64,000 bases of DNA from Prosthecobacter sp. (GTDB taxonomy: Bacteria; Verrucomicrobiota; Verrucomicrobiia; Verrucomicrobiales; Verrucomicrobiaceae): contig NZ_JAXMIH010000006.1 in NCBI RefSeq assembly GCF_034366625.1, positions 1,054,001 to 1,118,000 of the forward strand. The letters run 5' to 3'. Within the stretch, counting starts at the first letter, position 1, and each line of letters begins with the position of its first letter. A program made the translations under genes and the position numbers. Below the pieces are notes generated by a model that saw only the letters and a list, made by a program, of their open reading frames with translations, did no database searches and was not told the DNA's origin. Below, one piece after another: positions 1 to 64,000 of this stretch.

Positions 1-241
1 CTGCGGTCAGGGAATGAGTTTCTTCCGGCACCACGGGAGCAACTGGCGCCACAGGCGTCGTGGCAACAGGAGCCGTTGCAGATGGAACTGCGGGTGTTTC
101 CGCGGTCTTTTTGGCAGCTTCCTCCTGTTGTTTGCGAGCGGCCTCAGCCTGCGCGGCCTTCTGGTTTTCCTGCATGTAGTGCCAGTTCACCCCCATGAGG
201 ATGACGCACAGCGTAACGATGATCCAACTTTTACGGTCCAT
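1..241 (-). CDS. yidC: Membrane protein insertase YidC (N-terminal part, cut by window edge)
   Basis: Only the first 80 codons are inside the window, and the gene continues past base 1. The start is MDRKSWIIV, followed by a hydrophobic first membrane segment and then a long Ala/Pro/Lys/Gln-rich stretch. This is the usual layout of Gram-negative-type YidC: TM1 followed by the start of a periplasmic domain. In this family YidC inserts and folds inner-membrane proteins, alone or with SecYEG. The gene is last in the rpmH-rnpA-yidD-yidC order on the minus strand, 91 bases after yidD. That order supports the call even though the catalytic five-helix core is not visible. Confidence 0.88.
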   Translation of the reverse strand, partial: MDRKSWIIVTLCVILMGVNWHYMQENQKAAQAEAARKQQEEAAKKTAETPAVPSATAPVATTPVAPVAPVVPEETHSLTA

Positions 242-332
242 GAAAATGAGAGGGGGGTGAGAGAAAACTTAAAGGGGAGAGATCGACACCGCCGCCAATG
301 ACAAATGGCTTGCGGGATCGTAATTCGGTTTG

Positions 333-581
333 CTAGTGGGATTCGTTTTGCCTGCCAGGCACCGGGTCATGCCCGTGTCCGCCCCACGGATGGCAGCGGC
401 CGATGCGGCACAGGCCCATCCAGCTTCCACGCAGGGCTCCATGCGTTTCGACTGCCTGAAGAAAATACTCGGAGCAGGTCGGCGTGAAACGACACCCCGA
501 GCCTGGGCCACCGAAGACATGAATGACAGGAGAAATGAAAATTTGGTAGCCACGGATGAAGATTCGGATGAGCCATTTCAT
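333..581 (-). CDS. yidD: Membrane protein insertion efficiency factor YidD
   Basis: This 82-residue protein has the YidD hallmarks: an amphipathic N-terminus ([18 protein letters not shown]), then [20 protein letters not shown] and a [12 protein letters not shown] segment with the conserved cysteines. YidD is a membrane-associated helper of YidC-dependent insertion. The ATG at 581 overlaps the rnpA stop (ATGA, 578-581), so translation is probably coupled to rnpA. The length matches the family. Confidence 0.95.
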
Positions 582-943
582 GGGGCGGGGACGGCAGGCT
601 GTTTCAGCAGATTCATGCGCCTTGCCAGTCGCAGCCAGTCTTTTTCCAGCTCCTCCAGCGTGGCCTGGGGCGCACGCCAGCGGGCGATGATCACCATCTG
701 CCAGCCGGGAACGACTTCCGCTCGATGCGCACGAACAATCTCGCGCAGCAGACGGCGGATGCGGTTCCGCATCACGGCATTTCCCAGCCTACCCCCGGTG
801 ATGAGGCCAAACTGAAACTCCTCCAGCGTTTCCACACGCAAAACGCCCAAAACCAGAAATTTTCCGGCCTGACTGCTGCCCTGCGTCTTCACCCGCGCGA
901 AATCACGCGCGAGTTTCATCCGCAGGTTTGAAGGAAGGCGCAT
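578..943 (-). CDS. rnpA: Ribonuclease P protein component
   Basis: A 121-residue basic protein. It contains the RnpA pattern: [10 protein letters not shown] near residue 14, [18 protein letters not shown] (the RNR motif that contacts RNase P RNA) near residue 52, and a C-terminal helix. It forms RNase P with the RNA subunit and matures the 5' ends of tRNAs. The frame stays open upstream, but the ATG at 943 gives the family-typical length and lies 25 bases after rpmH. The residues before it are unlike RnpA. It is co-transcribed with rpmH and overlaps yidD by four bases. Confidence 0.95.
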
Positions 944-968
944 GGGGAAGGGAAGCGCCGCAGCAGGA

Positions 969-1157
969 TCAGGTGTGCTGCTGGGTGTGGCGCTTGAAGT
1001 GAATTTCCACGCCCTTCGGCAGGAGGCGCTTGCGTCCGGCGGCACGGCGGCGGCGCAGGATGTCACGGCCGTTTGCCGTCTTCGTGCGGGCACGGAAGCC
1101 AAACTGCTGTTTGCGCGTGCGTTTGGAGGGTTGGTAGGTCCTGAATGTCTTGGGCAT
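969..1157 (-). CDS. rpmH: 50S ribosomal protein L34
   Basis: A 62-residue basic protein beginning [21 protein letters not shown], followed by [22 protein letters not shown], which is the highly conserved L34 core. The C-terminal tail ([18 protein letters not shown]) is longer than the about 45 residues usual in Proteobacteria. It is the first gene of the rpmH-rnpA-yidD-yidC operon. No dnaA gene lies upstream. The neighbour is a divergent esterase gene. Confidence 0.97.
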
Positions 1158-1234
1158 GGGCGTGTGGGGTGGTGAAAGTCAGAATGGCAGCTCAGACCGG
1201 ACAAATCACGGCCTCCCCTCGAAAAGGGGGCGCG

Positions 1235-1262
1235 AAACTAGCGGGAGTCGTCCATTTGTCAA
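1235..1262 (-). promoter_or_regulatory. Probable promoter of the rpmH operon
   Basis: On the minus strand a perfect -35 box TTGACA lies at 1262-1257. It is followed after 16 bases by a weak -10-like TAGTTT at 1240-1235, about 80 bases upstream of the rpmH ATG. The position in the divergent rpmH/esterase gap is right. The -10 matches the sigma-70 consensus at only three of six positions, so the exact start of transcription is uncertain. Confidence 0.42.
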
Positions 1263-1314
1263 TCAGGTCATCAAATCGGGCAAAGTTCCCGGTTTATACC
1301 GTTACATCCCGCTC

Positions 1315-2157
1315 ATGAAATCCATCCTCCTCGCCACCCTTTCCCTGCCTGCCTTTGCCCTGGCCGCCGAAACACCCGCAGCCCTCCCTCTTTGGCCCCA
1401 CGGTGCCCCCGGCTCCGAATCCCGCGCCGCTGAGCCGGAAAAAGCCGAAGGCAGCAACGTCGTCAACATTCACAACCCCAGCATCACCCCTTTCGTCCCC
1501 GCTGCGGACAAATCCACTGGCACCGCCGTCATCATCTGCCCCGGCGGCGGCCACTCGAAGCTCTGCCTCGGCCATGAAGGCTACGCCCTCGCCGAATGGT
1601 TCCGCGACCGTGGCATCGCCGCCTTCGTGCTGAAATACCGCCTCGCTCGCGAAAAAGGCAGCACCTACACCATTCAAGACCATGCCATGGCCGATGCCCG
1701 CCGTGCCATTCGCACGGTCCGCAGCCGCGCCGCCGAATGGCACATCCAGCCCGACCGCCTTGGCATCCTCGGCTTCTCCGCCGGGGGCGAACTCGCCGCC
1801 TTCGCCGCCATGAAGAACGATCCTGGCAAAAAAGACGCCACCGACCCCATTGAGCAACAAAGCAACCGCCCCGACTTCCAAGCCCTCATCTACCCCGGCA
1901 CCTCCGGCCTCTTCAACGCCGAAAAAGGCATGCCCCCGCTCTTCATCGCCGCCGGTTACAGCGACCGCCCCGACATCGCCGAAGGCATGGCCACGCTTTA
2001 TCTCAAATACAAAGCCGCCGGCGTGAAAGCCGAGCTCCACATCTACGCCAACGCCGGCCACGGTTTCGGCTACCGCCCCGACGCCAAACCCAGCGCCGCC
2101 GCGAAGTGGCCCGAGCGCTTCACCGAGTGGCTCACGGACAGCGGTCTGCTCAAATGA
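1315..2157 (+). CDS. Secreted alpha/beta-hydrolase (esterase/acetyl-xylan-esterase-like)
   Basis: A 280-residue protein with a cleavable signal peptide (MKSILLATLSLPAFALAAE). The alpha/beta-hydrolase fold is indicated by the oxyanion segment IICPGGGHSKL (about 73-83), the nucleophile elbow GFSAGG (Ser155) and a C-terminal NAGHGFGYR that should hold the catalytic His. The family hydrolyses carboxyl esters. BD-FAE/acetyl-xylan-esterase relatives remove acetyl or feruloyl groups from plant polysaccharides, but the substrate here is inferred only. The open frame extends 55 codons upstream, but the ATG at 1315 directly precedes the signal peptide. The gene runs divergently from rpmH and ends 8 bases from the convergent glnD. 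A 6-bp hairpin (2146-2165) spans its stop codon. Confidence 0.85.
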   Translation: MKSILLATLSLPAFALAAETPAALPLWPHGAPGSESRAAEPEKAEGSNVVNIHNPSITPFVPAADKSTGTAVIICPGGGHSKLCLGHEGYALAEWFRDRGIAAFVLKYRLAREKGSTYTIQDHAMADARRAIRTVRSRAAEWHIQPDRLGILGFSAGGELAAFAAMKNDPGKKDATDPIEQQSNRPDFQALIYPGTSGLFNAEKGMPPLFIAAGYSDRPDIAEGMATLYLKYKAAGVKAELHIYANAGHGFGYRPDAKPSAAAKWPERFTEWLTDSGLLK

Positions 2158-2165
2158 ACGAGCAG

Positions 2166-4964
2166 CTATTGTGATCCACGTCGCAGCCGCAGATGCACCG
2201 CCTCATGCACGGCGTCTGCCAGCGCGTCGAGTTGTTTGCGGCTGGCCAGCTTGTGATTGTTTTCGTCTTGAACGTAGATGGAGTCGATGGCGACGCCCTT
2301 CTCCGTGCTGATGCGCGCGTGGGTGACGTTGAAGCCCAGTCGGCCGATGGCCATGAAGATGTCATAGAGCAGGCCGAGACGGTCCACGAGCTGGAGTTCC
2401 AGTACGGTTTGATCCGGTGAGAGATGGTTGTTCACGTGGATGCGCTGCGGGATTTCATCGCCGATCTCATCAAGCATCGTGATGGATTTGCCGAGCTTCT
2501 GCGCAATGGCCTCGCTGAAATCAAAGTGCGCCCCGCTGAAGGCCTGGCGCACCGACTCTTCGACACGGTTGCGTGCGCTTTTCGTGCTGACGGCGGCGAA
2601 GTTCGTGTTGCACACGCGGAAGATGTCCAGCACGAGGTTGTCGCCGCGCTGGTACAGGTCGGCATTGAGAATGTTGATGTTTTCCGCAGCCAAGGCGCCG
2701 GAAACGCGTGCCAGCAGCAGGTGGCGGTCCCAGCAGACGACGGTAAGCTCGCTGTAACCTTGATCCGGGTGATCTTCCCAAGTCATGACCGGTAGCAGTC
2801 CGGCGTCGGCCTCCTCGCGGATCAACTGCTCGAAGAACTGGCGGAACTGGCGCAGATGCGCGGCGATGAGCTCCGCCTCGCGGAAATTGAAGTATGAAGG
2901 CGGCATGTGGCGGAAGTGCGCCTCCACCTCCGCCTCGAATCCGGACCCGAGACGGCGCGCGACCTCGCTTCGCAGCTCCGCCAGCGGCACCTGCACGTTG
3001 CGCATGAAATCCGCCGGGGCGTTCATGAAGCGCAAGGTGTTATGGTAGAGCTGGCGGATGGAGGCCTCCTTGTAGCCGGACCAGCTCTTGTCGCTCGTGC
3101 CCTTCGAGTCGGCGTAGGTCATGAGCAGCAGCGTGTCGAGATTCTCCTTGGTGCGCACGATGCTGGCGAACTCCTCGATGACCTGCGGGTCATCGAGGCT
3201 CTTCGTCGTGGCGGTGCGGTACATCAGCAGATGATTATCGACGAGAAAGAGCAGCAGCCTGCGGCGTTCGCCTTTGACCTGCAGGCGACGTGACACGGCG
3301 GCGGCCATCGTCGTGCTTTCATCGCTGTGCGTCTTCTTGTTTGCCGCCCGTCCGGCATCATGCAGCAGCAGTGCGAGATACAGCACGTACGGCTGCTGCA
3401 AGTCGTGAAAAAGCTGTTGATAAAGCTCCACGCCCTTCATCGCCGGATCGCTCAGCTCGTCGAGCTTGTCGATGGTGCGCAGAGTGTGCTCGTCCGCGGT
3501 GTAGAGATGGAAAAACTCGTGCTGCACGAGATTGGTGAGCGCGCCAAACTCCGGCATGTAGCGTCCGAGAAAACCCACACGGTGCATTTGCCGCAGCGTG
3601 CGTGCCGCATCCCCCTTGTTGGTGAGAATCGCCTCAAAGGTCTCGCGGTTCGCCTTGCTGTAACGAAAGCTGGAGTCCACGAGGCGGAAGTTGTCCTGGA
3701 TGAGCTGGAACAAATCGGGGCTGAGGCGCAGGTGACGCTTCTGCGTTTGCAGAAACAGCCGCATCAGCCGTTCGGGGTCGTCTTTGAAGACATTCTTCTC
3801 CTCCGCATACACGCGCTCGTGCTTGCGGATGAAGCCGTCGAAGCGCTCCTGTTGCTTTTCCGAGCGCTTGCGTGCCAGGAAGCCGATGAGGCGTTTTTTC
3901 TGGCCCTCGTTCTCCAGTGCCTGAAGGTGGAAGCGGTCCATCACCTCGTTGCTGCGCTGCAAAATGTCGCGGGTGGCCGTGTAGTAGTCATGCATTAGCG
4001 CCTCGATGCGGCGCAGGATGCGCTTGTGGCGGTAGTCGAGGTTCGTGGCCACCGGTCCTTGCAACCGCAGGGTGAGCAGGTCTTCCGCGCGCTTCTCCGT
4101 GTAATGCATCTCACTGCGCACGCGCAGGATGAAGTCGTAGGCCTGCTCCACCTCCTTCCACCCCGCTTTTGAGATCAGCCCCAGGCCGACGAGATCCTTC
4201 GGGTTCAACGTGCGGAACTTCGCATACGTCATCCAGATCAGGTTCTGGTAATCACGCAGGCCGCCGCAGCCGTTTTTTACATTGGGCTCCTGCACAAACG
4301 GCGTGTTCCCCTGCTTCGCATGACGCGTGTTCAGGTCAAGCTGGCGCAATTTGAGAAACTGCTTCTCACGACCATCCATGCATTCCTTGTCAAAGCGCGT
4401 GCGGAACTCCTTGAACGCCTGTTCCTGGCCGGTGACGAAACGCGCCTCCATCAGCGCGGTCTTCGTCTCCATGTTATCATTCGCCAGGGTGAGGCATTCG
4501 CCCACGCTGCGTGATCCATGGCCGACCTTGAGCTTCAGATCGTAAAAATAGAGCAGGTAGTCCCGGATCAGTTGCGCGACCTCATTGGAAACCCGGCCGC
4601 TGTTGCCGGGAAACATGAAGGTCAGGTCCACGTCGCTGCCCGGGCTCATCACGCGGCGGCCGTAACCGCCGTGGGCGACCACGCTTACATTCAACTTGGC
4701 TCGCACCGTCGGTGCCAGTGTCGCCACGCTTTCGTCCCACAGCGCCCGCACGAGGTAATCGATCACATCCGAGCGCATCCGGCAGATTTCCACACCACTG
4801 AAGCTACCGGTGCGGTGCCGTTGCTTGATGCGCTGCTCCTTGATCTTTAGAAACCGTTTCGCCTGGCGCAGCGTTTCGGCACGGCCGCGCGGCAGCGTGT
4901 CCTCCTCGGGAAAAAACTTCCGCGCGCTGTTGTTCAGGTGCCGCAGGTACTCGCGTTCGGTCAT
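2166..4964 (-). CDS. glnD: [Protein-PII] uridylyltransferase / uridylyl-removing enzyme
   Basis: A 932-residue protein with full GlnD architecture. The nucleotidyltransferase motif is GGYGRRVMSPGSDVDL (residues 99-114, metal ligands Asp111 and Asp113). A GlnE-like helical domain follows, with KNGCGGLRD. A mid-protein HD domain has LLLHDAGR, and two C-terminal ACT domains begin near YSELTVVCWDRHLLLARV and VLELQLVDRLGLLYDI. The enzyme uridylylates PII under nitrogen limitation and removes UMP when glutamine binds the ACT domains. It is the second gene after apt, with 11 bases between them. No PII or glutamine synthetase gene is in the window. Confidence 0.93.
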   Translation of the reverse strand: MTEREYLRHLNNSARKFFPEEDTLPRGRAETLRQAKRFLKIKEQRIKQRHRTGSFSGVEICRMRSDVIDYLVRALWDESVATLAPTVRAKLNVSVVAHGGYGRRVMSPGSDVDLTFMFPGNSGRVSNEVAQLIRDYLLYFYDLKLKVGHGSRSVGECLTLANDNMETKTALMEARFVTGQEQAFKEFRTRFDKECMDGREKQFLKLRQLDLNTRHAKQGNTPFVQEPNVKNGCGGLRDYQNLIWMTYAKFRTLNPKDLVGLGLISKAGWKEVEQAYDFILRVRSEMHYTEKRAEDLLTLRLQGPVATNLDYRHKRILRRIEALMHDYYTATRDILQRSNEVMDRFHLQALENEGQKKRLIGFLARKRSEKQQERFDGFIRKHERVYAEEKNVFKDDPERLMRLFLQTQKRHLRLSPDLFQLIQDNFRLVDSSFRYSKANRETFEAILTNKGDAARTLRQMHRVGFLGRYMPEFGALTNLVQHEFFHLYTADEHTLRTIDKLDELSDPAMKGVELYQQLFHDLQQPYVLYLALLLHDAGRAANKKTHSDESTTMAAAVSRRLQVKGERRRLLLFLVDNHLLMYRTATTKSLDDPQVIEEFASIVRTKENLDTLLLMTYADSKGTSDKSWSGYKEASIRQLYHNTLRFMNAPADFMRNVQVPLAELRSEVARRLGSGFEAEVEAHFRHMPPSYFNFREAELIAAHLRQFRQFFEQLIREEADAGLLPVMTWEDHPDQGYSELTVVCWDRHLLLARVSGALAAENINILNADLYQRGDNLVLDIFRVCNTNFAAVSTKSARNRVEESVRQAFSGAHFDFSEAIAQKLGKSITMLDEIGDEIPQRIHVNNHLSPDQTVLELQLVDRLGLLYDIFMAIGRLGFNVTHARISTEKGVAIDSIYVQDENNHKLASRKQLDALADAVHEAVHLRLRRGSQ

Positions 4965-4975
4965 CGCAGCGTGCC

Positions 4976-5509
4976 TCAGAAAGTGATCAGCGCATGCACC
5001 GGGCCGTGTTGCGCCAGTTTCTCGCGGCCGTTCAAGAACGACAGCTCGATGAAAAACGTGCTGCCCAGCACCTTGCCGCCCGCTTCGTTGATCAGATGCA
5101 GCGCCGCGCCTGCGGTACCACCCGTGGCCAGCAGATCGTCCGCCAGGAGCACCGTTTCGCCTGGAGCGATGGCATCCAGATGCATTTCCACCGCGTTAGT
5201 GCCGTACTCGAGCGCGTAGTCGATGCCACGCGTCTGCCACGGCAGCTTGCCCTTCTTGCGCACCGGGATGAAGCCCGCGCCGAGGCGCTCGGCGATCAGC
5301 GCCCCGAAGATGAAGCCGCGGGCGTCGATGCCGACAACCTTGTCCACCTGCGTGATGCCGGTGGATTCGATCATGCCGTCGATCGCCTGCGCCAGCAGCG
5401 CCGGATCGGCCAGCACAGGCGTGATGTCTTTGAACAGAACCCCCGGTTGCGGGAAATCGGCCACGTCGCGGATCGTAGTGCGGATGCGGTCAAGGGTGTC
5501 GGGAGCCAT
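4976..5509 (-). CDS. apt: Adenine phosphoribosyltransferase
   Basis: A 177-residue cytoplasmic purine-salvage enzyme converting adenine and PRPP to AMP. The N-terminus has IRDVADFPQPGVLFKDITPVL, typical of Apt. VVGIDARGFIFGALIAERL and the PRPP loop VLLADDLLATGGTA (about residues 127-140) complete the signature. The length fits the family. It is the promoter-proximal gene of an apt-glnD pair and is divergent from the hemX-like gene across a 116-base gap that should hold both promoters. Confidence 0.96.
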   Translation of the reverse strand: MAPDTLDRIRTTIRDVADFPQPGVLFKDITPVLADPALLAQAIDGMIESTGITQVDKVVGIDARGFIFGALIAERLGAGFIPVRKKGKLPWQTRGIDYALEYGTNAVEMHLDAIAPGETVLLADDLLATGGTAGAALHLINEAGGKVLGSTFFIELSFLNGREKLAQHGPVHALITF

Positions 5510-5625
5510 GACCCCCGATCATGGAGGAGATGCCGGGATGCGCAAGCGATGGCAACATTGCAGCGAGAATTGCCTTCACCCTTGCAGAAACCGTTCAAGG
5601 CCGCGAGTATCCGCCCCCCGTTTTC

Positions 5626-6402
5626 ATGACGTTCACACAACTGCTCCTAACCGCCGCCACGCTCACTTTTGTGAGCGCGGTCGTGCAGGCCTTGCTGGCG
5701 CTGAAATCCGGCGCCTGGAAGCAGGGGCGGGCGCAGTTGATGCTCATGGCGCTCGGGTTTGCGCTGCAAACCGGCTTCATCTACTTCCGTGGCCAGGAAG
5801 TGGGCCAGTGCCCGATGAAAAGCCTGTCGGACATCCTCGTCTTCATCGCCTGGAGCATCGTTCTTCTCTATTTCCTCGTCGGTTCGGCGTTCCGGCTGTC
5901 GTTGCTCGGCGTTTTCACAGCGCCGCTGGTCAGCATCATGCAAATCATGGCCTTGGTGGGTGGTTTCGCCCCCTACAAGCCGAAGGGGCAGATCAACGCG
6001 CTCGTCGAGCTGCACGCCGCCGTGGCTTTGATCGCGTATGCGGCCTTCGCTTTGGCCTGCATCACCGGGGTGATGTATTTGGTTCAAGAGCGCATGCTCA
6101 AGCGTCATCAGATCGGCGGACTGTTTTATCAACTGCCGCCGATCCAGGGCCTGGCGAGCGCGATTCAGCGGCTGGTGCGGCTCGGCTTGCTGCTGCTGAG
6201 CATCGCGCTGGGCATTTCCTTTGCGCTGCACACGTCGGTGTCGAATCCGAAGCTCGTCTTTTCGTGGGTCGTCTGGGCCTTGTATGCGGTCATCAGCATC
6301 CTCATGTGGAAGCACTTCACCTCGCCGCGCAAAACCGCGTGGCTGGCCGTCATCGGCTTCATCCTGCCCTTCATTTCCCTGTGGATCGTGACGCATGCTT
6401 GA
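5626..6402 (+). CDS. CcsA/HemX-like cytochrome c assembly family membrane protein
   Basis: A 258-residue protein with about eight predicted membrane segments. The central block FAPYKPKGQINALVELHAAVALIAYAAFALACITGVMYL and the end SLWIVTHA match the HemX/CcsA-type cytochrome c assembly family (quoted here in outline; the first His of the block is a possible haem ligand). Its eight-base overlap with hemA recalls the HemX position in hem operons, where HemX affects glutamyl-tRNA reductase level. A role in haem handling is inferred from family and context. The ATG at 5626 was chosen because the upstream residues are polar and unlike the family; the frame itself is open from 5521. Confidence 0.8.
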   Translation: MTFTQLLLTAATLTFVSAVVQALLALKSGAWKQGRAQLMLMALGFALQTGFIYFRGQEVGQCPMKSLSDILVFIAWSIVLLYFLVGSAFRLSLLGVFTAPLVSIMQIMALVGGFAPYKPKGQINALVELHAAVALIAYAAFALACITGVMYLVQERMLKRHQIGGLFYQLPPIQGLASAIQRLVRLGLLLLSIALGISFALHTSVSNPKLVFSWVVWALYAVISILMWKHFTSPRKTAWLAVIGFILPFISLWIVTHA

Positions 6403-7471
6403 GCCGACCGACAACCGCAGCGGCCTCGTTTGTGTGGGCCTGAACTACAAAACCACGCCCGTCGAGGTGCGTGAGCGTCTCGCCTTTCCCGAGGCGCAGG
6501 TGCCGCAGGCCGTGCAGCAGGTGCGCGGCCTGCCCGGTTTTGAGGAAAGCGTCGTGCTCAGCACTTGCAACCGCGTCGAGCTCTACGCCGCGCATTCGCT
6601 GCCCGGCGGTGACCACGGGCATGCCGCGCTACGGGATTACCTCGTCGCGCATTTCGAGCTCCAGCCCGAGCACGCCGAGGCTCTCGTGCTCTACAATCTC
6701 GACTCCGCCGAGGCTGCGCGGCATCTCTTCCGCGTCGTCAGTGGGCTCGATTCCATGGTGCTCGGCGAGACCGAAATCTTCGGTCAGGTCAAAGCGGCCT
6801 ACAAAACCGCGCTCGACACCGGCGCGACCGGCAAAACGCTCAACAAGCTCTTCCAGCAGGCCTTCACCGTCGGTAAAAAGGTGCGCAACGAGACCACCAT
6901 CCAGCGCGGCTCGACCAGCGTCGGCAGCGTCGCGGTCGATCTCGCTGAAAAAGTCCACGACCTGAAGCAATGCCGCGTCATGCTCGTCGGCGCGGGTGAG
7001 ATGAGCCGCACCTGCGCGCAGAGCCTGCTCTCACGCGGTGCCAAGAGCATCATCGTCTCCAACCGCAGCTACGACAAGGCTGTGGAGCTCGCCACCGAGA
7101 TGAAGGGCGTCGCGATGAAGTTCGACGAGTGGGAACACGCGCTGCATGAGGTCGATGTCATCATCTCCAGCACCAGCGCTCCGCATTTCGTCATCAAACC
7201 GGAGCAGATCGAGCAGGTGATGCGCAAGCGCCGCTGGGATCCGCTGCTGCTCATCGACATCGCCGTGCCGCGCGACGTCGATCCCGCCGTGAACGAGATC
7301 GAAGGCGTCTATCTCTACGACATCGATGCCTTGCAGGCCATCGCCGACGAAGGCCGCCGCGAACGCGAGCGCCAGCTCATCGCCTGCGAGCGTATCATTG
7401 AGGAGCAGCTCGAAAAATTCGGTTTCCTCAAGCCTCCCGGCCAACCTCAGCACGGATTCATCGTTTCATGA
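6395..7471 (+). CDS. hemA: Glutamyl-tRNA reductase
   Basis: A 358-residue enzyme that reduces glutamyl-tRNA to glutamate-1-semialdehyde with NADPH, the first committed step of C5 tetrapyrrole synthesis. Visible signatures are GLNYKTTPVEVRERLAF, the catalytic cysteine in LSTCNRVELY (Cys58), GLDSMVLGETEIFGQVK and the Rossmann-type VMLVGAGEMSRTCAQSL. The C-terminal dimerisation domain is shorter than in E. coli (418 aa). It overlaps the upstream CcsA/HemX-like gene by eight bases and hemC by four (ATGA at 7468), so the three are probably translated as one operon. Confidence 0.96.
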   Translation: MLEPTDNRSGLVCVGLNYKTTPVEVRERLAFPEAQVPQAVQQVRGLPGFEESVVLSTCNRVELYAAHSLPGGDHGHAALRDYLVAHFELQPEHAEALVLYNLDSAEAARHLFRVVSGLDSMVLGETEIFGQVKAAYKTALDTGATGKTLNKLFQQAFTVGKKVRNETTIQRGSTSVGSVAVDLAEKVHDLKQCRVMLVGAGEMSRTCAQSLLSRGAKSIIVSNRSYDKAVELATEMKGVAMKFDEWEHALHEVDVIISSTSAPHFVIKPEQIEQVMRKRRWDPLLLIDIAVPRDVDPAVNEIEGVYLYDIDALQAIADEGRRERERQLIACERIIEEQLEKFGFLKPPGQPQHGFIVS

Positions 7472-8412
7472 GCATCGAAAAAATCACTCTAGGCACCCGC
7501 GGCAGCGAACTGGCTCTCACGCAGACGAACATGGTCACGGCGGAGCTGCAAACCGCGTTTCCGCACCTGCGCATCGAGCGCCAGATCATTCAAACCAGCG
7601 GTGACAAGCGCCAGGACCTGCGCTTCTCCGAATTCAGTGATGTGGCGCAGGTGGACAAGGGCATCTTCATCAAGGAGCTCGAAATCGCCCTCGAAAGCAG
7701 CCAGATCGACGCCGCCGTGCACAGCCTGAAAGACGTGCCGAGCGATCTCGCCGCCGGATTTACCATCGCTGCCGTCCTGCCGCGTGCCGCCATTGAGGAC
7801 GTGCTCGTCAGCGCGCAGCCCTACACACTAGAAACGCTGCCGCAGGGTGCCCGCGTCGGCACCAGCAGCGTGCGTCGTGCTGCGCAGCTCAAGTTTCTGC
7901 GTCCTGATGTGCAGATTGTCGAGATTCGCGGCAACGTGCCCACGCGCGTGAAAAAAGTGCTCGGCGATCAGCCGCTGGATGCCGTTCTGCTCGCTGCCGC
8001 CGGTTTGCTGCGCCTCGGTCTGCTGAACGCGAACCTCAGCCGCATTCACATCGACACACACACGCTTTACGGCCTCGTGCTTGATCCCGTGACGTTTCTT
8101 CCCGCCGCCGGGCAGGGTGCCATCGCGATTGAATGCCGCGCAGGCGATGAAGCGACGATTCACGCGATTCGCTCCCTCAATCACGCCGAAACCGAGTCAC
8201 GTGTCACCGCCGAGCGTGAATTCTTGAAAATCCTTGGGGCTGGCTGCCAGACACCCGTGGGCGCGCACACTTGGATCAAAGACGGCCAGCTTCACATGGC
8301 CGTGCGTGTCTTCAATGAAGCCGATCTCTCCGCCCAGCCCGTCGAACGCGAGGCGCATCGCCCGGTTCATGAGGCACAGCAGCTTGCGGCGGATCTGGCA
8401 GCGATGCTGTGA
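7468..8412 (+). CDS. hemC: Porphobilinogen deaminase (hydroxymethylbilane synthase)
   Basis: A 314-residue enzyme that polymerises four porphobilinogens into hydroxymethylbilane. The N-terminal LGTRGSELALTQTNMV, HSLKDVPSDL (catalytic Asp89), GTSSVRRAAQL and the dipyrromethane-cofactor cysteine in ILGAGCQTPVGAH (Cys260) are all present. The length is normal. Its start overlaps the hemA stop. The next step, hemD, is not adjacent. Confidence 0.96.
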   Translation: MSIEKITLGTRGSELALTQTNMVTAELQTAFPHLRIERQIIQTSGDKRQDLRFSEFSDVAQVDKGIFIKELEIALESSQIDAAVHSLKDVPSDLAAGFTIAAVLPRAAIEDVLVSAQPYTLETLPQGARVGTSSVRRAAQLKFLRPDVQIVEIRGNVPTRVKKVLGDQPLDAVLLAAAGLLRLGLLNANLSRIHIDTHTLYGLVLDPVTFLPAAGQGAIAIECRAGDEATIHAIRSLNHAETESRVTAEREFLKILGAGCQTPVGAHTWIKDGQLHMAVRVFNEADLSAQPVEREAHRPVHEAQQLAADLAAML

Positions 8413-8458
8413 CAATCCTCCGCGCAACTTAGGGAATGAAGTCGCGTTACAGAGGGGT

Positions 8459-9106
8459 ATGAAACCAACCCCAATCCGCATCATGATCCTCGTGGCAGCC
8501 CTGCTGCCCGCCGTTGTCTTTGCCGCCAAAGACAGCAAGCGTCCCCAGAAATCCGCCGCTCGCCCTGACGGCGCCACGGCCGAAGTCCTCAAGAGCTTCG
8601 ACAAGAATGAGAACCGCCAAATCGATGCCGATGAACTGCCTACCCTCCAGAAGGCTTTCAGCACATTGAAGAACCTCGACAAGAACAGCAATGGTGAGAT
8701 CGACCAGACCGAGGCCGACAGCCTGAAGGCACCCGCCGCTGATGCCCGCAAGGGTCGTGCGTTCGCCGGATTGCGCGATGCGGACAAGAACGGCAACCAC
8801 AAGATCGACGCCGATGAAATCGAGGCGCTGCAAAAGCTGCTGGCAGGTAACCCCGTCATGTCGCGCCTCGACCAGAACGGCAACGGCAAGCTGGAACCCG
8901 CCGAAGTTGAACGCCTGAATCAGCGCATCGGCCAACGCGGTGGCAAACGCCCGGGAGCATCCCCCGCGCCTGCCCCTTCCGTCCGCAAAGCCCCGGTAAA
9001 GCCTGCCGAGACGCCGTCTGCGGAAACGCCCAAACCGGAAGAAAAGAAGGACAAGCCTGCGACTCCTGCCCCAGAGCCCAAACCGCCGGGCAACTTCGGC
9101 AATTAA
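8459..9106 (+). CDS. Secreted EF-hand calcium-binding protein
   Basis: A 215-residue protein with a signal peptide (ILVAALLPAVVFA). Four EF-hand-type loops are visible: DKNENRQIDADE, DKNSNGEIDQTE, DKNGNHKIDADE and DQNGNGKLEPAE. A low-complexity Pro/Ala/Lys tail of about 65 residues follows. Such proteins bind Ca2+ in the periplasm or at the cell surface, and the role of this one is unknown. The start at 8459 directly precedes the signal peptide. The gene follows hemC by 46 bases but is functionally unrelated. Its stop faces the opgH stop 18 bases away. Confidence 0.85.
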   Translation: MKPTPIRIMILVAALLPAVVFAAKDSKRPQKSAARPDGATAEVLKSFDKNENRQIDADELPTLQKAFSTLKNLDKNSNGEIDQTEADSLKAPAADARKGRAFAGLRDADKNGNHKIDADEIEALQKLLAGNPVMSRLDQNGNGKLEPAEVERLNQRIGQRGGKRPGASPAPAPSVRKAPVKPAETPSAETPKPEEKKDKPATPAPEPKPPGNFGN

Positions 9107-9124
9107 CGAAACAGCACGCGCGGG

Positions 9125-11314
9125 TCAGCGCTTTGGCTGAATCCGTTCTTCTTCCTCCACGATCTCCTGCTTCGCCAGCGTGTGGGCGAAGGGGCTGGTG
9201 GAGGCGAGGTTGTATTGTCGGATGGCGGTGGCCCAGAAGGGGGCGAGCTCGTGGTCGGCGGCGCTCCAGATGCGATAGTGTAGGTTGGTCACCGTGTCGG
9301 TGTCATGCATGAGAGCCTTGAGCTCCTGTGCGTTGATCGTTTGCGGCCCCTGGGTGATGAGGCGGTGGCCGATCTCGTCGAGGTAGCTGCGGGAGACGTC
9401 GATGGTACGGCGACGGCGCAGGAGGCTGACGTGGAGGCCGTTCACATACGGATCGAGGCAGACCTGCATGAGGCCGTAGTGACGTTCCAGCTCGGGCGGA
9501 AGCTGGAGGCGGTCTTTAATTTCCTCCAGGTTCTGCTGCATGTTCTTGAGCACGGTGGGCGGCTCGTATTCCTCGGGCGTGAGGAAGATGCCAAGCCGCC
9601 TGCCACTGCGCCCGCCGGAAACCAGTACCGCGACGAGGATGGAGGCGACGAGCGAGAAGAGAATCGGGCTGATCCAGATGAGGAACGCAAACGATCCTAG
9701 TTTGAAGCCGATGCCTGCACCCACAGCAGCCCAGGCGAGGCCCAGCAATGTGACGCTGGCAAAGGTGAAGATGATCTCACTCCAGTTGATGCCGCCGTCG
9801 ATCTTACGGCGCTGCGTGACCCAGCTCACGCTTTTGCCGATGAGGGTGTAGATGACGAAACGCGCGTGGAAGACCATCAGCACGGGAGCCATGAGCGTGA
9901 AGACGATGGTGTCGAGCAGGCTGCTGACAAACGTGAGCAGGCGAAGCTTGAGCGGTTTGAACATGCGGCCGGTGATGACCTCATCGAGCAGAATGACCGT
10001 CTTCGGCAGGAAGATGAGCATGGCGGTGAGGCCGAGGAGGATCTTCTCCGCGAGCAGCGATTGCGGCTGCGTGTGCTGCGTGGGTGTGGCGGCGAGGTAG
10101 GTGGCCAGCACGAGGAAGAGGAACCACAGCAGCGAGCTGACGTAACTGAGAATGCCGTGCAGGAAATTGACGCGGCTCATGGGATGCCAGCCTTTGGCAA
10201 ACAGCAGCCAGAAGTGCTGGATGTTGCCCTGGCACCAGCGGCGGTCGCGTTTGAGCATGTCCACCAGCGTGGGCGGGCCTTCCTCATAGCTGCCGCGTGT
10301 CGTTGGCAACAAACGCACCGCGTAACCGGCTTTGCGCATGAGCGCGGCCTCCACGAAATCGTGGCTGAGAATGTGGCCGCCGAAGGGTGCGTTTGCGGGC
10401 AGCGGCGGCAGCGCACAGTGCTCGATGAAGGGTGCGAGACGCAGGATGGCGTTGTGGCCCCAGAAGTTGGCCTCGCCGCACTGCCAGTAATCGAGTCCGG
10501 CCATGAACGGCGGCCCGTAGAGTGCTTGCGCGAATTGCATCACGCGGCCGAGCAGTGTGTCGGCGGCGATCTGCTTCGGAAACGTCTGCACGATGCCGAT
10601 GCCGGGATTTTTTTCCATGATGCGCACCATGCTGGTGAGCAGTGCGCCGGACATGAGGCTGTCCGCGTCGAGGACGACCATGTAGCGGTAGCGCTTGCCC
10701 CAGCGGCGGCAGAAGTCGCTGACGTTGCCGCTCTTGCGGTTGATCTGCTTGCGGCGCTTGCGGTAGAAGATGCGCCCGAAGGCCTTGAGCTGGCGGCAGA
10801 GTTCGAGCCAGGCGGTTTCCTCCTCGATCCACTGGCTGGTTTTGTCGGAATCGCTGAGAATGAAGAAGTCGAAGTTCTTCGACTGGCCGGTGGCTTCGAG
10901 GGAGAGGTAAATCGAGCGCAGGCCTTCAAACACGCGTGTCACGTCCTCATTGAAGACCGGCATGACGATGGCGGTGCTGGCGGTGATGGGCTGCTCGTAG
11001 TCGTCGGCGTTAAGCGTGTGCCAGAGGCTGAGGGAGTCCGGCGTCGGGCGATTCATCAGCCAGACGCCGAACATGGCGGTCCAGAAGCCGACATTGAGCT
11101 GATAGTAGAGCGGGATGAACACCAGCAGGAGGCCCCACTCCGCCATGCGCATGCCGTTTTCCGACAGGAAGATGAAGGACAACCACGCACCGACGATGGT
11201 GCCGAGACCGACGAGCGAGAAGAACGTGGCGCGGCGCATGCGCGAGATGCGCTTCGGCGGCATGCCGGCGGTCATCGCGATGTGCGCGGTCTGGCTGCCG
11301 ATGGGTGCGCTCAT
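9125..11314 (-). CDS. opgH: Glucans biosynthesis glucosyltransferase, OpgH/MdoH type
   Basis: A 729-residue inner-membrane GT2 glycosyltransferase with TM helices at about 30-90 and a C-terminal TM block. Processive GT2 features are VMPVFNEDVTRVFEGL (about 117), the DAD metal site (216-218), SHDFVEA (317-323) and the RRWCQGN acceptor motif (358-364). In Proteobacteria OpgH makes the beta-1,2-glucan backbone of osmoregulated periplasmic glucans from UDP-glucose. It overlaps by four bases the stop of the unknown gene upstream (11311-11314). No opgG or other periplasmic OpgG/D partner is next to it. Confidence 0.9.
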   Translation of the reverse strand: MSAPIGSQTAHIAMTAGMPPKRISRMRRATFFSLVGLGTIVGAWLSFIFLSENGMRMAEWGLLLVFIPLYYQLNVGFWTAMFGVWLMNRPTPDSLSLWHTLNADDYEQPITASTAIVMPVFNEDVTRVFEGLRSIYLSLEATGQSKNFDFFILSDSDKTSQWIEEETAWLELCRQLKAFGRIFYRKRRKQINRKSGNVSDFCRRWGKRYRYMVVLDADSLMSGALLTSMVRIMEKNPGIGIVQTFPKQIAADTLLGRVMQFAQALYGPPFMAGLDYWQCGEANFWGHNAILRLAPFIEHCALPPLPANAPFGGHILSHDFVEAALMRKAGYAVRLLPTTRGSYEEGPPTLVDMLKRDRRWCQGNIQHFWLLFAKGWHPMSRVNFLHGILSYVSSLLWFLFLVLATYLAATPTQHTQPQSLLAEKILLGLTAMLIFLPKTVILLDEVITGRMFKPLKLRLLTFVSSLLDTIVFTLMAPVLMVFHARFVIYTLIGKSVSWVTQRRKIDGGINWSEIIFTFASVTLLGLAWAAVGAGIGFKLGSFAFLIWISPILFSLVASILVAVLVSGGRSGRRLGIFLTPEEYEPPTVLKNMQQNLEEIKDRLQLPPELERHYGLMQVCLDPYVNGLHVSLLRRRRTIDVSRSYLDEIGHRLITQGPQTINAQELKALMHDTDTVTNLHYRIWSAADHELAPFWATAIRQYNLASTSPFAHTLAKQEIVEEEERIQPKR

Positions 11315-11889
11315 CCGAAGAGGGAATAAAGATAACCCAGCACGCCGCCGATGATGATGAGCAGCACGGAATAGCGCAGGATGGGATGACGGCCCAGGCG
11401 ATCAAAGGTATCGTCAGCCACGTCGGTGAACATGCCGAGGTCGATGTCACGCGGGGTCATCTTGCTCACCTGCATGCCCGGGCCGGAGGTGCGCAGAGCG
11501 GAGCGCATCGCTTCGGCCATGTCATCGGGCATGTTTTCTTCATCGAGGAAAAACTGCGGCCAGCGGGAGGGTCCGCCAGCGAGATGGAAACCCAGCCGGC
11601 CGGTGGCTTCGAGCTGGGCCTCGTTCAGATTGAGGTCGCTGTAAATGAAGCCCAGCCACTCGCGCAGCATGAGCCGCGCCTGCTCGATGGAATGGGCTGT
11701 GGGAGTGCGGGAGGGGTCTTTCGCGTGTGCCTTGGCCGCGTTGCGCAGCGTTTCGAGAATGAGCTGCGTGCGGCGGATGCGGTTGTGAAGCTGGTAGGAA
11801 CGAAAGTAATCAGCGAGGCGCGCATACGCCTCGTTCCACTCTTCCTCAGTGCCCGTTGCGGGTGCAAACTGGATGTTGACTGCTTCCAT
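11311..11889 (-). CDS. Unknown protein with C-terminal membrane anchor, coupled to opgH
   Basis: A 192-residue protein I do not recognise. It is largely helical and charged (LADYFRSYQLHNRIRRTQLI near residue 27, EQARLMLREWLGF near 69). It ends in one hydrophobic helix (about 168-190, YSVLLIIIGGVLGYLYSL) with almost nothing after it, so it looks tail-anchored with its bulk in the cytoplasm. Its last four bases overlap the opgH start, which implies translational coupling. It may therefore be an accessory or regulatory subunit of the glucan synthase; this is inference from position only. Confidence 0.75.
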   Translation of the reverse strand: MEAVNIQFAPATGTEEEWNEAYARLADYFRSYQLHNRIRRTQLILETLRNAAKAHAKDPSRTPTAHSIEQARLMLREWLGFIYSDLNLNEAQLEATGRLGFHLAGGPSRWPQFFLDEENMPDDMAEAMRSALRTSGPGMQVSKMTPRDIDLGMFTDVADDTFDRLGRHPILRYSVLLIIIGGVLGYLYSLFG

Positions 11890-11998
11890 GATGGTTCAAA
11901 TCAGAACCGCCGTGAGAATGCGCACTTTTGATGCCGGGGAAAGAGGATGATTGCGTGATTCTGCATTTTGATCTTGTCAGGCAGCGTGGATTCCCGCC

Positions 11999-13510
11999 AT
12001 GTTTTGCCCCATGAGCTTGCGTTGCCTGCTTCTTTTCATGCTGAGTCTGGGAATTGGCCCCTTGGCGCGGGCTGAACCGCGCAACTGGACGAATGCGCAG
12101 GGCAAACAGATCCAGGCCGAGTTTGGCGGCATCAAGGACGGCAACGTGATGCTGATCCTTACCAGTGGACAAACCGCCACCGTGCCGCTCACCAGTCTGT
12201 CGGCGGAGGATCAGACCTGGGTGCGCCTGAACGCCTCCAAAGCCATCCTGAGTGTTGTGGATCCCGCTGACGCCAGTCGTGTGCCATGGGACAAGCGCCG
12301 CATGCCCACCGAGGTGAAGGAACCGATGCTCTACATGAACATCAAGGTGGTGAAGGAGGAGCCGGGCGAGTGCATTTACGAGTCCGGGCACTTCCAGTTC
12401 AAGACCAGCGCCAAGCTGGGCGCGATTCTGATGAAGGATGTCTGCCGCGCTTTTGAGAGCACCTATGAGCTCGTACGGCTGATGCCTTGGGGCATCGTGC
12501 CGAAGCCGGAGGAGGGCCGGAAGAAGTTTCAGGCCGAGCTGTTCGCCTTGCGCGACCAATACCTCGCCACGGGTGCGCCCACATGGTCGTCAGGCGTGTA
12601 TGTGCGGAAGGACAAGGTCTTTCGCATGCCGTTCAACGAGCTCGGCATCTCCGACACCGTCGGGGCCAACGGTGCCTACTACCGCAAAGGGGAGATCAAC
12701 AACGACACCATCACGCACGAGATCACGCATCAGATGATGCACGAGTACCTGCCCTACATGCCCGTGTGGCTGATCGAAGGTCTGGCCGAATACACGTCCA
12801 ATCTGGCCTACAAAGGCGGTGTGTTCTCCGTCAGCGGAGATGGCATCGCCTTCGCCGCCAAACAACCCGGCTCCCGCAATCGCGGCCTGTTCGGTGCGGT
12901 GCGCTACCAGCCGCAGTGGCTCGGCGTGAAGGAAATGTGGGGATACACCACGGACATTTCCACGCGCAACGAGATCAAGAGCCACCTGCTGTCTGAGAAG
13001 GAGGAAAAACCGGCGGGCGGACCCGGACTGGTGCGCTTTAACTTCACCGCTCCGCCGCCCACGATGGAAATGCTTTCAAGCCGCTACCGTTCCTCGCATG
13101 TGCTGGCCTATTTCTTCGTGCATGAAAACGGCGGCAAGCGCTTGATGCAGTACTTCGATGCCCTGCATGAGGAAAAGAAGAAATGGCCGGCCTTCTGGGA
13201 GCAGGCGGATGCCCACAACGCCGAGATCGACAAGCTGAAGCCCGCCTACGACGCCTATCGCAAGGCGATGGCCGAGTTCATGCAGCAGCCCGGTGTCAAA
13301 GACCTCGGCAACGGCCGCTTTTCCTATCCGAAGAGTCTCACGCCGCCCGCTCCGCCGCCCGAGGCACCCAAAGCGCCGGAGCCGCCGGACAACACCAATC
13401 CCGACGCCATCTGCGTGAAGCACCTGCGCATCCTGCTGGGCGAACGCACGCTCGATGCGCTCGAGCAGGAAGTGCGGGCGATGTTTCAGAAGAACGGGTT
13501 CAGCCTGTGA
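11999..13510 (+). CDS. Secreted gluzincin-like metalloprotease with SHD1-like N-terminal domain
   Basis: A 503-residue protein with a signal peptide (LRCLLLFMLSLGIGPLARA). Residues about 27-75 (RNWTNAQGKQIQAEFGGIKDGNVMLILTSG) resemble the SHD1 module seen on many secreted Verrucomicrobia/Planctomycetes proteins. A peptidase-MA/gluzincin-type centre follows, ITHEITHQMMHEY, giving HEITH as the HExxH zinc motif. WLIEGLAEYTS carries the downstream third ligand Glu. A Pro-rich spacer (LTPPAPPPEAPKAPEPP) precedes a short C-terminal piece. Substrate is unknown. Either ATG 11999 or ATG 12011 could start it; both leave the signal peptide intact. Confidence 0.78.
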   Translation: MFCPMSLRCLLLFMLSLGIGPLARAEPRNWTNAQGKQIQAEFGGIKDGNVMLILTSGQTATVPLTSLSAEDQTWVRLNASKAILSVVDPADASRVPWDKRRMPTEVKEPMLYMNIKVVKEEPGECIYESGHFQFKTSAKLGAILMKDVCRAFESTYELVRLMPWGIVPKPEEGRKKFQAELFALRDQYLATGAPTWSSGVYVRKDKVFRMPFNELGISDTVGANGAYYRKGEINNDTITHEITHQMMHEYLPYMPVWLIEGLAEYTSNLAYKGGVFSVSGDGIAFAAKQPGSRNRGLFGAVRYQPQWLGVKEMWGYTTDISTRNEIKSHLLSEKEEKPAGGPGLVRFNFTAPPPTMEMLSSRYRSSHVLAYFFVHENGGKRLMQYFDALHEEKKKWPAFWEQADAHNAEIDKLKPAYDAYRKAMAEFMQQPGVKDLGNGRFSYPKSLTPPAPPPEAPKAPEPPDNTNPDAICVKHLRILLGERTLDALEQEVRAMFQKNGFSL

Positions 13511-13516
13511 GGCGGA

Positions 13517-14854
13517 CTACGCGATCAATTCATTGATCAGCCGGCCACCGTTCACGATGTCCACCGGGCGGACGTTTTCGACGACGATGCGCTTGCTGGC
13601 GTTGATGCCGAGCAGGCGGTACATCGTGCGGGCGAGGTCTTCGGGGCCGACGGGATTTTCGTCAGGTTCGCCGCCGAGGGCGTCGGACTTGCCGTAAACA
13701 AAACCTTTCTTCACGCCGCCACCGGCCACCGCCACGGAGAAGACGCGCGGGTAGTGGTCGCGGCCGTTGGTGCTGTTGATCTTCGGCGTGCGACCGAATT
13801 CGGAGCTGACAAGCACCAGTGTGCTGTCGAGCATGCCGCGTTCGTCGAGATCCTTGATGAGACGGGCGAAGGCGGTGTCGAACTGCGGCGCCTGGCTCTC
13901 AAATGAGCCTTTGATGTTCGAGTGATGGTCCCAACTGCCGTAGTTCACCGAAACCATGCGCACACCGGCTTCAACGAGACGACGTGCGAGGAGGAAGCGC
14001 TGGCCAGCGGCGTTGCGGCCGTATTCATCGCGCAGTTTGACCGGTTCAGCGGCGAGATTGAAGGCTTCGCGGGCTTTGTCGGAACTGATGAGGTTGTAGG
14101 CCGCCGCGTAGAATTTATCCATGGCGCTGAGGCCGTCGGATTTCTCCGTGCTGCGGAAATGCTCATCCACCGCGCCGAGCAGGCTGCGGCGGCGCTCGAA
14201 GCGCTTTGCGTCGATGTCTTTCGGCGAGGCAAGATCACGCACGGTGAAATTGCCATCCGCAGGATCGCTGCCGAGGGCGAAGGGACCGAAGGCGCTGCTC
14301 ATGTAGCCGCTCCCTTGATCCGGTGCGAAGACACTCGGGATGGCAACGTAGGGCGGCAGGTTGTTCCGCGGACCCTGCTCGTGCGAAATGATGGAGCCGA
14401 AGCTGGGGAACTTGATCGCCGGGCTGGGGCGGTAGCCGGTGAACATGTTGTGCGTACCGCGTTCGTGCGCCGCCTCACCGTGCGTCACCGAGCGGATGAT
14501 GCTGATCTTGTCGAGGATCTTGGCGATGTTCGCGAACTTCTCACCGACGTACTCGCCCGTCACGCCCTTGATCGGACTGAACGGCCCACGGTAATCGGGC
14601 GAGGCAAAGGGCTTCGGATCCCACGACTCATGCTGCGCCATCCCGCCCGGCAGGTAGATGTGGATGATCGAGGTGGCGACCGGCTTGTAACTCTCCACCG
14701 CAGGCATGGCCAGGTCGGCAGCCTGGAGCTTCAACAACTGCGGCAGCGTGATGCCAAGACCCGCCATGGCGCCCACCTGAAGGAAATCACGACGGCCTTG
14801 GGCGGTCGTGAAGAGGTTGCTGTGATTGCCGGAGCACAAGGGATGCATTTTCAT
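13517..14854 (-). CDS. DUF1501 family secreted protein (sulfatase-fold)
   Basis: A 445-residue protein starting MKMHPLCSGNHSNLF. It has a twin-Arg-like signal (GRRDFLQVGAMAGLGITLPQLL) followed by HIYLPGGMAQHESWDPKP, the classic opening of DUF1501 proteins, and SSEFGRTPKINSTNGRDHYPRVF near the end. These are distant alkaline-phosphatase/sulfatase-fold proteins of unknown activity. In Planctomycetes and Verrucomicrobia they usually sit next to DUF1549/DUF1553 cytochrome-like genes, and no such partner is here. The ATG at 14854 was preferred to the frame start at 14950 because it gives the family N-terminus. Confidence 0.87.
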   Translation of the reverse strand: MKMHPLCSGNHSNLFTTAQGRRDFLQVGAMAGLGITLPQLLKLQAADLAMPAVESYKPVATSIIHIYLPGGMAQHESWDPKPFASPDYRGPFSPIKGVTGEYVGEKFANIAKILDKISIIRSVTHGEAAHERGTHNMFTGYRPSPAIKFPSFGSIISHEQGPRNNLPPYVAIPSVFAPDQGSGYMSSAFGPFALGSDPADGNFTVRDLASPKDIDAKRFERRRSLLGAVDEHFRSTEKSDGLSAMDKFYAAAYNLISSDKAREAFNLAAEPVKLRDEYGRNAAGQRFLLARRLVEAGVRMVSVNYGSWDHHSNIKGSFESQAPQFDTAFARLIKDLDERGMLDSTLVLVSSEFGRTPKINSTNGRDHYPRVFSVAVAGGGVKKGFVYGKSDALGGEPDENPVGPEDLARTMYRLLGINASKRIVVENVRPVDIVNGGRLINELIA

Positions 14855-14980
14855 GGTCGTGTCAGTGGGTTCAGACACGAACTTACGGCAGGCAAACCAG
14901 GGTGTTACGCCCGCGCCCAACTGTGACAAACTAGGAGCAATGATGCGCAAAGGATGAGCGCTTGGCCTGCGTTTGCAGCG

Positions 14981-15018
14981 CCTATTTCTCCCAGCCGCGA
15001 ATCTTCACATGCACCTGC
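14981..15018. repeat. Left copy of 38-bp imperfect direct repeat flanking the mcrBC cassette (displaced TPR-gene 3' end)
   Basis: It matches 19288-19325 at 34 of 38 positions. Read on the minus strand it encodes QVHVKIRGWEK-stop, the exact C-terminus of the TPR-like protein at 19289-19915. All four differences are silent third-codon changes. Weaker homology continues to about 15030 (GR-V for GKV) but with one base missing, so this is a dead fragment. The mcrC stop lies four bases beyond, at 15034. Confidence 0.8.
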
Positions 15019-15033
15019 CCACGCGGCCCAGCT

Positions 15034-16122
15034 TCATTTGCCGGGCGTCAACGTTGCCTTGGTTTCGTCAGCAGGAATCAGACTCAACAAAGAGGACAAC
15101 TGCTCATGCACATCTTTCCAAGACTGGTTGAGATCAAGGCTGGCGGCGCGGACGCGATGGCCGAGTAGTCGATAGCGAAGGTCGATCTGGAAACCCATAG
15201 CCGGGTATATCAGCAGCCCTTCCACTTGCTCCCAGCCTGGAGTGACAGCCTGATTCTTCAGATAGCTGACAAGCTGGTAGAGGTTTTCGGATTTCAGCTT
15301 TGGCGTGCCATGCTGGCTGGTCATGGTCTCTGAGTAGTATTTGCAGTCCGCGATGAGCTTTCGATCCGGCCATTCCATGGTGACATCCGTGAACATGCCT
15401 GGCAGGTGATCGAGCGAGGCGGCATCCGCTTCGACCTGCCAGTTCACGCTTTTGGCGCTGACTCTGGCATCTGGAAAGTGTCGTGTGGCAAAGTTGCGTA
15501 CGAACTGCTCAAAGAGCCTGTGCATGACAACCTCGTCTTGCAGGATGTCCTGGATGCGATGCTCTCCTGTCGTCTTTTCAGCAGGGAGGATCAGCCGGTG
15601 GACCAATTCGCACAAGTTGAGAAGGAATCGGTAGATGCGATTGTTTCGGTGAAGCTGCACACGCCGAAAAATCTGAGCGCTAAGGGGAATCTCACGCACT
15701 GTTTGAAGTGGAGCCAGAGCATGGCGGAGTTGGCTTCGGTTCTCATGCGTTAGCTCGTGGCAGACGATGAGGCGAGCAGCCGTGCTCCGAAGGATTTGGT
15801 TGTGTAGGACATCCGGGCTGAGTTCATCGAAAGTGCAGATCATGCGTCCTGCCAGATGTGTCTGGCGGCGCTGGCTCTCCATTATGTGCAGCCTTCCTCG
15901 CAGCCGTGAAGTTTCCTCGATGTGTGGAGTGTAGTCACGATCCACTCCCTGATGGGCGAGTTGCCGCAGCCCTCCAGCCAACATCACTGCAAAAAGATTC
16001 TCCAAATCCGGGCATTGTTCAGCCGCTATCTCCCGTGTTTCGCCAGGACGGTAATGATCCCAAGCGTAGGTGAGTAGGTAATAGAGATTCAGGATGGGGA
16101 TGCCAGAAGCCATGCGTCTCAA
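15034..16122 (-). CDS. mcrC: McrC-type nuclease subunit of McrBC restriction system
   Basis: A 362-residue protein. The N-terminal LNLYYLLTYAWD and FDELSPDVLHNQILRSTAARL match McrC. The C-terminal half has LFEQFVRNF (about 203-211) followed by a PD-(D/E)xK nuclease core: Asp246 in MFTDVTME, then Asp259-Cys-Lys261 in IADCKYY, and YQLVSYL (about 282-288). McrC is the endonuclease subunit driven by the McrB GTPase, and together they cut DNA carrying modified cytosine. The start overlaps the mcrB stop by four bases (ATGA), so the two are coupled. The gene ends at the left copy of the flanking repeat. Confidence 0.9.
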   Translation of the reverse strand: MRRMASGIPILNLYYLLTYAWDHYRPGETREIAAEQCPDLENLFAVMLAGGLRQLAHQGVDRDYTPHIEETSRLRGRLHIMESQRRQTHLAGRMICTFDELSPDVLHNQILRSTAARLIVCHELTHENRSQLRHALAPLQTVREIPLSAQIFRRVQLHRNNRIYRFLLNLCELVHRLILPAEKTTGEHRIQDILQDEVVMHRLFEQFVRNFATRHFPDARVSAKSVNWQVEADAASLDHLPGMFTDVTMEWPDRKLIADCKYYSETMTSQHGTPKLKSENLYQLVSYLKNQAVTPGWEQVEGLLIYPAMGFQIDLRYRLLGHRVRAASLDLNQSWKDVHEQLSSLLSLIPADETKATLTPGK

Positions 16123-19100
16123 ATGCCGAGTGCCTGACGAGCGGCACCGAGGCCTTTCGGATCGTCCACCCAGTATTCCTGGAGCAGCGGTAGGACTTCA
16201 TGCGTGAGCACATCCGTCAGCCATCCTTCCGCATCGTGAACTTCCGAATTGGGGACGAAGAAGCTGTGTCCGATGCGGTAGCCGCTGCCAAGATTGGCCG
16301 CATCTCCGGTAATGCGCTCATTTACCAAGGCCATGCCCTGGATGATGCGATCACACACTCCGGGGGAAATCTTTTTGGACTCCAAAAAGCTACGGAAGGC
16401 AGGATGAGCAAAGCCCGGTTCCATTTCGACAAAGGCAAAGCGTCTGCGCAGGGCGTAGTCCACCATGCTTAGCGAACGGTCCGCCGTGTTCATGGTGCCA
16501 ATGATGAAGACATTCTCCGGCACATAAAAACGATCTTCGTGAGACGAGGTGTAGGTGAGAGGCAGCGCATAGGATGGGCTCCGTTTATCGGACTCGATGA
16601 GCATCATTAGCTCGCCGAGTATTTTGGAGAGGTTTCCCCGGTTGATCTCATCAATGATGAACACATGTGGATCATCCGGTCGAGTCATGGCCTGACGGCA
16701 GAAGCGGTAAAACGGGCCGTCTCTCAAAACGAACCCGCCGTTGCCATCGGGGCGGTAGCCCTGCACGAAGTCCTCGTAGCTCATGCTCTGATGAAACTGG
16801 ACCATCGGAGCGCGGCTCTCGTCTTTCACGCCCATCAGCAAATAGGCAAGGCGGCGCGCCACAAAGGTCTTTCCCGTGCCAGGTGCGCCTTGGAGCACGA
16901 GGTTTTTCTTCCGTCGGAGGGTGGTGCAGATGCTTTCGAGTTTCTCCTGCATCATGAAGAGATCCTTCAAAGCGACACCCATATCATAGATGGACGGCTC
17001 GGAGGCTGCTGATTCCACGTCCGACTCCGCTAGCTCGATCACCGAGTCAAATTCCGCCTTCGTCAGCCGCAAAATCGAGGCTTGAGAGAAGCTGAGCGGT
17101 TCGCTCGCCTTCAGTAGCGGCTGGGCTTTCATCTCATCCAGCAGCACAGGACGCCGCAGTTTCTCGATGATGGAAAAACCGACACCAACGCCTCCTGTCT
17201 CGGCCATGCCGCGAGTCACGCGACAGATCGCCACGGCAAATCGCTTCGGCGATGTCACATAGGCAATGGCGAGGTCTCCGGGACGTGCTGCGGCAAACCA
17301 CTGCGGTTTTTGGCGCTTGCGACCGTTCTGATTGACCGCTGTGTAAACTTCAACCTCATCGTTGGACACCTTCTCCTTCTCGATGCGGCTCTCGATGTCC
17401 CAGATGTCTGGATTGCAGTTGAACCACCAGTAATTGGGAGCTGCTGATGAATTGCCGGGTTGCTCTTGGACTACCGAGGTGTCGGGATTGCTGCTGTAGA
17501 ACTCGCGGATGGCCGCCATCAATTCTGCTTTATCCTCAAGGCGACTGAGTGTGACCTGTGGCAATTGCACGCCATCCGGCACGTCCATCCCACGGTCATC
17601 CAGCCACTCCACGGATCGCTGGTGGCAATGTCGTGCTGCTGCGCCTTCAACAAACTCATACTCACCGCGCACCACACCGCGTCCGAGGATACGAAACAGG
17701 CCGCCTTTGAGGAAAACCTCGTCCCCCTCCTGCATTCCTTGGGCAAAGTCATGAAGCATGCTGCCGACAATGTTCTTCCCCGCATCCGGTTCTGTGGTGG
17801 CCAACGCTTCGCGAACCTGATCCAACTCGGTCAAATGGCTCAGATCTCCTGTTTTCCCCCATCCAATCGTGATGTGTGACTGCTCGCGCCACTCAGGCAG
17901 CAGTTTGGCGTTTTCTCCGGGCGCGATAAGCCAGATGGGGCGTGCCTTGTTTTGGGCGACCTCTTTGAGACCTTGCAGGAGGAGCTCCGTTCGTGAATTA
18001 GGCTCCATGATGAGCTGCCAGAGTTCTGGGCGATGATCCTCCGAGTAGGGACTACGCTTCATCGAACGAAAGTGATCCCTCACGCAAAGAGATACAGCAA
18101 GATGCTCCTGCTGAAGGGCGACGTTCTCCAAATACTCATCCAGCTCAAAGGTGAACACAGCATAAGCATGGCCGTCGATTTGAATCTCGAAAACACTCCA
18201 GCGGTGAGATGCCTGAGCTGCGATCGGGGAATCCTCCCGCAGCACCAGTCTGACGATTTTCTCCGTCTTGCTTGCGCCATAGTCCATCACCACCCAACGG
18301 CCATACATGATGCGGAAAGCCGTGCATGGCACCTTCGGAGCCTTCGTGGTCTGGTAAACTTTGCTGCTGATGATCAACCGCACACCTCCTGTGTTGTCGC
18401 CGTCATCCAAGTCGAAAAGGTAGCTGCGCAGTCGGTCGAGCACGACGTCTGCCTGCTGCCGGTCATCAAACATGAAATCAAACGGGTGCCCAAACTTCTG
18501 CGGGGAACTTTCAGCCCAGAGATGGGCCTGACGTGAGAACTCAATGACATCTGGTCCCACCACTCGCCGCAACTCGTGAATCCAAGATAGATATGAGGCC
18601 CCATCGTCTGGTTCAGTGGTAACTCCCTTCGTTTTAGCGAAGGCGATGTTCTTGCGATCCAACGCGGGCCAGGCTTGCGGACGGCACCAGAAAAAGCCCA
18701 TGGTCAGAGTGGCTTTGCCGACCTTGCGAAGCGCAAAACAGGCGTCGAGCATTTCGGCTGTGAGAGTTCCTTCTTCTGGACTGGATTTCATCAGCACCTC
18801 AAAGACCTCCCACAGCGTTTCGACGTGATGGGGATCGCGTCGCTTTGAATATGGCATCAGCCAGGCAGACTGGTTGTTGAGGATCGGCAGTCCGTCGTAA
18901 TCCTGCGGAACTTCCGAAGTGAGCGACCATCGTTCCTTGAGGAAGCGCCACATGGCTGTGCGGTTCGTATCCGTGACACCACGATTGAAATTGCCCATGA
19001 AGGTGAATGGGTCGATTTCGAGAAGCTCAAAACGCCGTCCATCGGCATCCATGTCCTCAATGGAGCTGGCTTTGAGGCCCGCCGCACGCATGTCTCGAAT

Positions 19101-19184
19101 GACTTGAATCAACTCCGGCTGATGCCGCCGGTAGGCACGCAATTTTTCCGCCGCCTCTTGATGAATGGGAACCCAGGTGAACAT
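16119..19184 (-). CDS. mcrB: McrB-type AAA+ GTPase with two EVE/PUA-like reader modules
   Basis: A 1021-residue protein. Residues 60-190 form an N-terminal module (GNFNRGVTDTNRTAMWRFL, LTMGFFWCRPQAW) seen on other AAA-EVE proteins. About 415-545 is an EVE/PUA-like segment (PIWLIAPGENAK, HITIGWGKTGDLS, GDEVFLKGGLFRILGRG). About 585-720 is a second, clearer EVE domain (YWWFNCNPDIWDIESR, ARPGDLAIAYVTSPKRFAVA). The motor is C-terminal: Walker A GAPGTGKT (766-773), Walker B FIIDEINRG (842-850), McrB signature MNTADRS (898-904) and RRRF (913-916). It is expected to recognise modified DNA and drive McrC by GTP hydrolysis. By eye the codons are more AT-rich than in neighbouring genes. No methyltransferase accompanies it, as expected for type IV systems. 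Confidence 0.9.
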   Translation of the reverse strand: MFTWVPIHQEAAEKLRAYRRHQPELIQVIRDMRAAGLKASSIEDMDADGRRFELLEIDPFTFMGNFNRGVTDTNRTAMWRFLKERWSLTSEVPQDYDGLPILNNQSAWLMPYSKRRDPHHVETLWEVFEVLMKSSPEEGTLTAEMLDACFALRKVGKATLTMGFFWCRPQAWPALDRKNIAFAKTKGVTTEPDDGASYLSWIHELRRVVGPDVIEFSRQAHLWAESSPQKFGHPFDFMFDDRQQADVVLDRLRSYLFDLDDGDNTGGVRLIISSKVYQTTKAPKVPCTAFRIMYGRWVVMDYGASKTEKIVRLVLREDSPIAAQASHRWSVFEIQIDGHAYAVFTFELDEYLENVALQQEHLAVSLCVRDHFRSMKRSPYSEDHRPELWQLIMEPNSRTELLLQGLKEVAQNKARPIWLIAPGENAKLLPEWREQSHITIGWGKTGDLSHLTELDQVREALATTEPDAGKNIVGSMLHDFAQGMQEGDEVFLKGGLFRILGRGVVRGEYEFVEGAAARHCHQRSVEWLDDRGMDVPDGVQLPQVTLSRLEDKAELMAAIREFYSSNPDTSVVQEQPGNSSAAPNYWWFNCNPDIWDIESRIEKEKVSNDEVEVYTAVNQNGRKRQKPQWFAAARPGDLAIAYVTSPKRFAVAICRVTRGMAETGGVGVGFSIIEKLRRPVLLDEMKAQPLLKASEPLSFSQASILRLTKAEFDSVIELAESDVESAASEPSIYDMGVALKDLFMMQEKLESICTTLRRKKNLVLQGAPGTGKTFVARRLAYLLMGVKDESRAPMVQFHQSMSYEDFVQGYRPDGNGGFVLRDGPFYRFCRQAMTRPDDPHVFIIDEINRGNLSKILGELMMLIESDKRSPSYALPLTYTSSHEDRFYVPENVFIIGTMNTADRSLSMVDYALRRRFAFVEMEPGFAHPAFRSFLESKKISPGVCDRIIQGMALVNERITGDAANLGSGYRIGHSFFVPNSEVHDAEGWLTDVLTHEVLPLLQEYWVDDPKGLGAARQALGI

Positions 19185-19287
19185 GGTCGCTCAGCATGGC
19201 AAGTGGGTAACGATGCACAACCTTGGAGACATCTTCAGCCGTCGAGCGGCACAGCGAGGTCGGTGTAAGCGGTTGTTTTGACGATTA
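19185..19287. other. mcrB upstream region inside the cassette
   Basis: These 103 bases separate the mcrB ATG from the right flanking repeat and must hold the mcrBC promoter, read leftwards. I could not identify a convincing -35/-10 pair. The TPR-like gene points the same way, so read-through from it is also possible. Confidence 0.4.
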
Positions 19288-19325
19288 CCTACTTCTCCCA
19301 CCCACGAATCTTCACGTGCACCTGC
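19288..19325. repeat. Right copy of 38-bp imperfect direct repeat (intact 3' end of the TPR-like gene)
   Basis: The last 37 bases of the TPR-like coding region plus one following base. It pairs with 14981-15018, 34/38 identical and in the same orientation. It forms the right boundary of the mcrBC cassette. Confidence 0.8.
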
Positions 19326-19915
19326 GCCACCTTGCCCATGTAGTGGTCCATGGCGAAGTCTTTGGCAGCTTTGAGCATGTGATCCTTGGCTTTGGCATCG
19401 TCGCCAGTGGCCTCGAAATAGAGGCCGAGGTAGAGATGCGCATAGCAGCGGTGGTTGCGCAGGCGTTCGCCTTCGCCTTCCTCGGCGGCCTTCAGCACGG
19501 CCTCCTCGCTGCCTTTGCCGGCGAAGAGTTCGTGAACCTGCTTCATCGGGATGCGGCTGTCGCCTTCGATGGGAATGAAGACCTTGCGCGCGGCCTCCAC
19601 GCCCTCGCCCTTGGCGATGCAGAGGAAATGCCAGGCGGCGTTCTCCACGTCGTTGCCGTTCACGGTTTGATGCACTTCAAACTGTTCGCGCCCGCCTTTG
19701 AAATCGCCCGCGTAGTAGAGCGAGAGGCCGCGCTGCCAGAGCTGCGGCTTGGAATCAGGCGCGAGGGTGATCAGCTTGTCGAACGCGGCGACGGATTCCT
19801 TCGGTTTGGCATCGAAGAAGGCATCCACGCCCTGCTTGAACAACGCGTTTGGCGTTTCCTGCGCTTCAACGGAGGACAACAGGCCAAGCAGGAGGAGGGA
19901 GAGCAGTTTTTTCAT
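19289..19915 (-). CDS. Secreted TPR-like repeat protein
   Basis: A 208-residue protein with a signal peptide (MKKLLSLLLLGLLSSVEAQ). TPR-like helices follow (ALFKQGVDAFFDAKPKESVA, WQRGLSLYYAGDFKGG, AHLYLGLYFEATGDDAKAKD). It ends QVHVKIRGWEK. It resembles small secreted tetratricopeptide proteins common in Verrucomicrobia and Planctomycetes, with unknown partner. The ATG at 19915 was chosen because it starts the signal peptide. Its 3' end is the apparent insertion point of the mcrBC cassette and remains intact. Confidence 0.82.
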   Translation of the reverse strand: MKKLLSLLLLGLLSSVEAQETPNALFKQGVDAFFDAKPKESVAAFDKLITLAPDSKPQLWQRGLSLYYAGDFKGGREQFEVHQTVNGNDVENAAWHFLCIAKGEGVEAARKVFIPIEGDSRIPMKQVHELFAGKGSEEAVLKAAEEGEGERLRNHRCYAHLYLGLYFEATGDDAKAKDHMLKAAKDFAMDHYMGKVAQVHVKIRGWEK

Positions 19916-19955
19916 GATGTTCGTCAAACGTCGCCGCCACCGGGTTTTGCGCAAC

Positions 19956-20948
19956 TCACAGCCACGCGAGCGGCAGGGGCAGAATCAACGCCAGATCGGA
20001 CAGCACGCGATGTGCCTCGACCGAAACATGTTTTCCGGAACGCTGCACGAGCGTGTGCAGCACGACGGCACCGAGCGCCGCCTGCGCCGGTCCGCGCAAC
20101 GCATGCTCCAGCGTGCCAAACTCGATCATCCACAGCACCGCGAGCGTGAACAGCAGCGTGCCGATCACCAGCGCCGCATGTCCTGCCGTGTTGTTTCGCT
20201 CTCTCGCGGAGATGCCGTGCAGATTGCAGGCAAACAGCAGCGCCAGCAGCAGCGATTCCAGCACCGGCTCAAGGATGCTGTCCGGCATCGCGAGAAACCG
20301 CGTGCTCGTGGTGCAGCCCAGCGCGAAGAGCAGCGCGGCGGTCATTTCCTTGGGCACCACCTGGCCCATGCGGATTTCCAACTGCCGCAGAAACGACAGC
20401 ACCATCACGCCCAGCACGAGCAGGCTGAGAGCGAAACGATACCCCGTGGACATCGGCATGTCTGAAATGAGCGTGATGCCACCCAGTCCGGCGCAGCAGA
20501 TGAACACATCACGCGAGACTCGGCTGCTCCGCGCCGACCACGACGCGAGATACAAGGCCACCAGCAGCGACAAACCCACGGCCTGCCATAAGATGCCTTC
20601 GGGGATGACATAAAAAGCCATCCACGCCAGCACCAGCAGCGCCGGGGGGATAACGCCCAGCATCAGCACGCGGCGGTGGCGGTGATAAAAAGCATGCCGC
20701 GCATCCAGTTCGCCGACGTTCTTCGTGCCAAAGGTATCGAGCGTGCGGTCGAGCACATAGATCACCCAGCAGGCGAGCGCGAGGCCGGCATCCAGCAGCG
20801 GCGTGAGCCGGATCCCGTGCGCCTGCGCCAGCACGCGCTGCCACAGCACGGCCACGAGCGGCGCTTCCAGGCTCAGCACATGCGGCCACAGCCACCACGG
20901 CGTGCGTTTGGCGTGGTTGGGTTCACTGGTTGGTGTCCGTTCGGTCAA
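19956..20948 (-). CDS. Multipass integral membrane protein, weakly UbiA-like
   Basis: A 330-residue protein with about eight to nine hydrophobic helices. Near residue 60 it has WVIYVLDRTLDTFG, which loosely recalls the Asp-rich motif of UbiA prenyltransferases. A second region has GGITLISDMPM. The match is not strong enough to assign a reaction. It lies 40 bases upstream of the TPR-like gene on the same strand and could be co-transcribed with it. It is divergent from the dynamin-like gene. Confidence 0.7.
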   Translation of the reverse strand: MTERTPTSEPNHAKRTPWWLWPHVLSLEAPLVAVLWQRVLAQAHGIRLTPLLDAGLALACWVIYVLDRTLDTFGTKNVGELDARHAFYHRHRRVLMLGVIPPALLVLAWMAFYVIPEGILWQAVGLSLLVALYLASWSARSSRVSRDVFICCAGLGGITLISDMPMSTGYRFALSLLVLGVMVLSFLRQLEIRMGQVVPKEMTAALLFALGCTTSTRFLAMPDSILEPVLESLLLALLFACNLHGISARERNNTAGHAALVIGTLLFTLAVLWMIEFGTLEHALRGPAQAALGAVVLHTLVQRSGKHVSVEAHRVLSDLALILPLPLAWL

Positions 20949-21054
20949 GCCGCGTTCTTTAGGAGCGGTTCACAGCGGCAGCAAGCGGCGATGCGGCGGA
21001 AACCTGTGCTCGAAGGTTGCGATGAGAGTGGCACGCGACACTTTGACGTACCCC

Positions 21055-22821
21055 ATGATCGGCGATGACTATTTCGAACTGCGTTCACGTATTGGCACAG
21101 ACCTGCTGGCTCTCGCTGCGGCGCTGCGTGAATCCGGTGGCGATGTCGAGTCCGCCGCCATCATCGACAATCTCATCGCCAGCCTGAAGGAACCGTTTGT
21201 CTTCGTGGTCGTGGGCGAGGTGAACGTGGGCAAATCGACTTTCCTCAATGCGCTCTTCGGCCAGGATTTTTCCCAAACCGGCATTTTGCCGACAACGGGC
21301 AAAATTCTCTTCTTCCGACACGGCACGGAGCACAGCGTGGTGCCGGTGACGCCGACGCTCGATGAAGTGTATGCGCCGGTCGATTTCCTGCGCGACTTCC
21401 ACATTGTCGATACGCCCGGCACGAACTCCGTCGAGAACGAGCATCAGATGATCACGGAGCGCTTCGTGCCCATCGCTGATCTGGTGATCTTTGTTTTTTC
21501 AGCGATGAATCCATGGGGAGCTTCCGCCTGGCAGTTTTTGGAAAAAGTGCATCGCGAGTGGATGCGCCATGTGGTGTTCGTGCTCCAGCAGAGCGATCTG
21601 CGCAGCCCGGAGGAAATCCAGGTCATCACCGACTACATGGGCCAGCTCACGCGGCAGCGTTTTGGCCGTGATTTCCCGTTGTTCGCCGTTTCGGCCAAAA
21701 AAGCCTTCCTCGCACGCAGTTCCGGCATCGACCGCGAGCGCCTGCTGCAGGACAGCGGATTTCACGCGCTTGAGTCCCACATCTCCGGCCTCGTGCGGCA
21801 CAACGCCGCGCGTCTGAACAAGCTGGCCAGCACCATGCGGCTGGCGCGCCAGATTCTCGACCAGATGCGCGAGCGCTTCGTCACTGGCATGCGCAACGCG
21901 CAACGCAAGGCAGCCGTGTTGCAGGAGTTGCAAACCGAGCGAGAGCTTCAGGTGGACCGCACCTTGAAGAAAATCCTTCCAGCGCTCGATGCCACGGAGC
22001 GTGACTACCACGAATCGGTGATGCGTGTGGCAGGACTCGCCAACGACGCGCTCGCGACGCGCAAAGCCTTTCAGCGCAAAGATGCCGAGGACGAAAACGA
22101 ATCCGGCGCACGCCAGCAGAGCCTCGACCACCGTCTGTTTCAGGAATTGCAGCACCGCACCGGTGACCGCTGGCGGCAGGTGAGCCTCGTGCTCGAAGAA
22201 GACGTGCATCAGTTCGAGCGCTTCCTGTATGCCCAGGGCCGTGGGATTCTGTTCCCGGTGGATGTGGTCATGCCGTCGCATGATTACGGCGAGGAGGAGA
22301 GCGAGCTGCGCCGTCGTTTCGGCACGCATGTCGATTCGTCGCTTCGTCGCTTCGTGATCGGCCTGAAGCTTGATGAGGACATCGAACCCGGACTCGAGAG
22401 TGCGCGAGTGACCGCACGCTGGCTGCCACGTCTTGTCCTCCCGGTGGTGATCGCGACGGCGCTGTGCGGCTGGTTTGACGGCATGACGAGCGCAGGCATC
22501 GCCGCCGGTGCGGGAGTGCTGCTCCTCGCGGTGGTTTATCTGCTCACCCAGGTCCGGCTGAGCAACGCCCGCAACGCCATCCTCGACAAGCTGGAGGAAT
22601 CCTCCGTCACGCTGCGCGACATGCTGTCCAAACAGGTCACTGAGGATGTCACCGCCATTTTCACGAAGTTCCTCGACACCCTGAACCCGGCCCAGGCCAA
22701 CGCTGTGCATGTGGAGCGCGAGCAGTCCACTCACGTCGAGCGCCTGCGCCAGCTCGCCGAATCCTTCGATGGGCTCGACAAGCAGATCCGTTCGCTGACG
22801 TCGGCCCGTGCTGAGAATTGA
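21055..22821 (+). CDS. Dynamin-like GTPase with C-terminal membrane segments
   Basis: A 588-residue protein. The G domain shows a P-loop GEVNVGKSTFLNALFG (about 57-72), a G2 threonine in ILPTTGKI, and G3 in VDTPGTNSVE. The usual NKxD position reads LQQSDLRS. Helical, coiled-coil-rich segments follow (RNAQRKAAVLQELQTERELQ). Two hydrophobic helices near residues 465-505 (LPRLVLPVVIATALCGWF, GIAAGAGVLLLAVVYLL) should anchor it in the inner membrane. Bacterial dynamin-like proteins remodel or fuse membranes. ATG 21022 (11 codons upstream) is an alternative start. Its stop codon overlaps an alternative start of queG. Confidence 0.85.
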   Translation: MIGDDYFELRSRIGTDLLALAAALRESGGDVESAAIIDNLIASLKEPFVFVVVGEVNVGKSTFLNALFGQDFSQTGILPTTGKILFFRHGTEHSVVPVTPTLDEVYAPVDFLRDFHIVDTPGTNSVENEHQMITERFVPIADLVIFVFSAMNPWGASAWQFLEKVHREWMRHVVFVLQQSDLRSPEEIQVITDYMGQLTRQRFGRDFPLFAVSAKKAFLARSSGIDRERLLQDSGFHALESHISGLVRHNAARLNKLASTMRLARQILDQMRERFVTGMRNAQRKAAVLQELQTERELQVDRTLKKILPALDATERDYHESVMRVAGLANDALATRKAFQRKDAEDENESGARQQSLDHRLFQELQHRTGDRWRQVSLVLEEDVHQFERFLYAQGRGILFPVDVVMPSHDYGEEESELRRRFGTHVDSSLRRFVIGLKLDEDIEPGLESARVTARWLPRLVLPVVIATALCGWFDGMTSAGIAAGAGVLLLAVVYLLTQVRLSNARNAILDKLEESSVTLRDMLSKQVTEDVTAIFTKFLDTLNPAQANAVHVEREQSTHVERLRQLAESFDGLDKQIRSLTSARAEN

Positions 22822-22874
22822 CCCAGGCTGTCCTTCACGGGATTTTTTGTCATTCTGATTTCATCATTTTCCCC

Positions 22875-23924
22875 GTGTCTCCCTCCGAGATCAAAACCGA
22901 ACTCCTCGCCAAGGCCCGCTCGCTCGGCTTTGACGACTGCCGCATCGCGCCCGCGCTGCCCGCCGCGCATCGGGAACTGTATGAACAATGGGTCGCCGAG
23001 GGCAAGCACGGTGACATGGCCTGGATGGCACGCAACATTGAGCGCCGCACCGATCCACGCGTTGTCCTGCCCGGTGCACAAAGCGTCATCGTACTGGCGC
23101 TGAATTATTTTCAAGGCCCCGGCCCGCAAACCGACTATCGCATCGCCCGTTACGCCTGGAACGACGATTACCACGATCTCATCGAGAAAAAGCTCCGCGA
23201 ACTCGACGAATTCCTCATTGCTCATGGCGGCATACAGCGGCGCTACGTTGATACCGGTCCCGTTTTGGAGCGTGACTTCGCCAGCGAGGCTGGTCTCGGC
23301 TGGGGTGGCAAAAGTACGATGCAGATCCACCGCCATCTCGGCACTTGGTTCTTCCTCGCCGACATCCTGACCACGCTCGACCTGCCTGCCGACACGCCCG
23401 CGAAGGACATGTGCGGCAAATGCACCCGCTGCATCGACGCCTGCCCCACGCAGGCCATCACCGCGCCCCAGCGTATGGATGCACGTCGCTGCATCTCCTA
23501 CCTCACCATCGAGCACAAGGGCAGCATCCCGCTCGAGTTCCGCCACGCCATCGGCGACCGCATCTACGGCTGCGATGCCTGCCTCGATGCCTGCCCGTGG
23601 AACCGCCACGCCCAGGAAGCGCGCGAAGCCGCATTCCAGGCCCGCGAAACCGTCTTCTCCAAGTCCTTGCGCGACTTCCTCTTGCTCACCGACGACGACT
23701 TCCGCGCCCTCTTTGCCAAATCCCCCATCAAGCGCATCAAGCGCCCCGCGTTTCTCCGCAACGTGTGCGTCGCTCTCGGCAATGTCGGCACGCCGGACGA
23801 TTTACCCGCTCTCAAGGCCGCCGCGGACGATCCCCAACCTCTCGTTGCCGAGCACGCACAGTGGGCCATCGCCGAAATCCGCCAGCGGCATGCCCTCCAA
23901 AGCAGCCCATCGCCCGACACTTGA
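22875..23924 (+). CDS. queG: Epoxyqueuosine reductase
   Basis: A 349-residue enzyme that reduces epoxyqueuosine to queuosine in tRNA, using cobalamin and two 4Fe-4S clusters. The N-terminal part has RSLGFDDCRIAPALP and the characteristic WMARNIERRTDPR. VDTGPVLERDFA and GLGWGGKSTM lie mid-protein. The ferredoxin-type cluster motifs are CGKCTRCIDACPTQAI and CDACLDACPWN. A HEAT-like C-terminus (FLRNVCVALGNVG, HAQWAIAEIRQ) is typical. The GTG at 22875 gives the normal family start. The frame is open further up to a TTG at 22818 that overlaps the GTPase stop. Confidence 0.94.
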   Translation: MSPSEIKTELLAKARSLGFDDCRIAPALPAAHRELYEQWVAEGKHGDMAWMARNIERRTDPRVVLPGAQSVIVLALNYFQGPGPQTDYRIARYAWNDDYHDLIEKKLRELDEFLIAHGGIQRRYVDTGPVLERDFASEAGLGWGGKSTMQIHRHLGTWFFLADILTTLDLPADTPAKDMCGKCTRCIDACPTQAITAPQRMDARRCISYLTIEHKGSIPLEFRHAIGDRIYGCDACLDACPWNRHAQEAREAAFQARETVFSKSLRDFLLLTDDDFRALFAKSPIKRIKRPAFLRNVCVALGNVGTPDDLPALKAAADDPQPLVAEHAQWAIAEIRQRHALQSSPSPDT

Positions 23925-23948
23925 CCGTTGACCCCTTGACCGTTGACA
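23919..23948. repeat. Tandem TTGACC/TTGACA repeat before tRNA-Cys
   Basis: Two adjacent 15-base units, each containing CTTGACC-GTTGAC, run from the last codons of queG into the intergenic gap. TTGAC occurs four times in 30 bases, alternating at 8- and 7-base spacing. The last one forms the -35 box of the tRNA promoter. Confidence 0.7.
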
Positions 23949-23971
23949 TCTCCGGTGATTCCCCCTACTCT
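23943..23971 (+). promoter_or_regulatory. Promoter of tRNA-Cys
   Basis: A perfect -35 TTGACA (23943-23948), an optimal 17-base spacer, then a -10-like TACTCT (23966-23971, four of six matches). This would start transcription about 10-12 bases before the mature tRNA. The spacing and strong -35 suit a stable-RNA promoter. Confidence 0.65.
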
Positions 23972-23989
23972 CCGCCCGCTTTCGAGCGT

Positions 23990-24064
23990 GGCGAGGTAGC
24001 AAAGTGGTAATGCACTGGTCTGCAAAACCGGTATGCGCGGGTTCAATTCCCGCCCTCGCCTCCA
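23990..24064 (+). tRNA. tRNA-Cys (anticodon GCA)
   Basis: The cloverleaf is complete. Acceptor arm GGCGAGG pairs with CCTCGCC, discriminator T, and CCA is encoded. The anticodon stem CTGGT/ACCGG encloses the loop CTGCAAA, with anticodon GCA. The T arm is GCGGG-TTCAATT-CCCGC. The D loop contains AGTGGTAA. Confidence 0.96.
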
Positions 24065-24092
24065 CTTCTCCAACCATCCACGTCTCATTGCC

Positions 24093-24344
24093 ATGAGCGA
24101 AGATCCAGAAGATCCGAGAAAGGAAGGATTCCCGACGCATATCCCCACGCCTGACACGCAATCCGGTGGCAGTCCGGTGATCGGCTCCGTGCTTTCCTTC
24201 ATCAGCATCATCATGTTGGCGCTCATTCTGCGTCTGGCCGTGCCGAAAGAAGACAGTGAGTTGGAACTGGGCCTCCTGCTCGTCGCCATCGGCTTCGCCC
24301 AAGTCTGGTTGATCTTCAATTTTCTGAAGTCATTCCGCAAGTGA
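24093..24344 (+). CDS. Small two-helix membrane protein
   Basis: An 83-residue protein I cannot place in a family. An acidic, Pro-rich head (MSEDPEDPRKEGFPTHI) is followed by two hydrophobic helices (about 31-49 and 58-76: VLSFISIIMLALILRL, LGLLLVAIGFAQVWLIF) and a basic tail (LKSFRK). It starts 28 bases after tRNA-Cys and could be transcribed with it. Confidence 0.6.
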   Translation: MSEDPEDPRKEGFPTHIPTPDTQSGGSPVIGSVLSFISIIMLALILRLAVPKEDSELELGLLLVAIGFAQVWLIFNFLKSFRK

Positions 24345-24392
24345 GGCCGGGTGCGAAAGACAGTGCCGTCGTTTGCGGTTGATTGAATCTGC

Positions 24393-25511
24393 ATGAAACG
24401 CCTCTCACTCGCTGTCCTCGTTGCTCTCTCAGTCTCCCACGCCGAAGAAAAGCCCGACCTGCCCCTTGTGGACCTTTCGGATCAAAAGGACCGCCAGACC
24501 ACGATCGCCGCTGGCACGGAGCAGGTTTATCAAGGCCACCCAACGACGACCTTGATGCCGGATGGTAAAACGATCTACTGCGTGTGGTGCATCAATCACG
24601 GTGGTGCCGCAGGACCAATGTCACGCAGCGATGACGGTGGCGTGACGTGGTCACGCTTGGATGAACTTTTGCCTCCCGGCTTCAAAACGCATCAAAACTG
24701 CCCCAGCATCTACCGCATGACCGATTCGGCGGGCAAGGAACGTCTGTGGGTCTTCTCCGCCGCCAAAGACAATCGCAAAGGCCCCGGCATGCCCAGCATC
24801 ATGAGTGAGGACGCGGGCAAGACGTGGAAGGAGATGCCGCCGCTCGGTTTTCCGTGCGTGATGACTTTCAGCAGCATCGTGCGTCTCAATGATGGCCGTT
24901 ACCTCGGCCTCTATCACAAAGGCCCCGGCGGTGCCGACAAAGCGCCGCTTGAGGTGCTGCAAACGATCACCGCCGACGGTGGCTTCACATGGAGCGAGCC
25001 GAAGGTCGTCGCCGCAGTCGAAGGCAAAAATCCCTGCGAGCCGTTTGTTTTTCGCTCGCCCGATGGCGTGGAGCTGTGCTGCCTCATGCGCGAAAACACG
25101 CACAAGGAACGCAGCCTCATGATGTTCAGTCATGATGAGGGACAAACTTGGACGACACCGATGAACACTTCCTGGGGTCTCACCGGCGATCGCCATGCAG
25201 GCGTGTTCACCAAAGACGGCCGAATGGTCGTCGCCTTCCGCGATCAAGCGCTTAACAGCCCCACGAAAGGCCACTTCGTCGCCTGGGTCGGCACTTACGA
25301 TGATCTCAAGCAGGCCAAGCCCGGCCAATACCGCGTCAAACTTCTCCACAGCAACGCAGGCGGAGACTGCGGTTATCCCGGCATGGAACTCCTGCCCGAC
25401 GGCACCATCGTCGCCACCACCTATGTGAAGTATGCGCCGGGCAAGGAAAAGCACAGCGTCGTCAGCCTGCGCTTCGATTTGAAGACCACGGACGCGATGG
25501 TGACGAAGTGA
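24393..25511 (+). CDS. Secreted sialidase-like (BNR/Asp-box) beta-propeller
   Basis: A 372-residue protein with a signal peptide ([17 protein letters not shown]). Asp-box repeats mark sialidase-type propeller blades: [16 protein letters not shown] and [20 protein letters not shown] ends the last blade. Members of this exo-alpha-sialidase-like family are widespread in Verrucomicrobia, and most have no proven sialidase activity, so the substrate is uncertain. It is the first of five co-directional secreted proteins (24393-32703). Confidence 0.85.
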
Positions 25512-25581
25512 GGAATGATTCGTGATGTGTGAATCACGCCCGAACTCCGTTTCCAGCAGAACGAATATCTCATCACGTGTC

Positions 25582-28500
25582 ATGTGCCGTCTCCTCCTTT
25601 TCCTCGTCTCCACATCCAGTGTCTTTGCGCAGCCCCTCCTCGTCGAAAACGGCCAGCCTCGTGCCGAAATCATCATCTCGGAAACGCCCACGCGCATGCA
25701 GCGTGTCGCCGCGCATGAGTTTCGCATGCAGATCGAGAAGATCAGCGGCGCGCGGCTGCCCATCGTTACGCAGCCGAGCGGACAGGCGGTGAAGGTGTTC
25801 ATCGGCGCGAGTAAGTCGTGCCCGGTGAACGCGGAGGCACTCAAGGAGGGCGCGTATCGCATCGCCACGGGTGCGGACTGGATGGCGCTCGTCGGTGATG
25901 ACAGCGATTTCACGATCACGGAACCGTTTGCGAAGCACAATGGCGACATCCCGCGTGCGCAGGAGGAATGGCATCAGCTCACGCACTCGACATGGAGCCT
26001 GCACTCGGCCGGTTTGTATAAAAACAGGCTGCGACTGCCCGGCGACATCGGAAAGCCCGACGGCGTGCCGACGGCGAAGAACGAGTTCCTCGACGTGTGG
26101 GGCATCGACGAGCGCGGCAGCTTCAATGCGGTGTGCGGCTTCCTGCAAAAGCTCGGCGCGCGCTGGTATCTGCCGGGTGAACTCGGTGAGGTGCTGCCCT
26201 CGCTGAAGACCATCGAGCTGCCAAAGCTCGAAGAGACGGTGCGACCAGATTTCTCGCTGCGGCAGTTCAACTTCCGCTTCAGCATCGTCGGCTGGGAGAC
26301 GGCGCTGTGGACGATGCGCCTCGGCATGCGCAACGACGAGCGCCTCATGGTCGCGCATGGCATGGACACGATGACGGGCAATGACGCCACCTTCGCCGCG
26401 CACCCGGAGTGGTTCGCGCTCTACGGCGGCAAGCGCGACTACCGCCCCGGCGACAGCAAGAACCAGCTCTGCTACTCGAACGACGAACTCTTCCGCGAGA
26501 CCGTGCGCTTCGCCCGCGAGACGCTCGACCACTATCCCTTTGAAAGCGTTTCCATCATGCCGCCGGACGGCTACACGGCCATCTGCCAGTGCGAGAAGTG
26601 CAAGGGCAAGGACTCTCCCGAGCGCAATGAGCGCGGCCTGCTCAGCGACTATGTATGGGACTTCGTCAATCGTGTGGCCAAAGAGGTCGGCAAGACGCAT
26701 CCCACCAAAAAGATCCTCAACTGCGCCTACGGCGTTTACACACTGCCGCCGCTGAAGATCGACAAACTGGAGCCGAATGTGGTCGTCGGCATCGTCGGTG
26801 GTCGCAGTCCGGTTTACAAAGGCCGCCGCAAGGCGAACGACGAATCGTCACCCGAGGCGCTGCGTGCCGCGTGGGCGGCGAAGAGCGCGAATCCGATCTT
26901 TATCTTCGAGAACTACCCGTTCACGGATCGCGGCTGGTATCTGCCATCATTCGTGCCACATGCGCTGGGCGACACGATCAATGCCACGAAGGGCGTCTCC
27001 AGCGGCGAGGACATCTGGCTCACCGTGCGGCAGGATTTCGACAAAGTCGGCATCGGCTTCAATCACTTCCAGGTCTATTTCACCGCCCGTGCCTACTGGG
27101 GAGGCAAGGCCTACGACGCCGACGCCACGCTGCGCGAATATTGCCGTCTCTTCTACGGCCCCGCCGAGCAGCAGATGCTCGCCTTCTTCAACCACTGCGA
27201 GCAGCACTACGCCGCGATGGATGAGGACAAGGCGAAGGCGGATGAGGCGCTCGCGCTCTTCGAGAAGGCCAAGGCCAAAGTCAGTAGCGGAAGTCGTGAG
27301 ACTTCCGACGCTTTGGAAGACTCACGTCTTCCTCTACAAACCTATGCGGCTCGCATCGCCCTCATCGACGACTATCTCAAAGGCCTGCGCATGAAATCGC
27401 AGCAGCTCGGTCAGAAACGCGGCCCCGTGCCATTCGTGCGCCTCGTGGGCGACGCGAAGGACGTCGTCATTGATGGCAAACTCGATGACGAATACTGGCA
27501 AAAGTGCCCCACCGCCGCCACCGGCCGTCTGCGCGAGTTGCAAACCGGACGCGCGCCCACCTTTGGCACCACCTTCAAAGCCGGCTGGCAGGGGAATAGC
27601 GTCTGCTTTGCGGTTCGTTGCGATGAACGCCGTGGCGAGAAGCTCAATATCGCCGCCACCCGTGAGGACGATCAAGCCATCTGGTATGGAGACGCCATCG
27701 AGATCGAACTCGCCACTGAAACGCACTCGTATTACTCCATCGCCATCAGTCCGAACGGCCACATCGTCGATCTCGACCGCGGTGCGCCACGCGGCCAGTG
27801 GTTCGGCTGGGATTCCAAGGCGGAGGTCGCCACGCACATCGCCGACGATCACTGGACCGTCGAGATCCGCATCCCCGTCACGCAGGATGAAAACGATCCG
27901 CTGCATCAGGTCATCGGCCGCAAACCGATCCAAACACTGCCGTGGCACATCAACCTCTGTCGCCAGCGCATTCGCGAAGACGGCCAGGAGCACAGCGCCT
28001 TCTCCCCCACCGGCATCGAGGGCTTCCACGAGCCGATGAAATTTGCGCACTTCTATGATGGACGCTCGCACGTCTTCGACGCCGATCCCAGCGTCACCGA
28101 CTTCGTCATCGGCTTCCGCGAAGCATCCCAGCAGCGCAAAGCCGCTGGCTTTCTCGCCATTGCCGAAGGCAAGCTCACCGACTTCCAAAAAGCCGCCGCG
28201 CTGGAGCAGGCCGCGTTTTACGACAAAGCGAACGCACCCGCGATCATCGAGCGCATTCCCATCGACCCCGTGAAAAAAGCCGCGCAGATGCAACACCTGC
28301 TCGCCACCTTCAAAGCGCCCGAAGTCATCGCTCAATTCGCCAGCGAAGACATCTCCCAATGGCCCTTTTGGAAACGCGGCGATGGCTTCCACGCCCGTGG
28401 CCGCGCTTACTCGATCACCAAAACCGGCGACAAAGCCGAAGCGGACCTGAAAGCCGCGCTCGAGTTCACCAGCGAACCGCGCACCCGCGACGCGATCCTG

Positions 28501-28767
28501 CTCCTCCAAGGCCAAAACCGCGAAAACAATCTCAAGAACGACGATGCGGCCCTCGAAGCCTACAACGCCATCATCGCCGACCGCAAACAGATCGGCGGTG
28601 CCGACGAGTTTGGTGCCCTGCAAGGCATCGCCCGTGTTTTGACTCGAAAAGGGCGCTTTGATGAGGCGCTGGCCGTTTTGGACCGCGCGAACCCCGACAA
28701 GCTCCAGGGCGTGTGGAAGACCAACATCATGAAATCCATCGAAGCGGTGAAGCAGGCGCGGAAATAG
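25582..28767 (+). CDS. DUF4838 protein with alpha-glucuronidase-like N-terminus and CBM9-like domain
   Basis: A 1061-residue secreted protein with signal peptide MCRLLLFLVSTSSVFA. The N-terminal AAHEFRMQIEKISGARLPI resembles the GH67-type N-terminal domain. The central part has CQCEKCKGKD and ILNCAYGVY, typical of DUF4838. About residues 630-760 form a CBM9-like domain (DGKLDDEYW, AVRCDERRG, YYSIAISPNGHIVDLDRG). The C-terminus is helical and TPR-like. This suggests a polysaccharide-acting enzyme. A REPIN-like double hairpin is inserted in frame at residues 568-586. The ATG at 25582 was chosen for the signal peptide; the frame is open from 25522. Confidence 0.85.
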   Translation: MCRLLLFLVSTSSVFAQPLLVENGQPRAEIIISETPTRMQRVAAHEFRMQIEKISGARLPIVTQPSGQAVKVFIGASKSCPVNAEALKEGAYRIATGADWMALVGDDSDFTITEPFAKHNGDIPRAQEEWHQLTHSTWSLHSAGLYKNRLRLPGDIGKPDGVPTAKNEFLDVWGIDERGSFNAVCGFLQKLGARWYLPGELGEVLPSLKTIELPKLEETVRPDFSLRQFNFRFSIVGWETALWTMRLGMRNDERLMVAHGMDTMTGNDATFAAHPEWFALYGGKRDYRPGDSKNQLCYSNDELFRETVRFARETLDHYPFESVSIMPPDGYTAICQCEKCKGKDSPERNERGLLSDYVWDFVNRVAKEVGKTHPTKKILNCAYGVYTLPPLKIDKLEPNVVVGIVGGRSPVYKGRRKANDESSPEALRAAWAAKSANPIFIFENYPFTDRGWYLPSFVPHALGDTINATKGVSSGEDIWLTVRQDFDKVGIGFNHFQVYFTARAYWGGKAYDADATLREYCRLFYGPAEQQMLAFFNHCEQHYAAMDEDKAKADEALALFEKAKAKVSSGSRETSDALEDSRLPLQTYAARIALIDDYLKGLRMKSQQLGQKRGPVPFVRLVGDAKDVVIDGKLDDEYWQKCPTAATGRLRELQTGRAPTFGTTFKAGWQGNSVCFAVRCDERRGEKLNIAATREDDQAIWYGDAIEIELATETHSYYSIAISPNGHIVDLDRGAPRGQWFGWDSKAEVATHIADDHWTVEIRIPVTQDENDPLHQVIGRKPIQTLPWHINLCRQRIREDGQEHSAFSPTGIEGFHEPMKFAHFYDGRSHVFDADPSVTDFVIGFREASQQRKAAGFLAIAEGKLTDFQKAAALEQAAFYDKANAPAIIERIPIDPVKKAAQMQHLLATFKAPEVIAQFASEDISQWPFWKRGDGFHARGRAYSITKTGDKAEADLKAALEFTSEPRTRDAILLLQGQNRENNLKNDDAALEAYNAIIADRKQIGGADEFGALQGIARVLTRKGRFDEALAVLDRANPDKLQGVWKTNIMKSIEAVKQARK
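27284..27337. repeat. REPIN-like double hairpin with GTAG ends, inside a coding region
   Basis: Two imperfect inverted 23-base arms (20/23 matched) lie around an 8-base spacer. Each arm is itself a hairpin: GGAAGTC-GTGA-GACTTCC on the left, GGAAGAC-TCAC-GTCTTCC on the right. Each carries a terminal GTAG tetranucleotide, GTAGC at the left end and, on the other strand, GTAGA at the right. This is the layout of REP doublets mobilised by RAYT (Y1) transposases in other bacteria. Together with its edges it adds about 18 residues (SSGSRETSDALEDSRLP) to the DUF4838 protein without breaking the frame. Confidence 0.75.
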
Positions 28768-28806
28768 TCCGACAGGTCGGCGCTGCCCGCGGCGTCTGAT
28801 TCTGGC

Positions 28807-30540
28807 ATGAAACGCTTCCTCCTGCTCCTCAGTGCCTCCGCTTTCGCTGCCGATGCGCCGACGCTTCACCCTAAAGCCTCAGCATTGACCTTCGCGCATC
28901 AAGGGCCGTTCGTGAGCACGGCAGATGGCGGTGTGCTGTGCATCGACTCCAAGACCGCACTCCGCAGCACAGATGAAGGTCGCACCTGGACGAACACGCC
29001 GCTGTTTGCAGAGCCTGCGAAGTTTACCGTGAGCAGCGAACGCGCCCTGCTGCGCACCCGTGAAGGCGTCGTCATCTCCGCATGGATGAATGGTGCGGAG
29101 CGCAAACAGCCCAAAGGCTGGCGCTGGGGCGAGAAGGATGTGAGCTGGAAGGAATTCGTGCTGCCCACCTACACCTGTCGCAGCACTGATGACGGCAAGA
29201 CGTGGGAGACGCCGGTGAAGCTCAGCGATCCGTGGTGCGGCTGCATTCACTCGCTCATTCAGATGAAAACCGGCCGCATCGTGCTCGTGGGGCAGGAAAT
29301 CATCCCGCAGTGGCGGCATGCGACGGTGATGTGGGTCTCGGACGATCTCGGCAAGACCTGGCAGCGCGGCGACATGCTCGATTACGGCATCGGCACGCAT
29401 GATCACGCAGGATCGCTCGAAGGCAGCGTCATCGAACGCAAGGACGGCTCGCTCTACCTGCTGCTGCGCACGGAGTCGGGCTTTTTGTGGGAAGCGACCT
29501 CGCGCGATGGCTTGAAGTGGGACGGTTTGAAGCAAACGGCGATCCATTCGGTGACCTGTTGCCCCCAGATGGCACGTTTGGCCGATGGCCGCATCGCGCT
29601 GCTGTGGAATGCACCACCGCGGCATGATCCGACGAGTGGTTCGAGCCGTGTGGAGCTATCTTTGGCTTTCTCCGACGATGAAACGGCCTCGTGGTCAAAA
29701 CCAGTCATCGTCGCGGCGAATTATGTGCCCGGAGGCCGCGTGTCCTACCCCTACCTCTACGAGCGCAAACCTGGCGAGCTCTGGATCACCACGATGCAGG
29801 GCGGCTTGCGGATGAAGATCAACACGGCCGATCTCGGCGCTGGTGAGATCCCTGTTTTCGTGCCACCACCCAAGGCGCAACCGAAGCCCGGCGGGATCAT
29901 CATGTTCGGCGATTCCACCACTGCGCCACGTGGCAACTTGAAAGTGTATGCTGAGCACGTGGAGACCGCTTTGCAGAGCATCGGCTCCTCGCTTGGCGTT
30001 CACAACGCAGGCATCCCCGGCAACACGACGGCGCAGGCTCGCAAACGTCTTCAAGAGGATGTGCTGCGCCATAAGCCACGCGTCGTAGTGATGCAGTTTG
30101 GCATCAACGACTCGGCGGTCGATGTCTGGCGCAAGCCACCGATGACCAGGCCGCGCGTCACACTGGAGAGTTTCATCGAAAATTACCGCGTCATGATCGC
30201 CGAAACGCAGAAGCAAGGCGCGAAAGTCATCCTCATGACCACCAATCCGCTGCGCTGGACCTCCAAGCTCCGCGAACTCTACGGCAAGCCGCCCTACAAC
30301 GCCGATGCCGAGGACGGTTTCGAGTCGCTGAATCTCGTCCGCTACAACGAGGCGCTCAGAAAACTCGCCACGGAACTGAAGGTGCCGCTCGTCGATGTTC
30401 ACGCTGCTTATCCGGCCTTCGCGGCCCAAAACAAAACGACCATTGAGGAGATGGTGGCCGATGGCATGCACCCTGGTGACTTGGGCCACCAGCTTGTTGC
30501 GGAGTTGCTTGTGCCTGCCATCCGTGATGCAGTCCGCTAA
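28807..30540 (+). CDS. Sialidase-like propeller fused to SGNH/GDSL hydrolase
   Basis: A 577-residue protein. The signal peptide (MKRFLLLLSASAFAADA) is followed by an Asp-box propeller (STDEGRTW, STDDGKTW, SDDLGKTW; about 20-350). From about residue 360 an SGNH hydrolase begins: block I IIMFGDSTTAP with the nucleophile Ser, AGIPGNTTAQA, FGINDSAVD (block III Asn), and the Asp-His pair in DGMHPGDLGH. The C-terminal domain should be an esterase, for example a carbohydrate deacetylase. The two-domain fusion suggests that glycosidic and ester linkages of one substrate are handled together. Confidence 0.85.
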   Translation: MKRFLLLLSASAFAADAPTLHPKASALTFAHQGPFVSTADGGVLCIDSKTALRSTDEGRTWTNTPLFAEPAKFTVSSERALLRTREGVVISAWMNGAERKQPKGWRWGEKDVSWKEFVLPTYTCRSTDDGKTWETPVKLSDPWCGCIHSLIQMKTGRIVLVGQEIIPQWRHATVMWVSDDLGKTWQRGDMLDYGIGTHDHAGSLEGSVIERKDGSLYLLLRTESGFLWEATSRDGLKWDGLKQTAIHSVTCCPQMARLADGRIALLWNAPPRHDPTSGSSRVELSLAFSDDETASWSKPVIVAANYVPGGRVSYPYLYERKPGELWITTMQGGLRMKINTADLGAGEIPVFVPPPKAQPKPGGIIMFGDSTTAPRGNLKVYAEHVETALQSIGSSLGVHNAGIPGNTTAQARKRLQEDVLRHKPRVVVMQFGINDSAVDVWRKPPMTRPRVTLESFIENYRVMIAETQKQGAKVILMTTNPLRWTSKLRELYGKPPYNADAEDGFESLNLVRYNEALRKLATELKVPLVDVHAAYPAFAAQNKTTIEEMVADGMHPGDLGHQLVAELLVPAIRDAVR

Positions 30541-30555
30541 TCATCCACATTTCCC

Positions 30556-31257
30556 ATGCGCCTTCTTGTCTTTCTCCTTCTCGCCCTCTCCATCCGTGCC
30601 GCCGAACCCGCCAAGATTGCCCCGGCGACAGAAACCGACGCCCGCCTGCACGCCGACGGCCAGGGCTGGAAGCTCGACAAGGCAAAGATCACCGATCCGA
30701 AGCTCCCGCGCGTGTTGCTCATCGGCGATTCCATCGTCGGCGGCTATCGCAAGGCCACCATCGCCGCGCTGGAGGGCAAGGCTTACGTCGATGTCTGGGC
30801 GAATCCGTATTGCCAGTCCGAGCACACAAACAAAGTGCTGGCCGATGTGCTCATGCACGGGCCGTATGACGTGGTGCATTTCAACATGGGCCTGCACGGC
30901 TGGCAGGAGGGCCGCATCAAGCCTGGAACCTACGAGCCGCTGACCAAAACCTACGTCGAGGTCATCAAGACGAAGCTGCCAAACGCCAAGCTCATCTGGG
31001 CCAGCAGCACGCCCGTCACCGTGAAGGACAAGCCCGCCAACCTCGATCCCGAAGTCAATCCCGTCATCATCGAGCACAACCGCATGGCGGCGAAGGTCAT
31101 GGCGGAGATGCAGGTGCCGGTGAATGATTTCTACAGCGTGCTCGTGGACCAACGCGCCCTCGCCCGTGGCGACCGCTTCCACTGGACCGCGCCGGCTTAC
31201 AGCTTGCTCGCCGACATGTGCATCGAGTCCATTCTCAAAGCGCTGCCGAAACGATAA
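30556..31257 (+). CDS. Secreted SGNH/GDSL-family hydrolase
   Basis: A 233-residue protein with a signal peptide ([18 protein letters not shown]). Block I is [14 protein letters not shown] (nucleophile Ser). FNMGLHGWQ stands at the block III position. The C-terminal [17 protein letters not shown] keeps a His but lacks the usual DxxHP spacing, so the Asp-His pair is unclear. It is probably a carbohydrate esterase. It starts 15 bases after the sialidase-SGNH fusion gene and is likely in the same transcript. Confidence 0.78.
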
Positions 31258-31296
31258 CGCAGCAAGAAGGCTGCTTCCGTGGCTGTTCAGTGGCGC

Positions 31297-32703
31297 ATGA
31301 AACTCATCGCCGTTCTTCTTCTTCTTTCGACAGCCTGCTACGCCGAAATCTACCATGCCCAGGGTGAGATGGCCGGTGAAGTCACGGCGACCTCGGTCTT
31401 CCTTCAGAGCCGCCTCACGGTGATTCCGGGGCCGGTGCTTGATGAAAACGGCGATGTGCCAGGAAAAGAAGGCACCGCGTATTTTGAGTGGAGTGAGTCG
31501 GCGGATTTCGCCCAGCCGACACGCAGCAAGTGGTCCGAGGTTAAGGCGGATCGCGACTTCATCGTCCGCAGCGGTGTCAGCAGGCTCAAACCCGGCACGC
31601 TTTATCACTACCGCCTCGTTTTCGGCGAAACTCGTGAAACCGCCAAGCCCGGTCCCACGCGCAGCTTCAAGACGCTGAGCGAAAGCGGTCCCCTGAGCTT
31701 CTGCATGGGCAGTTGCATGAACTACCACGCCTTCATGCACGGCAAAGCCAACGGCGGCGGCCCTGTGACGGCGACGGAGGAGGACAAGCAGCTTGGCTAT
31801 CCCTCTTTTGCCGCCATGGCGGCCTTGAAGCCCGATTTCTTCATCGGCACGGGCGACATCGTCTATTACGATCATCCCGCGAAACCTGCGGCACAGACGC
31901 TGCCGGAGCTGCGGAAGAAATGGCACGAGCAGTTCCGCTTTCCGCGCATGATCGAGTTCTTTGCCCACACACCGGCTTTTTGGTCCAAAGACGATCACGA
32001 CTTCCGCTTCAACGACGCCGATCTCCGTGGCGAAAAGCTCCCAGCACCGACCACGGGCATCGAAATCTTCCGCGAGCAGATGCCTATCTTCGATGAAGAG
32101 GACCGCACCACGCCCACCTATCGCACGCATCGCGTTCACAAGCATTTGCAGCTCTGGTTTGTCGAAGGACGCGACTTTCGCTCGCCGAACAAAATGCCCG
32201 ACGGTCCTGAAAAGACGATCTGGGGCCGCGAACAGCGCGAGTGGCTGCAAACGACGCTCAAAGCCAGCGATGCCGCGTGGAAGGTCATCATCACCCCCAC
32301 GCCAATGGTCGGGCCGGATCGCAACAGCAAGACGGACAACCACACCAATCTCGCGGGCTTCAAACACGAGGCGGACAGCTTTTTCCAATGGCTGCGGGAC
32401 AACGGCCTGAACAACGTCCTCACCTTTTGCGGTGACAGGCATTGGCAATACCACAGCATCCATCCGCTCGGCGTGGAGGAGTTTTCCGTTGGTGCTTTGA
32501 ATGACGAAAATGCCATCCGTGGCGAAAAACCCGGCGGCCCGAAGACCACGGACCCCGAGGGCAAGATCAAGCAGCCCTACATCTACAAGGAGCCGACAGG
32601 CGGCTTCCTGCATGTCACGGTTAATGACGAGGCCCAGCTCGTGCTGGAGCATCGCGACGATCACGGCGAGGTGCTGAATTCGGTGACGAAGACAGTGCCT
32701 TGA
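31297..32703 (+). CDS. PhoD-like secreted alkaline phosphatase/phosphodiesterase family
   Basis: A 468-residue protein with a signal peptide (MKLIAVLLLLSTACYA). A fibronectin-like N-terminal domain contains LKPGTLYHYRLVFGE. The metallophosphatase core has GSCMNYHAF, IGTGDIVYYDH, SKDDHDFRFNDADL and CGDRHWQYHS, the metal-binding motifs of PhoD-type enzymes. It probably releases phosphate from an organic ester in the periplasm. It is the last of the five co-directional secreted genes. The ATG at 31297 was preferred over 31279 for the signal peptide. Confidence 0.85.
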   Translation: MKLIAVLLLLSTACYAEIYHAQGEMAGEVTATSVFLQSRLTVIPGPVLDENGDVPGKEGTAYFEWSESADFAQPTRSKWSEVKADRDFIVRSGVSRLKPGTLYHYRLVFGETRETAKPGPTRSFKTLSESGPLSFCMGSCMNYHAFMHGKANGGGPVTATEEDKQLGYPSFAAMAALKPDFFIGTGDIVYYDHPAKPAAQTLPELRKKWHEQFRFPRMIEFFAHTPAFWSKDDHDFRFNDADLRGEKLPAPTTGIEIFREQMPIFDEEDRTTPTYRTHRVHKHLQLWFVEGRDFRSPNKMPDGPEKTIWGREQREWLQTTLKASDAAWKVIITPTPMVGPDRNSKTDNHTNLAGFKHEADSFFQWLRDNGLNNVLTFCGDRHWQYHSIHPLGVEEFSVGALNDENAIRGEKPGGPKTTDPEGKIKQPYIYKEPTGGFLHVTVNDEAQLVLEHRDDHGEVLNSVTKTVP

Positions 32704-32716
32704 GGCGGGCAGATTC

Positions 32717-35132
<2,416 letters not shown>

Positions 35133-35154
35133 GAGAGGTCTGAACGCATGGGTG

Positions 35155-35182
35155 TCTCTACTCGAACTTGATCGAGTAGAGA
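35155..35182. terminator. Possible bidirectional terminator hairpin
   Basis: A perfect 11-bp inverted repeat (35155-35165 and 35172-35182, TCTCTACTCGA paired with TCGAGTAGAGA) has a six-base loop. It lies between the converging icd and GH-like genes and includes the last codons and stop of the latter. There is no T-run on either side, so intrinsic termination is only plausible. Confidence 0.42.
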
Positions 35183-36693
35183 TCCGCGTCTTTGAGCGCA
35201 AAACGCAACCTGACCGGCTTTCCGGCGAGTGAACTGACGTCGCTGCCGTTTTTCCACACGACGGTGCGCTCGATGGCATCGCCGAAATGCTCTTCGGAGT
35301 CTTCCAAGGAGAATCCGGGCATCACTTTACCAGTCGCATCCTGAATCTCGACACGCACGCCACCGGCGGCGGAGGTGGCGAAGTTTATCGTGAGCTTCTT
35401 GCCGGTGAAGGTGAGCGGTTTGGTGATGAGTTCGCCGCCTTTCATTGGCGCGTGGATGGAAACGAAGCCGTCGAGGCGCAGCGTGTGGCGGCGCAGTTCG
35501 CTGCTGGTGCCGGTCCAGTAGTTTTCACCTGCGTAGAGCGAGAGTTCATTCGGTGCGCCCTCGAGTGCGGATTTGGTCTCGACCAGATGCCAGGCGATGT
35601 ATTGCTGCCCGTAGTTCCAGGAGCCGGGACGTTCGATGCCGGGCGGCAAGAAGGCTTCGTTCCAGCGCTTGAACGCCACACCATCGCGGCTGGCCATGAA
35701 GAGGCCCTCGGTGATCGCCGTGCCGTAGCGCTGGTTGGCTTTCGCACGCCATTCGCGGTGCTCGTGCTCCGGCAGCGCACGCATGCTCTCCGACCAGCCG
35801 CGCTCGATGTAGCGCGTGGGAAAGCCGACCAGCAAATGCGGCGCGCGATGGTAGGGCTTCACCTGGTTTGTGTAGAGCTGCTCGCTCGGAGAATCGACGT
35901 AGCTCAGATCGTGCTGATTTTCCCAATGGAGGAAGTCTTTCGATGTGGCCGTGCGGATGGCGCGATCACCGGAGGGCTTCCAGTTCTTTTCGTCTGTCGT
36001 GCCACCGGTGAAATAACGCCAGTAGGCGCGATACACGCCGCTATTCGCATCCCAGAAGGCGAGATTCTGCGAATCAAAGGCTCCATCGGTGATCACCGGC
36101 GTCTCCTGCATCGGCGACCAGTGCAAACCGTCCGCGGACTGGAAGGCGAGCAGACCTTTGGGTGAACCCGAGCGCACGATGGCCTTGTAGCGTGATTCTG
36201 GCTTCGCGGCGGGATTGTCGTCCTTGAAGATCGCGATGTGGCCGGGGTCGGGATTCGCCGCGCCCATCTTTCCTGGAGAGAGGACGATGTTGTTGGCCTT
36301 CGAGCCGTTGAACTCGAACAAACCCAGCTCCGGCTTGCGCCAATGAATGCCGTCATCGCTCTCCGCGTAGCAGGTGAAGAGCGGATGCTCGCCCGTGTTC
36401 ACTTTTCCCGGCGGTGTGACGGTGAGCTGCCACGCCTTGTAATACATGCGGTATTTGTCGCCGTCTTTAAAGACGCTGTGATAACCCGTGCCGCTGCCCT
36501 CCCACGGCATGTCATGCTTGATGGCGATCTCCTGCGGCTGTGGATGATGCAGGCGCTGTTCCGCCTTGCCGGTCATCTTCTCGATCAAGAAGTCATCCAC
36601 AAACAATTCACGACGCGAACCGATGTCGATGGGATCGGCGGCGAAGAGGAAAGACGAAACCGCCAGGAAGAGGACGAGAACGGAAGATTTCAT
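35158..36693 (-). CDS. Secreted GH32/GH43-like beta-propeller protein
   Basis: A 511-residue protein with a signal peptide (MKSSVLVLFLAVSSFLFAA) then IDIGSRRELFVDDFLIEKM, the opening of a five-bladed-propeller family common in Planctomycetes and Verrucomicrobia. Repeating SDDGIHWRKPELG, SADGLHWSPM, TSKDFLHWEN and SRDGVAFKRW motifs fit propeller blades. A C-terminal jelly-roll-like region (GGVRVEIQDATGKVMPGF, LAGKPVRLRFALKDADLY) follows. It probably acts on a glycan; activity is unproven for the family. It is divergent from the ceramidase-like gene, with 74 bases between starts. Confidence 0.8.
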   Translation of the reverse strand: MKSSVLVLFLAVSSFLFAADPIDIGSRRELFVDDFLIEKMTGKAEQRLHHPQPQEIAIKHDMPWEGSGTGYHSVFKDGDKYRMYYKAWQLTVTPPGKVNTGEHPLFTCYAESDDGIHWRKPELGLFEFNGSKANNIVLSPGKMGAANPDPGHIAIFKDDNPAAKPESRYKAIVRSGSPKGLLAFQSADGLHWSPMQETPVITDGAFDSQNLAFWDANSGVYRAYWRYFTGGTTDEKNWKPSGDRAIRTATSKDFLHWENQHDLSYVDSPSEQLYTNQVKPYHRAPHLLVGFPTRYIERGWSESMRALPEHEHREWRAKANQRYGTAITEGLFMASRDGVAFKRWNEAFLPPGIERPGSWNYGQQYIAWHLVETKSALEGAPNELSLYAGENYWTGTSSELRRHTLRLDGFVSIHAPMKGGELITKPLTFTGKKLTINFATSAAGGVRVEIQDATGKVMPGFSLEDSEEHFGDAIERTVVWKNGSDVSSLAGKPVRLRFALKDADLYSIKFE

Positions 36694-36767
36694 GCGAAGC
36701 ACTACGAGAAGAGCGCTGGATTCTTTGCGCGTTGAAAGTTGGTCCCGTCAGGCACCTTTGATGTCGA

Positions 36768-38195
36768 ATGCCAACGCTGTCCCGCACGGAAGACCCAAAG
36801 CCGCAAAGCCGCTGCCGTTTCGCGCTCGCCTGGTGCGACATCACGCCGCCGGCGGACATCTACCATCGCATGTGGGGCGCGGCGAAGCATGAGCGGGCGA
36901 CAGGCGTGCATCGGCCGCTGCGGGCCACTGCGACGGTGTTCGCGCCGATGGAAGGCAGCGCACAGCAGATCCTGCTCGCGCTCGATCATTGCGTGATGGG
37001 AGCTACCGAGCACGCGAATCTCGTCGCTCAAGCAGCCGAGATTGGCGGTGTGGCGAAGGAGGAGATTCTCGTCGCCTTCTCGCACACACATGGCGCGGGC
37101 CTGATGGGACTGGATCGTGCGTCGTTGCCGGGTGGCGATTTGATTCCGCCGTATTTGCAGTCGCTCGGCGAGAAAGCGGGCGCTTTGATCCGCGACGCTA
37201 TCGCCTCGTTGAAGCCCGCAGGCATCGTGTATGGCCGTGGCAGGTGCTCGTTGGCCACGCATCGCGATTTTTGGGACGGGAAGCAGTTCATCTGCGGTCA
37301 CAATCCCGGCGTGCCCGTGGATGACACCGTCATCGTCGCCCGTGTGACCGATGACGATGGCAAGATGCTCGCCAGCATCGTGAACTACGCCTGCCATCCC
37401 ACCACGCTCGCATGGGAGAACACGCTCATCAGCCCCGACTACATCGGCGCGATGCGCGAACTCGTTGAACGCGACACCGGCGCTCCCTGCCTCTTCCTGC
37501 AAGGTGCCAGCGGCGAACTCGGGCCGCGCGAAGGCTTCGTCGGCGACACCGCCGTGGCGGATCGAAACGGTCGCGAACTCGGTTACGCCGCTTTGTCGGC
37601 TCTCACCGCTCTTCCCGCCGCTGGGACGACCTTTGTGTATGCTGGCCCCGTCGTCTCCGGTGCCACGCTCGGCTCGTGGAAGCATCAACGCATCGACCTC
37701 ACCGAAAAAGCCACTTGGAAGCTCCAACGCTGGCACGAGCCTCTACGCTATCGTCCTGGCCAGCCCACCGCCGAGCAAACCCAGGCCGAACTCGATCAAT
37801 TCCAAGCCGACGAAGCCGACGCCCGCTCTGCTGGCGATGAAACCCGCGCCGCCGACTGCCGCGCCATGGCCGAACGCAAAACCCGCCTCCTCCATCGCCT
37901 CCGCCAGCTCCCGCCCGGCGAAACCTACCCACTCCAAGTCGTCCTCTGGCACCTCGGCGATGCCACCTGGCTCGGCGTGCAGGGCGAAAGCTACAACCTT
38001 CTCCAAACCGAACTCCGCTGCCGCTTCCCCGACAAGATCATCCTCATCGCCACCATCGCCGCCGACTGGGGCGCTTCGTATCTGCCGCCTCGCGAGCTTT
38101 ACGACACCGGCATCTACCAAGAGACCATCGCCGTCGTCGCGGCGGGGAGTTTGGAACAACTTATCGAATCCATTGCAAAGCGAATTTCTTCTTAA
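36768..38195 (+). CDS. Neutral/alkaline ceramidase N-terminal-domain family protein, altered active site
   Basis: A 475-residue protein. CDITPPA, SHTHGAGL (105-112) and VNYACHPTT (205-213) match the zinc-site segments of neutral ceramidases. The hexapeptide around the catalytic serine (GDVSPN in known ceramidases) appears as GELGPR (249-254), with Gly in place of Ser. WLGVQGESYN fits a later family block. No signal peptide is visible, whereas bacterial ceramidases are usually secreted. Many Verrucomicrobia and Planctomycetes carry such proteins with unknown function; ceramide hydrolysis should not be assumed. It is followed by an inverted repeat and a dgoD-like gene. Confidence 0.78.
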   Translation: MPTLSRTEDPKPQSRCRFALAWCDITPPADIYHRMWGAAKHERATGVHRPLRATATVFAPMEGSAQQILLALDHCVMGATEHANLVAQAAEIGGVAKEEILVAFSHTHGAGLMGLDRASLPGGDLIPPYLQSLGEKAGALIRDAIASLKPAGIVYGRGRCSLATHRDFWDGKQFICGHNPGVPVDDTVIVARVTDDDGKMLASIVNYACHPTTLAWENTLISPDYIGAMRELVERDTGAPCLFLQGASGELGPREGFVGDTAVADRNGRELGYAALSALTALPAAGTTFVYAGPVVSGATLGSWKHQRIDLTEKATWKLQRWHEPLRYRPGQPTAEQTQAELDQFQADEADARSAGDETRAADCRAMAERKTRLLHRLRQLPPGETYPLQVVLWHLGDATWLGVQGESYNLLQTELRCRFPDKIILIATIAADWGASYLPPRELYDTGIYQETIAVVAAGSLEQLIESIAKRISS

Positions 38196-38252
38196 CCGCT
38201 AATAAGACGCTAATGGATTTATCAGCGTCTCATTAGCGTCATATCAGCGGTT
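38194..38252. repeat. 22-bp imperfect inverted repeat between ceramidase-like and dgoD-like genes
   Basis: The arms 38194-38215 and 38231-38252 match at 20 of 22 positions when one is reverse-complemented (AACCGCTAATAAGACGCTAA and its counterpart). A 15-base loop holds a further AGCGTCT word. It begins inside the stop codon of the upstream gene and ends 23 bases before the next ATG. It could act as a terminator or be a dispersed repeat; there is no T-run. Confidence 0.65.
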
Positions 38253-38275
38253 CAAAATCTCCGAATTATACACCC

Positions 38276-39454
38276 ATGAAAATCACCGCCATCGAAACGC
38301 TCGTCTGCCATGCCCGGATGCGAAACTGGGTGTTTGTCAAAGTCGTCACCGACCAGCCCGGCCTCATCGGCTGGGGTGAGGCGACGCTGGAGTGGCATAC
38401 GCGGAGCATCGTGGGAGCCATCGAAGACATGTCGCACCTGCTCATCGGCGAGGACCCGACGCGGGTGGAATACCTTTGGCAGATGATGTACCGGCAGCAC
38501 TTCTGGCACGGGCACGGCATCGTGCGCGCCACAGCGATTGCGGGCATCGACCTCGCGCTGTGGGACATCGTGGGCAAGGTGGCGAACATGCCGCTCTCGA
38601 AGGTGTTTGGCGGGCCGGTGCGGGATTGGGTGCGCACCTACTGCCATCTCGGCGGCGGCAAGATGGAGGATTTTTATCAAACGCCCGCCGACAACGCGAA
38701 ACGCTTCGCCGAACTGGCGCAGCAGGCCGTGGCGGATGGTTACACAGCCTTCAAGAGCATGGCCGTGCCCAGCACGATGCCCATCGAAGGCATGAAACCC
38801 GTCCGCGCCGCTGCGGCAGCCGTCGCCGCCATGCGCGATGCCGTGGGGCCGGACATCGACATCATGGTCGATTGCCATGCGCGACCCTCGCCGGCCATGG
38901 GTCTTAAGTTTGGCAAAGCGCTCGATGATTTCGGCCTCTACTTCTTCGAGGAGCCCTGCTGGCCCGAGGCCGTCGATGGCCTGGCGAAGATCAACGCCGC
39001 GCTGACCACGCCCGTGGCCAGTGGCGAGCGCGTGACGAACCTGGAGGCCTTCAAAGACATGTTCGAGAAACGTGCCGTCGAAATCTGCCAGCTCGACATC
39101 ACGCACTGCGGCGGCCTCAGTGCCGCGAAACGCATCGCCGCGCTCGCGGAGGCTCATCGCATTGCTTTGGCACCGCACAATCCGCAAGGGCCGGTGAGCA
39201 CCGCCGCGTCGCTGGAGTTCGGTTTCAGCCAGCCGAGCTACATCATCTGCGAAACCGTCCACAACGACGTGCCGTGGCGTCAGGACGTGGTGGAGGAAGG
39301 CTTCATCGTCGAAAAACAAGGCCGCATCGTCCGCCCGAACTCCAAACCCGGCCTCGGCATCACCATCAACGAAGCCGAGGTGAAGAAGCACCCCTTCCAG
39401 CAGGAGATCGTGCTGCGTGAGTTCAGCCCGGATGGCGCGGTGACGGATTGGTGA
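38276..39454 (+). CDS. Mandelate racemase/muconate lactonizing family sugar-acid dehydratase (D-galactonate dehydratase-like)
   Basis: A 392-residue enolase-superfamily enzyme. The N-terminal capping domain ([26 protein letters not shown]) precedes the barrel. Metal ligands fall in [19 protein letters not shown] and GERVTN. A general-base His is in [11 protein letters not shown]. The family dehydrates aldonic acids to 2-keto-3-deoxy acids, and sequence style is nearest to DgoD/ManD-type proteins. The MFS gene 10 bases downstream supports uptake and breakdown of a sugar acid. Exact substrate is uncertain. Confidence 0.85.
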
Positions 39455-39464
39455 TTTCCTTGCC

Positions 39465-40739
39465 ATGAAAGCCACCAACACCCGTTTCATCGTCCTCGCC
39501 GGTCTCTGCGCTGCGGCGGCGCTGGCTTATCTCACACGCAATGCGGTGGGGACGGCGGAAAGCACGATCCGCGCGGACCTAGGGCTGACCAAGGAGCAGT
39601 CCGGCTGGTTGAGCAGCGCGTTCTTTTGGTCGTATGCGCTGTGTCAGATTCCTGCCGCGGCGCTTTCCCTGCGCTTGGGTGCGCGTCGCGCACTGCCCTT
39701 GTTTGCGGTGCTCTGGTCCCTGGCCACGGCGCTGTTTGGCATGGGTGGATTTGCGTCGATGGTCGTCTCTCGCGCGCTGGTGGGCGTCGCGCAGGCGGGT
39801 CTGGTGCCGGTGGCGATTTCGGTGATGGCGCGATGGATTCCGCGTGCGGGACAGGGCCTGGCCTCGGGCGCCTTCGGTGGATTCATGTCGGCGGGCAGCA
39901 TCGTGGGCGCGCCTTTGACGGCAGCGCTGGTGCTCACCTGTGGCTGGCGGCCGATGTTCCTGTGGTATGCGCTGCCGGGCATCGTGTGGGCCGTGTGGTT
40001 CACCCGTTGGTTTCGCAATCATCCAGCAGAGCATGGGGCGGTGAATGAAGCGGAGTTGCAAATGATCACCGTCGGCTCGGAACGTGCGCAGAATGTGGAT
40101 GCAAAACCACCTGCCATGCCGTGGCGGCTGCTGATGACGAGTCCGGCGATGTGGTGCATCTGCGTGCAACAGGCGTTTCGTTCGGCGGGCTACATTTTCT
40201 TTGGCACTTGGTTCACGACGTATCTGCAGGAGGCACGCGGTGTTGAACTGATCACCTCTGGCTGGCTCACCGCACTGCCGCTCATAGGCGATCTGACCGG
40301 TTCGCTGCTTGGTGGAGCGGTGTCGGATGCGGTGCTGCGCAAGACCGGCAGCCAGCGACTGGCCCGGCAGGGCATCCCGGCCATCGCGCTGTTTGTTTGT
40401 GCCTGTCTGGTGTTCTCGGCCTGGTTTGTCAGCAATGCGCTCGCAGCGGTGCTGATCATCAGTCTCGGCATGTTCTGCGCGGCCGTGGCCAATCCTTGCG
40501 TGAGCACGGTGATGATGCATGTCGGCGGCTCGCACGTCGCCACGGTCAGCGGGGTGATGAACATGTGCGGCAACCTCGGCGCGGCGGCGTTTCCGGTCGT
40601 GGTGCCGTGGCTCCTGGCCAATGCCGGTGGCTGGGATGCGGTGTTGATCGGCTTCACGGCGCTGTATGCCAGTGCCGCGTTGTTCTGGCTGCTGCTCAAG
40701 ACCAAACCAAACATGTTCGACGGCACATCCGCTCACTGA
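39465..40739 (+). CDS. MFS transporter (anion:cation symporter-like)
   Basis: A 424-residue protein with 12 predicted membrane helices in two halves. LTRNAVGTAESTIRADLGLTKEQSGWLSSAFF near the N-terminus (in outline) and RLGARRALPLFAVLWSLATA match sugar-acid/organic-anion transporters of the ACS type. RWIPRAGQGLASGAFGG lies in the first half. It follows the dgoD-like gene closely and probably imports its substrate with protons. The stop overlaps the convergent PQQ-propeller gene by seven bases. Confidence 0.87.
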   Translation: MKATNTRFIVLAGLCAAAALAYLTRNAVGTAESTIRADLGLTKEQSGWLSSAFFWSYALCQIPAAALSLRLGARRALPLFAVLWSLATALFGMGGFASMVVSRALVGVAQAGLVPVAISVMARWIPRAGQGLASGAFGGFMSAGSIVGAPLTAALVLTCGWRPMFLWYALPGIVWAVWFTRWFRNHPAEHGAVNEAELQMITVGSERAQNVDAKPPAMPWRLLMTSPAMWCICVQQAFRSAGYIFFGTWFTTYLQEARGVELITSGWLTALPLIGDLTGSLLGGAVSDAVLRKTGSQRLARQGIPAIALFVCACLVFSAWFVSNALAAVLIISLGMFCAAVANPCVSTVMMHVGGSHVATVSGVMNMCGNLGAAAFPVVVPWLLANAGGWDAVLIGFTALYASAALFWLLLKTKPNMFDGTSAH

Positions 40740-42133
40740 CCAAACGCGAATAGATGTTTGTCCGTGCGGATGTAGATCACACCATCGACGATGGCCGGCG
40801 AGGCGAACACGGAGGCTTTGAGATCATTGCGCGCGAGGACGATGAGCTTGTCACTCTTCGCATCAAGCACGACGACCGTGCCGCGTTGCGACGTGATGTA
40901 GATGCGACCGTCGGCGGTCACGGCGGAGGCATAATAATCGCCTGCAGCCTCGACACGCTCGGCTTGATAAATCGGGCTGCCGCTTTTGGCGTCGTAGGCA
41001 GAGGCAAGGCCGCCGCCTTTCATCGTGAAGACACGACCGTTCGCCACGATGGGCGACGAGACATACGGCAGATGCTTGTTCACCTGCCAGACGACGTGCG
41101 TGTCGGTAATGTCGCCACTGCCGCCGGGTTTGATGGCAAAGAGCTGATTCACAGCATCCGCAAACATGCCTCGTATGACTTCATACTCGGCCTTCGTCAC
41201 CTTGCCGTCCTTGTCGGCGTCAATTTGCGAGTAGCGGTCTTTGATTTTGCCCGTTGGAAACTCCGCGAGCGTTAGCAAGCCGTCTTTGTCGGCATCATGC
41301 GCCGCCACGAAGGTCTCGTGCGGTTCCATTTCGACGCGATCATCGTCATCGCCGCCGACATTCCAGCTCACCAGCAGCAGCACGCCATCCGCGGCCACCG
41401 GGCTCGCATTCGATACGCGCGCCATGCCGCGCACGGACCAGCGTTGTTTGCCATCCTTGAGATCATAACTCCGCGTCCAGAGCGATCCGCACACGATCAG
41501 CTCCTCGATGACATCATGCTTCCAGACGAACGGCGTCGAAAAGCCGCGCCGGAACTCGCTGCGATCCACGCGCCACACTTCCGCGCCCGTTTTCACATCC
41601 AGCGCGATCATGTAACTGCCCACATCCTGATCCGCGACGATGATCACCTTCCCATCCGCGATGATCGGCGAGGCACTCGTGCCAAACTCCACCACAGGCG
41701 CGGGCAGCGGCTTCTTCCACAGCTCCTTGCCGTTCCAATCATACGCCAGCACGCCATAGCTGCCGAAATACGCGATCAAGCGCTCGCCGTCCGTGCAACA
41801 CGTCGGTGCGGCGGGACTGCCGATGCGATGTGCGCCTTCAATCTTCTCCGCCGGAGCCGCCACACGCCACAGTTCGCGACCATCGGCACGATTCAGGCAA
41901 AACGTGACCAGCTTGCCACCATCGAGTCCGGTAAGCGCGATTTTGCCGCCCCAAATGCACGGCGAGGAATGTCCCAGCGGCACTTCGACCTGCCATTTCA
42001 TCTCGCTCGAAAACTCCACCGGCGGCTTGCCGCTGCCGATTCCAAGTCCGCCTTCGCCGCGAAATTGCGGCCAGTTGGATTCAGCAAGGCAGGTGGAGGC
42101 AAGAATGGAAAAAACGAGGCTCAGATGCTTCAT
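40733..42133 (-). CDS. Secreted PQQ-type beta-propeller with internal EF-hand pair
   Basis: A 466-residue protein with a signal peptide (MKHLSLVFSILASTCLAE) then NWPQFRGEGGLGI, the usual opening of PQQ-like quinoprotein propellers in Planctomycetes and Verrucomicrobia. Blade repeats read DGKVIIVADQD, LDVKTGAEVWRV, YDLKDGKQRWSV and ADGRIYITSQRG. Two canonical EF-hand loops (DADKDGLLTLAE, 280-291; DADKDGKVTKAE, 305-316) interrupt the propeller between blades. No dehydrogenase-specific residues could be confirmed, so enzymatic activity is unproven. The long frame upstream of ATG 42133 does not look like protein of this family. Confidence 0.84.
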   Translation of the reverse strand: MKHLSLVFSILASTCLAESNWPQFRGEGGLGIGSGKPPVEFSSEMKWQVEVPLGHSSPCIWGGKIALTGLDGGKLVTFCLNRADGRELWRVAAPAEKIEGAHRIGSPAAPTCCTDGERLIAYFGSYGVLAYDWNGKELWKKPLPAPVVEFGTSASPIIADGKVIIVADQDVGSYMIALDVKTGAEVWRVDRSEFRRGFSTPFVWKHDVIEELIVCGSLWTRSYDLKDGKQRWSVRGMARVSNASPVAADGVLLLVSWNVGGDDDDRVEMEPHETFVAAHDADKDGLLTLAEFPTGKIKDRYSQIDADKDGKVTKAEYEVIRGMFADAVNQLFAIKPGGSGDITDTHVVWQVNKHLPYVSSPIVANGRVFTMKGGGLASAYDAKSGSPIYQAERVEAAGDYYASAVTADGRIYITSQRGTVVVLDAKSDKLIVLARNDLKASVFASPAIVDGVIYIRTDKHLFAFGQ

Positions 42134-42160
42134 GAAGCCAGAACGTGACGTTGAGTGCGG

Positions 42161-43372
42161 ATGATTCAACGACTGCTCCTTCTTCCCCTCGTTACTCTCA
42201 TCGCCCACGCGGAAGTGCGGGTGATCGCTGATTTCGAGGGCGGTAACGCCGAGGTCGTGAAACTTGATCAAGCCACGAAAACCCTGCGCGTCATGCCCGA
42301 GCAGCGCGAAGGACGCGGCTGGCCGTGCTGGTGGTTCTTCAAGCTTGAAGGACTCACCGTGGGCGAGGAGTTCACGCTGGAAGTGCAGGCGCAGACGAAG
42401 CCGTTTCGCGAGAAGACGGTGCTGGCGGCTGCTTGGTGCCAGCCGAAGCAGGCCTGGATCAGTGTTGATGGCACAACCTGGAAACCATCGGTCAAAGGCA
42501 CGCTTAGCGCGGAGAAGGTGATGAGTTACACGATCAAAGCAGAGGCTGCGCAGATGTCGCTGGCATGGGGGCCGCCGTTTGTGCCGTCGGACGCGGACAA
42601 ACTGCTTGCTGACATCGTCACGAAGCTGCCGGAGGCGAAACGCTTCGAGCTGGCGAAGACGCGTGATGGCCGCCCGGTGCATGGCATCCGCATCGGTGAT
42701 GAAAACGCGCCGCATCAAGTCTGGATCGGCTCACGGCAGCATGCGTGGGAAGCTGGCGGCAGCCAGGTGGGGCGCGGATTCATTACTTGGTATGCCAGTG
42801 ATGAAGCGAAGGCTCTGCGCGCGAAAACCTGCCTGCACTACATCCCGATCATGGACGTGGACAACGCCGCCATCGGCGCGGGTGGCAAAGAGGCGGTCCC
42901 GCGCGATCACAACCGCGACTGGGCCGCCGCGCCGATCTATCCCGAGGTCGCCGCCGCGCAGCGCATGATTCGCGACATCCACACAAAGCACGGACTCGAT
43001 GTCTTCATCGACCTGCATAACCCTGGCAGCGATGATCCGATCTTTTTCTTCGGCCCCTTCGCTTTCGAGCGCATGACAGGCATCCAGCAGCGCAATTATC
43101 AGCGCTGGATCGACATTGCCGCCGCCAGCATCATCGAGCCGCTCAAAGTGCAGCCGAAGTATCGCTTCGCGAACTATGTGAAGACGGATGAAGAGCGCGG
43201 ACGCATGAGCAGCGGCTGGGTGCGCGCCAATACAGGCGACTCCACGATCTCCGTCACGCTCGAAACCGGATGGAACAGCCCGCTCATGTCCGTGGAAGGC
43301 TACGGCAAGGTCGGCGCAGGTCTGGGACGTGCGCTGGCGGCTTACATCGGCGAGAATCCACGGCGCGAGTGA
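42161..43372 (+). CDS. Secreted M14-family zinc carboxypeptidase-like protein (CCP-like)
   Basis: A 403-residue protein with a signal peptide (MIQRLLLLPLVTLIAHA). An N-terminal beta-domain (GWPCWWFFKLEGLTVG, YTIKAEAAQMSLAWGPPFVP) resembles the pre-domain of cytosolic carboxypeptidases. The M14 core keeps its zinc ligands, H194xxE197 in SRQHAWEAGG and His286 in IDLHNPG. The substrate-site RDHNRDW (248-254) and catalytic Glu368 in TLETGWN are also present. CCPs remove C-terminal or side-chain glutamates; the substrate here is unknown and probably periplasmic. ATG 42155, two codons earlier, is an alternative start. Confidence 0.82.
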   Translation: MIQRLLLLPLVTLIAHAEVRVIADFEGGNAEVVKLDQATKTLRVMPEQREGRGWPCWWFFKLEGLTVGEEFTLEVQAQTKPFREKTVLAAAWCQPKQAWISVDGTTWKPSVKGTLSAEKVMSYTIKAEAAQMSLAWGPPFVPSDADKLLADIVTKLPEAKRFELAKTRDGRPVHGIRIGDENAPHQVWIGSRQHAWEAGGSQVGRGFITWYASDEAKALRAKTCLHYIPIMDVDNAAIGAGGKEAVPRDHNRDWAAAPIYPEVAAAQRMIRDIHTKHGLDVFIDLHNPGSDDPIFFFGPFAFERMTGIQQRNYQRWIDIAAASIIEPLKVQPKYRFANYVKTDEERGRMSSGWVRANTGDSTISVTLETGWNSPLMSVEGYGKVGAGLGRALAAYIGENPRRE

Positions 43373-43420
43373 TGCTATTTTGTGAGCAGCAAACGCGTCC
43401 AGACGTTCGCCGGCATCATT

Positions 43421-46069
43421 CTAGGCATCATCGTTCAGCGCCAGTCGGAGTGTTGTGAGCACCGTCTGGGCGGTGTAGGGCTTGGGCAGGAAGTGTTTCA
43501 CGCCCATGCCTGCGGCCCTGGCCGCGCCGCTGTCATTGGCGAGTCCGCTGGCGGCGATGATTTTGACGCGGGGGTTCAAGTGCTTGAGCACATGGATGGT
43601 GGCGGGACCATCCATGATGGGCATCATCATGTCGGTCAAAACGGCGGCCACCTCCGCCTGATGCCGGGTGTAGAGGGAGACAGCCTCCGTGCCGTCGGCA
43701 GCGACCAGGACGCGATAGCCGAAGGCTTCCAGTGTCTGCTTGGTGATGGCGCACACAGCCGCCTCATCATCGACGATGAGAATCAACTCGCCCTGGCCGC
43801 GCGGGTTCATGTCCTCCTGCGCGGCCATCGCATCCTCAGTGGGGGAAAGGTTGGCCGGGAAGTTCACCAAGAAAGTCGTGCCTTGGCCGGGTTCGGTCTC
43901 CACGTTGAGGAAACCATCGTGGCTTTTGACAATGGCAAGAACGGTGGAGAGGCCAAGCCCGGTGCCTTTGCCCAGTTCCTTGGTGGTGAAGAAGGGATCG
44001 AAGATTTTCTCCACGACTTCCGGCGGGATGCCGGTGCCGGTGTCCGCCACTTTGAGCATCACGTAGGCACCCGGCCTGGCGCCTGGATGTGAGGCGGCAT
44101 AGCTTTCATCCACGCTGATGCTCCTGGCGGAGATGGCGAGGGTTCCACCGCCGGGCATGGCATCGCGCGCATTGACACAGAGGTTGAGCAGCACCTGATG
44201 CACCTGGGTGGAGTCGCCGAAAAAGGCGGGGAGGGCCGCGGGAAGATCCACGTGGCAAAGGATGTTCTTGGGGAAGGTGTCCTGGAGGAGGTGCTGCATT
44301 TCCTCGATGATCTGCCGGGGAGTGATCATCACGCGCTGGCCTTCGACGCCGCGGGCGAAGAAGAGAATCTGCCGCACCATGTCGGCGCCACGTTTGGCGC
44401 TGGTCTCGATGGTGCTGAGCATGGATCGCGCGCGCTCGTCCCTGCTGGTGAGGCGGAGCAGCTCGATCGACATCAGAATAGGGGCGAGCACGTTGTTCAG
44501 ATCGTGCGCGATGCCGCCCGCGAGGGTGCCGATGCTTTCCATGCGCTGGACGCGAAGGTACTGCTGCTCGAGCTTCTTTTTCTCGGTGATGTCTGTGTTG
44601 ATGGCGAGGATGCTCTTCGGGCGACCGGTGGCGTCGCGCACCAGCGTCCAGCGGGCCTCAATCAAAATCTGAGTGCCCGTCTTGGTGACCTGCTGAATCT
44701 CCCCGTGCCATTCACCCAGCCTGATGACTTCTTCGATGGCCTTTTCAAATGCGACAAGATCACGATAGATCAGCTCGGTGACCTTGCGCCCGATGACCTC
44801 CTCGGCAGTCCAGCCATAGAGCTGCTCGGCGCTTTTGTTCCAGTAGGTGATGCCGTGCTCCAGGTCGCGCACCAGGATGGCATCGCGCGCCTTGTCCAGC
44901 AGTGATGCCTGCTCTCGCAACCGATCTTCGGCCTGTTTGCGTCCACTGATGTCCCGGGCGAGGCCCACGACGCGGTAGGTTTCACCGCTGGCGTTCTGCA
45001 CAGGGAAGGCACGGTCACGTATCCAGCGCAGCGAACCATCTGGTCGCAGGATGCGGTATTCTTCATCGTAAGTTCCGTCTATCTGCCGCGTGGTGGCGGC
45101 GTGAAGGACACGCTCACGGTCTTCGGGATGAATGGCCTCCAGCCAAGTCCGCGGGGAAGCATGAAGACTATCGCAGGTGCGGCCCCAGACGGTCTCATAG
45201 GCGGGGCTGATGTAGAGCATCTGGTTCTTGGTGGTGTCGGTGACCCAGAAGACCTCTTGAATGTTTTCTGCCAGTTGGCGGAAGCGCTCTTCACTCAGGC
45301 GCAGCGACTCTTCAGCCAGCTTGCGTTCGGTGTTATCACGAACTGCAGCGATCAGGTAGTCGCGGTCCAGCTTGACGTATCGAACGTTGACCTCCACAGG
45401 GAAAGTCGAGCCGTCTTTTCGTCTGTGCCGGCCTTCGAGAATTTTGAAGCCGGTTCGACGCACTTCGTCAACGTGTCTGGACCATGTGGAAAAATCCAGG
45501 GCCATGGCTTCAACATCTGGCACGCTCATGGACAACAGCTCGTCGCGGCTATAGCCCAGCCGGAGACAGGTGGTTTCGTTGACATCGAGAAACCGGCCTG
45601 TTTCCGGGTCAATCACCTCAAATCCGTCGCTCGAGTGCTCAACCAATGTCCGGACCAGATTCAATGACATTTCGATCCGTCTGCGTTCGGTTTGCAGACG
45701 TTTCTGCTCAAGCGCCTGTTTGATTGAGGCACCCAGCCTTGCGAGGCGGTCCTTGAGCAGGTAATCGGTCGCGCCCAGTTTCATCACATCCACGGCCACA
45801 TCTTCACCGATGGTCCCGGAAATGATGATGAAGGGGGTGTCCATCCCGCGGTGTTTCAGCAGCTCCAGCGCGCGCGGTCCGCTGAACTCCGGCATGTCGT
45901 AGTCGGACAGGATGATGTCGAGATCAGGCTTGAGCCGGTCAAGATAGTCGTGCTCAGTTTCCACCCGCTGCCAGTCAGGATCAAATCCGGCCCGGCGCAG
46001 ATCTCGCAACACCAGCTCGGCATCATTGGGATTGTCCTCGACGATCAGTACACGCAGGGGCTGGGGCAT
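43421..46069 (-). CDS. Hybrid sensor histidine kinase with N- and C-terminal receiver domains
   Basis: An 882-residue cytoplasmic protein with no membrane helix. Order: receiver 1 (residues 5-125, phosphoacceptor Asp56 in LSDYDMP), three PAS domains (about 150-260, 275-390, 400-500), HisKA with the phosphorylated His in GGIAHDLNNVLAPI, HATPase_c (NLCVNARDAMPGGG, DTGTGIPPE, GKGTGLGLST) and C-terminal receiver 2 (VLTDMMMPIMDG). It is the third gene of a kinase-regulator-kinase set, starting one base after the regulator stop. Phosphate may pass between the three proteins. The ATG at 46069 was chosen because it begins the receiver; the frame is open from 46150. Confidence 0.88.
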   Translation of the reverse strand: MPQPLRVLIVEDNPNDAELVLRDLRRAGFDPDWQRVETEHDYLDRLKPDLDIILSDYDMPEFSGPRALELLKHRGMDTPFIIISGTIGEDVAVDVMKLGATDYLLKDRLARLGASIKQALEQKRLQTERRRIEMSLNLVRTLVEHSSDGFEVIDPETGRFLDVNETTCLRLGYSRDELLSMSVPDVEAMALDFSTWSRHVDEVRRTGFKILEGRHRRKDGSTFPVEVNVRYVKLDRDYLIAAVRDNTERKLAEESLRLSEERFRQLAENIQEVFWVTDTTKNQMLYISPAYETVWGRTCDSLHASPRTWLEAIHPEDRERVLHAATTRQIDGTYDEEYRILRPDGSLRWIRDRAFPVQNASGETYRVVGLARDISGRKQAEDRLREQASLLDKARDAILVRDLEHGITYWNKSAEQLYGWTAEEVIGRKVTELIYRDLVAFEKAIEEVIRLGEWHGEIQQVTKTGTQILIEARWTLVRDATGRPKSILAINTDITEKKKLEQQYLRVQRMESIGTLAGGIAHDLNNVLAPILMSIELLRLTSRDERARSMLSTIETSAKRGADMVRQILFFARGVEGQRVMITPRQIIEEMQHLLQDTFPKNILCHVDLPAALPAFFGDSTQVHQVLLNLCVNARDAMPGGGTLAISARSISVDESYAASHPGARPGAYVMLKVADTGTGIPPEVVEKIFDPFFTTKELGKGTGLGLSTVLAIVKSHDGFLNVETEPGQGTTFLVNFPANLSPTEDAMAAQEDMNPRGQGELILIVDDEAAVCAITKQTLEAFGYRVLVAADGTEAVSLYTRHQAEVAAVLTDMMMPIMDGPATIHVLKHLNPRVKIIAASGLANDSGAARAAGMGVKHFLPKPYTAQTVLTTLRLALNDDA

Positions 46070-46070
46070 C

Positions 46071-46523
46071 CTAGTTTTCCAGCTTGGGTGGTTGGTTGAG
46101 CAGCAGCCAGTACATGCCCAGTTCCTGGACGGCTGCGGAGAAGCCTTCAAAGTTCACCGGTTTGACGATGTAGCTGTTGACGCCCAGGGCGTAGCTTTTC
46201 ACGATGTCCGCCTGTTCCTTGGATGAGGTGAGCACGACGACGGGGATGTGCTTGGTGCGTGGGTCGCTTTTGATGCGTTGCAGCACCTCCAAGCCATCCA
46301 CCTTGGGCAGTTTGAGGTCCAGCAGGATCAGCTTGGGCGTGTCCTCGATCCGGCGTTCGGCGTACGGACCTTCGCAAAAGATGAAGTCCAGTGCCTCAGC
46401 ACCGTCACGGGCGATGTGGATGTGGTTGCCGAGGTTGGCGTTTTTCAGCGCCCGGCAGGTCAGCTCCAGGTCTTCCGGGCTGTCCTCGACGAGCAGGATT
46501 TCGATGATGGGTAAAACATTCAT
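46071..46523 (-). CDS. Single-domain response regulator (Rcp1-like)
   Basis: A 150-residue protein made only of a receiver domain: acidic pair in [12 protein letters not shown], phosphoacceptor Asp69 in [13 protein letters not shown], Thr in VVVLTSS, and the conserved Lys in [11 protein letters not shown]. No output domain is present, so it acts by protein contact or phosphotransfer. This is typical of Rcp1-type regulators paired with phytochrome-like kinases. Its start overlaps the upstream kinase stop by four bases. Confidence 0.92.
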
Positions 46524-49336
46524 GAGGGTGGTTCTTCTTCGAGGGTGAAATGAAAGGTGGCTCCTTGATCCATGACCGACTCCGCCCACACACGCCCGCC
46601 GTGACGATGGATGACGCGCTGCACGATTGCAAGGCCGACTCCGGTGCCTTCGTAGTCCTCGGCCCGATGCAGACGCTGGAAGACGCCGAACAGCTTGTGG
46701 GCATAGCGCATGTCAAAACCTGCGCCATTGTCGCGCACAAAGTAAGCATTGATGCCATCTTCCGTTCTGCAGCCGATCTCGATGACCGCAGTCTCACGTT
46801 TGCGGCTGTACTTGAGGGCGTTGGAGAGGAGGTTGACCCAGACCTGCTTCAGCAGCGTGGGATCGCCTTCGCATTCAGGAAGTGATTCGATGCGCAGGTC
46901 GATCTGGCGGCCCTCACGCTGGCTCCCCAGTTCATCCAGCGCTGATTGCACGAGCATCCGGGGGTCGATCTTCTGCTTGTTCAACGGGGCGCGGCTGAGC
47001 CGGGAGAACGTCAGCAGGTCGTCGATCAATTCCCCCATCTTTTGCGTGTTGCTGCGGATGATCTGCAGATAGCGCCGGCCTTCTTCAGGGAGTTGCGGGC
47101 CGTAGTCCTCCAGCACGGCGCGGGAAAAGCCATCCATCGCGCGAAGAGGCGCGCGCAAATCGTGGGAGACCGAATAGGAGAAGGATTCCAGCTCCTTGTT
47201 GGCAGCCTCCAGCAGCTTGTTGGCAGCCTGCATTTTTTGGGAACTTTGGAAGACTTCCGCCTCCATCTGCTGCAGCCGCGCGTTCAAGGCGGCATCGTCT
47301 TGAGCGGGTCGTTGTTTGTACCGCACATACTCGGTCACCTCCTCCACGCGGTGGATGATGTGGCGGACACGACCGTCCGCATCCAGCAGCGGTGAGTTCA
47401 CCGGGCTCCAGTAGTGCTCTTCAAACGTGCCGTCAGGACGGCGCACATCGTATTTTTGAATCGCCATCGTGTCGGCAGTGGCATTGTGCAGCACGCGCTC
47501 CAGCGATGCGCGGAGGTTCGAGACACCGTCTGCCGCCGGATCATCCGGATTGTCCGGGAGTACTTCGAACAATCCCCGGCCCAGAATGCCTTCGCGTGTC
47601 GCCAGGGTGGCCTTGAGGTAGGCGTCGCTCGCGGCCACAATCGTGAAGCCAGGCGTGAGAACCAGATACAGGCCCGGCAGTGACTCGAAGAGACTTTGGA
47701 GTTCGGCCCGGCTGCTGCTCAATTCAACATTGACGGCCTCAAGCTGGGCGGTGCGTTCGATCACACGTTGCTCCAGTTCGGCATTCAACCGGCTGATCTT
47801 CGCCTTCGCCTGCTTGCGCTCGGTGATGTCCGCGAACATGGAAACCACCACCGGCTCCTGCTCATCGGAGAAGTCGATCAGCTCCATGGAAATCACGGCA
47901 TCAATCAGGCCTCCGTTTTTCCGCCGGAAGCGGGTCTCATAGTCGCGAACAAGCTCGTGAGCCTGCAGCCGTTTCATCAGCATGGTTCGTGTGGCCGGAT
48001 CATCCCACAGAGCCAGCTTCACCGACGTCTGGCCGATGAGCTCTTCACGTGTGAGATCGAAGAGCTGGCAGTAGTGCTCGTTGACCTCGATGAACCTGCC
48101 ATCCTGCATCGTGGTGATGCAGATGGCCCCCGGGTTGGACCGGAAAACCTTCGTGAACCGTGCCTCGCTCTCGCGCAGCGCCTCCTCGGCCTCCCTGCGC
48201 GCGGTGATGTCTTGGATGACCGCCAGCGTGCGCAAAGGATGACCGCCCTCGTCGCGGATGAGCGAGGTGCTGACGTTCACCCAGACAATCCGGCCGTCTT
48301 TGCCAACGTAGCGCTTCTCCAGGCTGATCCCTGAAACGTCACCGCGTGTCAGGCGCTCATGAGCGACCTTGTCGTTCGCTTGATCCTCAGGATGTGTCAG
48401 TTCAACGAACGTCTTCCGCAGCAGCTCCTCCTCCGAGTAGCCGGTGATCTCACAGAGCTTGGCATTGACCCGCAGGTAACGGCCGGTGTGGGGATCGACC
48501 TGTGCCTTGCCCACGGCGGCCGAATAAAAGCTGGCGCGAAATTCTTCTTCACTGGCGCGCAGCGCCTCCTCGGCCTCTTTGCGTTCGGTGATGTCGCGCA
48601 GGATCACCGTGTAAGTCTTCTGTCCGGCCACTTCGGCGTGAGAAATGGAAGCTTCGATGGGGAATTCATCACCGTTCGCACGCACGCCGCTCAGCGTTCC
48701 GAGGGAGCGCATCGAGCGCGAGGTATGGCTCGTCTGCCCGAAGCCTTTCACATGCTTTTTGTGCGCCTCCCGGAAGCGCTGGGGGATGAATCGGTCGAGG
48801 GGCTGATTCAGCGCCTCCGCTGCAGAGCAGCGGAACATCGACTCGGCGGCCGTGTTGAACAGCACGATGATCTGGTCGCTGTCCACGCTGATGATGGCGT
48901 CCATCGCGGAACTCACGATGTTGCTCATGCGCGCCTCGCTACGTTGAATGGATTCGTGCGCGGCCACCAGTTCTTCGTTGGCAGCCCGCAGCTTCTCATG
49001 CAGCACGGCAAACAACAACCCCACGCCGCTGAACACCCCCAGTCCCAGCAGCATGCGCGGCTCTTCGATCACGAAGGACAACTGCGGGGGCTCAAAGAAG
49101 TACCAGACCAGCATTACGGATAACGCGGTGCCCGCCAGCCCGCCCCGCCAGCCGCCAATCCATGAGCTGACGAAGACAGCAGGATAAAACAGCACAAACA
49201 CCAACGGCTTCAGCCAGAACCAAAGAGCCCACTGCATGCCCAAAGCCACCATGGGAGGGGCCAGCGCCAGCAGTATTTGATGCCTCGTGCCTGAGCCTTG
49301 CTTCACCTGGCGCACCCCCGTCGAGACGCACGACAT
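46520..49336 (-). CDS. Membrane-bound multi-PAS sensor histidine kinase
   Basis: A 938-residue protein. Residues about 20-110 form a four-helix DUF4118/KdpD-like membrane module ([32 protein letters not shown]). A short coiled-coil linker leads to about four PAS domains (130-250, 260-380, 385-500, 555-680) with PAC ends such as [17 protein letters not shown]. HisKA has the His in [15 protein letters not shown] and HATPase_c ends the protein ([26 protein letters not shown]). The kinase region is of the type found in bacteriophytochromes, but there is no GAF/PHY bilin domain. It heads a coupled three-gene signalling operon. Confidence 0.88.
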
Positions 49337-49593
49337 GGGCAGCAGCCTCCATCCTCTGGCGAGGACGACGAGGCAGCAGAGGAATCAGGCATGAAGGATG
49401 GCGCGTACATCTTTACCAACGATAATGATTCATAAAAGACAAAATCGCGGCTACATCTTTCTGCACATATGCTTAGTGACAAATAAACAAGCATTCAGAG
49501 TCGAGTGGCGTTAGACGCCACATCTACTCCGTGCGGCTGGTCCTTGTCACCGAATGACCGCAGCCACGGCCTTGAGCAGGGCCTCCGAAATAC
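49337..49593. other. 257-base AT-rich gap upstream of the sensor-kinase operon
   Basis: This holds an AT-rich stretch (about 49405-49500) that probably contains the kinase-operon promoter, read leftwards, plus a GTAG-type REP hairpin at 49505-49527. No open frame with family similarity was seen. No confident -35/-10 pair could be chosen. Confidence 0.45.
49505..49527 (-). repeat. GTAG-type REP-like single hairpin
   Basis: On the minus strand GTAGAT is followed by GTGGCG-TCTAA-CGCCAC, a perfect 6-bp stem with a five-base loop. It has the same 23-base length and GTAG start as each arm of the element at 27284-27337, with a different stem sequence. It lies downstream of the amidohydrolase operon and could also serve as its terminator. 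Confidence 0.5.
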
Positions 49594-50862
49594 TCATTTC
49601 GTCTTCGGCCTCGAACGGTAGCGCTCCGCGAGCCGGGTGTGCCGTGACTCCAGCGATTGATCGACACCGCTGATCCACAGATGCTTCACCTGACTGCGGA
49701 TGTCGAGAATGTCGCCTGTGGCGGCGAATAGCGAGGCGTCTTTGCCAGCTTCGATGCTGCCAAGCTGATCGCCGAGGCCATGAATCTGCGCGGGAATGAA
49801 TGTGATGGATGCCAGCGCGGCATCGGCGGGTAATCCGAAGGCCGCCGCCTGTGCAGCGATGTAGGGCAGATTGCGTTGGCCGGAGGCACTGGCCTTTTCA
49901 AGCCCCTCGCTGATCGCCACGGTGACGCCCGCTTTGTGCAACACAGCAGGCACGCTGAACTGCACGTCGTAGCTGTCGGAGCCGCGTACCGGCAGCGTGA
50001 AAACTTCGGTGTAAATGACGGCGACTTTGCGTTTGGCCAGTTCTTCCGCGTGCATCCAGGCATCGCGACCGCCGAGAAGCACGAGCCGCAGTTTGGGATG
50101 CGCCTCCGACCAGGTCAGAGCGGCGCGGATTTCACGCTGACCGTTCGCATGAATGATCAACGGCACATCGCCACGCAAAACAGGCCGCATGGCCTCCCAA
50201 GCGGGCACTTTTGGGCTTTTCGCATCGCGTTTGGCCCAAGCCTCGGCGTCAGCGAAAAAGCGCTCGATCTCCCGCACCTTCTCCTTCCGTTCGCGGGCCT
50301 GTTCGTCGAGAGATTTGGCATCCGTGGGCGCATTGGGGCCCGGAACCTTCAGTGAATGGCCCGGCCAGACGAGATGCATGGCTGTATGGCGGCGCACGAG
50401 CATGTCCTCAATCGTCCAGCCGCGTGCGGCCATCATGCCGGAGCTGCCGGTGATGAATTTCCCCTGCGGCGTCGGCGCGAAGTGCGTGATGCCGTTCGCA
50501 CGCGCCACCGGGATCAACTCGCTGTCTGGATTCACCGCGTTCCATGATTCGACTTCGGGCGTGAACTCACCCGTCTCTTTATCGTCCACGACCGCACGCA
50601 GCGCGGGGATCTCGACGAGACCGAGATCCGTACTTGGACTCACAAGACCGGGATAAAGATGCAGACCCTTGAGTTCCAGCACGCGATCCGCCTTTTCATC
50701 AATGCGTTCCGCAACGGCGGCGATGCGTCCATCACGAATGAGCACATCACCTGTGGTGAGCGTGCCATTCGCGACCGTGTGAACCACCGCACCGCGCAGC
50801 AGCAAGGTGTCGGCGTGCGCGGTTGTGAGCGCGAGGAGAAGAAATGAGATCAGTTTTCCCAT
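49594..50862 (-). CDS. Amidohydrolase-family protein lacking the HxH metal motif
   Basis: A 422-residue protein with a signal peptide (MGKLISFLLLALTTAHA). The amidohydrolase opening LLLRGAVVHTVANGTLTTGDVLIRDGRIAAV (in outline) and closing GLGDQLGSIEAGKDASLFA are clear. The expected PGLIDxHxH reads PGLVSPSTDLGL, and the distal SxD site reads AISEGL. Most metal ligands are therefore gone and hydrolysis is doubtful. Its start overlaps the larger upstream amidohydrolase by 13 bases, so the two probably form a complex or act together. Confidence 0.83.
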   Translation of the reverse strand: MGKLISFLLLALTTAHADTLLLRGAVVHTVANGTLTTGDVLIRDGRIAAVAERIDEKADRVLELKGLHLYPGLVSPSTDLGLVEIPALRAVVDDKETGEFTPEVESWNAVNPDSELIPVARANGITHFAPTPQGKFITGSSGMMAARGWTIEDMLVRRHTAMHLVWPGHSLKVPGPNAPTDAKSLDEQARERKEKVREIERFFADAEAWAKRDAKSPKVPAWEAMRPVLRGDVPLIIHANGQREIRAALTWSEAHPKLRLVLLGGRDAWMHAEELAKRKVAVIYTEVFTLPVRGSDSYDVQFSVPAVLHKAGVTVAISEGLEKASASGQRNLPYIAAQAAAFGLPADAALASITFIPAQIHGLGDQLGSIEAGKDASLFAATGDILDIRSQVKHLWISGVDQSLESRHTRLAERYRSRPKTK

Positions 50863-53729
50863 GAGAGCGACCTTTCCATGCAGCAGTCCACACACAGGTG
50901 GTTTTGACGTTCTTCGAGCGTGCGGAAGAAGAATCGCGCCTTGGCCTTGTCATCAGCTGGAGCGCCGCCGCTGCTGCCAGTGGCGATTTTTTTGGCCTTG
51001 GCAATCAGCGCGAGTCTTTCGGTCTGCCGGGAGTCGGCACGACGTTTCGCAGCCTCACGCTCGAAGTACTGTTTGCCTTCGATCCACGTTTGCAGGCAGA
51101 TCGACGACGTGGACAGCGGATGACCGCTCCAAATGACGAAATCGCCATCTTTACCAACTTCAAGCGAGCCGACCGATTTGTCGATGCGGAGCTGTTTCGC
51201 CGGATTGAGCGTCACAAACTTCAGTGCTTCCTCTTCGGAGGTGCCGCCATATTTCACGGCTTTCGCCGCTTCGAGATTCAAACGACGCGCATGATCTGAC
51301 GAATCGGAATTGAAGGACACGAGCACACCGCGCTCGCGCATGATGCTGCCAGCGTGTGGAATGGCGTCATACACTTCCAGCTTGTAGGCCCACCAGTCGG
51401 AGAAAGCCGATGCGCCTGCGCCGTGTTTGGCGATCTCATCGGCCACCTTGTAGCCTTCGAGGATGTGCTGAAGCGTGCCGACACGCACTTTGAAGCCCTC
51501 CATCACGCGCAAAAAGGCGAGGATCTCATCCTGTCGGTAACTGTGGCAATGCACGAGCCGCTCACCGCGAATGATCTCAGCGATGGTCTCCAGTTCGAGA
51601 TCACGCCGCACCGGCGGCCCGCCCTCGCGTTTCTGCTTCTCGATCTCGGCCATGTATTGCTGCGCGGCGGTGAATCGGTTTGCGTGAAACGCAGGAACGC
51701 CCATGCGCGACTGTGGGAAGCGCGATTTGAAGGCGTCGCCCCAGCCGGATTGTTTCACGTTCTCGCCGAGCGCGAACTTGATGCCGCCAGGAGCGCCTTT
51801 GAACTTCAAATCCTCCGGCGCAGCGCCATCGCGCAGCTTGATGACGCAGTTTTGCCCGCCAATCGGATTCGCCGAACCATGTAGAAGATTCGTGGTGGTG
51901 AGCCCGCCAGCGAGTTGCTGGTGAATCGTCTCCGATTCGGAGTTCACCACATCTTCCACGCGCACCATCGCGGTCGAGGGCAGCGTGCCTTCGTTCACAC
52001 CGCCCATGATCATGCTGTGACTGTGGCAGTCGATAAGGCCCGGAGTGATGTGAATGCCGGGAATGTCGATCACCAGCGTGTCTGCTGCCAGTTCCACCTT
52101 GAAGAGGCCGACATGCGTGATCTTTCCATTGGTGATGAGCAGATTCGCGTTTTCGATGCGTCCTTTCGGTCCGCAGGTCCAGATCGTGGCGTTCTTGACC
52201 AAGACTGACTTTGTCGAGAGCAGCGGTCCGCGATCCTGCTGAGCGGCCGCGGCGGTGAGCTTTTCGCGCAGCGCCTTCTTTTCCGATTTCTTCGCCTCGT
52301 CCTCATCGCCTTTTTTGTCCTTGGCGTCCTTTTTGTCGTCCTTGATCGGCGCCTGGAACTGACGTCCGTCGATCCAGACTTCACGCACGCGGGCGTCTTC
52401 ATCGAAGTAGCCGCCTTTCTCCACCACCGTGAGATGCGCAAGCTTTCCGGCCTCGATGGTGCCGAGTTGATCACTCACGCCACAGAGTTTGGCGGGCACG
52501 GTGGTCAGCGCGGCGAGCGCATCGTCCGTGCTGAGACCGCGCGCGATGGCCAGACGTGCGTTGGTGCGAAATGAACTGCGTTTGGCCAGTCCGTGCGTCG
52601 TGAGCGCAATCTCCACGCCCTCGCGGGGCAGCAACGCGGCATTGCTCGGCGCATGATCCCATGCGCGCAATGTTTCAAACGGTACCGCGAGCCAGTCGTC
52701 ATCCTCCGGCAGCTTCGCAACCTCCGGAAAATCCAGCGGCACGATGAACGGTGCCTTTGCCGCACGCGCCAGCTCCGGCCTGCGCCATTCTTGACCGCAG
52801 GCGAGTAGCGCAGGCTGCAAATCGAACTCACGCGCCAATTGCACCGCGCGCTCCACCATCAGCACGCTGGCCGGCTCAAACAGCACCGGCATCTTTTTCT
52901 CCGCCGCAGGCAGCAGCGCCTCCAGCGATGAGTCCTGCGCCGGACGCGGACGATCCTTGGCATGCTTCGCATAATGCGCGTGATCCGCCGCCTGATGCCG
53001 TGCATCGAGAAACGTCTGCCGCACCACCGCGATCACGCCCATCAGCGATGCGGGATAGGCGCGTGGATTTTTGTCCTCATCTTCATCCGCTCCTGAGCGT
53101 GGCGAGTCGATGCTGACATGCTGAAAGGTATCCGGTCGAATGATCGCCACATCCGGATCACCGGACGCCAGCGACACAAACGTGCTCACACCGCGGATCA
53201 CCCCGGTGTCCGGGACGACATTCGCCGCCGTGAAGCCTTCATGCCGCAGCGCATCGAGTGATTTTTGCGACGGTGCATGCTCCCGCGCCATGCGTCTCTC
53301 GGGAGTGACGACGGATTTGGCACCCGGGCCGCCTGCCGCAGAATTCACGCCGAGAAACGGCGCCGCAGCTCCCGAGGTGAGCACACCTTCTTCCACCGGT
53401 GGCCCGCCTTCTTCGGGTGCGTTGCGCGTGGACTTCGCGAACGACACATGCGCGTCGATGAAGCCCGCATAGATCGTCGTGCCCGTCATGTCATGCACCC
53501 GCGCATCTTTGGGCACATCGACCTTGGCCCCCACGGCCACGATGCGTCCCTCGCGCAGGATGATCGTACCCTTTTCAAGTTCCTTCCCCGGACTCGTCAC
53601 CACACGCGCGCCGACCAGCGCATGACTCGAAGCCTCCAACGGGCGCAAGCCCGGCGGACGCAGCATGTCCGCAGCAAACGTGGCGGAAACCACGGCGAAA
53701 CCGAGCGCCCAAAGAAAGCGAGTTTTCAT
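50850..53729 (-). CDS. Secreted double amidohydrolase (inactive N-half, intact C-half)
   Basis: A 959-residue protein with a signal peptide (MKTRFLWALGFAVVSATFAA). Two amidohydrolase modules are joined by a Lys/Asp/Glu-rich linker (about 463-490). In the first (40-460) the metal motif is IDAHVSF (91-97), with the second His replaced. In the second (505-915) PGLIDCHSH (563-571) is intact and later HCHSYR and FNSDSS supply further ligands. GSLEVGKDGDFVIW is the typical C-terminal signature. Substrate unknown. The C-terminal tail has a CVDCC cluster. It is first in a two-gene operon with the degenerate homologue downstream. Confidence 0.85.
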   Translation of the reverse strand: MKTRFLWALGFAVVSATFAADMLRPPGLRPLEASSHALVGARVVTSPGKELEKGTIILREGRIVAVGAKVDVPKDARVHDMTGTTIYAGFIDAHVSFAKSTRNAPEEGGPPVEEGVLTSGAAAPFLGVNSAAGGPGAKSVVTPERRMAREHAPSQKSLDALRHEGFTAANVVPDTGVIRGVSTFVSLASGDPDVAIIRPDTFQHVSIDSPRSGADEDEDKNPRAYPASLMGVIAVVRQTFLDARHQAADHAHYAKHAKDRPRPAQDSSLEALLPAAEKKMPVLFEPASVLMVERAVQLAREFDLQPALLACGQEWRRPELARAAKAPFIVPLDFPEVAKLPEDDDWLAVPFETLRAWDHAPSNAALLPREGVEIALTTHGLAKRSSFRTNARLAIARGLSTDDALAALTTVPAKLCGVSDQLGTIEAGKLAHLTVVEKGGYFDEDARVREVWIDGRQFQAPIKDDKKDAKDKKGDEDEAKKSEKKALREKLTAAAAQQDRGPLLSTKSVLVKNATIWTCGPKGRIENANLLITNGKITHVGLFKVELAADTLVIDIPGIHITPGLIDCHSHSMIMGGVNEGTLPSTAMVRVEDVVNSESETIHQQLAGGLTTTNLLHGSANPIGGQNCVIKLRDGAAPEDLKFKGAPGGIKFALGENVKQSGWGDAFKSRFPQSRMGVPAFHANRFTAAQQYMAEIEKQKREGGPPVRRDLELETIAEIIRGERLVHCHSYRQDEILAFLRVMEGFKVRVGTLQHILEGYKVADEIAKHGAGASAFSDWWAYKLEVYDAIPHAGSIMRERGVLVSFNSDSSDHARRLNLEAAKAVKYGGTSEEEALKFVTLNPAKQLRIDKSVGSLEVGKDGDFVIWSGHPLSTSSICLQTWIEGKQYFEREAAKRRADSRQTERLALIAKAKKIATGSSGGAPADDKAKARFFFRTLEERQNHLCVDCCMERSLSWEN

Positions 53730-53775
53730 GGACGGCCATTCAGCCGTGAGCGCGACAACTTTGCAAGCCTGGAAG

Positions 53776-54945
53776 TCACTCCAGCCGCCATGTCGCCTGC
53801 CGCAGCACGGCGAGTTTCAGCTCCGCCATTTTTTCATACCACACGCTGAGCAGTGTGCCGTCCGGCAGCTCCACGGTGCTCGGGTAGCCGAGATCGCCGC
53901 CGATCCCGTCGCCGGAGAGAATGATCGCATCGCCCCAGGTTTTGCCATTGTCGGCGCTGATGCGTGCCTGGTTGCCAAACGGCTTGCGGCGGTGGCCGTA
54001 GCTCATGACGAGCCGTCCGTCGCGCAGACGCAGCAGATGCGAAGGCAGGCCCCAGACACCGATGGAATGCGGCACGCTCCACGTCTTCCCGCCGTCAGTG
54101 GATTCGGATTGCAACGTCTCGCCTTTGTTCGCGGCGTTGTGATTGCGAATCTGCGCGATGAGCGTGCCATCCGATGCCTCGATGGCGTGCAGTTCGTGAT
54201 AAGACTTCGTGGCGTCATCGCCCTGGCGGGTCGGAATCTCCGCCAGCCATTGCCAGGTGAGGCCATCGTCCTTCGACTCGGCCACGCCGATCTTCTTGTC
54301 ACCGGACCACAACTGCTTCCCGGCATAGAGCAAACGACCATCCTTGAGCTGGATCGGCCCATGCGGGCTGTTCACGATGGTGGGAATCGGCTTGGACCAC
54401 GTTTCGCCGCCATCGGTGGAGCGCAGCACCCATTCGCCGAGCTGGGCCTGGCGTTCAGCATCACTGAGCTTTTCATGCGCGGCCTTCCAGCGTGCATAGC
54501 GCTCCGCAGGCATCGCTTTGGAAACCCAGCCTTTGTCAGTTAGTTCAGCCATCGCCGCGGCCTTCTTGAACGAATCCTCATAAGCCAGAGACGTGAAGGT
54601 GGTGACCAGCAGCGTGCCTTTCTCCGTCTCCAGCACGCCGGAGTCACGATCATCGATTGGTCCGTCGTAAATCACCCGTGGTGCGGACCACGTGCCGCCA
54701 TGATCCGTCGATTTCATCGCCACGACTTTCCCAAACGGACACACATGCGCCTCGCGTCCTCCGGAGCACGTCACCCACAGCTCGCCATTCTTCCGCTGCG
54801 CCACCGTCGGCCAGCCATGATAAAACTCCGGCTGCTGGGAGATGACTTTTGTTTCGATGATCTTCGCACCCGGCGCGGCACCACGGCCTATGAATGGAAA
54901 AGCGAGCGCGGTGGCGGCGATGAATTGACGTCGGCTGGTGATCAT
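53776..54945 (-). CDS. Secreted sialidase-like (exo-alpha-sialidase family) propeller
   Basis: A 389-residue protein with a twin-Arg-like signal (MITSRRQFIAATALAF). Asp boxes STDHGGTW, STDGGETW, SKDDGLTW, STDGGKTW and SADNGKTW define the propeller. HAIEASDGTLIAQIRNH and GYPSTVELPDGTLLSVWYE fit the family's later blades. Substrate unproven. It lies between the double amidohydrolase gene and the NHL-propeller gene on the same strand. ATG 54945 was chosen because it starts the signal; the frame is open to 55323. Confidence 0.85.
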   Translation of the reverse strand: MITSRRQFIAATALAFPFIGRGAAPGAKIIETKVISQQPEFYHGWPTVAQRKNGELWVTCSGGREAHVCPFGKVVAMKSTDHGGTWSAPRVIYDGPIDDRDSGVLETEKGTLLVTTFTSLAYEDSFKKAAAMAELTDKGWVSKAMPAERYARWKAAHEKLSDAERQAQLGEWVLRSTDGGETWSKPIPTIVNSPHGPIQLKDGRLLYAGKQLWSGDKKIGVAESKDDGLTWQWLAEIPTRQGDDATKSYHELHAIEASDGTLIAQIRNHNAANKGETLQSESTDGGKTWSVPHSIGVWGLPSHLLRLRDGRLVMSYGHRRKPFGNQARISADNGKTWGDAIILSGDGIGGDLGYPSTVELPDGTLLSVWYEKMAELKLAVLRQATWRLE

Positions 54946-54985
54946 GGGCTGTGAATTACGTCCTCCCACGTTTGGTTTTGGCAGG

Positions 54986-55942
54986 TCATTTCCGCCGCAC
55001 GAACTTCTGCACCCGAGCACCGGTGCCCTCAGCCACATAAACGGCACCATCAGGGCCAACGGCGATGTCATGACCGAGCTGAAACTGGCCGGGTTCTTTG
55101 CCATGGGACCCAAAAGAATCGAGCACTTCGCCTGCGGCATCGAGTTCGACGGCCTTGCCGCGTTCGGAGAGCCGCAGCGAGGGCGAACCACCATCAATGA
55201 CAAAGATGTGGCCGTTGGAACCAACCGCCACACCGTAGGGTTTGCCGATCTGCGGGCCTTTCCATTCGTGGAGGAAGCCACCCTTCGCATCGAAGACCTG
55301 CAATCGCTCGTTCTCGCGGTCACACACGATCACGCGGCCCTGCGCATCGACCGCGATGCCGTGTGGCAGGTTGAACTCTCCCGCGCCTTTGCCTCTCGTG
55401 CCCCATTCGAACTCATACTTGCCCTCGGCGCTGAATTTCAACACGCGCGTGTTCTTGTAGCCGTCACTGACATAAAACGAACCATCGCGCAGCACGGCGA
55501 CATCGGTGGGCAGGTTGAAATGCGCAGGGTCATTGCCCGGCACGGATCGTTCCCCAAGCGTGAGAAGCACTTTTCCCTCCGGCGTGCATTTGAAGATCTG
55601 ATGCAAGCCCACATCGGTAAGCCATAGATTGCCTTCCTGATCGACCGTGAGTCCGTGCGGCATGATGAAGCGGTTTTCACCCCAGGTGCTCAGCAACTTG
55701 CCCGTCGCACCATCAAACATACTCACCGTCGGCTGCGCGATCGGCTCCTTCGGAAACGGATTCGACCACTTCCGTCCGCTACGATGAAACACAAACACCC
55801 GGTTCTTCGCATCGACACCGACTCCGGCGCAGAGGCCGAGCACATGCCCCTCTAGCAGTTTCGGCCAGTCGGGCACAACTTCGTGATGCGTCTGCGCGAA
55901 AACACTCGCGGCGAAAAGGCAGAGCAGAGAGATGCGGCACAT
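54986..55942 (-). CDS. Secreted NHL-repeat propeller, peptidyl-alpha-hydroxyglycine lyase-like
   Basis: A 318-residue protein with signal peptide MCRISLLCLFAASVFA. NHL repeats run throughout: FIMPHGLTVDQEGNLWLTD, FNLPTDVAVLRDGSFYVSD, FNLPHGIAVDAQGRVIVCD and FQLGHDIAVGPDGAVYVAE. The arrangement is that of the peptidylglycine lyase (PAL) propeller, common and unexplained in Planctomycetes and Verrucomicrobia. It is 40 bases upstream of the sialidase-like gene and 7 bases downstream of the LamG-like gene. Confidence 0.82.
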   Translation of the reverse strand: MCRISLLCLFAASVFAQTHHEVVPDWPKLLEGHVLGLCAGVGVDAKNRVFVFHRSGRKWSNPFPKEPIAQPTVSMFDGATGKLLSTWGENRFIMPHGLTVDQEGNLWLTDVGLHQIFKCTPEGKVLLTLGERSVPGNDPAHFNLPTDVAVLRDGSFYVSDGYKNTRVLKFSAEGKYEFEWGTRGKGAGEFNLPHGIAVDAQGRVIVCDRENERLQVFDAKGGFLHEWKGPQIGKPYGVAVGSNGHIFVIDGGSPSLRLSERGKAVELDAAGEVLDSFGSHGKEPGQFQLGHDIAVGPDGAVYVAEGTGARVQKFVRRK

Positions 55943-55949
55943 GGCGGGG

Positions 55950-56645
55950 TTATTTAAGCTTCCACACCTTCACATCATCCACCTGCGCGGATTTGTTCAC
56001 GGCGAGGGTGATCATGCGCTTCGTCGGATGCGCGATGCCTTCGCTGCTGAAGCTGCCGGTTTCCACGCCATCGATTTTGACGGTCATTTTGTCGCCCTCG
56101 ACGGTGATGTGCATCGTGTGCCAGTCTTCGGGCTTGAGATCGAGTTTGAAGGACTTGGTCTTGGTTTTGAGCAGCGCGGCGAGCTCGGGCGATTTGTCAC
56201 CCGCTTTGCGACGCTCGTAGTTTTTCAAGTCCATGACGCCCGTCTTGGAATCATTGAGAGTCACACCTCGTCGCGTCACTTTGGCCATGCAGAGATGACC
56301 GGCGTGGACGGTCTTCAATTCGCGATCCACGAAATCGACACCCAGATCGTCGCCTTCACCGAGTTTGAAGCGCAATTCGACAACTCCGTCCTGAAACTCG
56401 ACGTTGTGGAAGATCGCGACACCGTGATCGGCCTCGGCGTGTTTGGTGACGTGCATGACGCCGTCCTTGAGATCGACCTGCTGGTGGCCTTTGGCGCGCC
56501 ACGCGCTGTTGCTGGTCCAGCCGTTGCCGATGTCTTCTTTGCCCGGCGTGGCTTCATCGCGGGCGAAGTCGTCGGAGAAGAGCAGCGTGGGTTCGGCTGC
56601 AGAGAGCAAAGAGCAAAGGGCGAAGAGGATGAGGAGCGGGTTCAT
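55950..56645 (-). CDS. Secreted concanavalin-like (LamG/DUF1080-type) protein
   Basis: A 231-residue protein with signal peptide [39 protein letters not shown] opens the beta-sandwich (read in outline), followed by [39 protein letters not shown] and a final [10 protein letters not shown]. This is the concanavalin/LamG fold seen in DUF1080-type sugar-binding or hydrolase proteins. It probably binds or acts on carbohydrate. It is the middle gene of a minus-strand run with metallophosphoesterase upstream. Confidence 0.75.
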
Positions 56646-56655
56646 TGGGGAAAGA

Positions 56656-57738
56656 TCATTTGGATTGTATGGCGGACTTCATCGGGTAATCGAGCGTGAA
56701 CTGGTGCTGCTCCAGGTCGTGGACGTGCGGGGTGTCATCGACGAGGACTTGCTGCTTCACATCGTAGGTGAGGGCGTGGATGCGGTTTTCGGCGGGGACG
56801 AAGCGCAGCAGGCGCAGGACGGGCTGGCTCATGTAATCGCTGAGCATGGAGGTGACGGGATGGCCATCATCAGCGGGTGTGGTGAGCTTCAGCGCGGTGA
56901 CGCGGCTTTGATCGCCACAAAAGATGAGGTGGAGGTTGGCGTGCTTGCGGAAGAGTTCGTTCCACATCTGCTCGCCGGTATTGCCGCGTGCGCCGTGGAT
57001 TTTGATCCACTTCATGCGGCCCTTGGGATCATGGATGAAGCCTTCCTCGGTCTTCGGCTTGTCGAGAATACCGAGATCCATGTGCGTGGTGATCAGAGCG
57101 CGGCGAGTGGCGTGCTCCGAGAGCAACGCATCAGCCCAGGCAAGCACGTCATCAGGTGCATTGCACTCCAGGCTGAGGTGGATGAAGTCCATGCCACCCG
57201 CGCTGAAGAGCTGGGCGCTGTTTACATTGTTCGCGGAGACGTTCTGACCCTTGCGGCTGTGCGCGTAGCTGCCGAGATACCACGGATATGGGGTAAAGCT
57301 GGCCGCCGGGAAGTGCTGCTGATACTGGCGCGCGTCGCCCTTGCTCGTCATGTCGTGATTGCCGACAGTAAGGCTGAAGGGCACGACGCCACGTAGTTGA
57401 TCGAGGTGCTGCTTCGCCACGGACCATTGGTCGGTGTTGTTCTTGTCCACGATGTCACCCACATGGCTGACGAAGACGATGTTCTGATCCTCCCGGTGCT
57501 CGCGAATCCACTTCACCTGCGTTTCGAGGTTCGCATTCGTGACGGGGTCGGTGCTTGTCGGCGTGGCTTTGCAGCCCTTGCCTGTGTAGCTCTGCGTGTC
57601 GGGAATGATGACCATCGTGAAGGCCTCGGCGGGCATGACTGGCAACGGCTTGGTGCCGATCATGCGCTTGGCGGCGGCTTGACCGAACAAGGAGCCGCAA
57701 AAAAGGGCCAGGGAGGCAATGACGAGGATCTGCTTCAT
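56656..57738 (-). CDS. Secreted calcineurin-like metallophosphoesterase
   Basis: A 360-residue protein with signal peptide [20 protein letters not shown]. Two-metal phosphoesterase motifs are [30 protein letters not shown] and later ITTHMD and [11 protein letters not shown]. The substrate is a phosphoester, identity unknown. It starts the minus-strand run 57738-49594. Gaps of 10, 7, 40, 46 and then -13 bases suggest that much of this run is one transcript. Confidence 0.86.
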
Positions 57739-57812
57739 GCGAGGAAGCGAAAACGCAGCCGCTGAGGCAAACTTCCGCGCAATGCGGCGGCGTGACAGCT
57801 CGTTTCCACCGC

Positions 57813-59336
57813 ATGACCCGATTCCGCGCTGTTTTCGCTCTTCTCTTCGCCCTCAGCCCTTCGCTCTTCGCCGCGAAGCCTAACATCATCGTCATCATGG
57901 CGGATGACCTTGGTTACGGCGACGTGGGTTGCTACGGCGCGAAGGCGGTGAAGACGCCGAACATCGACAAACTGGCCGCCGAGGGCCTGCGCTTCACTAG
58001 TGGCTATTGCAGCGCCTCCACCTGCACGCCGACGCGTTTTTCGCTGCTGACGGGAACATACGCGTTTCGCCAAAAAGGCACCGGTGTGGCTCCTCCGAAT
58101 GGTCCGGCGCTGATCAAGCCCGGCACGGAGACAATGGCCTCGATTTTAAAGAAAGCGGGCTATGCCACCGCAGTGATCGGTAAATGGCACCTCGGTCTCG
58201 GCGATCCGAAACCGGACTGGAATGGCGATTTGAAGCCCGGGCCGCTCGAAATCGGTTTTGATCACTGCCTGCTGCTTCCGACCACGAACGACCGCGTGCC
58301 GCAGGTGTATGTGGACGACCATCGCGTGAAAAATCTCGACCCGAAAGACCCTCTGTGGGTGGGCGACAAAGCACCAGATGAAAATCATCCCACCGGCCTC
58401 ACGCATCGCGACACGCTGCGCATGAACTGGACGCATGGTCACAACCAAACCATCCACAACGGCATCGGCCGCATCGGTTTCTACACCGGCGGAAAGGCAG
58501 CCCGCTTCCGCGATGAAGACCTCGGCGATGCGTGGATCAAGGAGTCGAACCAATGGATCGAGGCGCACAAGGATCAGCCCTTCTTCCTCTACTTCGCCAG
58601 CCACGACATTCATGTGCCACGCATGCCGCACGAGCGTTTCCAGGGGCAAACACCGCTCGGATTTCGTGGCGATGCCATCGTGGAGTTCGACTGGAGCGTG
58701 GGCGAGATCATGAAGACGCTCGACCGGCTCAAGCTGGCCGAAAATACACTCATCGTGCTCTGCTCCGACAACGGTCCCGTGCTTGATGACGGCTATGTGG
58801 ACGGCGCGGTGGAGAAACTCGGCTCCCACGAGCCTGCGGGGCCTTTTAGCGGCGGCAAATACAGCGTTTTCGAAGGCGGCACGCGCACACCCTTCATCGC
58901 GAAGTGGGCTGGACGCATCAAGCCGGGCGTGTCTGATGAAGTCGTCTGCACCGTCGATCTCGCGGCTAGTTTTGCGGCGCTGACGAGCACTCCGCTGGCC
59001 GAAAACGCCTGCCTCGACAGCCAGAACATCCTTCCCGCGCTTCTCGGAGATCCCGGTGCGAAAGGTCGCGAGGCCTTGCTTCAGCAAGACAACAACGGCA
59101 ACAACCTCGGCCTCCGCATGGGTGACTGGAAGCTCGTACGGATGAAGAACAAAGGCGCGTCCAAAGCCGTGGTCACGAAGAAGAAGCGCGATGATGCCGG
59201 TGGCGTGCATCGGCTTTATTATCTGCCGGATGATGCGGCGGAGACAAAAGACGTGAGCGCGGAGCAGCCGGAGAGGTTAAAGACGATGATCGCGAAGATG
59301 AATGAGATCGTCGCAGCGGAGCGGACGAGGAAGTAA
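57813..59336 (+). CDS. Secreted arylsulfatase (type I, formylglycine-dependent)
   Basis: A 507-residue sulfatase with a signal peptide (MTRFRAVFALLFALSPSLFA). Metal ligands sit in IMADDLGYGDVG (Asp31, Asp32) and CSDNGPVLD. The maturation motif CTPTR (Cys71) is the CxPxR site converted to formylglycine; GKWHLGLG supplies active-site Lys and His. It hydrolyses sulfate esters, likely of a polysaccharide. The maturating enzyme is not in this window. It is convergent with the next sulfatase, with five bases between stops. Confidence 0.93.
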   Translation: MTRFRAVFALLFALSPSLFAAKPNIIVIMADDLGYGDVGCYGAKAVKTPNIDKLAAEGLRFTSGYCSASTCTPTRFSLLTGTYAFRQKGTGVAPPNGPALIKPGTETMASILKKAGYATAVIGKWHLGLGDPKPDWNGDLKPGPLEIGFDHCLLLPTTNDRVPQVYVDDHRVKNLDPKDPLWVGDKAPDENHPTGLTHRDTLRMNWTHGHNQTIHNGIGRIGFYTGGKAARFRDEDLGDAWIKESNQWIEAHKDQPFFLYFASHDIHVPRMPHERFQGQTPLGFRGDAIVEFDWSVGEIMKTLDRLKLAENTLIVLCSDNGPVLDDGYVDGAVEKLGSHEPAGPFSGGKYSVFEGGTRTPFIAKWAGRIKPGVSDEVVCTVDLAASFAALTSTPLAENACLDSQNILPALLGDPGAKGREALLQQDNNGNNLGLRMGDWKLVRMKNKGASKAVVTKKKRDDAGGVHRLYYLPDDAAETKDVSAEQPERLKTMIAKMNEIVAAERTRK

Positions 59337-59341
59337 GCCCG

Positions 59342-60811
59342 CTACTTGCCTTCCTTCGCCCACTGCTTCATGAGCGCGATGTTTTTCGCGACCTCGGGAT
59401 TGTCTCTGCCGAGATACTCCACCATGTCGCTGTCATACATGGCTTCGGATTCGGGACCTTTGTCTTGAGTGTCGGTCATCCATTGATCGAGTTTGGAGCG
59501 GTGGGATTCGAGCTGGGTTTTGAACCCGGGTTTGGTGGCGAGATTGGTGAGCTGGAAGGGATCGTTCTGGTAGTCGTAGAGTTCCTCAGGTGCGCGTGTG
59601 GGGCTGAAGAGCAGCGATTCGGAGATGGCGGGCAGTTTGCCATCCGCGTGAAGCGAACGCAGTGTCTGCACGATGGTTTTGCCGTCCTTGTAGGCATTGG
59701 GCTGGAGATGCGGACGTTGGGGATGGAAGTTGCGGATGTAGAGGAAGCGATCTGTGCGCACGCTGCGGAGGCGCTCGATGGTTTCATCGCAACGATCCCG
59801 CGCGGCGAAGATGGCCTCGCGTGGCTGGTACTCCTTCGCTAAGATGTCGCGGCCCTGCATCTTTGCGGGGAGCGGAATGCCTGCGGCGGCGAGTGAAAGC
59901 GCGCCCATGTCGATCTGCATGACGAGATCATTCCGCACCGCGCCTTTGGCGATGCCAGGGCCGCGCACGACGAAGGGAACGTGCGTGCCCTCATCATAGA
60001 GGAACTGCTTGCCACGCGCATGGCTGATGCCGTGATCGGTCATGAAGATGATGAGCGTGTTCTCCAGCAGGCCTTCGCTCTCCAGCCGGGCGATGACGCG
60101 GCCCACATGCTGATCGGTGAAGCGCACGGCGTCGAGGTAGGCGGCCCAGTCGCGCAACAACACCGGATCACGCGGATAGTAGGGCGGCAGCGTCACGTCA
60201 TCCGGCTGCACGGCCTTGCCAAAAGCCTGCTCCGCGCTGCGTGAAAGCGCCTGCGCCCTTTCATCAGTGCCTCCGCGCTGTTTGCCGCCGCTGAGCTGCA
60301 CCTGCATGAAGAAGGGCTTCTCGCCGCGTCCGGCCCAGTCGTGGCTGTTATAAATGGTGCTGTCGTAATCGAAGTTGTAGTCGGTCTTGCCGAGTCCGCC
60401 GGCTTTCTTCTTCTTGCCTTCTTTCACCTGCGACACTCCGCTGCCGATGCAGGTGAAGTAGCCCGCCTTCTGAAACAGCGCCGGCACAGGCTCCACGCCC
60501 TCCGGCAGATGGATCTTCATCTCACCACGCCCGCTGCGATGATGATGCGAGCCGATGGTGGTCTGATACATGCCCGTGATCATCGCCGAACGACACGGCG
60601 AGCACACGGGCGCGGTGACGAAGGCGTGCGTGAACTTCGTTCCCTCCGCCGCGAGCTTGTCCACGGCGGGCGTCTGGATCAGCTTCTCGCCGTAGCATGA
60701 GAAGTTGGCCGACATGTCATCGACGACGAACCAGAGGATGTTCGGCTGCGCCGCCGCGAAGGCGGAGAGCAGCGGACAGAGAGCGAAGAGCACGACAAAG
60801 CGGAGGAGCAT
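59342..60811 (-). CDS. Secreted sulfatase (heparan N-sulfatase-like subgroup)
   Basis: A 489-residue sulfatase with signal peptide MLLRFVVLFALCPLLSAFA. PNILWFVVDDMSANFSCYG gives the first metal ligands, CSPCR (Cys70) is the formylglycine motif, and FMTDHGISHARGK the distal ones. SPTRAPEELYDYQNDPFQLTNLA (in outline) is the typical C-terminal block. The N-terminus resembles sulfamidase-like sulfatases, so the substrate may be a sulfated glycan. The frame is open to a TTG at 60829, but ATG 60811 directly precedes the signal peptide. Confidence 0.92.
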   Translation of the reverse strand: MLLRFVVLFALCPLLSAFAAAQPNILWFVVDDMSANFSCYGEKLIQTPAVDKLAAEGTKFTHAFVTAPVCSPCRSAMITGMYQTTIGSHHHRSGRGEMKIHLPEGVEPVPALFQKAGYFTCIGSGVSQVKEGKKKKAGGLGKTDYNFDYDSTIYNSHDWAGRGEKPFFMQVQLSGGKQRGGTDERAQALSRSAEQAFGKAVQPDDVTLPPYYPRDPVLLRDWAAYLDAVRFTDQHVGRVIARLESEGLLENTLIIFMTDHGISHARGKQFLYDEGTHVPFVVRGPGIAKGAVRNDLVMQIDMGALSLAAAGIPLPAKMQGRDILAKEYQPREAIFAARDRCDETIERLRSVRTDRFLYIRNFHPQRPHLQPNAYKDGKTIVQTLRSLHADGKLPAISESLLFSPTRAPEELYDYQNDPFQLTNLATKPGFKTQLESHRSKLDQWMTDTQDKGPESEAMYDSDMVEYLGRDNPEVAKNIALMKQWAKEGK

Positions 60812-60895
60812 TCGCAGGGAACGCGACAAGCGGATGAATCTTCAACGGATTGTCTTCCTTGACTGCTCCAAAACAGCGCACGAGCATCGTCATCA

Positions 60896-61294
60896 ATGAA
60901 GATGACGCTCTGCATGGCCTTGATCGTCAACTCGGCGTTCTACCTGTTGCAGCATCTGTGCCGCATCTACTTCATTATGATGGAGCCAATGGTGGCCTAT
61001 GCCTTTCCGCAAAACGGGCCTGACTGGTTCGTCCCTTACACCTTGGGCTTTGCGGGTGTGGCGGCCGGCCTTCTGCTCTGGACCGCATTCCTGCCCTCAG
61101 GTCGTTTTCCGTCTTCACGCATCGGACACATGATCATCACTGTCATGGCGGCCTTGAATCTCACTCTTGCCGTTGGAACCCACGGTGTCCTGGTGATGCT
61201 TTCCGAGCGCGATTTCGCAGAAACACCATTGAACAAAGCGCTTCGGGCCAAACATGCGCGGCATGTTGGTCCAAACAGCTACAGGAACCCGTGA
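60896..61294 (+). CDS. Small membrane protein of unknown function
   Basis: A 132-residue protein with three likely membrane helices (MALIVNSAFYLLQHLCRIYF; VPYTLGFAGVAAGLLLWTAFL; MIITVMAALNLTLAVGTHG). Its C-terminus is basic (KALRAKHARHVGPNSY). I recognise no family. It is isolated between a divergent sulfatase and a convergent lactonase-like gene. Confidence 0.6.
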   Translation: MKMTLCMALIVNSAFYLLQHLCRIYFIMMEPMVAYAFPQNGPDWFVPYTLGFAGVAAGLLLWTAFLPSGRFPSSRIGHMIITVMAALNLTLAVGTHGVLVMLSERDFAETPLNKALRAKHARHVGPNSYRNP

Positions 61295-61384
61295 TTGTCC
61301 GAATCACTTCGCCTGAGACGGTAAGGCAAATGGTTTTGTCCTTCAGCTTCGACTTGTGCAACTCGACGACGAATGACGAGAGGA

Positions 61385-62443
61385 TCAGTCAAACTTCATG
61401 CTCATCACCCATGCAGGGCCTTTGCCGCAGTCGTAGGTTTTGAGCGGGGTGAGAGCGCCGGTTTCGGCGTTGCGGCGGAAGACGATGAGCTTGTGCGAGC
61501 CTTCACCCGCGGACACGACGAATTGATCACCGGGCACGAGGCAGAAGGAGCGCGGCGTTTTTTCCGTCGGTGTCTGGCCGTGCGGTGTGAGCTCGCCGGT
61601 CTGCGCATTCACGGAAAAGACGGCGAGGCTGTCGTGACCGCGATTCGAGGCATAGACGAAGCGTCCGTCGGCGCTGATGTGGATGTCGGCGCAGGAGCCT
61701 TTCGTGCGCCAGTCCTCGGGCACGGTGGGGACGCTTTGGCGGGCTTTGAGCGTACCGTTGGCGGCATCGTAATCGCACAGCGTGACACTTTTGCCCTGCT
61801 CGTTGACGAAGTAGGCCCACTTGCCGTTCGGATGAAACTGCATGTGACGCGGCCCCTCGCCCTCGCCGCCGGGGAGATGCTGCGGCGTGTTGCGCGTGAG
61901 TGTTCCGGCCTGCGCATCGAAGCGGAGTTGCTCAACCTTGTTCAGCTCGCCCACATGTGGAACGAAGGCGAAACGGTTCGCCGGATCGACCTGGATGCAG
62001 TGCGCCTTTTTGCCCGTTTCGACCGTGACGACCGGCAATCCAGTCACACGACCATCCTTGATCGCCGACAATCCGACCATGCCCTCGCTGTAAGATGCGG
62101 CGAGCAGCCAGCGGCCCGTTTTATCGGCGAAAACGTAGGCAGCATTGAATCCAGCATCCGCGAAGGTCGGATTCGAGAGCGCCCCGGTTTTCGCATCGAC
62201 ATCAAGCGTGGCAAACTGCATCGCCGAGCGCACGGAGGCATACAGATGCCTGCGATCCGGGCTGATGGAGAGACTGCCCGGTGCTCCGGGAAGCGGCGCT
62301 TCGCCCTCTCGCGTCAATTCGCCCGACGTTTCATTCAGCGACCAGATAGCGATGCGTTTTTCGCCGCTTTCGGAGATATAGACAATGGTCGGCCCGGCAA
62401 GGACAGAGGTGGCAAGGCAGAGCAGCGTGAAGAGTACTTTCAT
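61385..62443 (-). CDS. Secreted lactonase-family (6-phosphogluconolactonase-like) seven-bladed propeller
   Basis: A 352-residue protein with signal peptide MKVLFTLLCLATSVLA. Family motifs are GAPGSLSISPDRRHLYAS, VDPANRFAFVPHVGELNKV, GEGPRHMQFHPNGKWAYFVNE, ADIHISADGRFVYASNRGHDS and TPRSFCLVPGDQFVVSAGE. Cytoplasmic YbhE-type members hydrolyse 6-phosphogluconolactone. This one carries an export signal, so it more likely acts on another lactone or has a different role. Confidence 0.86.
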   Translation of the reverse strand: MKVLFTLLCLATSVLAGPTIVYISESGEKRIAIWSLNETSGELTREGEAPLPGAPGSLSISPDRRHLYASVRSAMQFATLDVDAKTGALSNPTFADAGFNAAYVFADKTGRWLLAASYSEGMVGLSAIKDGRVTGLPVVTVETGKKAHCIQVDPANRFAFVPHVGELNKVEQLRFDAQAGTLTRNTPQHLPGGEGEGPRHMQFHPNGKWAYFVNEQGKSVTLCDYDAANGTLKARQSVPTVPEDWRTKGSCADIHISADGRFVYASNRGHDSLAVFSVNAQTGELTPHGQTPTEKTPRSFCLVPGDQFVVSAGEGSHKLIVFRRNAETGALTPLKTYDCGKGPAWVMSMKFD

Positions 62444-62524
62444 GACGGGATGGCTGGGCGATGGTTTCGAGGTTGAAACGAAAGCCCCGAGCCATTGTGT
62501 CAAGGCAGGTGCGATACGTTGGTT

Positions 62525-63535
62525 TTATGGATTCGCCTCGATGCGTTTGGCTGCCGCTTTGGCCTTGCGCCTGGTCTCCGGACTCACTCGTTCATCAGGG
62601 TCTTGAGCCAGTTTTTCGAGAATGGTCGGCGGCGTATTCTTGTTGGTCGCCACGTTTCGACGGACATGCCATTCGTTGTCCGCCGAAAGGACTTCGAGTG
62701 TTTCGACGGGAGTGCCCAGGTTTCCGGCCACGCGTGCCCGGGTGTACTCATCTTTGCTCCCGGCCAGCTTTTGCAGCATCTCGGCGGGAGTGGCTGGATT
62801 GCCGGCGAGTCCGTATTGAATCAAAGTGTCTTGATGACCGGCGGATTGGCGGAGGATGGATGCAGGTGTTTTGGGATTGGCGAGGACATCGCCGAGCACA
62901 TAGTTGTCCGGACTTTTTGAAAGCATGACCAGCACGCTCTCGGAGACGTTTTTGTGCATGGCCACGAGCCGCATGACGGCCAGTCCTTTGCCGTTGCCTG
63001 GCATCACGGGCCAGAGCGAGCCCATTTTGCGATGCAGGGCCGGATCGGGCATCTGCGCGACTCGTTCGAGCAGGGCGGTGGTGGCATTCGGATTCAACGC
63101 CAGAGAGCCGAGGGCGAAGCGGTTCTCTTTAAACAGGGAGGTTTCGAGAAACTGTTCGAGGCCCGGCGCGTCCATCGTCACGATCCGGTTCACGGTTTGG
63201 GTGAGAAGAACGCCACGCACCACCTCGGCGGCACCCCAGACCGGCAGGACGATCGCGACCAGCGCCCGCAGCTTCGCCCAGACCGAGAGGGCAGCGGATT
63301 TTCCCCGCACCCAAGCGAGCAGATCCGGCAGGCAGCAGCCAAAAATGAAGAACCCGAGCCCGTAGGGCAGGATGGCGAAGGGGATGAAGAGAATGCCAAT
63401 GGCCGCTGTCGAGGACGTGGACCGGGAGATGGCGGCGAACATAACCACGGCCATGACCAGCATTCCTGCCGCGGCCCAGGCACAGCCAGTCTTAGGCCGG
63501 GATGATGAAGTTGGAGGCGCTGGAGGAGGGTTCAT
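62525..63535 (-). CDS. Membrane protein with leucine-rich-variant (LRV) repeats
   Basis: A 336-residue protein. Three or four hydrophobic helices lie within residues 18-125 (WAAAGMLVMAVVMFAAISRS, FIPFAILPYGLGFFIFGC, VAIVLPVWGAAEVVRGV). The C-terminal 180 residues consist of repeats of the type NPxTPxxxLxxLA...VRxxVAxN: NPKTPASILRQSAG, NPATPAEMLQKLAG, NLGTPVETLEVLSA and NKNTPPTILEKLAQ. This matches LRV repeats, an alpha/3-10 solenoid thought to mediate protein contacts. Function unknown. Confidence 0.72.
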   Translation of the reverse strand: MNPPPAPPTSSSRPKTGCAWAAAGMLVMAVVMFAAISRSTSSTAAIGILFIPFAILPYGLGFFIFGCCLPDLLAWVRGKSAALSVWAKLRALVAIVLPVWGAAEVVRGVLLTQTVNRIVTMDAPGLEQFLETSLFKENRFALGSLALNPNATTALLERVAQMPDPALHRKMGSLWPVMPGNGKGLAVMRLVAMHKNVSESVLVMLSKSPDNYVLGDVLANPKTPASILRQSAGHQDTLIQYGLAGNPATPAEMLQKLAGSKDEYTRARVAGNLGTPVETLEVLSADNEWHVRRNVATNKNTPPTILEKLAQDPDERVSPETRRKAKAAAKRIEANP

Positions 63536-63659
63536 GACGGTGGTGGGTTGGAGACCGATGCAACCGTCCGCCTGGGCTCGGTTTCGGCTCAGCGGTTGAT
63601 CATGGTTTGGTGAAAGGCGGAGGTGATGAGGTGGCTGCCACTTTCATGGTCTGAAAATG

Positions 63660-64000
63660 TCATTTCCCGAGGTCATTCGCGCGCACTGCCGCCAGTTTCG
63701 CGGCGACCTTCGTCTTCCATGCCTCCACGGTCGTGGCGTGCCCTGGCGATTGAGCGAGGTTGGTGAGCTGCTTTGGGTCGTTGTGCATGTCGAAGAGTTC
63801 CATGCCGCCTTTTGCATCTTCGCCGTATTGGATGAAGACCCAGCGGTCATCGCGGAGCATGAGACCTTTGCTGGTTCCCGCAACGCTGAAGATGGTGTCA
63901 TGCACTTTGGTCTTCGGATCGTCAAGAATGGCGCTGATGTCGCGCCCTTGCAGGCGCGCGGGAACTTCGAGGCCGCAGAGCTTTGCGGTGGTGGGATAGA
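63660..64000 (-). CDS. Sulfatase (C-terminal part, cut by window edge)
   Basis: The frame is open to the window end and its start lies beyond 64000. The visible 113 codons read TAKLCGLEVPARLQGRDIS, then LFDMHNDPKQLTNLA and a final helix. This is the standard C-terminal block of type I sulfatases (the ELYDLxxDPxExxNLA region). The catalytic cysteine motif is outside the window. Its stop is 124 bases from the LRV membrane gene on the same strand. Confidence 0.85.
   Translation of the reverse strand, partial: YPTTAKLCGLEVPARLQGRDISAILDDPKTKVHDTIFSVAGTSKGLMLRDDRWVFIQYGEDAKGGMELFDMHNDPKQLTNLAQSPGHATTVEAWKTKVAAKLAAVRANDLGK

Follow-up and report, generated by a model that had tools for sequence, protein, structure and literature searches.

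A two-gene McrBC restriction cassette stands behind a TPR-repeat gene in the 64-kb stretch of Prosthecobacter DNA analyzed here (the window), and two copies of the 3′ end of that gene flank it. The locus raises the questions of which of the two ends is the native one and by what route the cassette came to lie between them. A preliminary description made from the sequence alone had proposed that mcrBC arrived from a relative, that the incoming end restored the gene and displaced the old one, and that the site may be a hotspot for defense genes.

The locus and its repeated gene end

The features of the locus, in window coordinates, are as follows.

13517–14950, minus strand: DUF1501 gene (PF07394), the native neighbor on the far side of the insert, found behind the TPR gene in G012, G001, and G454
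14982–15030, minus strand: orphan native TPR 3′ end (left copy) with one base missing, matching the intact TPR end of G454 and the 45 bases past its stop
15026–15033, no strand: junction between the putative incoming DNA (mcrC side) and the native TPR 3′ end, placed by alignment and by the blastn match with G454, which on the DUF1501 side starts at 15030; its exact base is uncertain
15034–16122, minus strand: mcrC, McrBC nuclease subunit, 362 aa as listed (PF10117, E = 9e−30; NCBIfam McrC model, 314 bits against a cut-off of 338)
16119–19184, minus strand: mcrB, 1,021 aa, overlapping mcrC by 4 bp (Pfam AAA_5 and EVE; NCBIfam McrB model)
19185–19288, minus strand: putative incoming spacer that separates mcrB from the TPR stop, unmatched by blastn in the DNA behind the TPR gene of 32 relatives and replaced by other DNA in G454
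19289–19560, minus strand: TPR gene, 3′ part, which probably came in together with mcrBC and ends in the right copy (sisterhood with G454 lost; end codons unlike those of near relatives); the upper boundary is approximate
19289–19915, minus strand: complete TPR-repeat gene, 208 aa (TPR_2/TPR_6 in Pfam), host gene of the insertion

Realignment within the window reproduced the repeat exactly as the preliminary description had given it, with positions 14981–15018 and 19288–19325 identical at 34 of 38 bases in the same orientation. On the minus strand, both copies encode QVHVKIRGWEK followed by a stop codon, and the four codons that differ (CAT/CAC, CGC/CGT, GGC/GGG, and AAA/AAG) are all silent. 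The homology of the left copy extends to approximately 15028–15030 with one base missing, in agreement with the limit of about 15030 and the single deletion described earlier. The mcrC stop codon occupies 15034–15036, leaving 3–5 bases between it and the end of this homology; the earlier figure of four bases falls within this range.

When every same-strand diagonal of the 64 kb was scanned for pairs of 38-mers with at least 34 matches, only two places were found, the repeat pair at 14981/19288 and one other pair at 48172/48556, and no pair occurred in any of three triplet-block shuffles of the window used as controls. At one mismatch or fewer, a degenerate 27-base pattern of the TPR end had two occurrences in the 6.6-Mb genome to which the window belongs, both of them at the locus, and no third copy was found; among 56 genomes, the pattern was present in two copies in the own genome, in one copy in 13, and in none in 42. 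The possibility that the QVHVKIRGWEK end is a common repeat found elsewhere in the genome was thereby rejected at one mismatch or fewer. Between the repeats, mcrC (PF10117) and mcrB (AAA_5 and EVE) were the only open frames with family support, and neither the open-frame list nor Pfam revealed a recombinase or integrase gene there, both as described earlier. A tRNA-linked island was rejected, since the one tRNA that ARAGORN finds in the window lies at 23990, more than 4 kb away. The window also contains, at 20803–22821, a dynamin-like gene that matches LeoA/LeoBC models and stands upstream of the TPR gene in many nearer genus members.

The native end and the site in relatives

The sister genome G454 matched the window's genome at 93% over 3.9 kb upstream; on the DUF1501 side, a 3.0-kb match had 91% identity (blastn). 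In G454, the 45 bases past an intact TPR end are identical to those behind the left copy, and DUF1501 follows directly. The left copy lacked one base of the G454 end and had two silent third-position changes, which makes three differences within 48 bp, and the next 45 bp were identical. Three codons of the right copy differed from the G454 end, and in one of these every position differed: the right copy has AAG, CAC, and CGT where G454, G004, G032, G016, G025, and G010 have CGC, CAT, and CGC. The codon that is AAG in the right copy was CGC or CGT in all 15 relatives listed, and the nearest sequence to the right copy among 61 compared loci was 4 of 45 bases away. Because the left copy and the DNA beyond it agree with the TPR end of G454 and its next 45 bases, the left copy represents the old native end. 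Judged by sequence, the left copy is the displaced native end, and the right copy is the one that came in or changed, as the earlier proposal of a restored gene and a displaced end had held. A Campbell-type single crossover within the 48-bp end was disfavored, because the left copy is of the native type from its first informative codon.

The TPR gene was present in 42 of the 56 genomes, the own genome included. A search of a named collection with the TPR protein yielded 34 loci; most were Prosthecobacter and Verrucomicrobiaceae or Verrucomicrobia records, and the others comprised Brevifollis, one Planctomycetaceae, and three records under the title Akkermansia muciniphila. The region was compared in 33 genus members (the own genome and 32 relatives), some of whose contigs end soon past the TPR gene (among them those of G020, G014, and G031). 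Far from accompanying the TPR gene in all relatives, mcrB and mcrC were found behind it in the own genome only (1 of 33 regions). The second copy of the TPR end was likewise confined to the own genome, with G014, whose region is cut by the end of its contig, giving zero copies. In G012 and G001, DUF1501 lies within 60 bp of the TPR gene and a single end is present; together with G454, these genomes provide the empty sites that had been sought in relatives, and they support the arrival of mcrBC.

In other relatives (G004, G002, G011, G030, G027, and G029), 0.4–5.5 kb separate the TPR gene from DUF1501. The only match to defense models among 10 open frames picked from the interval in 8 relatives was a Ser/Thr kinase in G029, and in our judgment the models that it matched are generic for kinases. 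None of the 32 other genus regions carried mcrBC behind the TPR gene, and none had a second end that would mark use of the same site by another element. In these regions and the 10 frames picked, the proposed hotspot, with other defense genes at the same place, found no support. In G016 and G032, an SHD1-like gene follows the TPR gene, and DUF1501 is absent at that place.

Ancestry of the TPR gene and the route of entry

The ratio of own-to-G454 divergence to G454-to-others divergence averaged 0.30 in 22 upstream 150-bp windows (3.4 kb). The highest of these 22 values, 0.74, belonged to the adjoining window (150–300 bp from the stop), and the ratio reached 1.12 in the last 150 bp of the TPR gene. 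The twelve highest of 340 sliding windows all started less than 190 bp from the TPR stop, and 7 of the 12 excluded the last 48 bp. Single-breakpoint permutation tests with six references were significant in four cases, placing the breakpoint 240 bp from the TPR stop with G004 (p = 0.0002), 267 bp with G010 (p = 0.0006), 240 bp with G026 (p = 0.007), and 486 bp with G025 (p = 0.0002); the breakpoints with G032 (285 bp, p = 0.22) and G016 (269 bp, p = 0.36) were not significant.

The similarity of the own gene to near relatives fell from 0.889 (codons 20–157) to 0.847 (codons 157–194) and 0.822 (codons 194–209), whereas the values for G454 over the same ranges were 0.878, 0.871, and 0.922. Because the drop occurs in the own gene and not in G454, the own gene seems to be the changed party. 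Within the last 48 bp, none of the 2 to 5 informative sites was common to the own gene and any of the six references; these private differences point to no donor. In AU tests, the pairing of the own gene with G454 was not rejected in codons 110–193 (p = 0.27) and 150–193 (p = 0.49). The tree of codons 150–209 joined the two weakly (45/64), and the best tree of codons 20–110 had a further row within the pair (p = 0.33); with stretches as short as these, tree tests settle nothing about exchange. Furthermore, DUF1501 also loses the sisterhood of the own genome and G454 in 2 of 11 windows (ratios 1.01 and 1.04), and local mosaicism is therefore not unique to the junction.

The balance of these results favors an imported TPR tract that is longer than the repeat and starts approximately 200 bp upstream of it. 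From the divergence ratios and breakpoint scans, about 190–220 bp of the native TPR gene appear to have been replaced. Such a tract fits homologous exchange inside the gene rather than site-specific insertion at the repeat, and the breakpoint scans make recombination within the 3′ part of the gene, close to one of the two routes named in the preliminary description, the likeliest route. If the 48 bp had instead been doubled in place when mcrBC was inserted and the copies had then diverged, no donor TPR gene and no foreign TPR sequence would be needed, and the private differences of the right copy in the last 48 bp would fit. However, three substitutions would have had to accumulate in a single codon (CGC or CGT in all 15 listed relatives), and two more besides, in a gene that is still whole, and the excess of divergence reaches far upstream of the 48 bp; we consider such a duplication very improbable.

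Many integrase islands occupy gene 3′ ends, where they restore the gene and displace its old end. The present locus shares this layout, with a restored gene, a displaced old end, and direct repeats derived from the 3′ end of the gene. A tyrosine recombinase supplied in trans could have placed a circular cassette with a gene-restoring TPR 3′ end into the 48-bp repeat, and six tyrosine-recombinase family matches were found elsewhere in the genome, although none in the insert. However, the locus is unlike integrase islands in that it lacks an integrase, a single occupant has been seen, and the switch of ancestry apparently does not fall at the repeat. The insert carries no recombinase, no third copy of the TPR end was found in the genome at one mismatch or fewer, and no second end occurred in the 32 other genus regions (G014, cut by its contig end, being uninformative). 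The start of the foreign tract seems to lie well before the repeat, and the related cassettes of G282 and G437, described below, have no flanking copies. An insertion of this kind, and with it the earlier idea of an integrative element with its site at the 3′ end, is unlikely.

On balance, we consider it probable that the cassette entered by one-sided homologous exchange in the TPR gene combined with an illegitimate join behind mcrC, a process termed homology-facilitated illegitimate recombination (HFIR). Linear DNA from an unsampled relative, carrying the last few hundred bases of a TPR gene, the spacer, and mcrBC, would have entered the ancestor. On one side, homologous exchange would have occurred inside the TPR gene approximately 240–270 bp before its stop, as the mosaic divergence suggests; on the other side, the DNA just behind mcrC would have been linked to the native TPR gene at a point 48 bp short of the stop of that gene. 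The junction behind mcrC is abrupt at approximately 15026–15033, and we infer that the join was made without homology. The hybrid TPR gene would have stayed whole with mcrBC behind it, and the native last 48 bp would have remained next to DUF1501 as a dead remnant. The own genome encodes a ComEC-type competence protein, which lends this reading weak support; 10 of the 14 control genomes have the family as well.

A foreign TPR 3′ tract with a native DUF1501 side would also result if the insertion had taken place earlier, by whatever means, in another lineage and the finished arrangement had then been gained by homologous exchange on both sides. The left copy, with its three differences from G454 in 48 bp and none in the next 45 bp, could be read in the same way. 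No sampled relative has the arrangement, however, and the left copy and its downstream DNA look native, making such a transfer rather doubtful.

One-sided exchange with an illegitimate join has precedents. In the relevant passages of a study of HFIR (PMC3240628), homology serves the joining of one end only, resident DNA is usually lost, and the process is described in Streptococcus pneumoniae, Acinetobacter baylyi, and Pseudomonas stutzeri. According to the same passages, most cases involve 3–10 bp of microhomology, three of four E. coli clones had none, and HFIR is rare where measured and doubted as the source of most E. coli insertions. As reconstructed here, the locus would share with these products one probable homologous end, one putative non-homologous join, and apparently replaced resident DNA, and its insert likewise lacks a recombinase. 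It differs in being inferred from genomes, in its cargo (a defense system of approximately 4.3 kb versus the usual insert of approximately 1 kb), and in keeping the last 48 bp of the resident gene as a duplicate. A similar course is proposed as a hypothesis for Rhs and Vibrio T6SS effector–immunity loci with displaced orphan ends, in the part of that work concerned (PMC5361080), where a homologous anchor lying upstream would bring in a new module and displace the old 3′ part to the downstream side. The modules in question form the variable ends of toxin–immunity loci, whereas the window holds an unrelated restriction pair behind an ordinary TPR gene and a single event was seen.

These results confirm the locus as a well-resolved insertion scar with a known type of restriction system, ordinary in kind, and it is probably a recombination scar and not a new kind of mobile element. 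It offers a readable scar of a defense system entering a chromosome without mobility genes of its own, in which the anchor gene has been kept, probably in hybrid form, and the stranded old end marks the direction. Orphan gene ends flanking accessory genes could reveal further such entries.

The McrBC cargo and its relatives

The domain content points to an EVE-type McrBC restriction system, which presumably cuts modified foreign DNA. McrB has an EVE domain at residues 584–717 and an AAA motor at approximately 744–1010 with GAPGTGKT and NTAD motifs; the features of McrBC systems, namely an McrB AAA+ motor with the NxxD signature (NTAD), an adjoining McrC nuclease, and overlapping genes, are present. 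The NCBIfam McrB model matched residues 725–1010 with 341.5 bits, under its cut-off of 637, and both members of the window's pair scored below the cut-offs of these models.

Among 68 family genomes, McrB matches at E ≤ 1e−40 were found in the own genome, G282, and G437 only. The closest McrB was that of G282 (73%), followed by that of G437 (72% and 63% in two pieces); both genomes belong to other genera, and transfer from a sampled genome was ruled out at these identities. The G282 pair sits between two sulfatase genes, and the G437 pair sits between a lactonase-family gene and a DUF1552 gene, whose stop the mcrC gene overlaps by 4 bp (L100, 8286–8289). The G437 McrB lacks approximately residues 409–570 of the window's protein but keeps EVE and AAA, and the McrB and McrC of all three pairs fell below the curated NCBIfam cut-offs. 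No flanking copies of a gene end were found around either cassette (in G437, among the 20 largest of 26 repeat families). These are related bare two-gene McrBC pairs without flanking repeats, and their status as insertions is putative. A clean empty site for the G437 cassette was not obtained from G436, of the same genus, in which the similarity runs through DUF1552 as far as the stop codon and includes none of the mcrC side; there was one other match of 143 bp. It is conceivable, but very improbable, that EVE-McrBC has spread in Verrucomicrobiaceae as bare two-gene cassettes to ordinary gene 3′ ends, helped by host recombination or by a recombinase in trans, in which case the duplicated TPR end would record one such arrival.

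Carriage by a phage or plasmid was rejected: in searches limited to 1e−30 and 1e−20, all McrB matches (66 plasmid and 7 phage records) were below 60% identity, and none had a place covering 80%. Scans of genome contigs and viral contigs for McrB gave 3 and 2 pattern stretches, respectively, none of them a relative. Among the matches listed in a literature search, none was by its title on McrBC in Verrucomicrobia.

In common with known EVE-McrB type IV systems, as far as the relevant parts of two reports describe them (PMC7641849 and PMC11090510), the window has mcrB upstream of mcrC and EVE fused to an NxxD McrB motor. Unlike in those systems, the N-terminal region of its McrB is long, and residues 416–530 may constitute a second base-reading module; according to a figure legend in PMC7641849, EVE occupies one of two positions, not both. 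Residues 416–530 matched PADLOC PDC-S02, are missing from the G437 McrB, and may form a second EVE-like module beside the Pfam EVE domain.
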